Part shown: positions 1 through 59,589 of the stretch, piece by piece
Layout of the letters: each line of letters opens with the position of its first letter
How positions within the stretch are numbered: the stretch's first letter is position 1
From: an uncultured Prevotellaceae bacterium
GTDB lineage: Bacteria > Bacteroidota > Bacteroidia > Bacteroidales > Muribaculaceae
DNA: 59,589 nt
Direction: 5' to 3'
NCBI GenBank assembly: GCA_900320245.1
Contig: ONRP01000012.1
Location: 1 to 59,589, forward strand
The notes under the pieces: model-generated
Databases searched by the model: none
The model's input: only the letters and a program-made list of their open reading frames with translations
Told to the model about the DNA's origin: nothing
Position numbers and translations under genes: made by a program

Positions 1-1
1 C

Positions 2-1429
2 ACCGCCACCAGCGACAGCGACATCAACCGCGCCCTGGGCTACTACCGTGCCCACAGCGGTGAGCAGGAGAAACTCACCCGCGCCTATATCTACAAGGGA
101 GCCGTCATGGAGGAACTGGGCCACCCCGACAGTGCCATGCTCTACTACAAGCACGCCGAAGCCACCGCCGCCCCCGACGACTACTTCAACCTCGGCTATG
201 TCAAAATGAGGATAGGATCATTATACCGTGATAACTATGCGATGGACGGAATCCATATTAAACGCTTTGAAGATGCTCTTGAATATTTAAAGCAGGCTGG
301 TGACACTAATTATATCTTGCGCTGTATGATTAACCTCGGTGCTTTATATTGTTTGAAAAAACCTCATTTAGCTGAAAAAACCTTATTGGAAGCAAAAGCC
401 ATTGCCATGACCTCAAAAGACGAAAGTAATTATATCAGTAGTATGATAAATCTACTTCAAACATATTATGTAGAACAGAAATACACAAATGCTATAGAGG
501 TAATTCATGAGTTATTGGTGTTCCCTGATGATAAATTGGATTATTCTTTTTATGTCAATGCTGCTGATGTTTATGCCAAGTTAGGGCAGCCGGATTCAGC
601 AGTACTGATGTTGAATCAGTGCGGCCAGAGCGAGCGGGAGAATGTGTTTAATGAAATGATGTATCTTGAAAGCCTGGGCGAAATTGCCTTGGCTCGTGGA
701 GACACGAACACTTATAAGTTGATGGATGATAAGTGTAAATATATGGAAGATTCCCTTTTGGCACTTGAAACGCCCATTAATATTGTGAAAATTGAAGAAC
801 TCCAGGATAAAAATTTTCAACAATTAAAGACTGCTCATGATCACGCCATCTATTTTAGAGCGATAATCATCACGATTGCTTTAATTTCCTTTGTGTTGGT
901 TTATGTAGTTTACAAGTATCATAAGCGTAATCGTCGTATAGATAATATTATCACAGACCTGAAAGAATCCTCCGCATCACAACTGAATGAGTTGAGCCAG
1001 ATGGAACAAAGAATTAAACAGTTAAACATCCAAGATGCCAAACTAAAGGAGTTCTTTGATTCACACACTTCTCTAATTCGTGAGCTTGTCGAAGAGTGTT
1101 ACCACGCACCTAACTCAAAGCTCCATTCAAAATTGAAAGAAATTCTACAGTATCAAGGGCAAAATAAAAGCAAATGGGTTAGATTGCAAGACTATATAAA
1201 CACACGTTACAATAATATTTTATCCGATGCCCAAAAGAAATGCCCCAAACTTAATGATCGGGACTTGTTATTATTGACATTATCTACGCTGGATTTTTCT
1301 TGTGTGCAGATCGCACACATTATGGGTTACTCAAATGCTACCAGTGTAGGACCAATTAGGCAAAGGCTTGCACAGAAATTGGGATTAGAAGGGAATCTTA
1401 TGCAGTATATTGACGAATACAGAAAATAA
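2..1429 (+). CDS. TPR-transmembrane-HTH regulator, 5' end outside the window
   Basis: The frame is open from base 2, so the true start lies upstream and the ATG at 107 is internal. The first two thirds is helical repeat sequence of tetratricopeptide type (pairs such as DSAMLYYKHAEATAA and KRFEDALEYLKQAG). A single membrane segment (AIYFRAIIITIALISFVLVY) falls near bases 840-910, followed by a coiled coil (about 950-1090). The last ~60 codons hold a LuxR-like helix-turn-helix (DRDLLLLTLSTLDFSCVQIA, then SNATSVGPIRQRLAQKLGL). In Bacteroidales this layout belongs to membrane-bound transcription regulators with the TPR part outside the cytoplasm. The target is unknown. Codon use changes abruptly near base 205: GC-rich before, AT-rich after. 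Confidence 0.8.
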   Translation, partial: TATSDSDINRALGYYRAHSGEQEKLTRAYIYKGAVMEELGHPDSAMLYYKHAEATAAPDDYFNLGYVKMRIGSLYRDNYAMDGIHIKRFEDALEYLKQAGDTNYILRCMINLGALYCLKKPHLAEKTLLEAKAIAMTSKDESNYISSMINLLQTYYVEQKYTNAIEVIHELLVFPDDKLDYSFYVNAADVYAKLGQPDSAVLMLNQCGQSERENVFNEMMYLESLGEIALARGDTNTYKLMDDKCKYMEDSLLALETPINIVKIEELQDKNFQQLKTAHDHAIYFRAIIITIALISFVLVYVVYKYHKRNRRIDNIITDLKESSASQLNELSQMEQRIKQLNIQDAKLKEFFDSHTSLIRELVEECYHAPNSKLHSKLKEILQYQGQNKSKWVRLQDYINTRYNNILSDAQKKCPKLNDRDLLLLTLSTLDFSCVQIAHIMGYSNATSVGPIRQRLAQKLGLEGNLMQYIDEYRK

Positions 1430-1775
1430 TCAGTATCACCATTTGTAGGGTAAAAAGTATTATTTATAGAACCTTTAGATTTGCAACCAGTGAGTGCCCT
1501 TTAATCTGCCTATGAATCAATTTACTGAGCGGTAGCCAGTAGGATAACATACCGTGAGTTTTTCTCATGACAGCCCTTCGGGCATCAGAGCAGGCTTGTC
1601 TATAGTGGTCTGAAATCCTTGCCCATAATCCATCTAATCAATTTCGCCAACGTGTAATCACAAGGTTTTTGGGTCAAAAATACTTCCATTTGTAGTGATA
1701 TATTTGGATGTATAATTTGATTTCTGTATCTTATTGTAAATCAAATTGTTACAATAGTTTTGTATAACGAATAAA
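1430..1775. other. AT-rich gene-free stretch with palindrome remnants
   Basis: No credible gene is seen. Bases 1514-1600 carry fragments resembling the palindromic block at 52.7-53.0 kb (the words CTATGAAT, ACTGAGC and CAGCCCTTCGGGC, in the same order). Bases 1714-1723 (AATTTGATTT) and 1738-1747 (AAATCAAATT) form a perfect 10-bp inverted repeat with a 14-nt loop, of unknown role, upstream of the next promoter. Confidence 0.5.
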
Positions 1776-1808
1776 TTTGGAGCGAACACGGTGTTTACTG
1801 TAATTTTG
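1776..1808 (+). promoter_or_regulatory. Bacteroidetes-type promoter for the 46-codon ORF
   Basis: TTTG at 1776-1779, a 21-nt gap, then TAATTTTG at 1801-1808 fit the primary sigma consensus of Bacteroidetes (TTTG, 19-21 nt, TAnnTTTG). The start codon at 1856 is about 45 nt downstream. Confidence 0.6.
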
Positions 1809-1855
1809 TAACAACCATTTTTATTTAATTAACCATTGATTTAATACACTATTTT

Positions 1856-1996
1856 ATGAGAAAAGTTTTCATTATTTTATTTCTATTTATTTTGGCAAGC
1901 GGTGTTGCAAATGCCAATCGTCGACCCATTGTGATACAAAATGGTGGCGGAGTTGGTAATCATTCAGAGCATTATGCTCCATTGGTCCACATATAA
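1856..1996 (+). CDS. small secreted protein, 46 aa, possibly truncated DUF3244-like
   Basis: ATG at 1856 opens 46 codons ending in TAA at 1994-1996. The product starts with a convincing signal peptide (MRKVFIILFLFILASGVANA) followed by a 26-residue remainder (RRPIVIQNGGGVG, then NHSEHYAPLVHI). Small secreted DUF3244 proteins often sit beside TPR/HTH regulators in Bacteroides and have a similar start, but are about 110 residues long, so this may be the 5' remnant of such a gene. The AT-rich composition stops exactly at its end, which supports truncation by recombination. It could equally be a genuine short exported peptide. The family link is from memory and weak. Confidence 0.5.
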   Translation: MRKVFIILFLFILASGVANANRRPIVIQNGGGVGNHSEHYAPLVHI

Positions 1997-2014
1997 TAAG
2001 TGACGGCGGGGTGT

Positions 2015-3049
2015 ATGCGTGACACGCAGTTGGACCATTATCGGGCGTTGATGATGATACATGTCATCATTGGGCATGTCATGTACTGGCTGTATGCCGC
2101 GGGTGAGCCCTACCTGTCGTTTGTCCTGTTTGCGATGGCGGGCACTTTTTTCATCGCGGGTGCGTCGGTGGCGGTGAACACGCGACGGCGCAGCCTTTGG
2201 AGCACGGTGGTGAACCGCGTTGGGCGCGTGGTGATCCCGTTCTACATCTATGCCGTGGTGGTCATCGTCTTCACTGTTGCGGTGACTGCCCTCTTCGGCG
2301 ACACGGCGCGGCTGGGGTTCAAGCCGTACGACTTCGGCACATATGGCTGGAAGGACATCGTACGGATTGTCCTGTGCGAGGATGTTCCTGGTGCACCCTT
2401 CGGAGCCCACATCTGGTTCCTGCAGCCCTACCTCATCCTGAGTTGCACCTTCCCGCTGCAGGTTTGGCTGACGGAGCGCTGCAACCGCCACATCTACATG
2501 GCGGCCTGCTTTGTGCTGTTCCTTGCAGTGCAGGCCGTGACGCGTCATGAGTTGCTGCGTGAGGTGGCTTGCTACAACGTGTTTATGGTGGCGGGATATC
2601 TGTATTACCGACGAATGGGCGTGAAAACCCGGGTCATAGTGGGCCTGTGCGCTGCAGCGGCGATTGTGGCGAATGAGGTGACGGGCGGGCATTTCTGCCC
2701 CATGCAGGGCCATAAGTTCCCGCCCGACTGGGTGTTTGCCACCTACGGCATCTTCGCCCTGTGCGTGGTGTCGCTGGTGCTCGGCCGCATCCGAATCCCC
2801 GAGAACCGCTTTCTGGCGATATGGAACACGCGGGGTTTCAGCATATACCTGTACCAGAGCCTGGTGTTCGTTGCCGTTTTCGCCATCCGCTGCCGCACCT
2901 ACTTGAACGCCTCCAGCCCTCTCATCATGGTGCTGACCGACAGCGTGCTGGCCATCCTGCTGGCCACGGCATTGTCGTTCGTGACCTATCCGCTCGAGCA
3001 GGCAGTGATGAGATTATGGCACAGATTAACTGGTACTCAGGTCCCGTAA
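2015..3049 (+). CDS. acyltransferase family 3 membrane protein
   Basis: The 344-residue product has about ten hydrophobic helices. Its N-terminal signature (MRDTQLDHYRALMMIHVIIG, with His just after) is typical of acyltransferase-3/OafA-NolL enzymes, which move acyl groups onto sugars or other extracytoplasmic acceptors. Further support comes from HIWFLQPYLI near residue 130 and FSIYLYQSLVF near residue 280. The start at 2015 is chosen over the in-frame ATG at 2000 because the family motif begins there and GGCGGGG lies just upstream. The acceptor is unknown. The gene starts where the upstream AT-rich block ends. Confidence 0.75.
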   Translation: MRDTQLDHYRALMMIHVIIGHVMYWLYAAGEPYLSFVLFAMAGTFFIAGASVAVNTRRRSLWSTVVNRVGRVVIPFYIYAVVVIVFTVAVTALFGDTARLGFKPYDFGTYGWKDIVRIVLCEDVPGAPFGAHIWFLQPYLILSCTFPLQVWLTERCNRHIYMAACFVLFLAVQAVTRHELLREVACYNVFMVAGYLYYRRMGVKTRVIVGLCAAAAIVANEVTGGHFCPMQGHKFPPDWVFATYGIFALCVVSLVLGRIRIPENRFLAIWNTRGFSIYLYQSLVFVAVFAIRCRTYLNASSPLIMVLTDSVLAILLATALSFVTYPLEQAVMRLWHRLTGTQVP

Positions 3050-3268
3050 ACGGCCTTTGGCCGTGCGGGCAATAACGGCTAATGCCGTGCATAAAGGTTA
3101 AAGGATAATGTTTAACGACGGCTTCCGCACCATCAACCGGGTGCGGATGTCGTTTGTTTGCCTCTTTTTCTTCTTTTCAGTCTCGAAGGAAATAAAAAAC
3201 AGGTGAATGCTTTTGGTATCTCCCGGGATTGGGTTATTTTTGCATATCAATAACCGTAAAACCTCGAG

Positions 3269-5719
3269 ATGATGAAAAGGAGTTTTTTCTTTGTTGTCGC
3301 TTGTGCGATTCTTTTTAGCCTGCAGGCGCGTGCCGACTTTGTTATCGACGGCACCACCTATGCTGCCGACACGCTGGTGCACCGCCAGGTGGGGCCAGGC
3401 ATGGTCAATACCATCGTGAGGATTCCCGGCTATCCGCTCAACGTGTATGTGATGGAAGTGGACCTCAACAATCCCAACAACCGCATCGAGACTACCATCG
3501 GCTATAACACCGTGGGCCGCACCGAGGCCCTGGCCAATGCCTACACGCGCAACCGCACGGCGACCAAGCGCCCTGTGGCGGGCTGCAACGCCAACTTCTG
3601 GGTCGTGTCGGGCAACGGTGCTCCGTGGAGCAGTTTCCAGTTGGGCACTCCGCTGGGCGGTGTAGTACGTAACGACACCAGCCTGGTCAACGACAACACC
3701 ACCTGGGACTGGTGGAACGGCGGTCCTGAGCGCTCGGCAGCAGCCGCCATCACCCACGACAAGACGTTGGTGCTGGGACGCATCCGTTGGGATGGCACCA
3801 TCACCAGCGACAAACTCGCGCAACCGCTGGCCTACCACAACATCAACCGCCGCGCTGTGGCGGGCGACATCTGCCTGTATGGACCCAACTATACCCGCAC
3901 CCGCGAGTTCGAGGACGATTGGTCGGGCTTCAACGAGCGGGGCAACAACCATACGGACAACTATTACCTCACCCTGGCCGAGGGTAGCGGCTGGGCCAAC
4001 AACGCGCCCATGCGGTTCATCATCGCTGGCATCGTCCCCGATGCCGACCGCCAGACGCTGGGCGACTATGACGCCTGCCTGACCGTCACCGGCGATGCCA
4101 ACAAGGCCGCGATGGCGGCGCTTGCTGTGGGCGACGAGATTGAGGTGACCTCGGGGTGGACCTGCCTGGATGACGACAAGTTGGGCCAGCGCCCCGACAT
4201 CGAGAACATGGTGTGGGGCAATGCGCCCATCATGCACGGTGGCGAACTGCTGGGCCGCAACTATGACGAGACTTACAACAGCCAGGTGTATTCGCGCACC
4301 TGCTACGGCAGCAGTGCCGACGGCAAGCACCTCTATCTGCTGGTTATCGACAAGGCCACGAGTCCGCTCTACGGCCAGTCGGCAGGCTGCCCCACAGCGG
4401 TGGCATGCCAGATCTTGCAGCAGATGTGCCCCGACGTGACCGAAATCGTCAACATGGACGCCGGCGGCTCGGCCGAGATGATGCTCTTCGGCAAAATCAT
4501 CAACACCACCACCGAGGGCAACCCACGGGCTGTGGCTTGCGGCTGGCTCGTCGAGGCTGTGGGCGAGAAGGATAACGAGGTGGCGAGCATTGCCTTCGAC
4601 CTGCACCGCATCGACCTGCCGCAGTACTCCACCGCCACACCCCGCATCCTGGGCTATAACCGCATCGGCGAACTCGTCGACGAGGATGTGCAGGGCGTGA
4701 CCCTGTCGTGTGACCCCTCGCTGGGCACCACCAGCGGCAATACGTTTAAGGCCGGTGGCGATGTGACTGGCGGCACACTCACGGCGACCTTGGGCGAGAT
4801 GACGGCGACGGTGCCTGTGCGCATCATCGCGGCCCAGCCCGCCATCACGCTGCATCCCATCCTCATCGACGGCCGCGACTATCCCATCGAGGTGACCGCG
4901 ACGGTCAATGCCAATACCTATTACTACGACCCCGCGACGCTCGACTGGAGCATCGGTGACGGCGAGGTGATTGCTGTGACCGATGGCGTGCTGCACGGCC
5001 TCAAGGCGGGCACAACGACCCTGGCGTGTGAGGTGGGGGAGTATAGTGACAATACCGAGGTGACGGTAGAAATCAGTTCCGCGCCATACCTGTATCAACC
5101 GTGGGACGGCTGGACCTTCAAGGGCGCCGGCGCCAAGAACATCACCATTGACGAGGCCACGGGCATCATCTCCTATACCTACAGCAGCAATCGTGCCCCT
5201 TACCTGCAGATGAGCAAGGACATCACGCTCTACAGCCTGCCCGACACCGTGGGCCTCGTGTTCAACTCCACCATGCCCATCGACTATGTGCAGATTGACG
5301 CGCGCAACCGTTACTACACCACGTCCAACTTCCTCAGGATTGACCCCGTGGAAGGCGACACCTTTGAGGCGGGCAAGGACTACCGCATCCTGCTCGACCT
5401 GGATGCGCTGGGCGGAGCCGACCATCTGGGCACCTATCCCGTGACCATCAAGAGCATCAAGTTCACCCTGAACAAGGGCGGCGAAGCCGGCGATCACACG
5501 CTGGCCCTGAAATCGTTCTATTGCCACTATCCCGACATCCCGCAGACCATCCCCGGTGACGTGAACAGCGACGGCGAGATCAACATCGCCGACGTGAACA
5601 GCGTCATCGACATCATATTGAAAGGCACCGGCGGCACCCCCGCTGACGACGTCAACGGCGACGGCGAAATCAACATCGCCGACGTCAATACCCTCATCGC
5701 CCTCATCCTATACGACTGA
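3269..5719 (+). CDS. secreted phosphodiester glycosidase (NAGPA) family protein with dockerin-like tail
   Basis: Residues 1-22 form a signal peptide (MMKRSFFFVVACAILFSLQA). A NAGPA-type domain covers about residues 35-430; its signatures are VAGCNANFWVVSGNGAPWSS and, near residue 395, VNMDAGGSAEMML, which corresponds to the conserved DGGGS site of N-acetylglucosamine-1-phosphodiester glycosidases. Middle regions look like Ig-type beta sandwiches (about 440-620) and a further beta domain. The last ~55 residues contain two EF-hand-like dockerin repeats (GDVNSDGEINIADVNSVID and DDVNGDGEINIADVNTLIA). The protein is probably exported and acts on glycan phosphodiesters; the substrate cannot be read from sequence. 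ATG at 3272 is an equally possible start. Confidence 0.8.
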   Translation: MMKRSFFFVVACAILFSLQARADFVIDGTTYAADTLVHRQVGPGMVNTIVRIPGYPLNVYVMEVDLNNPNNRIETTIGYNTVGRTEALANAYTRNRTATKRPVAGCNANFWVVSGNGAPWSSFQLGTPLGGVVRNDTSLVNDNTTWDWWNGGPERSAAAAITHDKTLVLGRIRWDGTITSDKLAQPLAYHNINRRAVAGDICLYGPNYTRTREFEDDWSGFNERGNNHTDNYYLTLAEGSGWANNAPMRFIIAGIVPDADRQTLGDYDACLTVTGDANKAAMAALAVGDEIEVTSGWTCLDDDKLGQRPDIENMVWGNAPIMHGGELLGRNYDETYNSQVYSRTCYGSSADGKHLYLLVIDKATSPLYGQSAGCPTAVACQILQQMCPDVTEIVNMDAGGSAEMMLFGKIINTTTEGNPRAVACGWLVEAVGEKDNEVASIAFDLHRIDLPQYSTATPRILGYNRIGELVDEDVQGVTLSCDPSLGTTSGNTFKAGGDVTGGTLTATLGEMTATVPVRIIAAQPAITLHPILIDGRDYPIEVTATVNANTYYYDPATLDWSIGDGEVIAVTDGVLHGLKAGTTTLACEVGEYSDNTEVTVEISSAPYLYQPWDGWTFKGAGAKNITIDEATGIISYTYSSNRAPYLQMSKDITLYSLPDTVGLVFNSTMPIDYVQIDARNRYYTTSNFLRIDPVEGDTFEAGKDYRILLDLDALGGADHLGTYPVTIKSIKFTLNKGGEAGDHTLALKSFYCHYPDIPQTIPGDVNSDGEINIADVNSVIDIILKGTGGTPADDVNGDGEINIADVNTLIALILYD

Positions 5720-5739
5720 CGCCCTGATGCCCAACCGCG

Positions 5740-5855
5740 GCATCCGCACCCGTTTACCTCACGCTAAGCCGTAAAGCCGCGAAGTTTTTTAGGGATTGCT
5801 CGCATCTGCTCGCAAGAAATCTAATAAAATTATATTGAGGACTATCTTGGATTTC
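5740..5855. repeat. interspersed intergenic repeat, copy 1
   Basis: Begins GCATCCGCACCCG, runs through TCACGCTAAGCCG, GCGAAGTTTTTTA and GATTGCTCGCATCTGCTCGC, and ends near TTGGATTTCTCG. The part GATTGCTCGC...GCAAGAAATC can fold into a short hairpin. A second copy starts 147 bp later and a partial third copy lies at 52620-52674. The following words (GTGAGCATGGCGAGCGATCC, about 5859-5878) match a hairpin near 53260. Confidence 0.75.
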
Positions 5856-5886
5856 TCGTGAGCATGGCGAGCGATCCTTTCTGCAG

Positions 5887-6002
5887 GCATCCGCACCCGT
5901 TTTACCTCACGCTAAGCCGCTAAGCCGCGAAGTTTTTTATGGATTGCTCGCATCTGTTCGCAAGAAATCTAATAATTATATTGATGATTTTGTTGGATTT
6001 AT
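5887..6002. repeat. interspersed intergenic repeat, copy 2
   Basis: Near-identical to copy 1 with a few substitutions and small indels (CTAAGCCGCTAAGCCGCGAA versus CTAAGCCGTAAAGCCGCGAA; CATCTGTTCGC versus CATCTGCTCGC). With copy 1 it fills most of the 390-bp gap between the NAGPA gene and sufB, and no gene is seen there. Confidence 0.75.
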
Positions 6003-6067
6003 CGCCAGTAGAATGATTTAAATGCCAAAAGTTGTTCTTTGGCGCAGTCCTATTGGGGTTTTATTTG

Positions 6068-6075
6068 TACCTTTG
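6068..6075 (+). promoter_or_regulatory. -7 element upstream of sufBCDS
   Basis: TACCTTTG matches the TAnnTTTG consensus and lies 34 nt before the sufB ATG. No good TTTG is found at the usual upstream spacing, so strength is uncertain. Confidence 0.45.
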
Positions 6076-6109
6076 CACCGCTTTTAGCAAGAGGTAACTA
6101 ATTTGACCG

Positions 6110-7573
6110 ATGAAAGAGAACGAAAAACCTGAAAAAGGGAATCAAATCATAGAGGAAGCGGCACAGGCTGAGTACAAGTACGGCTTTGTGACCGACATTG
6201 ATACCGAGGTCATCCCCAAGGGATTGGACGAGGATGTGGTGCGCCGCATCTCGGCCCTGAAGGGTGAGCCCGAGTGGCTGCTGGAGTTCCGTCTGAAGGC
6301 GTACCGCCACTGGCTGACGCTGAAGGCTCCCACGTGGGGCCATGTGCACGTGCCGGAGATTGACTTCCAGGATATCAGTTACTATGCCGCTCCGCGGCAG
6401 AAGAAGCCGGGCGAGGGCCCGAAGGAGATTGACCCCGAGTTGAAGAAGACCTTCGACAAATTGGGCATTCCCCTGGAGGAGCAGTTGCGCCTGAGCGGCA
6501 TGGCCGTCGACGCCGTGATGGACAGCGTGAGCGTGAAGACGACCTACCGTGAGCGCCTGGCCGAACTGGGCGTCATCTTCTGCTCGATGAGCGAGGCGGT
6601 GAAGGACTACCCCGACCTGGTGCGCAAGTACCTGGGCAAGGTGGTGCCTTATACCGACAACTTCTATGCCGCATTGAACTCGGCCGTGTTCAGCGACGGC
6701 TCGTTTGTGTATATCCCCAAGGGTGTGCGTTGTCCGATGGAATTGTCCACCTACTTCCGCATCAATGCCGCGCAGACGGGCCAGTTTGAGCGCACGCTCA
6801 TCGTGGCCGACGACGATGCCTACGTCTCCTACCTGGAGGGTTGCACCGCGCCCATGCGTGACGAGAACCAGTTGCACGCCGCTATCGTCGAGATTATCGT
6901 CGAGGACCGTGCCGAGGTCAAGTACAGCACGGTGCAGAACTGGTATCCCGGCGACAAGGACGGCAAGGGCGGCATCTATAACCTGGTGACCAAGCGCGGC
7001 CTGTGCCGCGGTGACCACAGCAAGTTGTCGTGGACCCAGGTCGAGACCGGCAGCGCCATCACGTGGAAGTATCCCAGTTGCGTGCTCAAGGGCGACCACT
7101 CGGTGGGCGAGTTCTACAGCGTGGCGCTGACCAACAACTGGCAGGAGGCCGACACCGGCACCAAGATGATTCACCTGGGCAAGCACAGCACGAGCACCAT
7201 CGTGAGCAAGGGCATCAGCGCCGGCCATAGCCAAAACAGTTACCGCGGTATGGTCAAAATCGCGCCCAAGGCGACCGGTTGCCGCAACTTCACCCAGTGT
7301 GACAGCCTGCTGCTGAGCGACACCAGCGGTGCCCACACCTTCCCCGTCATCGAGGTGGGTAACGACACGTCGGTGGTGGAGCACGAGGCGACAACGAGCA
7401 AAATCAACGAGGACCAGATCTTCTACTGCAACCAGCGCGGCATCCCCACCGAGGACGCCGTGGGCCTCATCGTCAACGGCTACGCCAAGGAGGTGATGTC
7501 CAAGTTGCCGATGGAGTTTGCCGTCGAGGCACAGAAACTGCTGAGCGTCTCGCTCGAGGGCGCCGTGGGGTAA
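6110..7573 (+). CDS. sufB: Fe-S cluster assembly protein SufB
   Basis: 487 residues, full length for the family. SufB and SufD form the scaffold with the ATPase SufC on which Fe-S clusters are built from sulfur supplied by SufS. Family signatures include [40 protein letters not shown] (with a conserved Cys), a [19 protein letters not shown] block and the C-terminal [20 protein letters not shown]. It is the first gene of sufB-sufC-sufD-sufS, all in one direction. The 104-bp gap to sufC holds AT-rich sequence with short near-repeats (ATAAGAGATAAAAGATAAGA). Confidence 0.96.
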
Positions 7574-7677
7574 TTTTTAGATAAGAGATAAAAGATAAGA
7601 GATAATAGTTGGTGGTTTTGAGGCGATAGTAATCACACTAACAACTTAAAACTAAAAACTCACAACTTAAAAAGAAT

Positions 7678-8436
<759 letters not shown>

Positions 8437-8443
8437 AGAGGAG

Positions 8444-9793
8444 ATGAACGCACTCAAGCAATATATCGACCTGTTTGACGAGACCCGTGCCCTCATCGAG
8501 GCCCAGTCACCGGCTCTGCTGAACGCGGTGCGTGCCAATGCCCGCGAGCAGTTGGAAACGGCGCGGTTGCCGCGCAAGGGCAGCGAGGACTATGAGGCGA
8601 CCGACCTTGAGGCGGTCTTCGCCCACGACTATGGCGTGAACGTGAACCGCCTGCCCTTTGATGCTGACCCCGGCGAGACCTTCCACTGCGACGTGCCCAA
8701 CATGAGCACCTGCCTGTATTACAGCAGCAACGACGCGTTCCACAGCAGTGCCACCGCCGAGCGCAACATCGGCCAGGTCGTCGTCGAGCCTTTCAGCATG
8801 GCCGCCGTTGACCATCCCGAACTGATGAATGCCTATTACGGCAAGTTGGCCAAGATGAGTGACCCCACCGTGGCGCTCAACAGCCTGCTGGTGCAGGACG
8901 GCCTGTTCATCTATGTTCCCGACGGTGTCGTCGCCGAGCGTCCCATACAGTTGGTCAACATCTTCAATGCCGCGCTCGACATGATGGTGCAGCGCCGTCT
9001 GCTCATCATTGTGGGCAAGAACGCTGCCATCAGGATACTCGCCTGTGATCACACCCAGAGCCCCGACTACCGTTACCTGAACAACCAGGTCATCGAGATT
9101 GTCGCCATGCAGGGCAGCCGTGTGGACTACTACGACATGGAGGAGAGCACCCCCAAGACCAGCCGCGTGTCGTCGATCTATGTCGACCAGCACGAGGGCA
9201 GCAATGTGCTCATCGACGGCATCACGCTCATCAACGGCTTCACCCGCAACAACTACCATGTCGAGGTCAACGGTGAGCATGCCGAGACCCATCTGCTGGG
9301 CATGACCATCGCCAGCGGTGAGCAGCACGTGGACAGCCACACCTTCATCAGCCACAACGCACCCCGTTGCAACAGCAACGAGATGTTCAAGTATGTACTC
9401 AACGACAATGCTGTCGGCGCCTTTGCCGGCAAGATTCTGGTGAAGCCCAACTGTCCGCGTGTCGAGGCCTATCAGGGCAACCGCAACCTGTGCGGCGCCC
9501 CGACCGCCAAGATGTACACCAAGCCCCAACTCGAGATTTATACCGACGACGTGATGTGCTCCCATGGCTCAGCCGTCGGCCAACTCGACGAGGAGGCCCT
9601 GTTCTATATGCGTTCGCGCGGCATCGGCATCGAGGAGGCCCGTCGCCTGTTGATGCAGGCCTTTGTGGCCGACGTCATCGACGGGGTGCGTCTCGACGCC
9701 CTCAAGGACCGCCTGCACTACCTGGTGGAGAAGCGCTTTGCCGGCACGTTGAGCAACTGTGCCGGCTGTATGGCAGCATGCAAGAAGAGTTAG
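8444..9793 (+). CDS. sufD: Fe-S cluster assembly protein SufD
   Basis: 449 residues. The start at 8444 is preferred to the in-frame ATG at 8399, which lies inside sufC, because AAAGAGGAG directly precedes it and the homologous N-terminus (MNALKQYIDLFDE) begins there. The C-terminal half carries the SufB/SufD beta-helix signature (HVDSHTFISHNAPRCNSNEM, then CSHGSAVGQLDEEALFYMRS). It partners SufB and SufC. The C-terminal Cys pair (CAGCMAACK) is a small oddity. Confidence 0.94.
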   Translation: MNALKQYIDLFDETRALIEAQSPALLNAVRANAREQLETARLPRKGSEDYEATDLEAVFAHDYGVNVNRLPFDADPGETFHCDVPNMSTCLYYSSNDAFHSSATAERNIGQVVVEPFSMAAVDHPELMNAYYGKLAKMSDPTVALNSLLVQDGLFIYVPDGVVAERPIQLVNIFNAALDMMVQRRLLIIVGKNAAIRILACDHTQSPDYRYLNNQVIEIVAMQGSRVDYYDMEESTPKTSRVSSIYVDQHEGSNVLIDGITLINGFTRNNYHVEVNGEHAETHLLGMTIASGEQHVDSHTFISHNAPRCNSNEMFKYVLNDNAVGAFAGKILVKPNCPRVEAYQGNRNLCGAPTAKMYTKPQLEIYTDDVMCSHGSAVGQLDEEALFYMRSRGIGIEEARRLLMQAFVADVIDGVRLDALKDRLHYLVEKRFAGTLSNCAGCMAACKKS

Positions 9794-9823
9794 GAGTTAG
9801 AAGTTAGGAGTTAGGAGTTAGAA
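9794..9823. repeat. short tandem repeat in the sufD-sufS gap
   Basis: The 30-nt spacer consists of repeated TTAGGAGTTAGAAG-like units, about 7-8 nt each. Comparable tandem arrays occupy other gaps in the window (29855-29905 and 57143-57205). Confidence 0.6.
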
Positions 9824-11038
9824 ATGCTGGACATTAATAAGATACGCGAGGATTACCCGATTCTGCAACGCCAGATTGAGGGGCGGCCGCTCATCTATCT
9901 CGACAATGCTGCCACCTCCCAGACGCCGCGTCCCGTGGTGGAGGCCATCAACCAGATGTACTACCACTACAAGGCCAACGTGCACCGCGGTGTGCACACC
10001 CTGTCGCAGGAGGCGACCGACCTGGTAGAGCAGACGCGCGAGAAGGTACGGGCCTTTATCAACGCCGACAGCATCGAGGAGGTGATTTTCACCCGCGGCA
10101 CCACCGAGGGCATCAACCTGGTGGCCTCGTCGTTCGGGCAGATGCTGGAAAACGGTGACGAAATCATTGTCACCGTGATGGAACACCACAGCAACATCGT
10201 GCCCTGGCAACTCATCGGCCAGCGCAAGCGCATCACCCTGCGCGTCGTGCCCATCAACGAGCGCGGCGAGGTGGACATGGAGGCCTATGAAGACCTGTTC
10301 AGCGACAATACCCGCTTTGTCGCCCTGGCTCATGTGTCCAATGTGCTGGGAACGGTGAATCCCGTCAAGGAGATGATTGCCGTGGCCCATCGTCATGGCG
10401 TGCCCGTGCTCATCGATGGAGCACAGGCCGCACCCCACGTCAAGGTGGACGTGAAGGACCTGGACTGCGACTTCTATGCCTTCTCGAGCCACAAGATGTA
10501 CGGCCCCGCCGGTGTGGGCATCCTCTACGGCAAGCGCTACTGGCTGGACAAGATGCCGCCTTATCAGGGCGGTGGAGAGATGATCGGGCAGGTGACCTTT
10601 GAGCGCACCACCTTTGCCGAACTGCCGTTCAAGTTCGAGGCCGGCACGCCCGATTTTGTCGATATTGCCGCCTTTGGCGCCGCCATCGACTACATCCAGG
10701 GCTTGGGCATCGACAACATCGCTGCCCACGAGCGTGAACTGCTCACTGCAGCCGTCGACGGTCTGCGGGCGATTGACGGCATGCGCCTGTTCGGCACGGC
10801 ACCCGACAAGAGCGGCGTGGTGTCGTTCCTGGTGGGCGATATCAGCAGTTACGACATGGGTCTGCTGCTCGACAAACTGGGCATCGCCGTGCGTACGGGT
10901 CATCATTGCGCCCAGCCGTTGATGGCACGCTATGGCGTCAGCGGCATGGTGAGGGCCTCGTTTGCCGTCTACAACACGCTCGACGAGGTGGCCGCCTTTG
11001 TCGCCGCCACCCGCCGTGTGGCCGACATGCTGCGGTAA
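9824..11038 (+). CDS. sufS: cysteine desulfurase SufS
   Basis: 404-residue class V aminotransferase-fold enzyme that takes sulfur from L-cysteine for the SufBCD scaffold. Visible landmarks: YLDNAATSQTPRPV near the N-terminus, EHHSNIVPW, the PLP lysine in FSSHKMYGPAG, and the catalytic cysteine in RTGHHCAQPLM, as in group II SufS. It is the last gene of the suf operon and is followed by a terminator. No sufE or sufU partner is present in the window. Confidence 0.95.
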   Translation: MLDINKIREDYPILQRQIEGRPLIYLDNAATSQTPRPVVEAINQMYYHYKANVHRGVHTLSQEATDLVEQTREKVRAFINADSIEEVIFTRGTTEGINLVASSFGQMLENGDEIIVTVMEHHSNIVPWQLIGQRKRITLRVVPINERGEVDMEAYEDLFSDNTRFVALAHVSNVLGTVNPVKEMIAVAHRHGVPVLIDGAQAAPHVKVDVKDLDCDFYAFSSHKMYGPAGVGILYGKRYWLDKMPPYQGGGEMIGQVTFERTTFAELPFKFEAGTPDFVDIAAFGAAIDYIQGLGIDNIAAHERELLTAAVDGLRAIDGMRLFGTAPDKSGVVSFLVGDISSYDMGLLLDKLGIAVRTGHHCAQPLMARYGVSGMVRASFAVYNTLDEVAAFVAATRRVADMLR

Positions 11039-11067
11039 TCCCATCATCGACACGGGTCAAAAAACAG

Positions 11068-11103
11068 GAAAGACAGGGTTCACACCCTGCCTTTCTTCTT
11101 TTC
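11068..11103 (+). terminator. terminator of the suf operon
   Basis: GAAAGACAGGGT (11068-11079) pairs with ACCCTGCCTTTC (11084-11095) around a TCAC loop, with one G-T pair, and is followed by a T-rich tract. Confidence 0.75.
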
Positions 11104-11301
11104 GTGTTCTGAAGCCTAAAAAAACTTTTAACTAAACCCAAATGCTTATGGTATAGATTAAATAAAACAAGCCTAAAAACAATATTTTTGATTTTAGATG
11201 TAAAATGGATATTGCAAAAGAATAGAATCATTGGCAACTGACCAAATAAATTCTATCAATCGGCTGTTTTTATCAACGAAAAAACAATAGGGTTGTCGGT
11301 T

Positions 11302-12297
11302 TTAGGCTTTAGGCTCGTAGTTGCGTCCGATGATGTTGCACAGGGTGCCGCGTCCCAGCCATGAGGCCAGGATGCCCGCCTTGTTCTTGAGGCGCACCCG
11401 TGGGTCGAACAGGCAGTCGCCCCGCAGCCGCTTGATGCCTTGCCAGCAGCGGTCCTGCAACTGGCTGTGGTCGCCCTGCTTGTCCTGGTTGCTGAGCAGC
11501 AGGATGTTGAAATAGGCGCTCAGCAGGCGGCTGCGCACGGCTTTGAGATATTGCGGATCATCGGTCTGCATTTGCCGCTCCAGGTTCTCGCACACGTCGA
11601 GCACGGCGGAGCGGCGTGGCGAGAATACCCGCATGCTGTTGCTCTCGTGCTGGCGGTAGCCATAGAGCACCCGGCTGGTCGTGGCCACCCGCTTGCAGTG
11701 TTGCAGCAGGGGATAGATGATGGCCAAGTCCTCGTAGATGATACCCAGCGGGAAACGGATGCCGTCGAACAGCGACGCCTTGAACAGGCGTCCCCAGGGC
11801 GAGTGGGTGAGGCCGTGCTGGTAGAACACCGCGAGCAGGGCCTGCTGCTGGTCGAGCAGCCGCGTTTCGCCCTCCGACGAGAGTCGCCCGAAGTCGGGCG
11901 CTGCCCCTTCGAAGGCCACATATCCCCCCACGGCGATGTCGGCATCATGCCGTCGCATGAGGTCGAGCAACACGGTGACAAAGTCGGGATGGAGCACGTC
12001 GTCGCTGTCCACCATCATCATCAGTTCGCCGCTCATCGCTTCGAGGCCCGCATTGCGTGCCGCCGAATGGCCGCCGTTGGGCTGATGGATGACACGCACA
12101 CGGCTGTCACGCTCGGCCCAACGGTCGCTGATGGCTGCAGTGCCGTCGGTGCTGCCATCGTCCACGATGATGATTTCGAGACGGGCATAATCCTGCACGA
12201 CGATGCTTTCCAGGCACTGGTCCAGAAAAGCCTCGCCGTTGTAGACAGGCACGATGACCGAGATGAGCGGCTCCACTTTTTTCAGTGAACAGTTCAT
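11302..12297 (-). CDS. family 2 glycosyltransferase
   Basis: 331 residues starting at MNCSLKKVEPLISVIVPVYN. The GT-A fold is shown by SVIVPVYNGEAFLDQCLESI, IIVDDGSTDGT, HSAARNAGLEA and the nucleotide-sugar/metal motif MMMVDSDD. It probably adds a sugar to a surface polysaccharide, LPS or glycoprotein chain; the donor is not predictable. An in-frame start 51 nt further upstream would translate an intergenic inverted repeat, so the inner ATG at 12297 is preferred. It is the last gene of a minus-strand run that begins with a LolD-type ATPase. Confidence 0.85.
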   Translation of the reverse strand: MNCSLKKVEPLISVIVPVYNGEAFLDQCLESIVVQDYARLEIIIVDDGSTDGTAAISDRWAERDSRVRVIHQPNGGHSAARNAGLEAMSGELMMMVDSDDVLHPDFVTVLLDLMRRHDADIAVGGYVAFEGAAPDFGRLSSEGETRLLDQQQALLAVFYQHGLTHSPWGRLFKASLFDGIRFPLGIIYEDLAIIYPLLQHCKRVATTSRVLYGYRQHESNSMRVFSPRRSAVLDVCENLERQMQTDDPQYLKAVRSRLLSAYFNILLLSNQDKQGDHSQLQDRCWQGIKRLRGDCLFDPRVRLKNKAGILASWLGRGTLCNIIGRNYEPKA

Positions 12298-12301
12298 ATT
12301 G

Positions 12302-12353
12302 AACAGTTGACAGTTAGCAGCGAACAACCATTCACCATTAACTGTCAACTGTT
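12302..12353. repeat. perfect 15-bp inverted repeat between cysS and the glycosyltransferase
   Basis: AACAGTTGACAGTTA (12302-12316) and TAACTGTCAACTGTT (12339-12353) are exact inverse complements separated by 22 nt. It may act as a terminator or processing hairpin, or be one of the TTAACTGTCAACTGT-type repeats found between Bacteroidales genes. It has no T tract on the minus strand. Confidence 0.7.
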
Positions 12354-12360
12354 AACCGGT

Positions 12361-13836
12361 TTATTTTACTTTCCACTCAAAGCCGTCTTTGGTGTCCTTG
12401 ACCTCAAAGCCGAACTCGCTGAGTTTGTCGCGGATAAGGTCGCTGGTGGCCCAGTCCTTGTTGGCCTTGGCGGTGCGGCGCATCTCCAGCAGCAGGTCTA
12501 CGGCCAAGCGGTAAGGCTCCAGGTTTACGCTGTCGCCGCCGGCGGCATCGTCGCGGATGCCCAGCACGTCGAACAGGTAGGTCTGGAAGACGCTCTTCAG
12601 TTCGTCGATGTCGGCCTGCGAGAGCGTGGCGTGGCCGTCGTTGGCCTGGTTGATGACCTTGCAGGCATCAAACAGGGTGGCGATGACCGTGGGCGTGTTC
12701 AGGTCGTCGTTCATCGCGTCGGCGCAGCGCTGGCGGTAGTTGTCCAGCGGGCTGCTCGACTGCGGCGCGGCGTTGAGGGTATTGAGGCGGTGCCAGCCGT
12801 CGAGGATGCGCTCGAGGGCCTTCTCGGCAGCCTGCAGGGCCTCGTTGCTGAAGTCCACCGTGCCACGGTAGTGGGCCTGGAGGATGAAGAAGCGGATGGT
12901 CATCGGCGAGTAGGCCTGGGTCAGGGCGGGGTGGTCACCCGTGAAGAACTGCTCCAGGGTGATGAAGTTGCCCAACGACTTGCCCATCTTCTGGCCGTTG
13001 ATGGTGATCATGTTGTTGTGCATCCAGTAGTGCACCATCTCGTCGCCCTGGCTGGCCACGGCCTGTGCAATCTCGCACTCGTGGTGCGGAAAGACGAGGT
13101 CCATGCCGCCGCCGTGGATGTCGAAGTGCTTGCCCAGGTACTTGCGTCCCATGGCCGTGCACTCGCAGTGCCAGCCGGGGAAGCCGTCGCTCCAGGGCGA
13201 GGGCCAGCGCATGATGTGCTCGGGCTGAGCCTTCTTCCACAGGGCAAAGTCGGCCTGGTTGTGCTTCTCGCCCACGCCGTCGAGTTCGCGGCTGGCGTTG
13301 AGGATGTCGTCGAGGTTGCGTCCCGAGAGCACGCCGTAGCGGTGGTCGCGGTTATAGGCCTCGATGTCAAAGTAGACGCTGCCGTTGCTCTCGTAGGCAT
13401 AGCCGTTGGCCATGATCTGCTTGACCAGTTCCTCCTGTTCGATGATGTGTCCCGTGGCGTGGGGCTCGATGCTGGGAGGCAGCACGTTCAGGGCCTGCAT
13501 GGCGGCATGGTAACGGTTGGTGTAGTACTGTGCCACTTCCATGGGCTCGAGTTGCTCGAGGCGCGCCTTCTTGGCAATCTTGTCCTCGCCCTCGTCGGCG
13601 TCATGCTCGAGGTGGCCGACGTCGGTGATGTTGCGCACGTAGCGCACCTTGTAGCCCAGTTGCTGCAGGTAGCGGAACAGCACGTCGAAGGTAATGGCCG
13701 GACGGGTATGACCCAGGTGCGGGTCGCCATAGACCGTGGGGCCGCAGACGTACATGCCCACCATCGGCTCGCTCAACGGCACGAAGTGCTCCTTGCGGCG
13801 GGTGAGGGTATTGTAGATGAAAAGGGGATGTTCCAT
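12361..13836 (-). CDS. cysS: cysteinyl-tRNA synthetase
   Basis: 491 residues, normal length. It charges tRNA-Cys with cysteine. The HIGH-type motif is PHLGHTRP in [17 protein letters not shown], near residue 40; the zinc site includes the Cys of CGPTVYG and the CECTA/HHECE segment; the KMSKS equivalent is KMGKSLGN near residue 274. [19 protein letters not shown] block and a DALR-type helical tail follow. It lies between DUF3467 and a glycosyltransferase on the same strand. Confidence 0.95.
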
Positions 13837-13881
13837 TTTTCTAAGTTTTTAGTTTAAAATCTTTAAACTCTAAACTCTATG

Positions 13882-13911
13882 TTTCAAATGACCGAACTCG
13901 GTCATTGGAAA
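13882..13911. repeat. palindrome just after the DUF3467 gene
   Basis: TTTCAAATGACCGA (13882-13895) pairs with TCGGTCATTGGAAA (13898-13911) with one mismatch, giving a near-continuous 14-bp arm palindrome. It starts at the stop codon of the minus-strand gene; it may be a weak terminator, a processing site or an operator before cysS. Confidence 0.5.
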
Positions 13912-14235
13912 TTATGCCTGGCCCTTGGGCAGGGGGAAATCCATGATGCCGCTCTGGTTGGGACGGTTGATCTTGATTTCGCCGAAGTTCTGCTCGTAGC
14001 GGCGGACGTTCTCCTGCAGGGCGAGCATGAGTTCCTTGGCATGCTGGGGAGCCATGATGATGCGGCTCTGCACGCGTGCCTGCGGCATGTTGGGACCGCG
14101 CAGGATCATATCAATGAAAAAATCGTTGGGACCGTGGGCAATCATTGCCATGTTAGCGTAACGTCCCTGCATTTCCTCCTTGGGAATCTCGATTTTGAGT
14201 TGGTTCTGGTTTTGATTTTGATTTTCGTTTGCCAT
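13912..14235 (-). CDS. DUF3467 family protein
   Basis: 107 residues. The conserved core (MQGRYANMAMIAHGPNDFFI, then MPQARVQSRIIMAPQHAKEL and QNFGEI) matches the small DUF3467 family, whose function is not known. The N-terminus is an Asn/Gln run (MANENQNQNQNQ). ATG at 14235 is chosen because upstream in-frame sequence runs into the next gene and reads as nonsense. No signal peptide or membrane segment, so it is cytoplasmic. Confidence 0.8.
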   Translation of the reverse strand: MANENQNQNQNQLKIEIPKEEMQGRYANMAMIAHGPNDFFIDMILRGPNMPQARVQSRIIMAPQHAKELMLALQENVRRYEQNFGEIKINRPNQSGIMDFPLPKGQA

Positions 14236-14264
14236 AATTAGGTTATAAATGATTAAAAAAATGA

Positions 14265-14942
14265 TTATTTGTTGAAGTCGTAATACTCGGTGCCTGGATA
14301 GGTCAAGTCGTTGAGGTGGACCCTCATGCACTTGACCGAAGGCCGTTTCCACAACGCGCCGATCGAGAACGAGGCATAGCAGTCGCGCCAGAAGGTGGGA
14401 CGCTCGCCCCTGAGGTCGTGCACTAGGTAGCAGTGCACGGTGTCGCTGGCCAGGGTGTTCGCGTCGGCCACGAGCATGAACGTGCGGCTCTTGCCCGTGT
14501 ACTCGACCTGGCAGCGCAGGTTCAGGTAGGGCCCCGTGCGCCATAGGCTGCGCAGTTTCACCTCGTGTCGGGGCAGGCTGTCGGGAACTTGTGTCTGCCG
14601 CAGCGAGTCGCTGATGATGGCGTTGCAGCCGTAGACGGTAATGTCGCGGTGGTCGCCGGCCTGCTGGTCGGCGAAGTCATAGCGCAGCAGCACGCGCTGG
14701 TGGGTCTTGACGTCGCTCAAGCCGACGCGTGACTGCAGCGTGACTGCCGTGGAGTCGCCGTGCCCCAGATACTCAAACACCGCGCCGGCATCGTTCTGTC
14801 CAAGATAGGTGACGATGTCGTAGCGGTAGTCGGTGTAGGCACGGTCGATGTCGTCCTGCTTGTCGCACGCGGCGAGGGCGAGCAGGGCGGCCAGCAGCAG
14901 TATGGGCAGATGTCGCAGGGTCGGTTTCATCGTTATGTTCAT
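14265..14942 (-). CDS. unrecognised lipoprotein, 225 aa
   Basis: The N-terminus has a lipoprotein signal with a lipobox-like LALAAC, so the mature protein probably starts at that Cys near residue 26. The rest is beta-rich with no recognised motif. The ATG at 14942 overlaps the stop of the upstream ATPase gene as ATGA, implying translational coupling. It may be a partner of that LolD-type ATPase or simply co-expressed. A start at 14930 (MKPTLRHLP) is possible. Confidence 0.75.
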
Positions 14943-15613
14943 GATCGGCTGCGTGCGGTCTGTTCCACAATCAGGCCGTCGCGCATGTGCAGCGTGCGGT
15001 CGGCTTGGGCGGCAAGCCCCTCGTCGTGGGTCACAATGATAAAGGTCTGGCCCAACTCCTCGCGCAGTTCAAAGAACAGTTGGTGCAGTTCCTGCTTGTT
15101 CTGGGTGTCGAGGCTGCCCGAGGGCTCATCGGCCAGGATAACCTTGGGACTGTTGATGAGCGCCCTGGCCACGGCTACGCGCTGGCACTCGCCGCCGCTC
15201 AGTTGCGAGGGCTTGTGGTCCAGACGGTCCTGCAGGTGCATGCGCTCCAGCAGCCGCTTGGCGCGGGCAAAGGCGTCGGCCCGGTTGTCGCCGCCCAGCA
15301 GGGCGGGTATGGCGACGTTCTCGAGCATGGTGAATTCGGGCAACAACTGGTGGAACTGGAACACAAAACCAATGTTGCGGTTGCGGAAGTGGGCCAACTC
15401 CTTGTCCTTCAACGCGAGCACATTCTTGCCCTCGTAGCATACCTCGCCCTGCTGTGGCGCATCGAGTGTGCCGATAATCTGCAGCAGGGTCGTCTTGCCG
15501 GCACCGCTGGGTCCCACAATCGACACAATCTCGCCCTGGTCGATGTCGAGGTCCACACCCCGCAGCACCTCCAGGTCGCCGTATCTTTTCACTATATTTC
15601 GAGCCTCAATCAT
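14939..15613 (-). CDS. LolD-type ABC transporter ATPase
   Basis: 224 residues from [20 protein letters not shown]; an adjacent in-frame ATG at 15616 adds one Met. It has Walker [12 protein letters not shown], signature [15 protein letters not shown], Walker [13 protein letters not shown] and an H-loop in [11 protein letters not shown]. The D-loop SGSLD and overall length match the LolD/MacB group, which energises lipoprotein release or MacB-like export with a permease. No permease gene is next to it, so the permease must lie elsewhere. It is the first gene of the minus-strand run and has a -7 box only nine bases upstream. Confidence 0.88.
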
Positions 15614-15625
15614 CATAGTAACCTG

Positions 15626-15633
15626 CAAAGATA
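15626..15633 (-). promoter_or_regulatory. -7 element of the LolD-type gene, near-leaderless
   Basis: On the minus strand TATCTTTG ends nine bases before the ATG at 15616, so the transcript leader can be only a few bases long. No clear TTTG upstream element is seen. Confidence 0.5.
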
Positions 15634-15705
15634 GCAAAAAGATTTCAGTTTGGGGCCATCGTGGGAGTTTTTTGCAGGTCGGTAGCGCCAAAAATGAAGA
15701 AATGC

Positions 15706-15736
15706 TTTGTGATATGACTTGTTATTCCTACCTTTG
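15706..15736 (+). promoter_or_regulatory. consensus promoter of the TIR-Sel1 gene
   Basis: TTTG (15706-15709), 19 nt, TACCTTTG (15729-15736). Both boxes are exact consensus. Only six bases separate the -7 box from the ATG at 15743, so the mRNA is nearly leaderless. Confidence 0.75.
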
Positions 15737-15742
15737 CACTTG

Positions 15743-17608
15743 ATGGAGTATGATATATTCATAAGTTATTCTAGGGATGACCAAGGCCAAGTCGATACCT
15801 TTGTCCAGCAGTTGGAGGCTGCAGGGTATAGGGTGTGGATTGACAAGACTGGCATCTATTCCGGAACAGGATTCAAGGCGGTTCTTGTTCAGGCTATTGA
15901 AAATTCAGAGATCTTCCTTTTCTTCTCTTCCAAGGCTGCCAATGCTTCGTCATGGACAGCCAAAGAGATTGCGATTGCCGTCGACCGGCAAAAGAAGATT
16001 ATTCCCATCAAATTAGACTCTACTCGTTATAACCCTGATGTGGAATTCGACCTCATCAATTTGGACTATGTTGATTATACCAACAAATCTACTCGTGACC
16101 AAGAGTTAGACAAGTTAATGCGTTCTCTTGAGAGGTTATTGCCGCCCCGCCCTCCGAAACCGAAGGAACTTAAGGAACCAAAGGATCCTCAGAAACCGAA
16201 GGAGCCAAATGAACCAAAGGACCCTCAGAAACCGAAGGGGCCTACGAAGCCAAAGGAAGAAATAGAGGGAAACTGGTTTAGCGACTTTATAAAGAACCAT
16301 CTTGGATGGGCCATCACCGTGGCGACAGTGGCATTGCTGCTGATTGTCGGTGTGCCCCTGTACTGTTCAAGAATTGACAGTAATTTATCTCCGGCAGAAC
16401 GTCAATTAAGAATTGTGGAGCAATACACAAAAGCAGCCGAGCAAGGCGATGCCGAGGCACAATACAATTTGGGCGTTTGCTACGAAAAGGGCGAAGGAGT
16501 TCCCCAGAATTACGAAGAAGCCGCAAAGTGGTACATGAAAGCCGCTGAGCAGGGCCATGCAAATGCTCAGAACAATTTGGGCCGTTGTTACTATGTTGGT
16601 AATGGTGTTCGCCAGAATCACGAAGAAGCGGTGAAGTGGTACCGGAAAGCAGCAGAGCAAGGTCTTGCCGATGCCCAGGATAATTTAGGCCAATGTTACC
16701 AAAAAGGTGAAGGTGTGCCCGAGGATGACAAGGAAGCCGTGAAGTGGTACCGGAAAGCCGCTGAACAAGGTTATGCCAAGGCACAATATCATTTGGGCTA
16801 CTGCTACTCTTGGAGGGAAGGGGTCCCCCGCGATGAAAAAGAAGCGGTGAAATGGTACAGGAAAGCCGCTGAGCAAGGCTATGCCTGGGCGCAATACCGT
16901 TTGGCCAACAGTTATTGTATTGGACTAGGAGTAACAAAAGATATAGAGGAGGGCGAGAAGTTGTACCGGAAAGCGGCTAAGCAAGGTCTTGCTGAGGCAC
17001 AGTTTAGTTTGGGCTATGAATACTTTTGTGGTAAAGTATTCAAAAGTGATATCCATGGAGGACTGAAGTGGATGAGGAAGGCAGCTGAACAGGGTTATAG
17101 CCACGCACAATACGTTATAGGAAGAATCTATTATGATGGTGAAGGAGTCACAAGAGATATTAATGAGGGGCTGAAATGGTTGAACAAAGCAGCCGAGCAA
17201 AGCAATCTCGATGCACAGTACAAATTGGGCAAAAGTTACTATATGGGTGATGGTGTCACCCAGAATTATCAAGAAGCCATTAAGTGGTTCCGTAAAGGCG
17301 CTGAACAGGATGGTGGCATGTCGCAATACTATTTGGGCCGTTGCTATGAGTATGGCTATGGAGTAAACCAGGATTACAATAAGGCTGTAAGTTGGTACAA
17401 AAAAGCAGCCGAGCATTACTACTGTGATGAAGGGCAATACGCTTTGGGCCGTTGCTACGAGTATGGCTATGGAGTAGAAAAAGACAAGGATAAAGCCTTG
17501 GAATGGTACAAGAAAGCCGCCAAACGAGATAATAAGGACGCCGTGAATGCTGTCAAGCGCTTGTCTCCATCAGACGCTGTTAACGACGCAAAGGAGAGTG
17601 AAAAATAA
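15743..17608 (+). CDS. TIR domain - transmembrane - Sel1 repeat protein
   Basis: 621 residues. Residues 1-130 are a TIR domain (YDIFISYSRDD, GYRVWIDKTGI). Glu75 in SSWTAKEIAIAV sits where NAD-cleaving TIR enzymes have their catalytic Glu, so NADase activity is possible. Residues 134-172 form a Pro/Lys-rich linker with a 12-residue unit repeated twice (EPKDPQKPKEPN). A membrane helix follows (about 188-207). From about 225 to the end are ten Sel1-type repeats (pattern NLGVCYEKGEGV...AAKWYMKAAEQG), which usually bind partner proteins. The TIR would be cytoplasmic and the repeats extracytoplasmic. The start at 15743 fits the promoter and the TIR N-terminus. A DKNYY lipoprotein gene follows 8 bp later. 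Immune, signalling or envelope-stress roles are all possible; no other defence gene is nearby. Confidence 0.85.
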   Translation: MEYDIFISYSRDDQGQVDTFVQQLEAAGYRVWIDKTGIYSGTGFKAVLVQAIENSEIFLFFSSKAANASSWTAKEIAIAVDRQKKIIPIKLDSTRYNPDVEFDLINLDYVDYTNKSTRDQELDKLMRSLERLLPPRPPKPKELKEPKDPQKPKEPNEPKDPQKPKGPTKPKEEIEGNWFSDFIKNHLGWAITVATVALLLIVGVPLYCSRIDSNLSPAERQLRIVEQYTKAAEQGDAEAQYNLGVCYEKGEGVPQNYEEAAKWYMKAAEQGHANAQNNLGRCYYVGNGVRQNHEEAVKWYRKAAEQGLADAQDNLGQCYQKGEGVPEDDKEAVKWYRKAAEQGYAKAQYHLGYCYSWREGVPRDEKEAVKWYRKAAEQGYAWAQYRLANSYCIGLGVTKDIEEGEKLYRKAAKQGLAEAQFSLGYEYFCGKVFKSDIHGGLKWMRKAAEQGYSHAQYVIGRIYYDGEGVTRDINEGLKWLNKAAEQSNLDAQYKLGKSYYMGDGVTQNYQEAIKWFRKGAEQDGGMSQYYLGRCYEYGYGVNQDYNKAVSWYKKAAEHYYCDEGQYALGRCYEYGYGVEKDKDKALEWYKKAAKRDNKDAVNAVKRLSPSDAVNDAKESEK

Positions 17609-17616
17609 TTATTGTG

Positions 17617-18315
17617 ATGAGGAGATTGTTTTTTGCCCTTATGGCCTGTGTGCTGGCGCTGATGCAGTCGGCATGCGTTGGAGATGCAAAATATGTGGTG
17701 CAGGATGGCTGTGTGGTCTATCGCTACTGGACGTTCAGTTTCGGGTGGCGCAACGATACGCTGCCAGGTGCCGACGCGGCTACGTTTGAGCAGGTGAAGG
17801 ACTGGCTGGGCTATGACAGTGAGCGTGTCTACTATGAGGACAAACTGGTGTCTGGTGCTGATGTATCCTCGCTGGTGGCCATTCGCAAGCCGTTGTTCCG
17901 TGACAAACGGGATTACTACTATCAAGCGGTGCCGATGCACGTGAGCGACGTGGCCTCGTTCAAGGTGATGGCATGGTTTGAGGACGATTTCTGGGCGCAT
18001 GATTCGCGGTGTGCCTATTATGACACGGTGCGCATCGACGGCGTCGACCTGGACTCGTTCAAGATCCTTGAGATGTCCAAGGCGAAGGATAAGCACCACG
18101 TTTACTACTTCGGCAGGGTGATTCCCGATGCCGATCCAGCGACTTACGAAATTCTGGGCTACTCGGCCTATTCGCGCGACAAGTCCCACATCTGGTGCGG
18201 TGATGACCTGCTCGAGGACGTGGACTACGCGACATTTACCGTCGACGATGTGTCCACGGCCCACGACAAGTACGGCTCCTTCCGTTGGGAGAAACGTGAC
18301 ACCATCGCCGAGTGA
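17617..18315 (+). CDS. DKNYY-family lipoprotein
   Basis: 232 residues. The signal peptide ends in a lipobox-like MQSAC, so the mature protein is probably lipid-anchored. The body contains repeats in which a charged D-K or D-S pair precedes a Tyr/Trp-rich strand (YDSERVYYED, RDKRDYYYQAV, KDKHHVYYFGRVI, RDKSHIWCGDDL), the hallmark of the DKNYY family, whose function is unknown. An alternative start is the adjacent ATG at 17614. It directly follows the TIR-Sel1 gene and very likely shares its transcript, which suggests an envelope partner for the Sel1 domain. Confidence 0.8.
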   Translation: MRRLFFALMACVLALMQSACVGDAKYVVQDGCVVYRYWTFSFGWRNDTLPGADAATFEQVKDWLGYDSERVYYEDKLVSGADVSSLVAIRKPLFRDKRDYYYQAVPMHVSDVASFKVMAWFEDDFWAHDSRCAYYDTVRIDGVDLDSFKILEMSKAKDKHHVYYFGRVIPDADPATYEILGYSAYSRDKSHIWCGDDLLEDVDYATFTVDDVSTAHDKYGSFRWEKRDTIAE

Positions 18316-18384
18316 GACATGGCTGTTTTTTGGGAAACACGATTAAAAATTTGTTAATCCGGGCCAGTACTGAAAACTTTGTTG

Positions 18385-18392
18385 TACCTTTG
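18385..18392 (+). promoter_or_regulatory. -7 element of metK
   Basis: TACCTTTG matches TAnnTTTG. Transcription from here would give a leader of about 145 nt before the metK ATG at 18542. The upstream -33 box is poor. Confidence 0.55.
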
Positions 18393-18422
18393 CAGCCACA
18401 TTTTTAAGTAACAGATACTAAC

Positions 18423-18472
18423 AGTGGACAAATTTGGCTGCTTGCAACCACTTGAAAAAATGCTAAAACTGC
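18423..18472 (+). promoter_or_regulatory. SAM-II-like riboswitch aptamer upstream of metK
   Basis: Conserved SAM-II blocks appear in order: AATTT (18431-18435), TTGCAA (18442-18447), an A-rich loop TTGAAAAAAT (18452-18461) and GCTAAAA (18462-18468). P1 can form from AGTGG (18423-18427) with CCACT (18448-18452). The pseudoknot P2 can form from TTGC (18442-18445) with GCTA (18462-18465), including the U-U juxtaposition seen in known SAM-II structures, and is extended by GC (18437-18438) with GC (18471-18472). metK makes S-adenosylmethionine, so feedback control fits. The element ends about 70 nt before the start codon, further than is usual for translational SAM-II switches; a hairpin with a T tract lies between. 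Confidence 0.7.
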
Positions 18473-18505
18473 GATAATCAACGACTTTATCGGTTTCTTT
18501 TAGCG

Positions 18506-18528
18506 TTCTTGTTCCACAAGGATTTTTT
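18506..18528 (+). terminator. possible attenuator hairpin before metK
   Basis: TTCTTGT (18506-18512) pairs with ACAAGGA (18516-18522) around TCC, followed by TTTTTT. It lies just 13 nt before the metK ATG. Immediately upstream, TTTTAGC (18498-18504) is complementary to the aptamer's GCTAAAA (18462-18468), so an alternative fold that excludes the pseudoknot is possible. Confidence 0.5.
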
Positions 18529-18541
18529 AATTTTTGGTACA

Positions 18542-19810
18542 ATGAACAGTAAGAACAATTTTCTTTTCACGTCGGAGAGCGTGTCTGAAGGGCACCCCGA
18601 CAAGGTCGCTGACCAGATCAGCGACGCTATCCTTGACAAGTTTCTCGCCTTTGACCCCCAGGCCCATGTAGCCTGTGAGACGATGGTGACCACCGGCCAG
18701 GTGATCATTGCTGGCGAGGTAACCACCGATGTCTACATCGACTTACAGCGCACGGCGCGCGAGATGATTGAGAAAATCGGCTACACCAAGAGCGAATACC
18801 AGTTTGACGCCAACTCGTGCGGCATCCTCAACAGCGTGCACGAGCAGAGTGGTGACATCAAGCAGGGTGTCGACAGGGCCGACGACAACGAGGCCGACCA
18901 GGGCGCCGGCGACCAGGGCATGATGTTTGGCTTTGCCTGCAACGAGACGCCCAACTATATGCCGTTGACGCTCGACCTGGCCCACGCCCTGATGCGTGAA
19001 CTGGCCGACATCCGCCACAACCATTTGGAACTGATGCCCTACCTGCGCCCCGACAGCAAGGCCCAGGTGACCGTCGAGTATGACGGTGAGACCCGCCGTC
19101 CCGTGCATGTGGACACCATCGTGGTGAGCACCCAGCACGACGAGGATGTGGACCGCGAGCGCATCGAGCGTGATGTGAAGGAGATTCTTATTCCCCGCAC
19201 GCTGAAGCACTTCAGCGAGGACATCCGTGCAATGGTCGACGACAAGACCAATTACAAGGTCAACCCGACGGGCAAGTTCGTCATCGGAGGCCCTCATGGC
19301 GACACCGGCCTCACCGGCCGCAAGATCATCGTGGACACCTACGGCGGACGCGGAGCCCACGGCGGTGGCGCCTTCAGCGGCAAGGACCCCAGCAAGGTGG
19401 ACCGCAGCGCTGCCTATGCCTGCCGCCACATCGCCAAGAACGTGGTCGCTGCGGGCATCGCCGACGAGGTGCTGGTGCAGGTGGCCTACGCTATCGGTGT
19501 TGCTGAGCCGGTCAGTTTCAACATCAACACCTACGGCACGAGTCATGTGGACATGAGCGACGCCGAGATTGCCGAGATGCTCAAGGGCATGTTCGACATG
19601 CGTCCCAAGGCTATCATCGAGCGCCTGAAACTGCTGCAACCCATGTACACCGAGGCTGCTGCCTATGGCCACATGGGGCGCAAGTATGAGTTCAAGGTGA
19701 AAAAGTTTGAGTCGCTCTACAACGAAACCCGCGAGGTGGAGGTGGAACTCTTCACTTGGGAGAAACTGAACATGACCGAGACGCTGCGCAATGCGTTTGG
19801 GTTGAATTGA
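18542..19810 (+). CDS. metK: S-adenosylmethionine synthetase
   Basis: 422 residues. It makes SAM from methionine and ATP. Family signatures: [20 protein letters not shown] near the N-terminus, the methionine/ATP-site block [17 protein letters not shown], and [20 protein letters not shown] near residue 270. The start at 18542 ([17 protein letters not shown]) is the conserved one; an upstream in-frame ATG at 18509 lies inside the leader hairpin and is unlikely. A SAM-II-like aptamer precedes it. Confidence 0.96.
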
Positions 19811-19880
19811 GGACAGAAGGAATAGGATAATCTGGACTGACTGGAGAGGCAGGATGTCCCAGATTATTTAAACTAACAAT

Positions 19881-19912
19881 GGCGGGCCGCTCTCGTGTGA
19901 GGGCGGCCCGCC
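19881..19912. terminator. shared terminator between metK and recA
   Basis: GGCGGGCCGC (19881-19890) and GCGGCCCGCC (19903-19912) form a perfect 10-bp GC stem with a 12-nt loop, placed between two convergent genes. Each side is followed by moderately T-rich sequence. Confidence 0.7.
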
Positions 19913-19938
19913 TTGTTGTCAGTGGCAAGCGCAGCGGA

Positions 19939-20976
<1,038 letters not shown>

Positions 20977-21011
20977 TGTGCTATCGTTATTATAGTTTAG
21001 TGTATTGCTGT

Positions 21012-22748
21012 TTAGTTAGGGGTGGTCACTCCCAGCAGGATGTTGATGAGCGCCACCACGTCGTTGATGTCGATGTTGTCGTTGCCGTCGATGTCACCGT
21101 ACTCGATGGTGACTTGCTGCTGGCCCAGACAGTGGGAGATGAGCCGCACGACGTCGCTGATGTTGAACTCGCTGTCGCCGTTCACGTCGCCGTCCATGGC
21201 GGGGAAGCGCACAAAGATGTTGGCGTCGAGATAGGCCATGCGGCGCTCAAGCCAGATGGCGATGTTCTGCATCTCGGCGCTGATGTCGAGCGTCTTGCCG
21301 CTGATGTCGCTGTCGCCGCTCCATCGGTCCTCCTCACGTGCTGCGGCACCGCTGTTCTCGAGTTCATCGACGGCGGTCTGGAAGCGCGCAATCAGGTTGT
21401 CGGTGTCGAGCCAGGTCTTGCGCAGTTGCCAATAGCGCCTGATGATCTGGCGGCGGTGCTTGCCCGACTGGTGGAACATGTCGGTAAGCATCAGGTTGCC
21501 AATCCAGTTGAGGGGGCGTTCGGGCTTGACCATATCGTCGGTCAGTCCCGCAAGTGACTTGGCGCCGAGCGACACGTCCAGGTCCCATGCCGTGAGGGTG
21601 AGGCGCTTGTCGCCGGTTGCCTTGTCGTAGAGGCTATAGTAGATGTTCTTGGTCTCGTTGTCGAGGGCCTGGATGGTGGTGAGCAGGATGAAGTAATCCT
21701 CGAGCACCGGCGTGTCGAAGTAGTAGTCGAGCGAGTCCGATAGGGTCTGCCAGTTGTCGACGGCATCGTTGCGTCTGACAAATTCAAAGGCGTTGTACAG
21801 GGTGCTCCAGTCGGTGGGGCTGACGTCCTCCATCTCGGGGTAACTGACCTCGTTTTGGTTCCATGTCTCGCTGTTGTTGCTGTAGGCCGGCAGCACGTAG
21901 GTGCGGGCCCATTGTTTGGCTACCCACTGCTGGCCATGGAACACGTTCTCGACGGTGTCGTGCTTGATGAGTCCCAACTGCTTGCGGTCGACCGGCTCAA
22001 TCAGGCCGTAGATGCCGTAGTACTCGCCATTGAGGAAGAGTTCGGTGACGCGGCCGTGTGAGCCGTTGACGATGGTCGAGTCGATGGACTTGAACCACGG
22101 GTCGCGCGCCATGTCGAGCCACAGGTCGCTGCACACGCGGTTGCGGATGCGCAACGGGTCGATCTGTCCGGCGTCGAGTTTCCAGTGGTTGTCTTTGCGC
22201 ATACCGAGCAGGCGTCGGTTCTTCTTCTCGCCGATGCTGTCTACAAACTTGATGTGGTAGTTGCGCTTGTGGCGGTCGCCGTGGTTGGTGATGCCGCCGC
22301 GCCACTTGAGTTTGGCCAGCATGTCGCTCTTGCCGTCGCCGTCAGGGTCGTTGAGCGATACCGTGCCGGGGGCATACTCGTTGCTGAAGGTGCCGTTGAG
22401 TTCCAACACGGGCAGCCAGGTAAAGGTGACGTTGCCGGTGATGGCCGTGCCCCCGTTCATCGCCCTGAGGGGGAACAGGTGACCGCCGGTGACCCCGTCG
22501 AGCATGATCTGGTCACCGTTGAGCACCGCCATGCCGTCGATGGTGACGTTGGTCATGGTGGAGTCGAAGGTCACCACAGGCATCCATTCACCACCGAAGG
22601 CCTCGCGCGGCACACTGCACAACCACATGTCGGTGCGGCTGTCGTGCACGGCCTTGTGCCCGTCGAAGTAGATGGCCTGGCCCCATGAGACACAAGCAGT
22701 TACCATAGCGATTACCGCCATGATGAATCGTGAAACGTTATGAGACAT
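21012..22748 (-). CDS. secreted CotH-kinase-like protein with dockerin-like tail
   Basis: 578 residues. A signal peptide covers residues 1-24 ([17 protein letters not shown]). The CotH-like domain spans about 130-460, with [55 protein letters not shown] and the late acidic [15 protein letters not shown]-type metal site (here [15 protein letters not shown]). CotH folds are atypical kinases that phosphorylate secreted proteins in spores and some surface proteins. The last ~60 residues are two EF-hand-like dockerin repeats ([20 protein letters not shown] and [20 protein letters not shown]). The target is unknown. Confidence 0.83.
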
Positions 22749-22804
22749 TTGCTTGATGATATGGTTACTGATGGATATGTAAATTGATAAGTGCTGTCAA
22801 CCTG

Positions 22805-22812
22805 CAAAGGTA
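22805..22812 (-). promoter_or_regulatory. -7 element of the CotH-type gene
   Basis: Minus-strand TACCTTTG lies 56 bp upstream of the ATG at 22748. No good -33 box is found, so this rests on the -7 match only. Confidence 0.4.
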
Positions 22813-22904
22813 ATCAAAAATCTTGAAACCAAGGCTATTGTGGGGCCGGTTTTTTGGTTTTGGCCACGATTGTTTTTTTGTTGATAATTTTAACATGATA
22901 AAAG

Positions 22905-22935
22905 GTTGTCGGGTTAAAAAAAAGGCTTATCTTTG
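22905..22935 (+). promoter_or_regulatory. promoter of the first tandem secreted paralogue
   Basis: GTTG (22905-22908), 19 nt, TATCTTTG (22928-22935). Start codon 56 nt downstream. Confidence 0.65.
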
Positions 22936-22991
22936 CCCAATTAAACTCGTAAGACTATAATCATTATTAACCATTAATAAATTTCATTGCA

Positions 22992-25526
22992 ATGAGGAAA
23001 ATCTTTACATTATTAACCCTGTGTCTGTTGGCAAGCACCGCATGGGCAACTGACATCACCTTTGTTGCCGGTACCGACAACGGCAACAGTGACGGCTCGG
23101 CTCATGAGTTCACCATTGTGAAAGACGGCATCACGATTGTCGTTTCCAATGGTTTGGCCAACTCAAGCCAGTATCGCATCTACAAGGGCCAGACGGCAAC
23201 GTTCACTTCGGCTGTAGGCCCCATCACCCAGATCGTGTTTGAGTGCACTGCCGAGGGTACCAACCAGTATGGCCCCGGTTGCTTCACCGCTGCTCCTGGC
23301 GATTATGATTACTCCGGTAAGATCGGTACCTGGACTGGCCAGTCGGCCAACGTGGTGTTTACCGCCGCTACCAACCAGGTGCGTGCTACCAAGATTACCG
23401 TTACCGTTGGCGATGCCGGTCTTATGCCACCGAGCATCACTCCCGCCGCCGGTACTTACTACGCACCCATCCAGGTGGCTATCTCTTGCCCCACCTCAGG
23501 TGCCAAGATTTACTACACCACCAATGGCAGTGATCCCACCACCAGTTCGACCGAGTACACTGCTCCCTTCACTTTGAACAGCAACACTACCGTGAAGGCC
23601 ATCTCGGCCAAGGACGGTGAAGTGAGCGAAGTGGTAAGTGCTGCTTATGAGTTCGGCACCGCTACCCAGGTTGACAACATCGCCGCCTATCAGAACGTTG
23701 CCGATGGCACCGTGGTGATGTTCAAGAACCCCGTGAACGTGCTGGCACAATCCCAGAGCAAGCGCTACCTCTATGTGAAGGACAACAGCGGCTACGCGCT
23801 GATTTACAGCGACTGCGGCCAGACCTATGTGAATGGTGACGTGATTCCCGCCGGCTTTGCAGGCACCAAGAAGACCTATAGCGGCGAGCCCGAATTGGCC
23901 GACCCCCTGTCAGGCTTCCAGCCCGCTTCGGGCAACAGCCCCATCGCTCCCACTTCCCCCTTCACGGCCAATCAGGTAAGCCACGCCACCTTCGCCAACT
24001 ATGTGTCGATGGATGAGGTGACCTTTACCAAGGACGGTAACAATTACACCCTGACCGATGCCGGCGGCAATACTTGCGCTGTTTACTTCGGCTCGATGGG
24101 CGTGAGCGCTCCCAGCGACCTGAACGCTAAGTACGACGTGATTGGCGTAGTGGGTTCCTATGGCAGCGATAACACCGTTTACCAGTTGTTGCCCACCTAT
24201 GTGAAGAAGCACACCAATCCTGGTGAGGGCTTCGGCTTCGGTTCGATGTTCGACACCCCCGATAACGAGATTGTCACGTTTGAGAATGACGCTACCGTCA
24301 TCTGGCAGGGTGGTAATAACAACAACTACCTGTATGCCTTTGACTCAACCGGCTTCGGCTTGGTTTACGGCAATGTAAGCAATACCTATCACTTCGGTGA
24401 CATCATCCCCGCTGGCTTTGGTGGCAAGAAGACCACCTACAAGGGCGAGCCCGAGTTGGCTGCTATTGAGAGCGGTCAGCCGCTGCCCGGTTTCCAGCCT
24501 GCAAGCGGTAAGGTAACCCCGACTCCCGAGGTAATCACTCCCGCTGAGGTGAACCACGAGCACTGGGCACACTATGTGCTGCTGAAGAATGTCATGATCA
24601 ATCCCGAGGGTACCATCATCACCCAGAACGGTGTGACCTGCGAGATGTACAACAAGACCTTCAACATCCCGATGCCCGAGGATCTGAGTGTTCCCCACGA
24701 TGTTTACGGTATTGTTGGCGTGTTCAACAACTATCAGGTACTGCCCATCTCCTTCGACCAGGCTCCTGGACCGTATGTTGAGCCCGATCCCGTTGATGTA
24801 GCCAACATCAATGAACTGTACGCCCTGAACGCCAACGAGAAGGGTCACTTCACCACTCCGCTGACCACCATCTACCAGTCTGGTCTCAACCTGTACGTGA
24901 AGGACGTTGACGGCAACTACAGCCTGGCTTACGGCTCTGTTGCCTATAACGAGTTTGTCAACGGTGACTTCATCAACGACGCCGTTGCCACCTGGACGAC
25001 CTACCAGAACAACAAGCAGATGGTTCCCGTTGCCGACACCTTCGTGAAGGCCGGCCATGGCACTGCCGTTGAGCCCGAAATCATGCCCATCGAGGAGGTT
25101 TCGCAGGATATGGTACACTGGTACCTCGGCTTCGAGAACGCTTCGATTACCCGTGAGGGCGAAGACATGTTCGTGACCGACGAGACCGGCAGCATCAAAC
25201 TGTTCGACAAGTTCAACATCATCACCGAGGACGTTGACCTCGATGCCGTAGAGTATGTTGAAGGTTTCCTGACCGTCTACAAGGGCGAACTCGAACTCTA
25301 TCCCATCTCGTTCGGTAACGAAATTCCCGATTGCGGCAAGAAGGGTGACGTGAATAATGACGGTGAGGTGAACATCGCCGACATCAATGCCCTGATTGAC
25401 ATCATCCTGACCGGCAAGCCCGTTGACGACTGCACCTTCTGGCGCGCCGACGTTGCCGAGGACAATGAGTTGGGTATTGCCGACATCAACGCCCTGATTT
25501 CGGGTATCCTGAGCGGCACGATGTAA
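22992..25526 (+). CDS. secreted multidomain protein with chitobiase-like and dockerin-like domains (paralogue A)
   Basis: 844 residues. A signal peptide ends near residue 20 (LLASTAWA). An N-terminal beta domain (20-145) is followed by a chitobiase/hexosaminidase C-terminal-type domain (about 147-225; GTYYAPIQVAISCPTSGAKI, TTNGSDPTTSS). Next come about three related beta modules (225-405, 425-600, 610-780), each with a strand like LYVKDNSGYALIYSDCGQTY followed by VNGDVIPAGFAGTKKTYSGE. The C-terminus carries two dockerin-like repeats (GDVNNDGEVNIADINALIDI and ELGIADINALISGIL). No catalytic domain is recognised, so it is probably an adhesive or scaffold surface protein. A paralogue follows. Confidence 0.8.
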   Translation: MRKIFTLLTLCLLASTAWATDITFVAGTDNGNSDGSAHEFTIVKDGITIVVSNGLANSSQYRIYKGQTATFTSAVGPITQIVFECTAEGTNQYGPGCFTAAPGDYDYSGKIGTWTGQSANVVFTAATNQVRATKITVTVGDAGLMPPSITPAAGTYYAPIQVAISCPTSGAKIYYTTNGSDPTTSSTEYTAPFTLNSNTTVKAISAKDGEVSEVVSAAYEFGTATQVDNIAAYQNVADGTVVMFKNPVNVLAQSQSKRYLYVKDNSGYALIYSDCGQTYVNGDVIPAGFAGTKKTYSGEPELADPLSGFQPASGNSPIAPTSPFTANQVSHATFANYVSMDEVTFTKDGNNYTLTDAGGNTCAVYFGSMGVSAPSDLNAKYDVIGVVGSYGSDNTVYQLLPTYVKKHTNPGEGFGFGSMFDTPDNEIVTFENDATVIWQGGNNNNYLYAFDSTGFGLVYGNVSNTYHFGDIIPAGFGGKKTTYKGEPELAAIESGQPLPGFQPASGKVTPTPEVITPAEVNHEHWAHYVLLKNVMINPEGTIITQNGVTCEMYNKTFNIPMPEDLSVPHDVYGIVGVFNNYQVLPISFDQAPGPYVEPDPVDVANINELYALNANEKGHFTTPLTTIYQSGLNLYVKDVDGNYSLAYGSVAYNEFVNGDFINDAVATWTTYQNNKQMVPVADTFVKAGHGTAVEPEIMPIEEVSQDMVHWYLGFENASITREGEDMFVTDETGSIKLFDKFNIITEDVDLDAVEYVEGFLTVYKGELELYPISFGNEIPDCGKKGDVNNDGEVNIADINALIDIILTGKPVDDCTFWRADVAEDNELGIADINALISGILSGTM

Positions 25527-25667
25527 TTGATGAGTTGACCTCAAGAGCATGGACTAACCGATGAAGCGGTCGCGCATTCACACGTCTGACAGGCATCCCG
25601 TCCCCGTTGGGGGCAGTGACCATCGCGCAGTGATGCCGCACGCCGTTACCATGCTTTAACCGATATG

Positions 25668-25701
25668 TCGGGGTCTGCACTGAGCAGGCCCCGATTTTTT
25701 T
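25668..25701 (+). terminator. terminator after paralogue A
   Basis: TCGGGGTCTGC (25668-25678) pairs with GCAGGCCCCGA (25684-25694) with one G-T pair, then TTTTTTT. The rest of the 244-bp gap shows no gene. Confidence 0.85.
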
Positions 25702-25770
25702 CAATAAACCATTATGCCAGTGTGATATGGCGGCACTGGTGTTACTGTATCAACTTTCAAATCCATCACG

Positions 25771-28278
25771 ATGAAAAGAATCCTGTTTCTGCTTGCCTGG
25801 CTGCTGGCTGCCGGTACTGCGCTCGCCTGTGAGGTGACCTTCAGTCCCGCCGAGGGGGATGTGGGTAACAGTACCGGTGCTGCTGGTCCCGTTCAGATTT
25901 TCAAAGACGATATTTCCGTCGCAATCAGCAACGGCTTGGTCAACACTTCGCAATACCGCGTCTACAAGGGCCAGACCATCACCATCTGCTCCGAGGTGGG
26001 TGACCTGACCCGGATTGAGTTCACCTGCACCGCTGCGGGTGACGTGCAGTACGGCCCTGCCGGCTTTGTGGCCGACACTGGCGATTACTCCTGGGAGAAC
26101 AACCTGGGCGTTTGGTCAGGTCGTGCGACGTGTGTAACCTTCACCGCTGTGAAGTACCAGGTGCGCATCACATCAATCAAGGTTACCTATGACTGCGAGG
26201 GCACGCTCCTGAATCCCGTCATCACTCCGCCCAGCGGCACCTACTACGAGCCCATCGAGGTGAGCATGTCCTGCCCGACCGATGGGGCCACCATCCATTA
26301 TACCGTGAATGGCAGCACACCCACTGCCGAGTCGACCGAGTACACCGCTCCCTTCACCTTGGGCAGCGATGCCACGGTCAAGGCTGTCGCCGTCAAGGAC
26401 GGCGAGACGAGCGATGTGGTCGTTGCCGAATATGCGTTCGGCCAGGCCGATGATGTGGGTTCTATCGCCGAGGCCGTGACCCAGTCCGACGAGCAGGCCG
26501 TTCGCTTCACCCATCCAGTGAAGGTGCTGGCCCAGCATGGGCGTCGCCTGTTCATTACTGATGATACGGGCTGCGCCCTGATTTACGGCGACTGCGGGCA
26601 GATCTATGTCAACGGCGACATCATCCCCGGCGGCTTTGTTGTCACTAAGACAACCTATAGCGGCGAGCCCGAGTTCTGTAATCCTCAGGGTATGCTCCCC
26701 GCCATCGGCAACGAGCCCGTCAGGCCCTTGGAAATCACTGCCGACCAGGTGGGGCACGACCTGTTTGCCCACTATGTGCATCTCGACAATGCGACCTTCA
26801 GCATGGACGGCAACAATTACACGCTCACCGACGAGCAAGGCAACACCTGCGCCGTCTACTTCGGGTCGATGGGCGTGTCGGCCCCCTACGACCTGGGTTC
26901 TTCCTATGAGGTATACGCTGTTGTGGGCTCTTATGGCCGGGAGAATACCATCTACCAGTTACTGCCCGTCGACCTAATCAGCATCGGCCCTGACCCTGAT
27001 TTCGGCTTGTGCTCGCTGGGCAATATTCCCGATAACACGCCCATTGTCTTCAGCCACAGTGCGATTGTCGTCTTTCAGTATAACAATTACCTGTATCTGA
27101 AGGATGATTGCGGTTACGGCTTGGTTTACGGTCCCACGGGCCAGACCTACAACACCGGTGACGTCATCCCGCCAGGATGGGGTGGCATCAAGAAGACCTG
27201 GAGCGGCGAACCCGAACTCGGCAATCCCTCAGGCTTCCAACCCGCCGTCGACCATGTATTGCTGGAACCCGAAGTCATCAACTTGACCGATGTGGGGCAT
27301 GACAGATGGGCCCATCTGGTGATGCTCAAGCATGTGCGCATCGACTATGACAACAGGTTGATTATTGACGATGAAGGCCACAGTATCCCCTATTATCCGC
27401 AGTTGCCCTATCCGGTGGATCCCGATGTGTATTTAGACTTGACAGGTGTCATCACCTCCTATGGTAGCACCAATACCGTCTACGAGTTGATGATTATCGA
27501 CACGGGCGCTATCATTCCGCCTCCCCCCGGTGTGTGCTGCATCAGTGAACTGCAGGAGTATCCTCAAGGACAGGAGGCGCCGTTCATTTGCCCGTTGACG
27601 GTGGTTTACCAGCAGGGGAACAACCTCTATGTGAAGGACTCCTGCGGCGAGTATGGTTTGATGTACGGCCAGGCTGGCGGCCCCTTTGAGAACGGCGACC
27701 TCATCCAGGGTGACGTTAAATGGTCGATTTATCAGGGTAATGTCCAACTCATTCCCGCGGGAGAATGGGAGAAAGTCGGCGAGACCGATCCCGTTGAACC
27801 CGAGGAGGTGATCATCGAGGAGATCTGCCAGGATATGATATACCGCTATTTCTGTTTCATGAACGTGAAAATTGTCATCGGTGACGACGGCAATGCCTAT
27901 ATCGATGACGGGACAGGCTTAATCCGCTTGTTTGACAAGTTCAACTGCGGGATTGAAGGCGGGACGTATGACCCCTGTGATGTGAACCGCGACGGCGAGG
28001 TGAACATCGCCGATGTGAATGCTGAACTCGCCGAGATTCTGGGTGTCGCTGCGACTAGGCTGGGCACAGCATGGCTGGCCGAGGGCTTTGACCCAGATGC
28101 CACCTACGATGTATGGGGTTTCCTGAGTGTCTACAAGGGCGAAATGGAACTCTACCCCGTCAGGATTGTGCGTCACGGCTCGGATGAGGTGCCGGCCAAT
28201 CCCTATGATGTGAACGGCGACGGCGAGGTGACCCTGGCCGATGTGAACTGCATCGTCGACCGCATCATCTCCCATTAA
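25771..28278 (+). CDS. secreted multidomain protein, paralogue B, with a split dockerin-like domain
   Basis: 835 residues, same layout as the upstream gene: signal peptide (FLLAWLLAAGTALA), N-terminal beta domain, chitobiase-like domain (GTYYEPIEVSMSCPTDGATI, near 150-225) and three related beta modules. The last module is interrupted near residues 730-785 by a segment containing an EF-hand-like dockerin repeat (DVNRDGEVNIADVNAELAEI), and only one further repeat (DVNGDGEVTLADVNCIVDRI) remains at the C-terminus. In paralogue A both repeats are adjacent. It has its own terminators on both sides, so it is probably transcribed separately, although no strong promoter is visible. Confidence 0.8.
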   Translation: MKRILFLLAWLLAAGTALACEVTFSPAEGDVGNSTGAAGPVQIFKDDISVAISNGLVNTSQYRVYKGQTITICSEVGDLTRIEFTCTAAGDVQYGPAGFVADTGDYSWENNLGVWSGRATCVTFTAVKYQVRITSIKVTYDCEGTLLNPVITPPSGTYYEPIEVSMSCPTDGATIHYTVNGSTPTAESTEYTAPFTLGSDATVKAVAVKDGETSDVVVAEYAFGQADDVGSIAEAVTQSDEQAVRFTHPVKVLAQHGRRLFITDDTGCALIYGDCGQIYVNGDIIPGGFVVTKTTYSGEPEFCNPQGMLPAIGNEPVRPLEITADQVGHDLFAHYVHLDNATFSMDGNNYTLTDEQGNTCAVYFGSMGVSAPYDLGSSYEVYAVVGSYGRENTIYQLLPVDLISIGPDPDFGLCSLGNIPDNTPIVFSHSAIVVFQYNNYLYLKDDCGYGLVYGPTGQTYNTGDVIPPGWGGIKKTWSGEPELGNPSGFQPAVDHVLLEPEVINLTDVGHDRWAHLVMLKHVRIDYDNRLIIDDEGHSIPYYPQLPYPVDPDVYLDLTGVITSYGSTNTVYELMIIDTGAIIPPPPGVCCISELQEYPQGQEAPFICPLTVVYQQGNNLYVKDSCGEYGLMYGQAGGPFENGDLIQGDVKWSIYQGNVQLIPAGEWEKVGETDPVEPEEVIIEEICQDMIYRYFCFMNVKIVIGDDGNAYIDDGTGLIRLFDKFNCGIEGGTYDPCDVNRDGEVNIADVNAELAEILGVAATRLGTAWLAEGFDPDATYDVWGFLSVYKGEMELYPVRIVRHGSDEVPANPYDVNGDGEVTLADVNCIVDRIISH

Positions 28279-28303
28279 CCGAATACTACACACGGTATAA
28301 CCA

Positions 28304-28344
28304 ACGCCCCGACACTCATCGCAGAATGCCGGGGCGTCGTTTTG
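28304..28344. terminator. terminator between convergent genes
   Basis: ACGCCCCG (28304-28311) pairs with CGGGGCGT (28330-28337), followed by CGTTTTG. It separates paralogue B from the minus-strand flippase gene and may serve both. Confidence 0.75.
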
Positions 28345-28357
28345 TATATGTCTTTGC

Positions 28358-29848
28358 TTACTTGAAGAAGCGGCCGACGACGGGCAGTTTGGCCAGCGTC
28401 GGGCCCAGATGCTCCTTGCGGTAGATGAAGCCGGCGAACAGCAACAGCAGCACAGTGCGGTAGGCCAGCGCGAGCCACATGTTCTCAATCGGCAGCATCA
28501 TGGCGGCGAACAGGATGCCGGCCACGACGGTGTAGAGCAGGATATCGCGCAGCGGATACTTGATGGGATAATACTTCTGGCCGATGAAGTAGGACAGGAG
28601 CATCGACACGCCGTAGGCAGCAAAGCCGGCCCAAGCGCATGCCATGTAACTGAAGCGCGGGATGAGCAGCACGTCGACGACGATGAGCACGACGGCACCG
28701 ATGCCTGAGAAATAAGCACCCCAGATGGTGCGGTCGGTGAGTTTGTACCAGAACGAGAGGTTGAAGAACACACCGAACATGATTTCGGCGGCCATGACGA
28801 TGGGCACGACGCGCAGGCCCTCCCAGTAGTCACGGCCCACGATGTAGCGCAGCATGTCGATCCACGCCATCACAGCCAGGAAGGCCAGCAACGTGAAGAT
28901 GACGTAATACTTCATGGCCTTGGCATAGGTCTCGCGTTTGTCGGCATCCTTGTTGCTGAACACAAAGGGCTCGTAGGCGAAGCGGAAGGCCTGGGTGAGC
29001 ATCACCATGATCATGGCAATCTTGATGCAGGCCCCGTAGATGCCCAGTTGGGCGCGCGCCTCGGCGATGTCGCCATCATAGAAATACGGGAAAATGATTT
29101 GTGACAAGGCCTGATTGAGTTGTCCCACCAAGCCCATGACGAGCAGGGGCCACGCATAGGTGAGCATCCGCTTGCAGGCCGCTCTGTCAAAGCCAAACGA
29201 GAAGCCGCGCAACTCCTTGTAGAGCAGCAACAGGGTGAAGACCGTGCAGATGAGGTTGATGTAGAAGACGAATGCCACGTTGAGCGTGAACTGGTCGTCG
29301 TAGATGCCAAAGAGATTGATTTTCAGTTCGGGCAACACCACCAGATAGAGCAGGTTGAGCAGGATGTTGAGCAGGATGTTGGCAATCTTGAGCGAGGCAA
29401 ACTTGACGGGTTTGTGCTGTATCCTCAAGTAGGCAAACGGAATGGCCGAGAAGGCATCGATAGCCACGGTGGTAAACATCACTGCGATGAACTCGGGATG
29501 GTCGGGATAGCCGACGAGCGACGAGATGGGGGAGATGAAGACCAGCACCAGGGCGGTGGATATGAGCGAAGTGAAGCCGACCATTCGCAGTGTGGTGGAA
29601 TAGATGCGCTTCGGGTCTTCGCCCTCCTTGGTCATGAAACGGAAGAAGGTGGTCTCCATGCCGTAGGTGAGCAGGATGATGAGCAGCGACACGTAGGCAT
29701 AGACGTTGGTGATGATTCCGTATTCGCCACCCGACGCAGCGAAGCGTGCTGTCTGGATGGGGACGAGCAGGTAGTTGATAAATCGGGCAACGATGCTCGA
29801 CAGGCCGTAGATAGCGGTGTCTTTTAACAGTGATTTCAGGTTGGCCAT
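28358..29848 (-). CDS. polysaccharide flippase (Wzx/MATE-like)
   Basis: 496 residues with about 12-14 membrane helices. The N-terminus (TAIYGLSSIVARFINYLLVP, then YGMETTFFRFM) is typical of Bacteroidetes lipopolysaccharide or oligosaccharide flippases of the MOP superfamily, which move lipid-linked glycans across the inner membrane. It follows ruvB at a 53-bp distance; the spacer is built from repeated AGTTGATAGT units. This ruvB-flippase order recurs in Bacteroidales. Confidence 0.85.
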   Translation of the reverse strand: MANLKSLLKDTAIYGLSSIVARFINYLLVPIQTARFAASGGEYGIITNVYAYVSLLIILLTYGMETTFFRFMTKEGEDPKRIYSTTLRMVGFTSLISTALVLVFISPISSLVGYPDHPEFIAVMFTTVAIDAFSAIPFAYLRIQHKPVKFASLKIANILLNILLNLLYLVVLPELKINLFGIYDDQFTLNVAFVFYINLICTVFTLLLLYKELRGFSFGFDRAACKRMLTYAWPLLVMGLVGQLNQALSQIIFPYFYDGDIAEARAQLGIYGACIKIAMIMVMLTQAFRFAYEPFVFSNKDADKRETYAKAMKYYVIFTLLAFLAVMAWIDMLRYIVGRDYWEGLRVVPIVMAAEIMFGVFFNLSFWYKLTDRTIWGAYFSGIGAVVLIVVDVLLIPRFSYMACAWAGFAAYGVSMLLSYFIGQKYYPIKYPLRDILLYTVVAGILFAAMMLPIENMWLALAYRTVLLLLFAGFIYRKEHLGPTLAKLPVVGRFFK

Positions 29849-29854
29849 AGTTTT

Positions 29855-29905
29855 CAGTTGATAGTCTCAGTTGATAGTTTCAGTTGATAATTAACAGTTC
29901 ACTAA
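29855..29905. repeat. short tandem repeats in the ruvB-flippase gap
   Basis: Units of the type TCAGTTGATAGT recur several times in 50 bp, ending in TTAACAGTT. They resemble the word TTAACTGTCAACTG at 12339-12353. Confidence 0.55.
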
Positions 29906-30921
29906 AAAATGCTTCCCACTTCGCCGGGGCGTTCGCGCTTCAAGTGGTTGTAGGCCAGCATCGTGGCTTCGCGGCCGCGCGGGGTGCGGTTGATGAAGCC
30001 TTCCTTGATGAGGTAGGGCTCATAGACCTCCTCGATGGTGCCGGCATCCTCGTTCATTGCCGTGGCGATGGTATTCAGACCCACGGGACCGCCATTGAAC
30101 TTGTCGATGATGGTCAGCAATATCTTGTTGTCAATCTCGTCGAGGCCGTATTTGTCGATGTTCAGCGCCTCGAGGGCATAGCGGGCGATGTCCAGGTCGA
30201 TGCGTCCGCTGCCCTTGACCTGGGCGAAGTCGCGCACGCGGCGCAGCAGCGAGTTGGCGATACGGGGCGTGCCGCGACTGCGCAGGGCAATCTCGATGGC
30301 GGCCTTGTCGTCGATGGGCACGGCCAGCAGGCGCGCCGAGCGGCGGATGATGCCCTCGAGCACCTTGTGGTCATAGTACTCCAGATGACAGTTGATGCCG
30401 AAGCGGGCACGCAGCGGCGAGGTCAACAGACCGCTGCGGGTGGTGGCACCGATGAGGGTGAACGGGGCGAGCGTCAACTGCACCGAGCGCGCTCCGGGGC
30501 CCTTGTCAATCATGATGTCGATGCGGTAGTCCTCCATCGCGCTGTAGAGGTACTCCTCGACGATGGGGCTCAAGCGGTGTATCTCGTCGATGAACAGCAC
30601 GTCGTTCTCGTCGAGCGACGTCAGCAGGCCCGCCAGGTCGCCCGGCTTGTCCAGCACGGGACCCGACGTCACCTTGAAGCCCACACCCAACTCGTTGGCG
30701 ATGATGTTGCTCAACGTTGTCTTACCCAGGCCCGGAGGACCATGGAACAGCACGTGGTCGAGCGACTCGCCGCGCAACTTGGCGGCAGCGACAAACACGC
30801 GCAGGTTCTCGATAATCTTGTCCTGGCCCGCAAAGTCCTCAAAGCGCACAGGCCTCAACGCCCGCTCAAAATCCTGATCGGTCTTGAGCGACTCCCGTCT
30901 GATATCAAATTCTTCGTCCAT
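29902..30921 (-). CDS. ruvB: Holliday junction helicase RuvB
   Basis: 339 residues. RuvB is the AAA+ motor that drives branch migration with RuvA. Signatures: [20 protein letters not shown], Walker [11 protein letters not shown], Walker [12 protein letters not shown], the sensor [19 protein letters not shown], and the C-terminal winged-helix segment [23 protein letters not shown] at 30921 ([11 protein letters not shown]) is preferred over 30933 because the -7 box ends at 30931. Confidence 0.96.
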
Positions 30922-30930
30922 ATTAAACCA

Positions 30931-30938
30931 CAAAGATA
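30931..30938 (-). promoter_or_regulatory. -7 element of ruvB, near-leaderless
   Basis: Minus-strand TATCTTTG ends nine bases before the ruvB ATG at 30921. Confidence 0.5.
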
Positions 30939-31388
30939 GTTATTTTAAAGGGAACGATATACTCTTTTCCCTGATAATAAATAGCATTAAACTTCTATAA
31001 TAATGAAGAATGCAGTCAAAAAATGCTGTATTTTCCGTATTTACAAACTTAAATTCACCGAAATTCATCATAACTATTTTTTCTTTTCTTGATAGCAAAG
31101 GTACGAGTTTCCGGGAATTCCGGGAATTATATTAACTAAAAAATGTTATTATTCCGTTAAAAGATGCTATCTTGTGGTTTCGGGGACAAGAAGAATATCA
31201 TTCCCATTTTAAAAGACAACTTGCACAACAATATTTTTTAAACAACGGGAAATGAAGGAAAGAGCACAGCAGCCAGCCCGCTTGTTAAACGGGCGCGGGG
31301 GCAGGTTAAACTGACTGGCGGAGGTGCGAGCCGGAGGCTCGCAATACACCGACGGGGCTGATGGGCGACAGAGGAGCGGGCGTGGCTT
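30939..31388. other. 450-bp gene-free region between ruvB and the uvrA-like gene
   Basis: AT-rich in the ruvB-proximal part, GC-rich near the uvrA-like stop. It contains a second minus-strand TACCTTTG box (31096-31103), the 9-bp palindrome TTCCGGGAA twice in tandem (31109-31126), and small hairpins (GCCCGCTTGTTAAACGGGC near 31275 and GCGAGCCGGAGGCTCGC near 31326). No ORF above 20 codons is convincing. Confidence 0.55.
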
Positions 31389-33653
31389 CTATTTCAGGTA
31401 GGGGGCGGTGATGCTGGCGGGGGCGGTGAGCATGGCGCGGGGAGTGCCCTGGTAGACGATGGTGCCGCCGAGGTCGCCGGCGCCGGGGCCGAGTTCGATG
31501 ACGTGGTCGGCAGCCTTGATGACGTCGGTGTTGTGCTCGATGACGTAGACGGTGTTGCCCATGTCGACCATCTGTTCGAACAAGTCGATGAGGTGGCGCA
31601 CGTCCTTGAGGTGGAGGCCGTCGGTGGGCTCGTCGATGACGAATACGCCACGTTGCCCGCCCTCGTCGAGGGAAGCAGTGTACTGTTGCAGGTAGGACGC
31701 CATCTTCAGGCGCTGCAACTCACCGCCCGAGAGGGTGCTGAGGGCCTGGTTGAGGTGGAGGTAGTGCAGGCCTACGTCCATCATGGGCCGCAACTTCTGC
31801 TCGATGCTGGTGCCCTTGAAGAACTCGCTGGCACGGCGCACCGAGAGGTCCATCACCTGGGCGATGTTCATGCCGTCGAGGGTGTACTGTAGTGCCTCGG
31901 GCGAGTAGCGCAGGCCATGGCAGGCCTCGCAGGTGGTCTCGATGTTGTCCATGAAGGCCATCTCGGCGATGACGACGCCCTTGCCGCCGCACACGGGGCA
32001 GCCGCCCTTGCCGTTGAAGGTGAAGTACTGCTCCTTGATTTTGTGGGCCCGGGCGAATCGCTTGCGGATGTCGGGGGCGACGTCCATATAGGTGGCGGGG
32101 GTGGAGCGCAGGCTCACGCCGATGTTCTTCTGGCTGATGTAGACCACGTTGCCGTGCTCACGGCGAAAACACTCCATGAGCGAACTCTTGCCCGAACCAG
32201 CCACGCCTGCCACAGCGGCAAAGATGCCCATGGGCAGGTCGATGGAGATGTCCTTGAGGTTGTGAAGCGACGCGTGGCGCAGGGGGAAGGTCGCGGCGGC
32301 CTGTCGCGGCTGTGCCTTGAAGTCGCCGCGCTGGCTGAGCATCTGTCCCGTGCTGGTGCCGCTATGGAGCAACTGCTGGTAGTTGCCCTCGAAGATGATG
32401 CGTCCGCCCTGGCTGCCCGGTCCGGGTCCCAGGTCGACGATGTGGTCGGCGATGCCGATCATCTCGCGATGGTGCTCGACGAGCAGGACGGTGTTGCCCG
32501 CATCGCGCAGGCGGCGCACGGAATGTTTCATCTTCTCGATGTCGTGGTCGTGGAGACCCGTGCTGGGTTCGTCGAGGATGTAGAGCACGTCGGCGAGCGA
32601 CGAGTTGATGTACTTGGCAATCTTGCAGCGCTGTGCCTCACCTCCCGAGAGGGTGCCCACGCCGCGTTCCAGGCTGAGGTAGCCCAGGCCGATTTCCTCG
32701 AGCGCTGTGAGACGTGCGCTGATGGCCTGTTTGATGTCGACGGCCAGCGGCGAGGTGAGCGCCTTGACCCACTGGTTGAGGCGGGTGATGGACATGGCGC
32801 AGGCGTCGGCGATGTTGATGCCGTCGATTTTGCAGGAGAGCACGCGGGGGCTGAGGCGCGAGCCGCCGCAGTCGGGGCAGACGCCCATGTTGAGCATCGG
32901 GTTGAGGACGGCGGCATGGAGCAGTCCCTCCTCGCTGTTGATGATGCTGCGGTACATGCGCGGGATGATGCCCTCATACTTGGCCGACTTGGGCCAGTTG
33001 GCGGGTGGGTTCTTCAGGCGAATCTGCGGGCTGTTGAGGAAGAGGTCGAGTTCCTCGGGGCTGTAGTCCTTGATTTTCTTGTCCAGGTCGAACAGACCGC
33101 TGTGGGCGTAGCGAATCCATCGCCAGCCGCCCTTACCGAAGGCGATGTAGTGGATGGTGTCCTCGTCGTTGAGGCTCTTGTCGAAGTCGACGAGTTTGTG
33201 GATGTCCAACTCGCGGATCTCGCCTAGGCCCGAGCAGCGGAGGCAACTGCCCTCGGGGTGGTTGAAACTGAACGACTCGGCATAGCCCACGAAGGGCTGT
33301 CCCACCCTGGAGAACAGCAGGCGCAGCAGGGCGGCGATGTCGGTATAGGTGGCCACGGTCGAACGCGAGTTCTGGGCGGGCTTCTTCTGGTCGATGACGA
33401 TGGCGATGGGCAGGTTCTCGATGGCATCAACGTGGGGACGGCCGTACTTGGGCAGGTACTGCTGCACGAACGAGGGGAAGGTGTCGTTCAACTCGCGGCG
33501 GGACTTCGCCGCGATGGTGTCGAGTACCAGCGAACTCTTGCCGGAGCCCGAAACGCCCGTGAAAACCGTGATCTGATGCTTGGGAATCTCGAGCGAGATG
33601 TCCTTGAGGTTGTTCTCTCTCGCTCCCTTGATGATAATCTTGTCGCCGTTCAT
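31389..33653 (-). CDS. short UvrA-type excinuclease ATPase
   Basis: 754 residues, clearly shorter than the ~940 of canonical UvrA. Both ATPase halves are intact: GVSGSGKSSLV near residue 35, LSGGEAQRCKIA, YILDEPSTGLHD; and GVAGSGKSSLM, LSGGELQRLKMA, FVIDEPTDGLHL. Zinc modules are present (CPDCGGSRLSPRVLSC, and CPVCGGKG...CEACHG). The length suggests loss of most of the UvrB-binding region, as in UvrA2-like paralogues linked to DNA-damage or drug tolerance. The -7 box is five bases from the ATG. A canonical uvrA probably lies elsewhere. Confidence 0.88.
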   Translation of the reverse strand: MNGDKIIIKGARENNLKDISLEIPKHQITVFTGVSGSGKSSLVLDTIAAKSRRELNDTFPSFVQQYLPKYGRPHVDAIENLPIAIVIDQKKPAQNSRSTVATYTDIAALLRLLFSRVGQPFVGYAESFSFNHPEGSCLRCSGLGEIRELDIHKLVDFDKSLNDEDTIHYIAFGKGGWRWIRYAHSGLFDLDKKIKDYSPEELDLFLNSPQIRLKNPPANWPKSAKYEGIIPRMYRSIINSEEGLLHAAVLNPMLNMGVCPDCGGSRLSPRVLSCKIDGINIADACAMSITRLNQWVKALTSPLAVDIKQAISARLTALEEIGLGYLSLERGVGTLSGGEAQRCKIAKYINSSLADVLYILDEPSTGLHDHDIEKMKHSVRRLRDAGNTVLLVEHHREMIGIADHIVDLGPGPGSQGGRIIFEGNYQQLLHSGTSTGQMLSQRGDFKAQPRQAAATFPLRHASLHNLKDISIDLPMGIFAAVAGVAGSGKSSLMECFRREHGNVVYISQKNIGVSLRSTPATYMDVAPDIRKRFARAHKIKEQYFTFNGKGGCPVCGGKGVVIAEMAFMDNIETTCEACHGLRYSPEALQYTLDGMNIAQVMDLSVRRASEFFKGTSIEQKLRPMMDVGLHYLHLNQALSTLSGGELQRLKMASYLQQYTASLDEGGQRGVFVIDEPTDGLHLKDVRHLIDLFEQMVDMGNTVYVIEHNTDVIKAADHVIELGPGAGDLGGTIVYQGTPRAMLTAPASITAPYLK

Positions 33654-33658
33654 GCCTG

Positions 33659-33666
33659 CAAAGATA
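33659..33666 (-). promoter_or_regulatory. -7 element of the uvrA-like gene, near-leaderless
   Basis: Minus-strand TATCTTTG ends only five bases before the ATG at 33653; the start of transcription must be at or next to the start codon. Confidence 0.55.
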
Positions 33667-33729
33667 ATGCTTTTTAGATAATAGTTAAAAGATAAGAGAT
33701 AATAGATGGGGGAGAGTGTTTATATCAAG

Positions 33730-33757
33730 AAGGCGGGCCCTTGGTGGGGCTCGCCTT
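33730..33757 (-). terminator. terminator of the prolyl oligopeptidase gene
   Basis: AAGGCGGGCCC (33730-33740) pairs with GGGGCTCGCCTT (33746-33757), 24 bp past the stop codon on the minus strand, then TTCTT. Confidence 0.65.
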
Positions 33758-33780
33758 CCTAATGGGATGTCAGCGACTTG

Positions 33781-35898
<2,118 letters not shown>

Positions 35899-35943
35899 TG
35901 GTTAGTAGGTTAGTTATGTTTCAAAAGTTAGATATCGTGAATG

Positions 35944-36906
35944 TCACTGTTGTACCTGGGCGATGACGTTGAGCAGGGTCTGTCCCACCTCACCGAGGGT
36001 GGCGGCGCTGATGCCGTCGATGGTGTCGCTCACCGTGTGCCATGCGGGGCAGAACCCGGAGTCGCCGCTGGTGCGCATGTCGATGATGTCGACACAGGGG
36101 ATGCCGGCCTGGTTGACGAAGACGTGGTCGTCGGTCACGGCACCGCCATCGGCGTTGATGAAGTGGCTGCCGGCGGCGTTATTCCACACCAGGTCAACAA
36201 AACCGGCCGCATACTGTTGCGAGTAGTACTCGCGCGTGAAGGTAGCATCGCTGGCGCCCACCATGTCGAGCAGGATGCCGAACAGCGGCTTGTAGCCCTG
36301 CACATGGGGGTGTTGCGCCCAGTATTGTGCGCCCAGGGCCCACGACTCCTCGATGTCGGCGATGCCCATGTCCTCGGCATCCACCAGCACGATGTCGATG
36401 CCCAGGGTCGTGCCTTGGGCCTTGAGTTGGCTGGCCAGTTGCAGCAGCACGGCCACGCCGCTGGCGCCGTCGTTGGCACCCATGACGGGCTTGCTGTGGT
36501 TAGCGGGGTCGGGGTCGTTGTCGGCCCAGGGGCGGGTGTCCCAGTGGGCGAGCAGCAGCAGGCGTTCGCTGGCTTCGGGATTGATGATGCCGATGATGTT
36601 CTTGATGCCCACCATGCTGCCTTGGCCCGTCTTCACGTCGGCCTGCTGCACGATGACCGTGTCACAAGAGGCCTGCAGCGTGGTCTTGAGCCACTCGGCG
36701 CACTTGGCGTGCTGCGGCGTTCCGGGCACGCGGGGTCCGAACTCGCACTGCTGGCGGGCCAGTTCGAGGGCGCTGTTGCCGTCAAACTGTGCTACGGTGG
36801 CCTTGGCGACAGTTTCGTCGCTGGAGGCCGTGGCGGTCGAGTTGCCGGTGCTGCCGCATGCCATCATCACGGCTGCCAATATCATATATAATAATGTGAC
36901 CTTCAT
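35944..36906 (-). CDS. M28-family lipoprotein, glutaminyl cyclase-like
   Basis: 320 residues from MKVTLLYMILAAVMMACGST; the lipobox AVMMAC makes it a probable lipoprotein. The M28 fold is shown by the zinc ligands in LLAHWDTRPWADND, GANDGASGVAVLLQ, VLVDAEDMG, LLDMVGASD and the late His in FCPAWHTVSDT. HWDTRPWADND is characteristic of bacterial glutaminyl-peptide cyclotransferases, which make N-terminal pyroglutamate; an aminopeptidase role is the alternative. It probably shares a transcript with the prolyl oligopeptidase downstream (45-bp gap). Confidence 0.85.
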   Translation of the reverse strand: MKVTLLYMILAAVMMACGSTGNSTATASSDETVAKATVAQFDGNSALELARQQCEFGPRVPGTPQHAKCAEWLKTTLQASCDTVIVQQADVKTGQGSMVGIKNIIGIINPEASERLLLLAHWDTRPWADNDPDPANHSKPVMGANDGASGVAVLLQLASQLKAQGTTLGIDIVLVDAEDMGIADIEESWALGAQYWAQHPHVQGYKPLFGILLDMVGASDATFTREYYSQQYAAGFVDLVWNNAAGSHFINADGGAVTDDHVFVNQAGIPCVDIIDMRTSGDSGFCPAWHTVSDTIDGISAATLGEVGQTLLNVIAQVQQ

Positions 36907-36920
36907 AATCCGATGGTTTT

Positions 36921-36983
36921 GAAAAAACAAGGGATGCGGTATGTCTTGACCCGCTGTGATGCGGATACGACATACCGCATCCC
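36921..36983 (-). terminator. terminator of the secG operon
   Basis: GGGATGCGGTATGTC (36931-36945) and GACATACCGCATCCC (36969-36983) form a perfect 15-bp stem. On the minus strand it is followed by TTGTTTTTTC, right after secG. Confidence 0.88.
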
Positions 36984-37015
36984 TCTGTTGATGTTAAAGT
37001 GTTGAGATGCAGTGA

Positions 37016-37444
37016 TTATTTTGCGGGTTCCTGTGCAGGAGCGGCAGGAGCAGCAGGAGCAGCAGCCTCGCTCTTAGCGGCAGGAGCAGCAGCCTCGCCC
37101 TGAGCAGCGGGAGCGGCTTGGCCCTGAGCAGCGGGAGCGTCCTGAGCGGCGGGAGTGCCGAACTCGGGAGCCTGGGTCTCGGTGCCGGGGAGTTTGTGTA
37201 CCTGTGCGGAACCTTCAACAATCTTGGGAGCGAAGAACGATGAGATGATGCTCAGCGCGCAGATGAATGCTGCGAGGCCCCAGGTTGCTTTCTCAACGAA
37301 GTCGGTGGTCTTGCGCACGCCCATGAACTGGTTATAGTTGTTCACGTTGGCAGCGAGGCCGCCACCTTTAGATTTTTGAATGAGGATTACACCAACCAGC
37401 AGGATGGATGCAATCATGATCAGAATTGCTAAAATAGTGTACAT
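37016..37444 (-). CDS. secG: preprotein translocase subunit SecG with long Ala/Pro tail
   Basis: 142 residues. The N-terminal ~75 residues are SecG: helix 1 (TILAILIMIASILLVGVILI), the conserved QKSKGGGLA loop, and helix 2 (GLAAFICALSIISSFF). SecG assists SecYE in protein export at the inner membrane. The C-terminal ~50 residues are low-complexity Ala/Pro/Gln repeats (APAAQGQAAPAAQGE), which are not needed for the fold. It is the last gene of a packed minus-strand operon, 6 bp after the preceding stop. Confidence 0.92.
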   Translation of the reverse strand: MYTILAILIMIASILLVGVILIQKSKGGGLAANVNNYNQFMGVRKTTDFVEKATWGLAAFICALSIISSFFAPKIVEGSAQVHKLPGTETQAPEFGTPAAQDAPAAQGQAAPAAQGEAAAPAAKSEAAAPAAPAAPAQEPAK

Positions 37445-37450
37445 TTTTTC

Positions 37451-38239
37451 TTATTTTTTGTCGTTTAGTGTCTCATTTAGGACCAATTTGGCCAAAAATC
37501 GAATTTGGTCTGCAAAGTAAATACTTTTTTCTGGAAATTTCAAACTTAATTCTTTAATTATTTCAAGAGCCTGTGAATATTTGTGTTGCGCGATGTACAT
37601 TTTGGCCAGACTCTCGCTGAGCATCGACTCATCGGTTTTGGTAGGATTGTCGATGGTGTCCCCTGCAATTTCGGCCTTTTCCTGCTCGCCGACCGGGTTG
37701 ACGACAGGCACCTGTGCAGCCTGCTTGCCGAGTTGCATCTGCTCGGCGATGAACTGGTTGATGAGTTCGTCCTGGGCATCACCGCCACCGGGCAGGATGT
37801 CGCCCTGTTCTTGCTCCTGTGCCGCCAGCACGTCGGCATAATCGGGTTGCGGGTTGAAGATGGCCTTGCTGATGGCATCGACTTCGGCCTGGCTGGCCTT
37901 GCCGTAGTTGTCGAGGAAACGGTCGATGGTGGTGACCGTGTCGGGGGTGTCCTGCAATGCCTCGGGCGGGTAGAAGTCGGCCATCACGGCGGCATCGTCG
38001 CCCAGCAACATGCTCAGCGCGCGGCGGTCGGGGAAGGCGATGGCCAGTCGTGCCAGCACGTCCTCGTTGTCCTTGACGCCCTGTTGCTTGAGGAAGAGCA
38101 GTGCGGGCATGACGCAGTAGGGGGCATGCTGCTCGGCACGCTCCAGCCACTCTCGCGTCACCTCGCCGCCACCGGCCGCAAGGCGCTTGATGTCCTCAAT
38201 CCAGGTTGTCGCTGTCATGGACTGTTGGTCTGTTTTCAT
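37451..38239 (-). CDS. TPR-like helical protein of the secG operon
   Basis: 262 residues, no signal peptide. The C-terminal ~55 residues look like a tetratricopeptide pair (LAKMYIAQHKYSQALEIIKE, then FPEKSIYFADQIRFLAKL). The middle is acidic and low in hydrophobic residues. No enzyme motif is recognised. A protein of this kind between lptE and secG is common in Bacteroidales, so a role in envelope assembly is an inference from context. Confidence 0.75.
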   Translation of the reverse strand: MKTDQQSMTATTWIEDIKRLAAGGGEVTREWLERAEQHAPYCVMPALLFLKQQGVKDNEDVLARLAIAFPDRRALSMLLGDDAAVMADFYPPEALQDTPDTVTTIDRFLDNYGKASQAEVDAISKAIFNPQPDYADVLAAQEQEQGDILPGGGDAQDELINQFIAEQMQLGKQAAQVPVVNPVGEQEKAEIAGDTIDNPTKTDESMLSESLAKMYIAQHKYSQALEIIKELSLKFPEKSIYFADQIRFLAKLVLNETLNDKK

Positions 38240-38272
38240 CTCATTTTGTCAAAAACCGTGCCAACGTCCCTG

Positions 38273-38788
38273 TTACCAGTCGCCGAGCGTGGCGTTGAAG
38301 ATGAGGTCGGTCAGGTCCTTGCAGATCTGGTTGCACAATTCATCCTGCACGTCGACCAGCAGTTCGCTGCTCGAGAAGTCGCGGTAGGCGCTGAACGACA
38401 GGTCCTTGCTGAGGTTCTGGTTCTTGTTGTTGATGTACTTGACCTTGACGGTGATAGTCAGTCGGGTCTGGCTGGCGTAGGCATCCTCGCCGACGGCCTG
38501 GGGCGACAGTTGATAGTTGGTGATTTCGCCCTCCATGCGCAGGTCGGCATTGCCGCTGTCGATGACGCGCAGCCGCGTCTGTTGGGCAATCATGTCGGTC
38601 ATGCGGTTCTCGAACATCGACTGCAGCGGCGGATAGACCAACGCAGCGCGGATGGGGAACTCGCCGAACGAAATCGTCTTGTAGACGTTATAGTCGATCG
38701 ACGCGCCGTTGAGCGTGTAGCGCGGGATGCAAGCCTGCCATGCGGTGGTGGCCAGGACCAGTGTCAAGATGATGAAGAGCCGTTTCAC
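38273..38788 (-). CDS. LptE-family LPS assembly lipoprotein
   Basis: 171 residues. The signal ends at a lipobox-like AWQAC. The remainder matches the Bacteroidetes LptE-like family (IPRYTLNGASIDYNVYKTIS, QTRLRVIDSGNADLRMEGEI, LTITVKVKYIN). LptE plugs the LptD barrel that inserts LPS into the outer membrane. Its ATG overlaps the stop of the sigma-54 activator gene by four bases (ATGA). Confidence 0.85.
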   Translation of the reverse strand: MKRLFIILTLVLATTAWQACIPRYTLNGASIDYNVYKTISFGEFPIRAALVYPPLQSMFENRMTDMIAQQTRLRVIDSGNADLRMEGEITNYQLSPQAVGEDAYASQTRLTITVKVKYINNKNQNLSKDLSFSAYRDFSSSELLVDVQDELCNQICKDLTDLIFNATLGDW

Positions 38789-40044
38789 TGCCGTTCCAGG
38801 TTATATTGCTTGATTTTGCGGTACAGGGTACGCTCAGAGATGTTGAGTTCCTGGGCGGTGAGTTTGCGCCGTCCGTTGTTGCGACGCAGGGCGTTCTCGA
38901 TGGTCTCGCGCTCGGTCTCGTCGAGCGTCTTGACCGTCTCGCCCTCGACGTCCATGGCAGCCACCTCGTCGATGTGTCCCTGGTCCTGGGGGTGCTGCTG
39001 GTGCTGCATGTTGCGGTAGGGCGACTCCATCTCTCTGCTGCCTCCAATCTCGATCAACGGGCTGGAGTCGCGCTTGAGTTCATGCACGCTGGTGGCGACG
39101 TGGGTCGACGGCCCAGCCGAGTCGAGCCGCTTCTTGATGGACTCAATCTCGGCGCGCATCGACAGGATGAGTGCGAACAGTTGCTCGCGCTCGACGTTGT
39201 AGTCAAAGTTGGGCTGTGACTGCACGGTGAGTGCATTCTCGCGGTTGCTGGGCATGTACTGGCTCAGCGTTGCGGCGTCGACCGTGTTGCCCGACTCGAA
39301 CAGGGCGACCTGCTCGATGACGCTCTTGAGTTGGCGCACGTTGCCGGGCCAGTGGTAGGCCTTGAGCAGGCGTTGTGCGTCGTCGGTCAGGGTGACCTCG
39401 CTGGTGCGGTTGGCCGTGATGAAGTTGCGCAGGAACAGGCGTGCCAGCAGCAGCACGTCGTCGCCGCGTTCACGCAGCGGCGGCACGTTGATTTGCACCG
39501 TCGAGAGGCGGTAATACAGGTCCTCGCGGAACTTGCCCTCCTTGACGGCCTGCAGCATGTCCTTGTTGGTGGCGGCGACGATGCGGATGTTGGTCTTGCG
39601 CACCGTGCTGTCGCCCACGCGCAGGTATTCGCCGTTCTCGAGCACGCGCAGCAGTCGCGCCTGGGTGCTCATGGGCATCTCGGCCACTTCGTCCAGGAAG
39701 ATGACGCCTCCGTCGGCCTCCTCAAAGTATCCCTTGTGGTCGACGATGGCTCCGGTGAACGACCCCTTGACGTGGCCGAACAGTTCGCTGTCGATGGTGC
39801 CCTCGGGGATGGCGCCGCAGTTCACTGCGATGTACTTCTTGTGCTTGCGTGGGCTGCTCTCGTGTATGATTTTGGGAAACGACTCCTTGCCCGAGCCGCT
39901 CTCGCCAATGACGAGCACACTCAAGTCGATGGGCGCCACGAGCATGGCGCGGCGGATGGCGGCAATCAGCGCGGGCGACTCTCCCACGATGCCGAAGCGC
40001 AGTTTCAGTGCGCGTATGTCATTATCGGTTATTCGTGTTGCCAT
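38785..40044 (-). CDS. sigma-54-dependent transcriptional activator without receiver domain
   Basis: 419 residues. The AAA+ domain (about 20-245) has Walker A GESGSGKESF, the sigma-54 contact loop as GSFTGA (canonical GAFTGA), Walker B GGVIFLDEVAEMP, and REDLYYRLSTVQINVPPLRE. A C-terminal Fis-type helix-turn-helix (IENALRRNNGRRKLTAQELN, then RTLYRKIKQYNL) binds enhancers. There is no N-terminal sensory domain, so it may be controlled by amount or by a partner. It overlaps the upstream acyltransferase gene by 16 bp and lptE by four. The genes it activates are not visible here. Confidence 0.9.
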   Translation of the reverse strand: MATRITDNDIRALKLRFGIVGESPALIAAIRRAMLVAPIDLSVLVIGESGSGKESFPKIIHESSPRKHKKYIAVNCGAIPEGTIDSELFGHVKGSFTGAIVDHKGYFEEADGGVIFLDEVAEMPMSTQARLLRVLENGEYLRVGDSTVRKTNIRIVAATNKDMLQAVKEGKFREDLYYRLSTVQINVPPLRERGDDVLLLARLFLRNFITANRTSEVTLTDDAQRLLKAYHWPGNVRQLKSVIEQVALFESGNTVDAATLSQYMPSNRENALTVQSQPNFDYNVEREQLFALILSMRAEIESIKKRLDSAGPSTHVATSVHELKRDSSPLIEIGGSREMESPYRNMQHQQHPQDQGHIDEVAAMDVEGETVKTLDETERETIENALRRNNGRRKLTAQELNISERTLYRKIKQYNLERQ

Positions 40045-40943
40045 TTCTTCATTTTGTAGGTTTCGTTCTTCAGGAATACACCCAGTTCCTCGGGTGTCTT
40101 GTATTGTGCGTAGTCCTCGGGCATGATGGGGTCATGCACGCTGACGCGGAAGTTGTAGTTCTTGCGGCGGAACATCTCGGCGGGCAGTCTCAGCGTCCTG
40201 AGTTTCCAACTGATGGCGCCCATCACGAGCGAAATCCAACTGTTGTGCCCGTGGATGTAGATGGGGATGACGGGCACCTTGAGTTTTTGGATCAGGCGCA
40301 TGATGACGGGTTGCCACTCGCGGTCCTCGACGCGCAGTTTCCACGTGAGTTTGCTCACGGCGCCGGCAGGGAAGAATCCCAGCGGATGGCCTGCCTTGAC
40401 GTGCTTGAGCGACTCGCTGATGCCCTGCATCGACACGGCGCGCTTGGCGGGGTCGTCGCTGGCCAGGGCGTCGACAGTGATGAAGTTGGGCATCATGCCG
40501 CCGATTTTGCTCAGTATCATGTTGACCATGAACTTGTAGTCGGGCCTGTGGGTGCCGATGATATGGATCATCATCACGCCGTCGACGGCGCCAAACGGGT
40601 GGTTTGTCACCGTGATGAAGGGACCTTCGGGCAGGTTGTCGAGCACCTCGCCGTTATCGTAGGCGATGGTGGCATTCAGGTCCTTGAGCACTCCGGTGCA
40701 GAAGGGCACACCCGGTGTGTGGCAATTGTGGCCATGGATCCAGTTGGCGTCGTCCATGTCGAGCAAGTGGAACAGCCACTTGACCAGTTTGGGCTTTCCG
40801 TCAAAGAAAGGGGCCATCTTGCGGATGTCGTCATAGTCCAGGATGTCGGGCTTGATGGGCTGGGGTGCCTGCTCGGCTTGGGGCTGCTCGGTTTGACCTT
40901 GAAGTTCTTGTGGTTTGTCTTGTTCTATTATGTTTTCTTCCAT
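40029..40943 (-). CDS. PlsC/hemolysin-like acyltransferase
   Basis: 304 residues from MEENIIEQDK; ATG at 40955 is the alternative. The acidic, Gln/Pro-rich N-terminus is followed by an acyltransferase domain with ITVTNHPFGAVDGVMM (the His-Asp pair of the NHxxxxD motif), a FFPAGAVSK motif and VIPIYIHGHNS. Such Bacteroidetes proteins use acyl-ACP to acylate lipids, for example lyso-phospholipids or aminolipids such as glycine and ornithine lipids; the substrate is not certain. It is the first gene of the operon that ends with secG. Confidence 0.82.
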   Translation of the reverse strand: MEENIIEQDKPQELQGQTEQPQAEQAPQPIKPDILDYDDIRKMAPFFDGKPKLVKWLFHLLDMDDANWIHGHNCHTPGVPFCTGVLKDLNATIAYDNGEVLDNLPEGPFITVTNHPFGAVDGVMMIHIIGTHRPDYKFMVNMILSKIGGMMPNFITVDALASDDPAKRAVSMQGISESLKHVKAGHPLGFFPAGAVSKLTWKLRVEDREWQPVIMRLIQKLKVPVIPIYIHGHNSWISLVMGAISWKLRTLRLPAEMFRRKNYNFRVSVHDPIMPEDYAQYKTPEELGVFLKNETYKMKKWQHE

Positions 40944-40966
40944 TGTTTCTCTCATTAATCGGGCTG

Positions 40967-40974
40967 CAAAGATA
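40967..40974 (-). promoter_or_regulatory. -7 element of the acyltransferase-secG operon
   Basis: Minus-strand TATCTTTG ends 23 bases before the ATG at 40943 and 11 bases before the one at 40955. Confidence 0.5.
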
Positions 40975-41113
40975 CAATGCTTTTTCGTTAACTGACACAC
41001 AAGTAATGTTAAAATATGACATTTTGGCAGAAAAATTCATTTTGCTTCAGCAATGATATGGATGTTGACCGGCTATTCGGGAACATGGAGTTTTGCTGTT
41101 TCCTTAAATAATA

Positions 41114-41145
41114 TTTGTTTATGTCCTTGATTGTGGTTAATTTTG
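41114..41145 (+). promoter_or_regulatory. consensus promoter of the 472-aa secreted protein
   Basis: TTTG (41114-41117), 20 nt, TAATTTTG (41138-41145). Both boxes fit the consensus; the start codon is about 75 nt further. Confidence 0.7.
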
Positions 41146-41220
41146 CAGCGCAAAGAGAAATTCTCCTAAAAATGTTTATTCGTGTTTAAAAACCCATATT
41201 AATTTCAGAATTAAGTCATT

Positions 41221-42639
41221 ATGAAGAAAATCTTTTCACTCATTTTTGTGGCTCTGCTGACGATGTCGGCATGGGCAGACACGACTGTCGTTGTTGACTT
41301 CAACGACCAGGGTTGGGAATCCAATACCTTGGTCACTGAACTCACAATCGATGATGTGTCGTTGACCTTTGACAAGGGAACTGGCGGCACCAAGCCGACC
41401 TATTACACCAACACCTCTGGCGGCGCACTGCGTCTGTATGGCGGTAACACGATGAAAATTAAGGCCCCTCAGAATCTCTTGAAGATTGACTTCACCTTCC
41501 TGTCGGGTGAGGGCAGCAATGACATCTTTGCCACCCCCGGCAACTACAACAAAGCCGGTAAGCAGTGGACCATTGGTTCTTCAGACCCCTCCACCGAAGT
41601 CCTGTTCACGATTGATGGCACCAGTGGCCATCGCCGCATCCAGAAGTTGGAGATCACCATGGAGGATGCTGAGCCCGTGACCGAGCTTGTTGCTCCCGTG
41701 TTCAACCCCGATGGCGGTGAGTTCACCGGCAGCCTCGAGGTGACCTTGAGCTGCGCCACCCAGAACGCATCCATCTTCTGGTTCTATGGCACCGAGGAAG
41801 ATCAGGGCGTTCACAACTATTACAATGGCCCCATCTACCTCACCGAGACCGCAACGCTGACCGCCTACTCGACCAAGGGCAACGAAATTAGCGAGTATGT
41901 GACCGTTACCTTTACCAAGAAAATTGAAACCCTCGCACAGGCAAACGCTCTGACCGATGGCGAGGCCTTTACCTTTAACGGCGACGCCGTTGTAACCATC
42001 TGCTGGAAGGGTAGCGTGTATCTGCGCGACGAGACTGGCTACGGCCAGATTGTCGACAGCCTCGCCGTCTTTGAGAACGGTCAGGTGCTGAGCCAGGGCT
42101 GGAATGCCACCAAGACCAGCGTTAACGGTTGGGTGAAGTTCATCGATGCTTCAGACCTCAGCGCTAGTGGTGAGACCAATGCCGAACTGGCTGCTCCCCA
42201 GAAACTCACCGCTTTCCCCGAAGAGAGCATGCTCAACGCCTATGTTTGGGTTGAGAACGTGAGCAAGGGTTTCATGCCGATACGCTCAATTCCGTTGCCC
42301 GACGGCACGAACATTTCGTTGACCGGAACAGGAAATCAGCCCGCCACGGGCAGTTACAACATCTATGGTATCATTTGGAAGTCAGGCGACAATTTGGTGT
42401 TCGAACCCGTTAAATGGGAGAAATATGTTGCGCCTCCCGCTTACCTGCGCGGCGACGTGGACGATGACGGTGACGTGGACATCGACGACGTGACCCGCCT
42501 GATTGATGTTGTGCTGGGCAAGGACGTGACCTACAATGCCGATGCAGCCGACTGCAACACCGAGACGGGTGACGGCAGTGTTGACATCGATGATGTTACC
42601 GCACTGATCAACCGCGTACTCAAAGGCTCCTGGGATTGA
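41221..42639 (+). CDS. secreted protein with dockerin-like tail
   Basis: 472 residues, signal peptide to about residue 20 (LIFVALLTMSAWA). It shares building blocks with the 844/835-aa pair: an N-terminal beta domain, a chitobiase-type domain (VFNPDGGEFTGSLEVTLSCA, about 160-240), one beta module (VYLRDETGYGQIVDSLAVFE, about 245-400) and two C-terminal dockerin-like EF-hand repeats (GDVDDDGDVDIDDVTRLIDV and SVDIDDVTALINRVL, about 410-470). Here Asp replaces the Asn found in the other copies. No catalytic domain is recognised. Confidence 0.8.
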   Translation: MKKIFSLIFVALLTMSAWADTTVVVDFNDQGWESNTLVTELTIDDVSLTFDKGTGGTKPTYYTNTSGGALRLYGGNTMKIKAPQNLLKIDFTFLSGEGSNDIFATPGNYNKAGKQWTIGSSDPSTEVLFTIDGTSGHRRIQKLEITMEDAEPVTELVAPVFNPDGGEFTGSLEVTLSCATQNASIFWFYGTEEDQGVHNYYNGPIYLTETATLTAYSTKGNEISEYVTVTFTKKIETLAQANALTDGEAFTFNGDAVVTICWKGSVYLRDETGYGQIVDSLAVFENGQVLSQGWNATKTSVNGWVKFIDASDLSASGETNAELAAPQKLTAFPEESMLNAYVWVENVSKGFMPIRSIPLPDGTNISLTGTGNQPATGSYNIYGIIWKSGDNLVFEPVKWEKYVAPPAYLRGDVDDDGDVDIDDVTRLIDVVLGKDVTYNADAADCNTETGDGSVDIDDVTALINRVLKGSWD

Positions 42640-42710
42640 TTCTCTATCGCCGGGTTTAGTGTTTAGAGGGCGTCTGCGTTGCAGCCCCTCACCCTGATAC
42701 ACTAAGGATA

Positions 42711-42752
42711 AAACAGGCTGAATCGTTTGGCGATTCAGCCTGTTTGTTGTTT
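42711..42752 (+). terminator. strong terminator after the 472-aa gene
   Basis: AAACAGGCTGAATCG (42711-42725) and CGATTCAGCCTGTTT (42731-42745) are a perfect 15-bp stem with a TTTGG loop, followed by GTTGTTTTT. It may also serve the convergent minus-strand gene. Confidence 0.92.
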
Positions 42753-42767
42753 TTGCATGCGCTGTCG

Positions 42768-43325
42768 TCACTTGGCGGCAGGTTCTGCGGACTCCTGCTT
42801 GTAGGGGTTGGATTTGATCAGGTTGGAGTCGGGCTCGATTTTGGTGACGAGGATTTTGGTGTTGCCGCGCCACAGCACTTTGCCCTTGTACTCGTTGTAG
42901 GTGACAACGACACGCTTGCCGTCGGCGGCATAGCGCATGGCTTCGCGCGTGATGCTGTCGGCGGGGATGGAGAAGAGGAAGTTGCTCGTCATGGCCACGA
43001 GGGTGTCCTCGATGTAGGACTCGGTGATCATCTCTCCCTCATAGGTCTGGAAAACGGAGCCCTCGTTGCTCACTTTCATGATCCATCCTTTCTCCTGGCT
43101 GACACGGTAGGGGTGGAAGTAGTACTGCCACACCCACCATCCCAGGAACAGCACCATGGCGATGATGATCAGGGTGAGCAGCAACTTGACCGAGTTGCCG
43201 CGCCGCTCGATGGTCGCCTCCTTGATTTCGCGTTCTTCCCGTTCCTGTTCGGTCTCCTGGTGGTTGGCTTTGTTCTCCTCAGGGACGTGGTCGTCGGTGA
43301 AATAATCGTCAAAATTGTCGTCCAT
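42768..43325 (-). CDS. small single-span membrane protein, unrecognised
   Basis: 185 residues. An acidic cytoplasmic N-terminus (about 1-45, MDDNFDDYFTDDHVPEEN) precedes one membrane helix (VKLLLTLIIIAMVLFLGWWV) and a C-terminal soluble domain of ~110 residues with no known motif (VSQEKGWIMKVSNEGSVFQT, YIEDTLVAMTS). It is 20 bp downstream of the flippase-like gene and so probably co-transcribed. Confidence 0.7.
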   Translation of the reverse strand: MDDNFDDYFTDDHVPEENKANHQETEQEREEREIKEATIERRGNSVKLLLTLIIIAMVLFLGWWVWQYYFHPYRVSQEKGWIMKVSNEGSVFQTYEGEMITESYIEDTLVAMTSNFLFSIPADSITREAMRYAADGKRVVVTYNEYKGKVLWRGNTKILVTKIEPDSNLIKSNPYKQESAEPAAK

Positions 43326-43345
43326 AGTTGTTTCGGGTTTATCGT

Positions 43346-44398
43346 TTAGAGTTTGATTTCGTCGTTGGTGGTGTCGACCACGGTCTTGCCGCTCTCGATG
43401 CGGCGGCGGTCAACGGCCATGCTGGCGAAGGCGTAGATGCCCAGCACGATGAGCAGCAGCGTCTGGAATCCCCACACGAGCATGGCAAACGTCTGTGCGC
43501 GCGGGTCGGGATTGTCGATGCTGAAGACGCCGACGCCGTAGAGCGACAGGCCGAAGATGATGCCCAGGTGCCAGGCTCCCAGTCCGCCGTTGGTGGGAAC
43601 ACCCATGCCGATGCTGCTGAAGACGAACATCGCCAGCACGGCGAGCAGGCTCAGCGGGCTGGTAAAGGAGAAGGCCTTGCAGGCGAGGTACAACTGCAGG
43701 AAGTAGCATCCCCAGATGAGGATAGTCAACAGCAGGAACCACCACTTGCCGTCCATGCGGGTGATGGCGGCGAAGCCCTCCCACAGGTTGCGGGCCATCA
43801 GTTGGATTTTCTTGATGATCTTGTTCTCGGTCTTCATCACCAGCAGCCAGCCGATGGCAACGATAACGATGGCCGTGCCGAACCAGATGCGCCCGTCGCT
43901 GGCCACTCTGAGGAAGTTCTCCTTCATCTGCGGATAGGCATCAAAGAACTTGGCAAAGTCGCCCTGTGCGAGCAGGAAGCAGACCAGCGTGAGCAGCAGC
44001 ACGGTGAGCGTGTCGGTCAACCGGTCGGCCACCATCGAGCCCATGACCTGGGTCACCGAGGCCTTCTGTCGATTGGCGATGTAGCCGCAACGCCACACCT
44101 CGCCCAGGCGGGGGAAGGCCAGGTTGACGGCATAGGTGCCGAAGATGCTGTTGAGCACGGCGCTGAACGAGGGCTTCACGTCGATGGCCTTGAGTTGGAG
44201 GCGCCAGCGCATGGCCCTGAAGACGTGGCTCAGGATGCTCACCACGGCCACGGGAATGAACCACCAGTAGTTGACGTCGGTCTTGAGCGTAGCCATCATG
44301 GCGTCGATGTCCACGTTCTTGTACAGGAAGTACATCAGCCCCACACCGATGGCGAGGGGGATGCCGTATTTCACGAGATAGGATATGGTCTTTTTCAC
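43346..44398 (-). CDS. flippase-like integral membrane protein (UPF0104/LPG synthase TM-like)
   Basis: 350 residues, about eight membrane helices. The start is taken as GTG at 44398 (VKKTISYLVKYGIPLAIGVG) because family members begin there, AGAGAAGAAAA precedes it, and the in-frame ATGs further upstream would lie in the promoter region. Signatures: SHVFRAMRWRLQLKAID, NLAFPRLGEVWRCG and GVPTNGGLGAWHLG, matching the lysylphosphatidylglycerol synthase transmembrane/AglD family. The transported lipid is unknown. Confidence 0.78.
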   Translation of the reverse strand: MKKTISYLVKYGIPLAIGVGLMYFLYKNVDIDAMMATLKTDVNYWWFIPVAVVSILSHVFRAMRWRLQLKAIDVKPSFSAVLNSIFGTYAVNLAFPRLGEVWRCGYIANRQKASVTQVMGSMVADRLTDTLTVLLLTLVCFLLAQGDFAKFFDAYPQMKENFLRVASDGRIWFGTAIVIVAIGWLLVMKTENKIIKKIQLMARNLWEGFAAITRMDGKWWFLLLTILIWGCYFLQLYLACKAFSFTSPLSLLAVLAMFVFSSIGMGVPTNGGLGAWHLGIIFGLSLYGVGVFSIDNPDPRAQTFAMLVWGFQTLLLIVLGIYAFASMAVDRRRIESGKTVVDTTNDEIKL

Positions 44399-44460
44399 GT
44401 TTTTCTTCTCTTGATGCGTTAAAAACTTATGCTCGTAGCGGCAGGTCGGCAAAAAAATGC

Positions 44461-44468
44461 TATCTTTG
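44461..44468 (+). promoter_or_regulatory. -7 element of rsmA
   Basis: TATCTTTG, with its 3' part inside an 8-bp inverted repeat (CTTTGCAC at 44464-44471, GTGCAAAG at 44494-44501). The start codon is 53 nt downstream. Confidence 0.5.
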
Positions 44469-44496
44469 CACATTACAAGAGCACGTCTCGAGCGTG

Positions 44497-44504
44497 CAAA
44501 GTTA
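44497..44504 (-). promoter_or_regulatory. -7 element facing the flippase-like gene
   Basis: Minus-strand TAACTTTG, in the other arm of the same inverted repeat. It would start a transcript towards 44398 that overlaps the rsmA leader by roughly 20 nt. Confidence 0.4.
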
Positions 44505-44521
44505 ACAATAAATGGCAAAAT

Positions 44522-45304
44522 ATGCGGAAAGTTAGAGCAAAAAAGTCATTGGGGCAGCATTTCCTGACGGATTTGTCGATTGCCGAGCGCATCGCCCACA
44601 CGCTGGACGACTTCAAGCACTTGCCTGTGCTCGAGGTGGGTCCCGGCATGGGCGTGCTCACCCAATACCTGCTCGAGATGGGGCTGGACCTGACGGTCGT
44701 CGAACTCGACCAGGAGAGTGTGGACTACCTCGAGGCCGCTTTCCCGCAACTGCATGGCCGCATCATCGGCGAGGACTTCCTGAAAATGGACCTCAAGCGG
44801 CTCTATGGAGACCAGCCGTTCTGTGTCATAGGCAATTACCCCTACAACATCTCGACACAGATTTTCTTCAAGGTACTGGATTATCGCGACCAGGTCGCCT
44901 GCTGCAGCGGCATGCTGCAGCGCGAGGTGGCGCAGCGCATCGCCGAGCCGCCGGGCAGCAAGACCTACGGCATCTTGTCGGTGCTGCTGCAGGCGTGGTA
45001 TGACATCGAGTACCTGTTCACCGTCGACGAGCATGTGTTCAACCCTCCGCCCAAGGTCAAGAGCGGCGTTATCCGCTTGACGCGCAATGCGGTGACCGAC
45101 CTGGGCGTTGACGAGCGCCTGTTCAAGAACATCGTCAAACTCTCGTTTGGCCAGCGCCGCAAGATGCTGCGCAGTTCGTTGAAGCCGATTTTCGGTGCCA
45201 ATCCGTCGCTGATGGAGGGCGATGTTTTCCGACAACGTCCCGAGCAACTGAGTGTTGACGATTTCGTCGCCCTGACGCGCCTCGCGTCATCGATGAGAGA
45301 TTAG
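44522..45304 (+). CDS. rsmA: 16S rRNA dimethyladenosine transferase
   Basis: 260 residues from MRKVRAKKSLGQHFLTDLSI. RsmA (KsgA) dimethylates two adjacent adenines near the 3' end of 16S rRNA during small-subunit assembly, using SAM. Motif I is LEVGPGMGVLTQYLL; the catalytic motif IV is NYPYNIS. An upstream in-frame ATG at 44429 would be translated from before the -7 box, so 44522 is chosen. Confidence 0.95.
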   Translation: MRKVRAKKSLGQHFLTDLSIAERIAHTLDDFKHLPVLEVGPGMGVLTQYLLEMGLDLTVVELDQESVDYLEAAFPQLHGRIIGEDFLKMDLKRLYGDQPFCVIGNYPYNISTQIFFKVLDYRDQVACCSGMLQREVAQRIAEPPGSKTYGILSVLLQAWYDIEYLFTVDEHVFNPPPKVKSGVIRLTRNAVTDLGVDERLFKNIVKLSFGQRRKMLRSSLKPIFGANPSLMEGDVFRQRPEQLSVDDFVALTRLASSMRD

Positions 45305-45344
45305 GTGTTAATATCACTAAGGACTAAAGATTGAAAACTGAACA

Positions 45345-46736
45345 ATGAAGGAATTTACCGAGGAGTATCTGTCAAACCTCAACGAACTGATAGATAATAA
45401 GGACGAGGAGCAGGTCAAGAGCCAGATTCAGGACCTGCATCCCGCCGATATTGCCGAACTGGTGGGGGACCTCAATGACCAGGAGGCCCTGTTCATCATG
45501 TTGCTGCTTGATGACGAGACGGCCGCCGACGTGCTCGTGGAACTCGATGAGGATCAGCGTGCCGACCTGCTGGAACTGATGCCCAACGAGGAAATCGCCA
45601 AGCAGGTGGAGCAGATGGATGCCGATGACGCCGTCGACGTGATCCAGGAACTTGACGAGGAGGACCGCGAGGACGTCATCAGCCACATCGACGACGTGGA
45701 GCAGGCGGGCGACATCGTGGACCTGCTGAAGTATGATGAGGATACCGCGGGTGGTTACATGTCGACCGAGATGATTGTCGTCAACGAGAACATGTCGATG
45801 CCCGACTGCATCAAGGCGATGCGCCAGCAGGCCGAGGACCTTGACGAGATCTACAATATCTATGTCGTCGACGACGACAACAGGCTGAAAGGCCTTTTCC
45901 CCTTGAAGACCACCATTACCAACCCGTCGGCCAGCAAGATCAAGCACGTCATGGAGCCCGACCCCTTCAGCGTGCGCACCGATACCCATATCGAGGACGT
46001 GGCCCTCGACTTCGAGAAATATGACCTTGTGGCGATGCCCGTCGTGGACAGCATCGGGCGCCTGGTGGGAAGCATCTCGGTCGACGATATCATCGACCGT
46101 GTGCGCGAGCAGGGCGAAGACAATTACCAGTTGGCATCAGGTATCTGGGGCGACATCGAGACCGACGACAACGTCTTCCGTCAGGTGCGTGCCCGCTTGC
46201 CGTGGCTACTGATCGGCCTGGTGGGCGGTATCATCAACGCGATGATTCTGGACGGCGGCGAGGGCGATGCGACCCTGCTGCGCCTGTTGCCCGGCTTGGC
46301 GTTGTTCATTCCCTTGATTGGCGGTACCGGCGGTAACGTGGGCACCCAGTCGAGCGCTATCGTCGTGCAGGGTCTTGCCAACGGCAGCCTGGACATCAAG
46401 CATGTGGGCCGGCATTTGTTCAAGGAGTTCTGCACCGCGCTCATCAATGCGCTGGTGATGGGACTGCTCATCTTCCTGTACACCCGCTTCTTCCCGGTGG
46501 ATAATGACCCTAAGATGTCCAACATCGCCGCCGCAGCCGTTACCGCGTCGCTGTTCCTGGTGGTGATGTTCGCCTCGCTGTTCGGCACGGTGGTGCCGCT
46601 GGTGCTGGAGCGATTGAAGATTGACCCTGCGATTGCGACCGGCCCGTTCGTGACGGTGACCAACGATATTGTGGGTATTACCATCTATATGGCCATCAGC
46701 GGCTGGCTCATGCGGCTCTTGACCGACCTGATGTAG
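45345..46736 (+). CDS. mgtE: magnesium transporter MgtE
   Basis: 463 residues. An acidic N-domain (1-125) is followed by two CBS domains (about 130-255; PDCIKAMRQQAED, DLVAMPVVDSIGRLVGSISV), then a plug helix and five membrane helices with the pore signature GGTGGNVGTQSSAI near residue 325. It forms an inner-membrane Mg2+ channel that closes when Mg2+ binds the acidic and CBS parts. It lies 40 bp after rsmA. Confidence 0.95.
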   Translation: MKEFTEEYLSNLNELIDNKDEEQVKSQIQDLHPADIAELVGDLNDQEALFIMLLLDDETAADVLVELDEDQRADLLELMPNEEIAKQVEQMDADDAVDVIQELDEEDREDVISHIDDVEQAGDIVDLLKYDEDTAGGYMSTEMIVVNENMSMPDCIKAMRQQAEDLDEIYNIYVVDDDNRLKGLFPLKTTITNPSASKIKHVMEPDPFSVRTDTHIEDVALDFEKYDLVAMPVVDSIGRLVGSISVDDIIDRVREQGEDNYQLASGIWGDIETDDNVFRQVRARLPWLLIGLVGGIINAMILDGGEGDATLLRLLPGLALFIPLIGGTGGNVGTQSSAIVVQGLANGSLDIKHVGRHLFKEFCTALINALVMGLLIFLYTRFFPVDNDPKMSNIAAAAVTASLFLVVMFASLFGTVVPLVLERLKIDPAIATGPFVTVTNDIVGITIYMAISGWLMRLLTDLM

Positions 46737-46799
46737 CCTGAGATTTTAGGTATGGACCCCGTTCTTGTCAATCAGTAAAACCGATAAAAGATGATAGCG

Positions 46800-47648
46800 A
46801 TGGATTATAAGAAAGTATTTGAGACGATGGTGAATGAGACGGCTAAGTATCTCATCAATAATCGATTGAAAACGATGGTGTTGGGCCTCTCGGGCGGGTT
46901 GGACTCCACGGTGACGGCAGCCATCTGCCGCGCGGTGGTGGAGTTGCACCCCGAGCAGCAGTTCAAGTTCATCGGTGTGAGTTTGCCCTGCACATCCAAC
47001 AGCATCGAGGAGAACGACTCGGCTATGCAGGCCATGCAAGCCTTCTGCACCGAGTACTGGGTGGAGAACCTGCAAGCCCAGTATCTGCTGCTGAAGGCTA
47101 CCTGTGAGCAGCGCTATGAGTCAACGCCCATCTCACAGGGCAACATCAAGGCCCGCCTGCGCATGATATACCTGTATAATCTCGCCTCGGTGACGGGTGG
47201 CCTGGTGATGGACACCGACAACCTGACTGAGCACAACCTGGGTTTCTGGACCATTCACGGCGACGTGGCCGACTACAACCCCATCGGCGGACTGTGGAAA
47301 CATGAGGTCTACCAACTGTGCAAGTACCTCTTCACCGAAGTGTATACCGATGAGAACGACCCGCGCCATCGGGCCCTGCGTGCCGCCTACGACATCATGC
47401 CCACCGACGGCAACGGCGTGGCAGCCGGCGGCGACATGGCGCAGATTGCTCCCGGACACACCTACGAGGATGTGGACGACATCCTGAAAACCTATCTGGA
47501 GCAGGGCGACGACCCACAGGCGATGAAGCGCCTGAACGATGCCTACAGTGCCGAGACGGTGGAACGTGTGCTGGCCCGCCATCGCGGCTCGGAGTTCAAG
47601 CGCAAACGCATGCCGCTGGTCATCGAGCGTTCGCTCTATGACAACTGA
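46800..47648 (+). CDS. nadE: NAD synthetase
   Basis: 282 residues. Converts nicotinic acid adenine dinucleotide to NAD with ATP and ammonia. The P-loop is LGLSGGLDSTVTAA; further marks are SQGNIKARLRMIYLYNLAS, VMDTDNLTEHNLGFWTIHGD and NPIGGLWKHEVYQLCKYL. There is no N-terminal glutaminase domain, so ammonia or a separate amidase must supply nitrogen. ATG at 46791 is another possible start. It is probably co-transcribed with mgtE (about 60-bp gap). Confidence 0.93.
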   Translation: MDYKKVFETMVNETAKYLINNRLKTMVLGLSGGLDSTVTAAICRAVVELHPEQQFKFIGVSLPCTSNSIEENDSAMQAMQAFCTEYWVENLQAQYLLLKATCEQRYESTPISQGNIKARLRMIYLYNLASVTGGLVMDTDNLTEHNLGFWTIHGDVADYNPIGGLWKHEVYQLCKYLFTEVYTDENDPRHRALRAAYDIMPTDGNGVAAGGDMAQIAPGHTYEDVDDILKTYLEQGDDPQAMKRLNDAYSAETVERVLARHRGSEFKRKRMPLVIERSLYDN

Positions 47649-48045
47649 TGAAAGAACTTGACTGGAAAGAATCATTTGTCCGAGGAAAGCCCCGCTAGGG
47701 GCGTATAGGGTATAGGCAGGGGTGTAACGAGGCGAAGCCGAGTGAAACCCTTGCAGCCGTTGAGAACGCACGTTCAAACCCCATCGGGGCGGCAGTAAGT
47801 CATTGACACACAATCTGTCACCCCTAACGGGGTTTATTGATGATTGGGATGTCCATTTACAGGGGTTCCGCTGCGCTCCACCCCTGCCTAAACCCTGACC
47901 AGCCCTAACGGGCTTCAAAGTGGTCTTCCTGTTTTAACTGTGCTTTCCCTGTGCGGCTTTTGTTGCCGATGATGGGCGGGATGTGGTCGGCGACCGGGTA
48001 GCCCGCCACTCTCACCACGAAGCGTTTTCTCGTGTCACCCGGTGA
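47649..48045. repeat. gene-free block with palindromic element
   Basis: TAGGCAGGGGTG (47713-47724) and CACCCCTGCCTA (47879-47890) are a perfect 12-bp inverted repeat 154 bp apart. Inside and beside it are small hairpins of the same build: GCCCCGCTAGGGGC (47689-47702), AACCCCATCGGGGC, CACCCCTAACGGGGTTT (near 47821) and AGCCCTAACGGGCT (47901-47914). No gene is seen. The build resembles mobile palindromic intergenic elements of Bacteroidales. Confidence 0.65.
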
Positions 48046-48960
48046 TTACTTGTTGTGGATGATGCTGTCGATGTGTTGGATGGTCGGGCGCAGGGTGTTG
48101 AGGCTGTTTACATCGAGCGGTTTCGTGCGGAAATCAGATTGCATGGGTTCGGTGCCATTGATTTCAACTTCCTTTAATCGTTCGTCGGCAAAGTCCTCAA
48201 CCTCTTGATAATCAATGTCCATCATTCGGGCGCTCCGCTGGTTGAGGTAGCGATACTTTGCCGAGATGTATTTAAGCCATGACTGCCTGACATGGAAACT
48301 CTCGATCTTTTGCCTGAAAACGACATTGCGTAGCAACTTGGTGACCGTGCGCTCGCCAGGGTGCTCGTCGGGGTGTTCCAGCACATCGTTGACTGCCGCC
48401 TCAAATCCTTCGACCCATTCTTTCCAGTAATTCTCATCGGCGTTCATTTCCGAGAAACAAGAACCTACATTGTCAATGAACTGGAACTTCTGCATGTTCT
48501 TCCATGTCTCGATGTTGCTGCTGAAGATGCTCTCGGCGGTCTTGTCGTGGGTTAAGAATTCGATACCTGCTACCACTTCATTGATGAGGTCCACCATTTC
48601 GCTGGCGGGAATAAAGTCAAGCGAATCTTGAGGTAGACTCAGCATCCAGGTGGCGATGGAATCGCGGCGTGCCATGCTCTGGGCCATGTCGTCCACCTTG
48701 CGTGAGAATGTCTCGATATTGCCCATCACCATCATCGCCGACAACTTGCGGTCCTTCACCCGCTGGCAATGCTCGACCAGGCTTGTCGTTCCAAAGGTCA
48801 GGATAATCGATAGCGTGGTGGCCAGGAATTGTGACTCTCTGATCCAGTTGCGCAGTCTTTGGGAAATCCTGAATTTTGGGGTGGTTTTTTTCTGTGCTGT
48901 GCTGGTCGTTTCCTCCTTGACGGCATTTTTTTTCTTTTTTGCAGCAGGCTTTTTCATCAC
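48046..48960 (-). CDS. unrecognised single-span membrane protein, 304 aa
   Basis: A Lys-rich cytoplasmic N-terminus (MMKKPAAKKKKNAVKEE) precedes one membrane segment (FLATTLSIILTFGTTSLVEH, about 45-65) and a long helical soluble domain (DRKLSAMMVMGNIETFSRKV, NYWKEWVEGFEAAVND). No catalytic motif is recognised. It begins 15 bp after the TrmH-type gene on the same strand. Confidence 0.75.
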   Translation of the reverse strand: MMKKPAAKKKKNAVKEETTSTAQKKTTPKFRISQRLRNWIRESQFLATTLSIILTFGTTSLVEHCQRVKDRKLSAMMVMGNIETFSRKVDDMAQSMARRDSIATWMLSLPQDSLDFIPASEMVDLINEVVAGIEFLTHDKTAESIFSSNIETWKNMQKFQFIDNVGSCFSEMNADENYWKEWVEGFEAAVNDVLEHPDEHPGERTVTKLLRNVVFRQKIESFHVRQSWLKYISAKYRYLNQRSARMMDIDYQEVEDFADERLKEVEINGTEPMQSDFRTKPLDVNSLNTLRPTIQHIDSIIHNK

Positions 48961-48975
48961 TTTGTATCATTTTGG

Positions 48976-49788
48976 TTAAATCGTATCGGTCTTGCGCAGT
49001 TCCCAGAAGGCGACGGCAGCCGCTGCGGCGACATTGAGCGAGTCGACGCCGTGCTTCATCGGGATGCGCACGACGTGGTCGGCAGCGGTGATGGCCTCGT
49101 GTGACAGGCCGTCGCCCTCGGTGCCCATAATCAGGGCCAGGCGCGGCTCGCGCTTGAGCACGGGGTCGTCGAGCGAGATGGAGTCGTCGCTCAGGGCCAT
49201 GGCGGCGGTAGTGAAGCCGAGTTGATGCAGGGTGGGGGTGACGGGTTCGTCAATCCAGGTCCAGGGGACGAGGAAGACCGAGCCCATCGACACGCGCACG
49301 GCGCGCCGGTTCAGCGGGTCGCATGCCGTGGGGGTGAGCAGTACCGCATCGATGCCCAGAGCGGCCGCCGAGCGGAAGATGGCACCGATGTTGGTCGTGT
49401 CGGTCACGCCGTCGATGACTACCACGCGGCTGGCGTCACGGCACACGTCGCCGGCGGGGCGGGGCAGGGGGCGCCGCATGGCACACAGCACGCCGCGCGT
49501 CAGCGTGTAGCCTGTGAGGGCCGCCAGCAGGGCGCGCTCGCCTGTGTACACGGGAATGTCACCGCAGCGGTCGATGATGCCGGCGGCGTCGCCCGTGATG
49601 TGCCGCCGCTCGCACAGCAGCGACAGGGGCTCGTAGCCCGCATCCAGGGCCACGTGGATCACCTTGGGGCTCTCGGCGATGAAGATGCCCTTGTCAGGCT
49701 CCAGGCGGTTGCGCAGTTGGGCCTCGGTCAAGGTGCCATAGATTTCCACGCCGGGGTGGTCCAGTGATGTGATTTCAATGATGGGCAT
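48976..49788 (-). CDS. SpoU/TrmH-family RNA 2'-O-methyltransferase
   Basis: 270 residues. The C-terminal half is a SPOUT domain: TNIGAIFRSAAALGIDAVLL (motif 1), RLALIMGTEGDGLS (motif 2) and IPMKHGVDSLNVAAAAAVAF (motif 3), the SAM-binding knot. The N-terminal part (1-110) resembles the substrate-binding domain of TrmH/RlmB-type enzymes. It methylates ribose in tRNA or rRNA; the exact target is not predictable. Confidence 0.9.
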   Translation of the reverse strand: MPIIEITSLDHPGVEIYGTLTEAQLRNRLEPDKGIFIAESPKVIHVALDAGYEPLSLLCERRHITGDAAGIIDRCGDIPVYTGERALLAALTGYTLTRGVLCAMRRPLPRPAGDVCRDASRVVVIDGVTDTTNIGAIFRSAAALGIDAVLLTPTACDPLNRRAVRVSMGSVFLVPWTWIDEPVTPTLHQLGFTTAAMALSDDSISLDDPVLKREPRLALIMGTEGDGLSHEAITAADHVVRIPMKHGVDSLNVAAAAAVAFWELRKTDTI

Positions 49789-49952
49789 AAGGCTTCACCA
49801 GGTGTTATCAACGTCTTGAGCAATGGGAATGTCTGTCATAATTGCGACTCGGTAGCATAACCGTGCTATCGCAGGGCGGTTAGAGTTCCAGCCTTTGATT
49901 TATAACACATCCTCATGATGCGAACTCATTCAAGCATGCGCTCGTGGAGGTT

Positions 49953-50345
49953 TCAAGCCTCGTTGTTGGTCTTGTCGTCGGACTTCTTGTGGGATTCTGA
50001 TTCGGCATTCTGTGCGGCGCGCACCTGGCGCTGGAACTCAAGCGGGCGCTTGATGAACCGCAGCACGATGGTGCCGGCGCCGGTACCCGAAACCTTGACG
50101 GTGCCGTAGTTGAAGATGCGTCCCCAGAAACTCTGCTCGACCAGGATGCTCTCGACCTTGCTGATGACAATCTCGTGGGCATGGCGGTTGATCCAGCCGT
50201 GGCTGTGGAAGAAGCGCTTGTCGCTCACAAAGATGGTCGTCGTCAGGTTGCGCACGAGCCGGCTCAGGTGCAGGTAGGCCCACTTGGAGAGTTTGGGCTT
50301 GTAGATGATGGTCTCGCCAGGGGCTATAATCTTGCTGATTCTCAT
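49953..50345 (-). CDS. bacterial PH-domain protein (YdbS-like)
   Basis: 130 residues. The segment TTTIFVSDKRFFHSHGWINR, HEIVISKVESILVEQSFWGR and IFNYGTVKVSGTGAGTIVLR matches the bPH_2 domain, a small beta barrel with one helix. The C-terminal ~25 residues are charged (ESESHKKSDDKTNNEA). Function of such domains is mostly unknown. A minus-strand TATATTTG (50387-50394) lies about 40 bp upstream. Confidence 0.78.
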   Translation of the reverse strand: MRISKIIAPGETIIYKPKLSKWAYLHLSRLVRNLTTTIFVSDKRFFHSHGWINRHAHEIVISKVESILVEQSFWGRIFNYGTVKVSGTGAGTIVLRFIKRPLEFQRQVRAAQNAESESHKKSDDKTNNEA

Positions 50346-50513
50346 AACAAATCCTAAATATTAGAGTGCAAACCGAAAACAAATGCAAATATATTTGATT
50401 TTTGTCGAGGTGTTGCCAATTTTATCTAAAAAACGTTTCTTATCGGGCAAAGTTACTGATTATTTCCGCATTATTTAGTAATTTCGCCCCGAAAAAAACA
50501 AATACAACCTATT

Positions 50514-51971
50514 ATGGCAACTGACAAGAAGAACGCTTCGGCTCAAGAATTGACAGATAACCTCAAAAAGGAAGAGGAGGAATATGTAAGGCAAACCGGC
50601 TCGCTGGGCGAGCGCCTGAAACGTGTGAAGACGACCCGCTGGGTGCGCTTCGGCATCGTGGCACTCATCTACGTGCTGTGGACCCTGTGGATGGGCAACC
50701 CCTGGTTGCTGCTGGGTCTGCTGCTGTTGGGCGACATCTACCTGACGCAGTTCATCCCCTGGGGAGCCTGGAAAGGCATGAAGAAAGGCTGGAAACGCAC
50801 GCTCATGAGTTGGGTTGATGCCATTGTCTATGCCCTGGTGCTGGTCTATTTCCTGTTCCTGTTCGTGGGGCAGAACTACCAGATTCCCTCGTCATCGCTC
50901 GAGAAATCGCTGCTGACGGGTGACTTCCTGTGGGTGAACAAGGTGACCTACGGTCCCCGCGTGCCGCAGACGCCGCTGCACTTCCCGCTGGCCCAGAACA
51001 CCTTGCCCTTCCTGAACTGCAAGTCCTATATCGAGACGCCCCAGTTGTCCTATCACCGCCTGAAAGGCCTGCGCGACGTGGAGCGTATGGACATCGTGGT
51101 GTTCAACTTCCCCGCAGGCGATACCGTGGCGCTGAATTTGGGCAGCAGCGAGGATTACTACAGTCTGTGCCATCGCTTTGGCCGCAATGTGGTCAATAGC
51201 AACAAGGAGAAGTTCGGCGAGATTGTCTACCGCCCGGTTGACCGCCGCGACAACTTCGTGAAGCGCTGCTTGGGTCTGCCTGGCGAGCGTCTGGAAATCA
51301 AGGACGGCATCGTCTATGCCGACGGCAAGGCCGTGCCCCAGCCCGAGAATGTGCAGTATTGCTACTATGTCCGCTCCAACGGCTCCAACTCGTTCACCGA
51401 GAGCCTGTTCGAGGAACTCGGCATCAGCAAGGAGGACCAGAGCCGCGGCTACATCAGCAACATGGAATATGTGTTGCCGCTCACTGCCGAGATGAAGAAG
51501 ACCTTGGAGGCCAAGCCGTGGGTGACCATGGTGTCGCGCATCGAAGCCTCTCCCGACGAGTCGATAATCACCTATCCCATCGGCACCGACTACGGCTGGA
51601 CCCATGCCAACTACGGCCCCGTGTGGATTCCCAAGAAGGGCGCTACCCTGAATCTCACCTTGCAGAACCTGCCGCTGTATGAGCGCTGCATCAAGAACTA
51701 TGAGGGCAATACCCTCGAGGTGAAAGACGGCCAGATTCTGATCAACGGCAAGCCCTCGACGACCTACACCTTCAAGATGAACTACTACTGGATGCAGGGC
51801 GACAACCGCGACAACTCGCTCGACTCGCGCTACTGGGGCTTCGTGCCCGAGGACCACATCGTGGGTACGCCGTCGATCATCCTCATCTCGTTCGACAAGG
51901 ACCACCCGCTGATGAGCGGCGGCATCCGTTGGAACCGCATCTTCAAGATGCCCAACCCCGACAAGAAGTAA
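50514..51971 (+). CDS. lepB: signal peptidase I
   Basis: 485 residues, long as is usual in Bacteroidetes. Two N-terminal membrane segments (about 42-80) and a third (about 105-125) precede the S26 domain. The catalytic Ser is in QIPSSSLEKSLLTGD and the Lys is in RRDNFVKRCLGLPGE; late box MQGDNRDNSLDSRYWGFVP is conserved. A Leu follows the catalytic Ser, where Met is usual. It removes signal peptides at the inner membrane. A large insertion lies between the Ser and Lys boxes and another between Lys and the last box. Confidence 0.94.
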   Translation: MATDKKNASAQELTDNLKKEEEEYVRQTGSLGERLKRVKTTRWVRFGIVALIYVLWTLWMGNPWLLLGLLLLGDIYLTQFIPWGAWKGMKKGWKRTLMSWVDAIVYALVLVYFLFLFVGQNYQIPSSSLEKSLLTGDFLWVNKVTYGPRVPQTPLHFPLAQNTLPFLNCKSYIETPQLSYHRLKGLRDVERMDIVVFNFPAGDTVALNLGSSEDYYSLCHRFGRNVVNSNKEKFGEIVYRPVDRRDNFVKRCLGLPGERLEIKDGIVYADGKAVPQPENVQYCYYVRSNGSNSFTESLFEELGISKEDQSRGYISNMEYVLPLTAEMKKTLEAKPWVTMVSRIEASPDESIITYPIGTDYGWTHANYGPVWIPKKGATLNLTLQNLPLYERCIKNYEGNTLEVKDGQILINGKPSTTYTFKMNYYWMQGDNRDNSLDSRYWGFVPEDHIVGTPSIILISFDKDHPLMSGGIRWNRIFKMPNPDKK

Positions 51972-52630
51972 TGCTTGACACATCGTCGGCCGTGATGATG
52001 GGCAGCATGTGTGCCGCCAGTGTGCGGTGCTATGCGGCAGCCCTCCAGGCTGGTGTGTTGCTTGTTGACCTTGACGAGCGTCACCTGCCCCTGCGTCACA
52101 GCCATCACCGCTACATCGTCGACGGCCCCAACGGCGTGCAGACGCTCACCGTGCCCCTTGTCGGCGCTACCAACAACATGATGACTCCCCTGCGCGACGT
52201 GCTCATCTCGGAGCACGGCGACTGGCGCCGCCTGCACTGGGGCGCGCTCTACTCGGCCTACGGGCGTTCGCCCTACTTCGACTATGTCGCCGACGACCTG
52301 TCGCGCGTCATTCACGGTTCGCAGCGCTACCTGCACGAGTTCAACCGCCAGTTGCACGAGGTCATCGTCGACTTTATGGACCTGCCATTGGCGACTCGCT
52401 ACATGGATCAGGCGGGAAGGGAAGATGTGGATGACGGCGTGCTTGACTTGAGGGGACGCATCGGCATGAAGAAGGCCGACACGCTGCCCATTGCCGATGT
52501 GCCCTACTACCAGATGTGGCCGGGGCGTGACGGCTTCAAGGCCGGCATGAGCATCCTCGATTTGATGATGAACATGGGCCGCGAGGGCATCTTCACCTTG
52601 TTGGCCATGGTGCAAAAGGCCTCACGCTAA
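51971..52630 (+). CDS. WbqC-like family protein
   Basis: 219 residues. The start ATG shares its A with the last base of the lepB stop (TAATG), so the two are translationally coupled. Motifs HWGALYSAYGRSPYFDYVAD and DTLPIADVPYYQMWPGRDGF fit the WbqC-like family, linked to surface-polysaccharide genes but without a defined reaction. The last two codons and the stop come from an interspersed repeat (CCTCACGCTAAGCCGC). Confidence 0.82.
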   Translation: MLDTSSAVMMGSMCAASVRCYAAALQAGVLLVDLDERHLPLRHSHHRYIVDGPNGVQTLTVPLVGATNNMMTPLRDVLISEHGDWRRLHWGALYSAYGRSPYFDYVADDLSRVIHGSQRYLHEFNRQLHEVIVDFMDLPLATRYMDQAGREDVDDGVLDLRGRIGMKKADTLPIADVPYYQMWPGRDGFKAGMSILDLMMNMGREGIFTLLAMVQKASR

Positions 52631-52674
52631 GCCGCTAAGTTTTTTTCTTGATTGCTCGCAAGAAATCTAATTGG
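52620..52674. repeat. interspersed repeat, partial third copy
   Basis: CCTCACGCTAAGCCGCTAAG, then TTTTTTTCTTGATTGCTCGC and AAGAAATCTAA match the middle of the repeat copies at 5740 and 5887. It overlaps the 3' end of the WbqC-like gene. Confidence 0.7.
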
Positions 52675-52707
52675 CGGAATTAACGAATCTATTTTTTTGC
52701 CAGGCAA

Positions 52708-52938
52708 ATGACACCCGTAGGGTGGCCTATGAATAACCCCCGATGAATCAGGCAACTGAGCAGAGCGAAAGTGGCTGATTCATCGGGGGTGTCATGAACC
52801 GTGACCCGTCGCTGAAGGCGACCCCCTTCATCTCGGACCAGCGCTAATGGGGTCGCTTCCAGCGACGGAGATTGTATTGTCCATCCGTGGGTGATGCAAT
52901 TCACTTCGCTACCGCTCAGCGGATTGCATTACCCACGG
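52708..52938. repeat. three consecutive large palindromes
   Basis: Palindrome 1: ACCCCCGATGAATCAG (52736-52751) with CTGATTCATCGGGGGT (52775-52790), 16 bp perfect, framed by ATGACACCC/GGGTGTCAT. Palindrome 2: 52806-52825 with 52849-52868, arms CCGTCGCTGAAGGCGACCCC and GGGGTCGCTTCCAGCGACGG, two mismatches. Palindrome 3: CCGTGGGTGATGCAAT (52885-52900) with ATTGCATTACCCACGG (52923-52938), one mismatch. They do not encode protein. Confidence 0.8.
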
Positions 52939-53697
52939 TTATTCAAATGACCGCCCTTCGGGCGTTTGCGACAGCAACTTGTCGGCATTGAATGTTTTCA
53001 CAGATTCTCTACTTGTTCAAGAAATTCTGCCAACGGGTAAAATTAATTTTGTTTGATTTCTCGCGCGTAGCGCGATTACCATTAAGAGACATAAGTTTTG
53101 CAACGCCCTCTTATTGTAGCGACATTCAGTTTTAGGGCCAGCATCTATATCGTTCCTAGAATTTGGTTAATTTCCCGTGCGAAGCACGGTTAAATGTTGC
53201 GTGGCTCTTTAGAATGGCCAACTTCTATATCAGTGCTTAAATTTTATTGATGATTGAGCATAGCGAGCGATACTTTCTGTGGTTCAGAGTCCGCAAAAAA
53301 TAAAGGCCCAAGCATCACTGCTGAGACCCTCATAATTACTAATACTTGAAAACTATATTTACCCCATAAAAGCATTTCTCCAAATTGTCTGATGTGCATA
53401 CATCAGGCTTTTTGCTTGACAGGTGCAAATTAACTAAATATTTCTTTAATGTGTACGCTTATGATGTTTAAAAAATGTGAAAATCCACGTTTTGTCGTAG
53501 TTTTGTAGCATATTATCTCGCGATGGTGCCCATTGGACATCGTTTTTCCAGCGTCGGCCTGCATTGGGCAGCAATTTGTAAATCTCACGGGCGCCTCATC
53601 GTATTCCAGAATTTTTCAAAAAACCTGTGTAATGGGGTTGCGGGTTCCCAAATGTTTTGTATCTTTGCAGTCGCTTTGGGCGCTACGTCCCCACAAG
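52939..53697. other. gene-free region with a series of small hairpins
   Basis: Short hairpins embedded in similar AT-rich sequence: TCGCGCGTAGCGCGA (53061-53075), CCGTGCGAAGCACGG (53174-53188) and GAGCATAGCGAGCGA (near 53256), each preceded by a word like AATTTTGTTTGATTTC. An orphan terminator-like hairpin CTGATGT/ACATCAG followed by GCTTTTTGC lies at 53389-53413. TAGTTTTG (53498-53505) could be a -7 box. No convincing ORF; any ORF across 53523-53738 would overlap the tRNA. Confidence 0.6.
53637..53667 (+). promoter_or_regulatory. promoter of the CAU tRNA
   Basis: GTTG (53637-53640), 19 nt, TATCTTTG (53660-53667), 32 nt before the tRNA. The same pair of boxes and spacing is used at 22905-22935. 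Confidence 0.65.
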
Positions 53698-53699
53698 CC

Positions 53700-53776
53700 G
53701 GTCCTATAGCTCAGTTGGTTAGAGCACCTGACTCATAATCAGGGAGTCCTTGGTTCAAGCCCAAGTGGGACCACCA
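53700..53776 (+). tRNA. tRNA with CAU anticodon (Met or lysidine-Ile)
   Basis: 77 nt with an encoded CCA. The acceptor stem is GGTCCTA/TGGGACC with one G-T pair, the D arm has AGCTCAGTTGGTTAGAGC, the anticodon loop is CTCATAA and the T arm has GGTTCAAGCC. CAU can be elongator Met or, after lysidine modification by TilS, Ile for AUA. The acceptor start is not of initiator type. Which of the two it is cannot be settled by eye. Confidence 0.93.
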
Positions 53777-53780
53777 ATAG

Positions 53781-53814
53781 AAAACCGTCGACACTGGTGT
53801 GCCGGCGGTTTTTG
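53781..53814 (+). terminator. terminator of the tRNA
   Basis: AACCGTCGACAC pairs with GTGTGCCGGCGGTT with a small bulge and a G-T pair, followed by TTT. It begins 5 nt after CCA. Confidence 0.75.
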
Positions 53815-53869
53815 TTGATTTATAAGCCATTATGCCTTGGTCTTGTTTGGACGGCTGCGCTTAATGATA

Positions 53870-54526
53870 TTAAAAATCAGGCAGGTAGATGTCGGCATCC
53901 ACAGCGGGCATATTAAGGGTTTGAACCCCGCCAACAAGGATTACTTCGCCCATACAACTGTCTTTCGGTTTGAGGGTGATGACAAGACCTTCATTGCCTA
54001 TTGTCGCTTTTACATCGAATTCTTGGGTTTCGTATCCCACATAGGAGATGACGAGTTGTCTGTCCTTGGGCACGCGAATGCCGAACCTTCCGTCGATGTC
54101 GGTCGCTGTGCCGAGGTTGGTCCCTTTGAGGATAACGGACGCGCCGATGGCTTCATTCTTGTCATCCTCGCAGATGACTTTGCCACGCACCACGACTGCC
54201 GTGGTGTCGCCCGGGGCGGCATCGAACAAGCGCGGAGTGTGCCGCTGGGTGGTGGCTTGGGGTGTTGTGGTTGCCACCTGTTGCGCATGCATGGGCATCA
54301 ATGAGGCCGCCCCCAGGGCCAGCCCGGCTAGAGCCACTTTCTTGCCCGTTGCGGTGCGCCTGAGCAACTGTCGCTCGATGTATCGCAACTCGCTCTCACA
54401 AGCCGGACATGTGCCGGCACAGTCACCCTCATGGGTGCAGACATTGGGCGTGAAGTCGATGTCGTTGGCCTGGGCGATGCGGCAACGGATTTCACGCAAG
54501 GATTTGCATATCTTTTTCCCGTTCAT
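53870..54526 (-). CDS. membrane-anchored protein with zinc-knuckle-like N-terminus and carboxypeptidase-regulatory-like domain
   Basis: 218 residues. N-terminal ~55 residues carry a Cys cluster (VCTHEGDCAGTCPACESEL). A hydrophobic segment (VALAGLALGAASLMPMHAQ, about 62-82) follows and could be an internal signal anchor, putting the rest outside the cytoplasm. A Thr/Gln linker leads to a CarboxypepD_reg-like beta sandwich (about 110-185; VVVRGKVICEDDKNEAIGAS, ATDIDGRFGIRVP), the domain type found at the N-terminus of SusC-like receptors. Function unknown. Confidence 0.75.
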   Translation of the reverse strand: MNGKKICKSLREIRCRIAQANDIDFTPNVCTHEGDCAGTCPACESELRYIERQLLRRTATGKKVALAGLALGAASLMPMHAQQVATTTPQATTQRHTPRLFDAAPGDTTAVVVRGKVICEDDKNEAIGASVILKGTNLGTATDIDGRFGIRVPKDRQLVISYVGYETQEFDVKATIGNEGLVITLKPKDSCMGEVILVGGVQTLNMPAVDADIYLPDF

Positions 54527-54683
54527 AGTGATGTGATGATGATTAGATTATAAATAATTAGTCGAATAATAGTCGCGCAATGTCGGGATTGCACGCCAAC
54601 AAAGTTAATACTTTATTGTAAAGAATTCAAATGGTTGAGCGCTTTTTTATGAATTGCCTCGTTGATTCTACATGATTCAATAG

Positions 54684-54729
54684 CAAGGGATGCCGTGTCA
54701 TCAGCAAGTTGATGGCGCGGTATCCCTTG
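54684..54729 (-). terminator. terminator of the coiled-coil protein gene
   Basis: CAAGGGATGCCGTGTCATCA (54684-54703) pairs with TGATGGCGCGGTATCCCTTG (54710-54729), 20 bp with three G-T type mismatches, just past the stop on the minus strand. Confidence 0.75.
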
Positions 54730-54753
54730 GTATGTTGGGTTGATCAGCGCCTA

Positions 54754-55455
54754 TCAGTTGGCGTAGAGCATGTTGAGGATTTCGTTGAACTGGGTCTCGC
54801 TCTTGAGGCCGTCGTTCTTGAACATCATGATTTTGTCCATGACGCGGTCCAGGTAGTCGATGCTCTCGTTTTTCTCTTTCTTGTTGTAGACTTTCCAGTA
54901 CTTGGTGCCCTTGACGCCTTTCTCGAATTTCTTGTACAGGTCGGTCGACGAGGAAACGTATTTCCAGCGGTTCTCGGCCAACTGCTTTTTCATCTTCTCC
55001 ATGAACTCCCTGAGGTCCTTGGTGTACTCACCGTATTTCTCGACGAGTTCTTTCTTCTTGAGCACGTCCTTGGTCTCCATGCCCTCGAAACTCTCGAGTG
55101 CTTCCTCCACGTCGCTCTTGTTGTAGGGGTTGTAGAGGACGTCGACGATTTCCTGGTCATAGACGAGTTCGTCGCGCACGGTGAACTTGTCTTTGCGCAT
55201 CTTGATTTCGTTCTTGACATCTTTCTCGAGGGCCTTCTTCTGGTTCTCGAGGTCCTTGAGTTGCGACTTGAGGTTGTCGATTCTCTCCTCGAGGTCCTTG
55301 ATGGAGTCCTCTTTGTTCTTGATGTTCTTCTCGTGCTGCTCGATGTCCCTCTCGAGTTGCTGGACGTTCTGGGTGGCCTGTGCCGACGCTGTTGGCGCCC
55401 ATGCTGCCGCCATGACGATGGCCGCAACGATGCCGATCAGGTTGATTCTTTTCAT
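54754..55455 (-). CDS. secreted coiled-coil protein, unrecognised
   Basis: 233 residues from MKRINLIGIVAAIVMAAAWA; ATG at 55464 is an alternative. After the signal peptide (to about residue 25) a long Lys/Glu-rich coiled coil follows (about 28-90; QQLERDIEQHEKNIKNKEDS, IDNLKSQLKDLENQKKALEK). The rest is helical and charged, ending TQFNEILNMLYAN. No catalytic motif. It is probably a periplasmic or surface spacer protein. A minus-strand TAACTTTG (55490-55497) may be its promoter. Confidence 0.78.
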   Translation of the reverse strand: MKRINLIGIVAAIVMAAAWAPTASAQATQNVQQLERDIEQHEKNIKNKEDSIKDLEERIDNLKSQLKDLENQKKALEKDVKNEIKMRKDKFTVRDELVYDQEIVDVLYNPYNKSDVEEALESFEGMETKDVLKKKELVEKYGEYTKDLREFMEKMKKQLAENRWKYVSSSTDLYKKFEKGVKGTKYWKVYNKKEKNESIDYLDRVMDKIMMFKNDGLKSETQFNEILNMLYAN

Positions 55456-55533
55456 AGTTGTCATTGTTTAATAAGTTGAATGATGAGGGCAAAGTTAATA
55501 AAATGTTTTTGGATTTCCCATGCTATGGGTCTC

Positions 55534-55663
55534 TAAAAAAGCGAAAGTGCGCTTTTTCACAAAAGCACACCATCTTCATAACCAAAATTCAAGTATATAT
55601 GTTCTAGTTGTTTGTTGCTTGTATCAATCTTTAAATGGTAGATCGAAATTGTTTTTATTTCGC
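55534..55663 (-). ncRNA. candidate small RNA of ~130 nt
   Basis: A consensus minus-strand promoter (TTTG at 55700-55697, 21 nt, TATCTTTG at 55675-55668) points to a start near 55663, and an intrinsic terminator (AAAAAGCG, loop CACTTT, CGCTTTTTT; plus-strand 55536-55557) ends the transcript near 55534. There is no ORF over 20 codons between them. It could instead be a terminated leader of the coiled-coil gene. Confidence 0.5.
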
Positions 55664-55667
55664 ATTG

Positions 55668-55700
55668 CAAAGATAAAAAGAATATTTGTTATGTACCAAA
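55668..55700 (-). promoter_or_regulatory. consensus promoter of the candidate small RNA
   Basis: Both boxes match exactly on the minus strand (TTTG, 21 nt, TATCTTTG). The nearest gene downstream starts more than 200 bp away, beyond a terminator. Confidence 0.6.
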
Positions 55701-55762
55701 TTATCTCGCAATAATTTGAATAATAATTCTTGATAATTTTTTGCTGAATTTTTTAAAATGTT

Positions 55763-55793
55763 GAATGCCAGTGATGTGCAATCACTGGCATTC
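55763..55793 (-). terminator. terminator of der
   Basis: GAATGCCAGTGAT (55763-55775) and ATCACTGGCATTC (55781-55793) form a perfect 13-bp stem with a 5-nt loop. On the minus strand it is followed by AACATTTTAAAAAATT, 24 bp after the der stop. Confidence 0.8.
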
Positions 55794-55817
55794 TGTCACT
55801 AATATGTAACATATCTA

Positions 55818-57131
55818 TTACTTCTCGCGGAAGAACAGGTTGATGATGGTGCCGTGCAGGTTCCAGTGCTCGCGTATCTTGTTCTCGAGGTAGCGCTTGT
55901 AGGGGTCCTTGATCCACTGCGGCAGGTTGCAGAAGAAGATGAATGTGGGCACGTGGGCTCCCTTGAGCATGGTGATGTACTTGATTTTGATGTACTTGCC
56001 CTTGACGGCAGGCGGCGGGAAGGCCTGGATGTCCTCTTGCAACAGGTTGTTGAGTTGCGAGGTGGGGATGGTGATGCGACGGTTGTTGTAGACTTCGATG
56101 GCCGTCTGCAGCACCTTGTGGATGCGCTGCTTGGTGAGTGCCGACCCGAAGATGATGGGGAAGTCGGTGAAGGGGGCGAAGCGCTCGCGGATGGTTGCCT
56201 CGAAGTGGCTGATGCTCTGCTGCGTCTTGTTCTCGGCGACGTCCCACTTGTTGACGAGCACGACGAGTCCCTTGCGGTTCTTCTGGATGATGGAGAAGAT
56301 GTTGACGTCCTGTGCCTCGATGCCGCGTGTGGCGTCGATGAGCAGGATGCACACGTCGCTGTTCTCGATGGCGCGGATGGAGCGCAGCACCGAGTAGTAC
56401 TCGATGTCCTCGTTGACCTTGTTCTTCTTACGGATGCCGGCGGTGTCGACGAGGTAGAAGTCAAAGCCGAACTTGTTGTAGCGTGAGTAGATGCTGTCGC
56501 GCGTGGTTCCGGCGATGTCGGTGACGATGTTGCGCTGCTCGTCCATCAGGGAGTTGACGAGCGACGACTTGCCGGCATTGGGACGGCCGACGATGGCGAA
56601 GCGTGGCAGTTCCTCGTCGATGGTCTCCTCGGCCTTCTCGGGCATCTGCTTGACGATCTCGTCGAGGAGGTCACCGGTGCCGTTGCCGTTGACAGCCGAG
56701 ATGGAGAAGGGCTTGCCGAGGCCCAGGGCGTAGAACTCGGCTTCGGCATACATGCTCTGGTTGTTGTCGTCCTTGTTGGCCACGACGATGACGGGCTTGG
56801 AGGTGCGGCGCAGGATGTCGGCGACGTGGTCGTCGAGGTCGGTGATGCCGTTCTTGATGTCGACGACAAAGAGGATGACGTCGGCCTCGTCGATGGCCAG
56901 ATGCACCTGCTTGTTGATTTCTTCCTCAAAGATGTCCTCGCTGTTGACGACCCATCCGCCGGTGTCGACCACCGACATCTCCATGCCGTTCCACTCCATC
57001 TTGCCGTACTGGCGGTCGCGCGTGGTGCCACTGGTGTCGTTGACGATGGCGGCGCGTGTCTGCGTCAAGCGGTTGAACAGCGTCGACTTGCCCACGTTGG
57101 GCCTTCCTACAATTGCTACTAATCGTCCCAT
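55818..57131 (-). CDS. der: ribosome biogenesis GTPase Der
   Basis: 437 residues with two tandem GTPase domains: first P-loop [14 protein letters not shown] (residue ~8) with DTGGW, second [14 protein letters not shown] (residue ~182) with DTAGI, and NKxD motifs ANKDD and VNKWDV. A KH-like C-terminal domain follows. Der acts in 50S subunit maturation. It is downstream of era on the same strand, with a 77-bp spacer of tandem repeats. Confidence 0.96.
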
Positions 57132-57142
57132 ATTCAGTTTTA

Positions 57143-57205
57143 TTTTAGTTTCTAGTCCTTAGTTTCTAGTTTCTAGTCCCTGGTTTCTAGTTGTTAGTTT
57201 TCTGT
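57143..57205. repeat. short tandem repeats between era and der
   Basis: Units such as TTTCTAGT and CCTTAGTTTCTAG recur about seven times in 60 bp. Similar arrays of other words occur at 9794-9823 and 29855-29905. Confidence 0.6.
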
Positions 57206-57208
57206 TTT

Positions 57209-58090
57209 TTACTCGATGTATCCGAAGGCGCGCAGTTTGTTCTCCTGGTTGCGCCAGTCTTTCTCTACCTTGACGTAGAGTTCCAGGAAGACTTTCTTCT
57301 CGAAGAAGGTCTCGATGTCCTTGCGGGCCAGGGTGCCGACGCGCTTGAGCATCTTGCCTTGGTGGCCGATGATGATGCCCTTCTGCGTATCGCGCTCGAC
57401 ATAGATAACGGCCATGATGTGGATGGCGGTGTCGCTCTCGTCGAACTTCTCGACGATGACCTGTGTGGCATAGGGCACCTCCTTGTCGTAGGTCATGAGG
57501 ATTTTCTCCCTGACGATTTCGGTGACAAAGAAGCGGCTGCTGCGGTCGGTCAACGCGTCCTTGCCGAAGTAGGGCGGGCTCTCGGGCAGCAACTCGACGA
57601 TGCGCTTCATGATGTTGTCCACGTTGAAGTTCTCGAGTGCGCTGGTGGGGAAGACCTCGGCATTGGGCAGCAGTTGCTTCCACTGGTCGATGATGTGCAG
57701 CAGTTCGTCGTTGCCCTTCAAGAGGTCAATCTTGTTGATGACCAACAGGATGGGCACCTTCTCGCGGGCTACGCGGTCGAGGAAGTCCTGGTTCTTGGTG
57801 GGCGACTCGATGACGTCGGTGACATAGAGCAGCACGTCGGCATCGACCAGTGCTCCTGTCGAGTACTCGAGCATGCTCTGCTGCAGGCGGAACTTAGGCT
57901 TGAGCACACCGGGGGTGTCGCTGAACACGATCTGGTAGTCCTCGCCGTTGACGATGCCCATGATGCGGTGGCGCGTGGTCTGTGCCTTGCTGGTGATGAT
58001 GGACAGGCGCTCGCCCACCAGGCGGTTGCTCAGTGTCGATTTCCCCACGTTGGGGTTGCCCACGATGTTGACAAATCCTGCTCGATGCAT
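57209..58090 (-). CDS. era: ribosome assembly GTPase Era
   Basis: 293 residues. GTPase domain: P-loop [23 protein letters not shown] (G3), VINKIDLL (G4), TSALEN (G5). A C-terminal KH domain (about 205-290; IIIGHQGKMLKRVGTLARKD) binds the 3' end of 16S rRNA. It takes part in 30S assembly. Confidence 0.96.
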   Translation of the reverse strand: MHRAGFVNIVGNPNVGKSTLSNRLVGERLSIITSKAQTTRHRIMGIVNGEDYQIVFSDTPGVLKPKFRLQQSMLEYSTGALVDADVLLYVTDVIESPTKNQDFLDRVAREKVPILLVINKIDLLKGNDELLHIIDQWKQLLPNAEVFPTSALENFNVDNIMKRIVELLPESPPYFGKDALTDRSSRFFVTEIVREKILMTYDKEVPYATQVIVEKFDESDTAIHIMAVIYVERDTQKGIIIGHQGKMLKRVGTLARKDIETFFEKKVFLELYVKVEKDWRNQENKLRAFGYIE

Positions 58091-58134
58091 GGTGTTGTGT
58101 AGGGATTTGGTTGCTTGTGCTGTTATTATTATTC

Positions 58135-58185
58135 AAGAAGCATCGCTACTCGGTTGCATGTTGTTGATGAGTAGTGATGCTTCTT
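58135..58185 (-). terminator. hairpin between fabH and era
   Basis: AAGAAGCATCGCTACTC (58135-58151) pairs with GAGTAGTGATGCTTCTT (58169-58185), 17 bp with one G-T pair and a 17-nt loop. It follows fabH on the minus strand; there is no strong T tract, so it may be a terminator or an mRNA-processing hairpin. Confidence 0.65.
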
Positions 58186-58263
58186 TGTTGTATTGTTCAC
58201 TCTCAACGGGCTGTGAATGAGGGCGGGGCAACGTCACTGCATGGCGTGGCCCGCACGCTGCCA

Positions 58264-59247
58264 TTACAGCGACCAGATGAGATAGAGAGCGCCCCAGGTG
58301 AATCCGGCGCCAAAGGCGGTGAGGACCATCTTGTCACCCTTCTTGAGCAGATGCTTGTTCTCGTCCAGGCACAAGGGGATGCTGGCAGCACTGGTGTTGC
58401 CGCGATGCTGGATGTTGACCATGATCTTCTCTTCGGGGAACTTCAGGCGCTCGCCCACAGCCTCGATGATGCGCAGGTTGGCCTGATGGGGAACGAACCA
58501 CTGGATGTCGCTCTCGGTCAGGTTGTTGCGCTCCATGATGTCCCTGCTCGAGGTGAGCATGTCGATCACGGCGTGGCGGTAGACGGCACGGCCCTCCTGG
58601 TAGACGCAGTGATAGTTGGCGTCGACGGTGTCGTGGCTGGTGGGCAGAGCCGAGCCGCCGGCCTTGTAGACCAGGTGCTCCAGTCCTGAGCCATCCACAT
58701 GGAAGATGCCGTCCATCACACCGATGGGCTCCTCGGTGGGTTCGAGCAGCATGCATGCTGCAGCGTCACCGAACAGCGGGCAGGTGGCGCGGTCGTTGTA
58801 GTCGACCATACTCGACATCTTCTCGGCCGATACCACGATGACCTTCTTGTAGATGCCTGCACGGATGTAGGCGGTTGCTTCGTAGAGTCCCACGAGGAAT
58901 CCGGCGCAAGCAGCCTGGATGTCGTAGGCATAGCATTTCTTCTCGATACCCACGCCATGGGCGATGACCGAAGCCGTCGAGGGGAATCGGTAATCGGGGT
59001 TGGACGTCGGGCAGATAAGCAGGTCGATATCGTCACGATTGGTGCCTGTCTCTTCCAGCAGTTTGTTCACTGCCTGGATGCCCATATAGGACGAGCCGAC
59101 GTCCTTCTTGAGGATGCGGCGCTCCTTAACACCCACACGGGTGGTGATCCACTCGTCGTTGGTGTCCACCATCTGCGAGAGCATCTCGTTGTCCAGCACG
59201 TCGTCGGGGATGAATGAAGCGATGCCGGTAATCTTTGCGTTCAGCAT
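58264..59247 (-). CDS. fabH: 3-oxoacyl-ACP synthase III
   Basis: 327 residues. FabH starts fatty acid synthesis by condensing acetyl-CoA with malonyl-ACP. Catalytic triad: Cys in DIQAACAGFLVGLYE, His in WFVPHQANLRIIEAV, Asn in QHRGNTSAASIPL. The N-terminus (AKITGIASFIPDDVLDNEML) and GAGFTWGALY tail are typical. It lies between rpmF and era, the usual order in Bacteroidales. Confidence 0.96.
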   Translation of the reverse strand: MLNAKITGIASFIPDDVLDNEMLSQMVDTNDEWITTRVGVKERRILKKDVGSSYMGIQAVNKLLEETGTNRDDIDLLICPTSNPDYRFPSTASVIAHGVGIEKKCYAYDIQAACAGFLVGLYEATAYIRAGIYKKVIVVSAEKMSSMVDYNDRATCPLFGDAAACMLLEPTEEPIGVMDGIFHVDGSGLEHLVYKAGGSALPTSHDTVDANYHCVYQEGRAVYRHAVIDMLTSSRDIMERNNLTESDIQWFVPHQANLRIIEAVGERLKFPEEKIMVNIQHRGNTSAASIPLCLDENKHLLKKGDKMVLTAFGAGFTWGALYLIWSL

Positions 59248-59405
59248 AAGCGTGAAAGCGTTATTTTGTTTTTTTGTTGTGAGGTGTTTTTATATTCAAT
59301 ATCCCAAATGAGAATGAATGATGTTAGTGATTCAGCCCATTCAGGATATCTTGTTTGCTTCAATCGCCGTAGCCGCGGCCTCCAAGGCCATGGCTGTCAG
59401 TCGAT

Positions 59406-59588
59406 TTAGGCTTCCTCCTTGTTCATCACGTTCTTGCCGCGGTAGTAACCGCACTCGGGGCAAACGGTGTGATAAACATGCCATGCGCCGCAGTTAGAGC
59501 ACTGAGCGATGGTCGGGGCCACAGCCACGTCGTGGGTGCGGCGCTTAGCGGTACGAGTCTTAGACTGTCTTCTTTTAGGATGTGCCAT
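59406..59588 (-). CDS. rpmF: 50S ribosomal protein L32
   Basis: 60 residues. The N-terminus MAHPKRRQSKTRTAKRRTHD and the zinc-ribbon CSNCGAWHVYHTVCPECGYY are diagnostic. It is the first gene of the rpmF-fabH-era-der run within this window; its start is one base from the window edge, so its promoter is not seen. Confidence 0.97.
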   Translation of the reverse strand: MAHPKRRQSKTRTAKRRTHDVAVAPTIAQCSNCGAWHVYHTVCPECGYYRGKNVMNKEEA

Positions 59589-59589
59589 T

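Follow-up and report, generated by a model that had tools for sequence, protein, structure and literature searches.

The metK leader in the window (the whole stretch of 59,589 nucleotides analysed here) contains a SAM-II aptamer followed by an expression platform which, in the interpretation that we favour with moderate confidence, turns the gene off at high SAM, mainly at the level of translation, through an exchange among three RNA strands and the trapping of the start codon. Comparison of the sequences suggests that the hiding of the start codon by this swap of partners, and not a stop of transcription, would be the main mode of action. The case rests on conservation among related leaders and not on the single sequence of the window; when the window leader is set against its own aptamer alone, the anti-aptamer pairing is not significant (p 0.12).

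In the absence of SAM, the segment 18498–18517 would fold back on the aptamer in two places, its UUUUAGCGUU pairing with AAUGCUAAAA and its UCCAC with GUGGA of P1, and this pairing would keep the segment off the start codon. In its presence, the pseudoknot and P1 would be held together and the downstream strand would be freed; the liberated GUUCUUGU could then pair with ACAAUGAAC, and a hairpin would close over the AUG. We infer that SAM is bound, that control runs in this direction, and that what holds for the relatives holds for the window as well. The elements of the leader are as follows.

18385–18392, + strand: TAnnTTTG-type box TACCTTTG, read from the sequence
18418–18476, + strand: SAM-II aptamer (RF01726, 62.3 bits, gathering score 44)
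18424–18428, + strand: P1 5' strand GUGGA, of which 18424–18427 pair with CCAC 18448–18451 in the aptamer
18424–18428, + strand: the same P1 strand GUGGA with its putative alternative partner UCCAC 18513–18517, or anti-P1 (sequence and folding)
18433–18438, + strand: UUUGGC, 5' strand of the pseudoknot helix, able to pair with GCUAAA 18462–18467 (read from the sequence)
18459–18468, + strand: AAUGCUAAAA, 3' (pseudoknot) strand of the aptamer and anti-pseudoknot target (sequence, alignment, RNAalifold)
18472–18492, + strand: predicted apical hairpin CGAUAA/UUAUCG, enclosed by the anti-pseudoknot helix (folding)
18498–18507, + strand: anti-pseudoknot strand UUUUAGCGUU (95.1% of cells paired, n = 41; RNAalifold; 86 of 93 leaders)
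18505–18517, + strand: putative switching strand GUUCUUGUUCCAC, with the aptamer or the start-codon region as partner (folding, comparison)
18506–18528, + strand: hairpin (18506–18522) and T6 (18523–18528) pointed out in the earlier note, a weak terminator-like element overlapping the start-codon hairpin (−4.3 to −5.1 kcal/mol; 66.0% of cells)
18517–18536, + strand: predicted apical part of the start-codon hairpin, CAAGGAUU 18517–18524 with AAUUUUUG 18529–18536, loop UUUU (folding)
18539–18547, + strand: ACAAUGAAC, start-codon side of the predicted sequestering helix, with partner GUUCUUGU 18505–18512 and U18543 bulged (folding)
18542–19810, + strand: metK, S-adenosylmethionine synthetase, 422 aa (ORF; Pfam PF00438, PF02772, PF02773)

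The SAM-II Aptamer and Its Genetic Surroundings

A covariance-model search with RF01726 returned a full-length match at 18418–18476 (+ strand), scoring 62.3 bits against a gathering score of 44, and this match is the only one in the genome to which the window belongs. The P1 pairs are present in the model alignment, and the UUUGGC/GCUAAA pseudoknot was read from the sequence. On every feature tested (the model score, the P1 hairpin together with the GCUAAA pseudoknot, and metK downstream, identified by PF00438, PF02772 and PF02773), the metK leader is a member of SAM-II, an already known kind of aptamer, and presumably binds SAM. The earlier note was thus right to place a SAM-II element in front of metK. 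The model that it had named, RF00521 (SAM_alpha), is a related SAM-II model that shares the GCUAAA core; it gave 20.2 bits on the same leader, under its cut-off of 36, and the matching model is RF01726.

Upstream of the aptamer, TACCTTTG (18385–18392) is a putative Bacteroidota-type −7 promoter box, and the transcript probably starts near 18398–18400. TAnnTTTG precedes the aptamer in 82 of 94 leaders of the genus and in 84 of 95 others, both being raw counts. The region directly 5' of the metK leader encodes a DKNYY-family protein (PF13644; 17614–18315, + strand), and further upstream a TIR domain (PF13676) is fused with about ten Sel1 repeats (15743–17605, + strand) in a protein with a possible role in signalling or defence.

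Distribution of the Leaders and Distance to the Start Codon

RF01726 matches were present in 95 of 101 genomes of the window's genus, among them all 48 of the 48 with a completeness of at least 90% and a contamination of at most 5%; they were also found in 197 of 295 genomes sampled across the order and in 63 of 395 sampled across the phylum. All 95 loci of the genus, 46 from the order and 29 from the phylum were taken, together with 80 named records, and the final collection comprised 94, 46, 28 and 21 leaders, respectively. The order and phylum loci are mostly the best-scoring matches of their searches, and some loci of the phylum draw fall in the window's own order. L013 and L062 (of L001–L170) were left out since a pattern search gave each of them two candidate cores, and L127 and L156 did not enter the platform tests because of their insufficient length. 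Identical leaders were merged before testing (89 became 81 distinct ones for the strand-swap test). Two groups of leaders were defined by the presence or absence of GGAAA ahead of the ATG and not by a tree; on a MetK tree, this state changes eight times. The alignments A1 (41 rows) and A2 (31 rows) contain no spacers above 85 nt, no duplicates and none of the 5 of 94 leaders that lack the anti-pseudoknot word described below.

The GCTAAAA strand of the window lies at 18462–18468 and the ATG at 18542, a gap of 73 nt. This distance is ordinary, because leaders of the genus have a median gap of 71.5 nt and the 94 leaders outside it one of 76 nt (range 6 to 261 nt); the view of the earlier note that so distal a platform is unusual did not hold. 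It had been founded on the premise that SAM-II elements usually overlap the ribosome-binding site, a generalization with which both the 76-nt median and the literature disagree: in their available text, Corbino et al. (2005, PMC1273637), with Bacteroides thetaiotaomicron already among their entries, and Barrick and Breaker (2007, PMC2258182) describe terminators downstream of SAM-II as frequent. With GCTAAAA ending at 18468 and the ATG at 18542, direct occlusion of the start is not seen in the window.

Several leaders depart from the common arrangement. In L127 the metK ATG directly adjoins the pseudoknot strand (GCTAAAATG), a direct-occlusion version inside the genus, and L156, with a gap of 6 nt, is a direct-occlusion version inside the family. 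Most of L132–L153, all from the genus, score only about 44–52 bits, and in their aptamers GUGGA of P1 and AUUUG lie about 3 nt closer together; they are still located 5' of metK and carry the same kind of platform. L134 and L140 possess the aptamer variant GTGGGGATTTGTG and a short, 53-nt leader without the anti-pseudoknot word. The genome G183 has two SAM-II copies (L168 and L169) with near-identical aptamers and platforms, one before metK and the other, L168, which has no metK start, before a gene whose translation looks metH-like by eye; it seems that the switch was copied or relocated as a whole. Among the named records listed, the aptamers of Paramuribaculum and Duncaniella appeared closest by eye, which we note only as a lead.

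The Anti-Pseudoknot Strand

The earlier note had recognized a TTTTAGC complementary to the pseudoknot strand GCTAAAA. This complement is real (18498–18504), and it grows to 10 pairs formed by AATGCTAAAA (18459–18468) with TTTTAGCGTT (18498–18507). Among 20000 dinucleotide shuffles of 18469–18541, pairing of the 7-mer arose in 3066 and that of the 10-mer in 230, so that chance readily yields the shorter match but seldom the longer one. The word TTAGC(A/G)TT, which is able to re-pair the aptamer's AAUGCUAAA, is carried by 86 of the 93 genus leaders, compared with 0.64 expected from shuffles; it follows GCTAAAA at a median distance of 33 nt, and at 20–45 nt in 84 of the 86. That a distal platform can re-pair the pseudoknot strand is hence supported, and this capacity is conserved in the genus.

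The AAUGCUAAAA/UUUUAGCGUU helix, including its apical hairpin, has a predicted stability of −12.5 kcal/mol. It is paired in 95.1% of cells in the window's group (n = 41) and in 94.1% in the other group, is returned in the RNAalifold consensus of the window's group, and is kept in the window and the 41 aligned leaders with the exception of the two innermost pairs. Covariation is almost absent from this helix because both of its strands are nearly invariant, so that it is conservation that speaks here.

A Helix over the Start Codon

A second complement, directed to the metK start, begins at the end of the anti-pseudoknot strand and continues just past it. In the GGAAAAUG group, GC(A/G)UUUUUCCA pairs with UGGAAAAAUG through 10 pairs that include the AUG; 99.4% of cells are paired (n = 31) and there are eight two-sided changes, values that none of 500 shuffles reached. 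RNAalifold returned the same helix for this group unprompted, and the lengths of the U-run and the A-run are equal in 36 of its 38 leaders. In the window's group, GUUCAU.. and ..AUGAAC are the usual partners, with 83.2% of cells paired (n = 41; reached by 10 of 500 shuffles); covariation of the helix in these 41 leaders does not rise above that of shuffles (186 of 500 reach the score), and the RNAalifold consensus of this group does not return it.

For 81 distinct leaders from both groups, the native strands pair with a mean of −10.99 kcal/mol, against −8.23 kcal/mol for swapped strands; none of 20000 partner permutations, which ignore descent, reached the native mean, nor did any inside each group. 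Sequence by sequence, pairing with the start exceeded that of 95% of shuffles in 53 of 81 leaders in one test and 48 of 91 in another, and 80 of the 91 distinct leaders of the genus had a value of −9 kcal/mol or lower. The pairing of the window, in which one base of the AUG (U18543) is bulged, was equalled by 1% and 3% of shuffles in the two tests. Five well-supported independent contrasts on the MetK tree comprise three concordant, no discordant and two without a difference (sign test p 0.25). The start-codon helix is therefore present in most leaders of the genus and shows compensatory changes in the GGAAAAUG group. The covariation among related metK leaders to which the earlier note had looked was found for this helix in that group, and hardly at all for the anti-pseudoknot helix.

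Predicted Switching

As a stand-in for the bound state, P1 was kept and the pseudoknot strands were reserved, the folds being nested and free of tertiary or kinetic effects. Under this model, the AUG of the GGAAAAUG group is unpaired with a mean probability of 0.44 in the free and of 0.02 in the bound-like fold, and 33 of the 38 leaders have a start region that opens further in the free state, while no leader has one that opens less; access to the AUG is thus predicted to be lost in the bound-like fold of this group. For leaders without GGAAA, the corresponding probabilities are 0.37 and 0.24, with 20 of 53 leaders more open when free and three less so. In the window itself they are 0.40 and 0.37, hardly any predicted switch, because its free optimum accommodates both a 7-bp anti-pseudoknot helix and the start-codon hairpin. 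This optimum lies at −30.9 kcal/mol, the version with the 10-bp anti-pseudoknot helix at −29.6 kcal/mol, and the full alternative fold with anti-P1 at −25.3 kcal/mol, 5.6 kcal/mol worse than the optimum. A platform that could sequester the start codon is widespread in the genus, is predicted to switch in the GGAAAAUG group, and shows little predicted switching in the window.

Platforms beyond the Genus

Outside the genus, 52 of 92 distinct platforms re-pair their own aptamer to a degree reached by at most 5 of 100 shuffles, compared with 4 of 92 coding stretches and 7 of 92 upstream stretches of equal length; inside the genus, the same test yields 33 of 91 platforms against 1 of 91 and 9 of 91, respectively. 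The mean for native non-genus aptamer–platform pairs is −20.2 kcal/mol and that for swapped pairs −16.9 kcal/mol, with none of 20000 permutations reaching the native value, and none within the GAGG and GUGG types either, in a comparison that is uncorrected for descent. By a loose sorting, 42 of the 52 re-pairing strands cover the 5' half of the aptamer only and 10 extend to the GCUAAA strand as well. Pairing with the start region at p ≤ 0.05 was found in 24 of 92 leaders outside the genus, which is above chance, versus 48 of 91 within it.

Platform types among the window's relatives, those of its own genus included, comprise the GGAAAAUG type, AUUCAUUUU plus a T run, and the L127 type. In the four named leaders L177, L179, L188 and L191, the 3' arm of a terminator, GATTTGAC, repeats the aptamer's own strand; the terminator-like GTCAAATC..GATTTGAC with its T run has arms that complement or copy that aptamer strand. 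This looks like an antiterminator/terminator exchange in other Bacteroidota.

Transcriptional Attenuation and Other Readings of the Leader

The earlier note had proposed transcriptional attenuation instead of masking of the ribosome-binding site. SAM would free 18505–18517 to form a CUUGU/ACAAG hairpin that, together with T6, halts RNA polymerase 13 nt before the ATG, and the strand held by the aptamer would be the antiterminator. We consider this unlikely for the window. The hairpin (18506–18522) and the six Ts (18523–18528), which end 13 nt 5' of the ATG, do exist as described, and a 7-bp hairpin with T6 turns up in 176 of 20000 shuffles. Among the leaders of the window's group, the hairpin exceeds shuffles both in cells paired (reached by 2 of 500) and in its covariation score (5 of 500, set against 186 of 500 for the start-codon helix), and it has seven two-sided changes (36 of 500); during transcription, this short hairpin would precede the start-codon hairpin, and terminators of proteobacterial SAM-II elements are described in the available text of PMC1273637, PMC2258182 and PMC9373788. 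The stem, however, is weak (−4.3 kcal/mol, or −5.1 kcal/mol in a slightly longer form), and a scan of the window leader for terminators with at least three G-C pairs found none, so that the G+C-containing stem with a T run that marks an intrinsic terminator was not recovered. Its pairs are formed in 66.0% of cells (n = 41), one C-G pair in only 12 of 41 leaders, against values of 83.2% in the case of the start-codon helix and 95.1% in that of the anti-pseudoknot helix; versions slid by 1 to 3 columns attain covariation values up to 0.088, against 0.049 for the hairpin itself, and most of them equal or surpass it. The T run measures 6, 5 and 4 in the similar leaders L001, L102 and L123. In the bound-like fold of the window, the start-codon hairpin reaches −23.1 to −23.4 kcal/mol and the T6 hairpin −19.0 kcal/mol, about 4 kcal/mol worse, and the loop of the longer hairpin consists of four Ts of the T6 run, with CAAGGAUU/AAUUUUUG as the stem beside them. 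Of 91 distinct leaders of the genus, 17, including the window (−5.1 kcal/mol), have a T-tailed hairpin at −5 kcal/mol or better. Clearer ones, fed by the strand that corresponds to 18505–18517, are found in relatives: eight carry GC(A/G)UUCAUUUU and a matching arm in a long AU-rich stem with a T run (−8.5 to −9.6 kcal/mol), and L100 has one too; L121 and L010 possess strong ones without the anti-pseudoknot word. Because of the covariation of the T6 hairpin (5 of 500) and these T-tailed hairpins in 17 of 91 leaders, attenuation is plausible in some relatives and, with a lower probability, in the window.

The small change in AUG access in the window (0.40 to 0.37) would also agree with a degenerate platform, in which a constitutive start-codon hairpin lowers metK translation and SAM acts weakly or via RNA stability; we judge this improbable, as the window and the 41 aligned leaders retain the anti-pseudoknot helix, bar its two innermost pairs. 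Least probable of all, in our view, is that the downstream complements reflect chance, or shared descent without function. The near absence of covariation from the nearly invariant strands of the anti-pseudoknot helix and the non-independence of related genomes would fit this explanation, but it has to contend with the 52 of 92 non-genus platforms that re-pair their own aptamers (coding stretches, 4 of 92; upstream stretches, 7 of 92) and with the failure of all 20000 partner permutations to match the native set. Translational control through trapping of the start codon thus remains the reading that we prefer.

Relation to Known SAM-II Systems and Implications

The window resembles the SAM-II long-loop element RF01726 of Bacteroidetes and marine sequences (Weinberg et al. 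2010, PMC2864571) in aptamer sequence and fold, in its Bacteroidota host and in the SAM synthesis gene downstream; there is no difference in the aptamer, and an expression platform of the window's type was not found in the available text of that report. According to the accessible portions of Scheuer et al. (2022, PMC9373788), Sinorhizobium meliloti has a predicted transcription termination at metZ and translation control at metA, and effects of the platform away from the aptamer are a shared trait; these alphaproteobacterial switches concern other genes and are Shine-Dalgarno based, and a start-codon antisense strand that doubles as an anti-aptamer strand was not found in those portions. The metX SAM-II element, as far as the text of PMC10907184 was available, shares the pseudoknot aptamer but acts by direct occlusion, with its ribosome-binding site inside the pseudoknot, whereas 73 nt separate GCTAAAA from the ATG in the window. 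In the open-licence literature, insofar as its text was available, we found neither a description of a SAM-II platform that traps the start codon nor an account of the mode of SAM-II action in Bacteroidota; likewise, a SAM-II result was not found in the available text of an RNA-seq analysis of transcription-terminating riboswitches in Bacteroides (PMC12121620).

Bacteroidota initiate translation without Shine-Dalgarno sequences, and structure around the start codon tunes initiation, as stated in the available text of Baez et al. (2019, PMC6847099); a platform that exchanges partners at the start codon would suit the phylum for this reason. The start-codon trap offers a concrete and testable answer to the question of how SAM-II may act where there is no Shine-Dalgarno sequence to mask. 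The outputs are labile in the genus because T-tailed hairpins occur in 17 of 91 leaders, their state changes 13 times on the MetK tree, and L127 has its ATG at the pseudoknot strand. We tentatively entertain the possibility, without holding it to be the probable case, that SAM-II leaders of the Bacteroidota share one design, in which a downstream strand co-evolves with and re-pairs its own aptamer, and lineages wire this strand to different outputs, in one genus and before one gene: a start-codon trap, terminator-like hairpins, or direct occlusion. If this is true, these leaders would represent a natural series of interconverting expression platforms in a phylum that initiates translation without Shine-Dalgarno sequences, and the spread of outputs among close relatives before a single gene would make the evolution of expression platforms directly testable.
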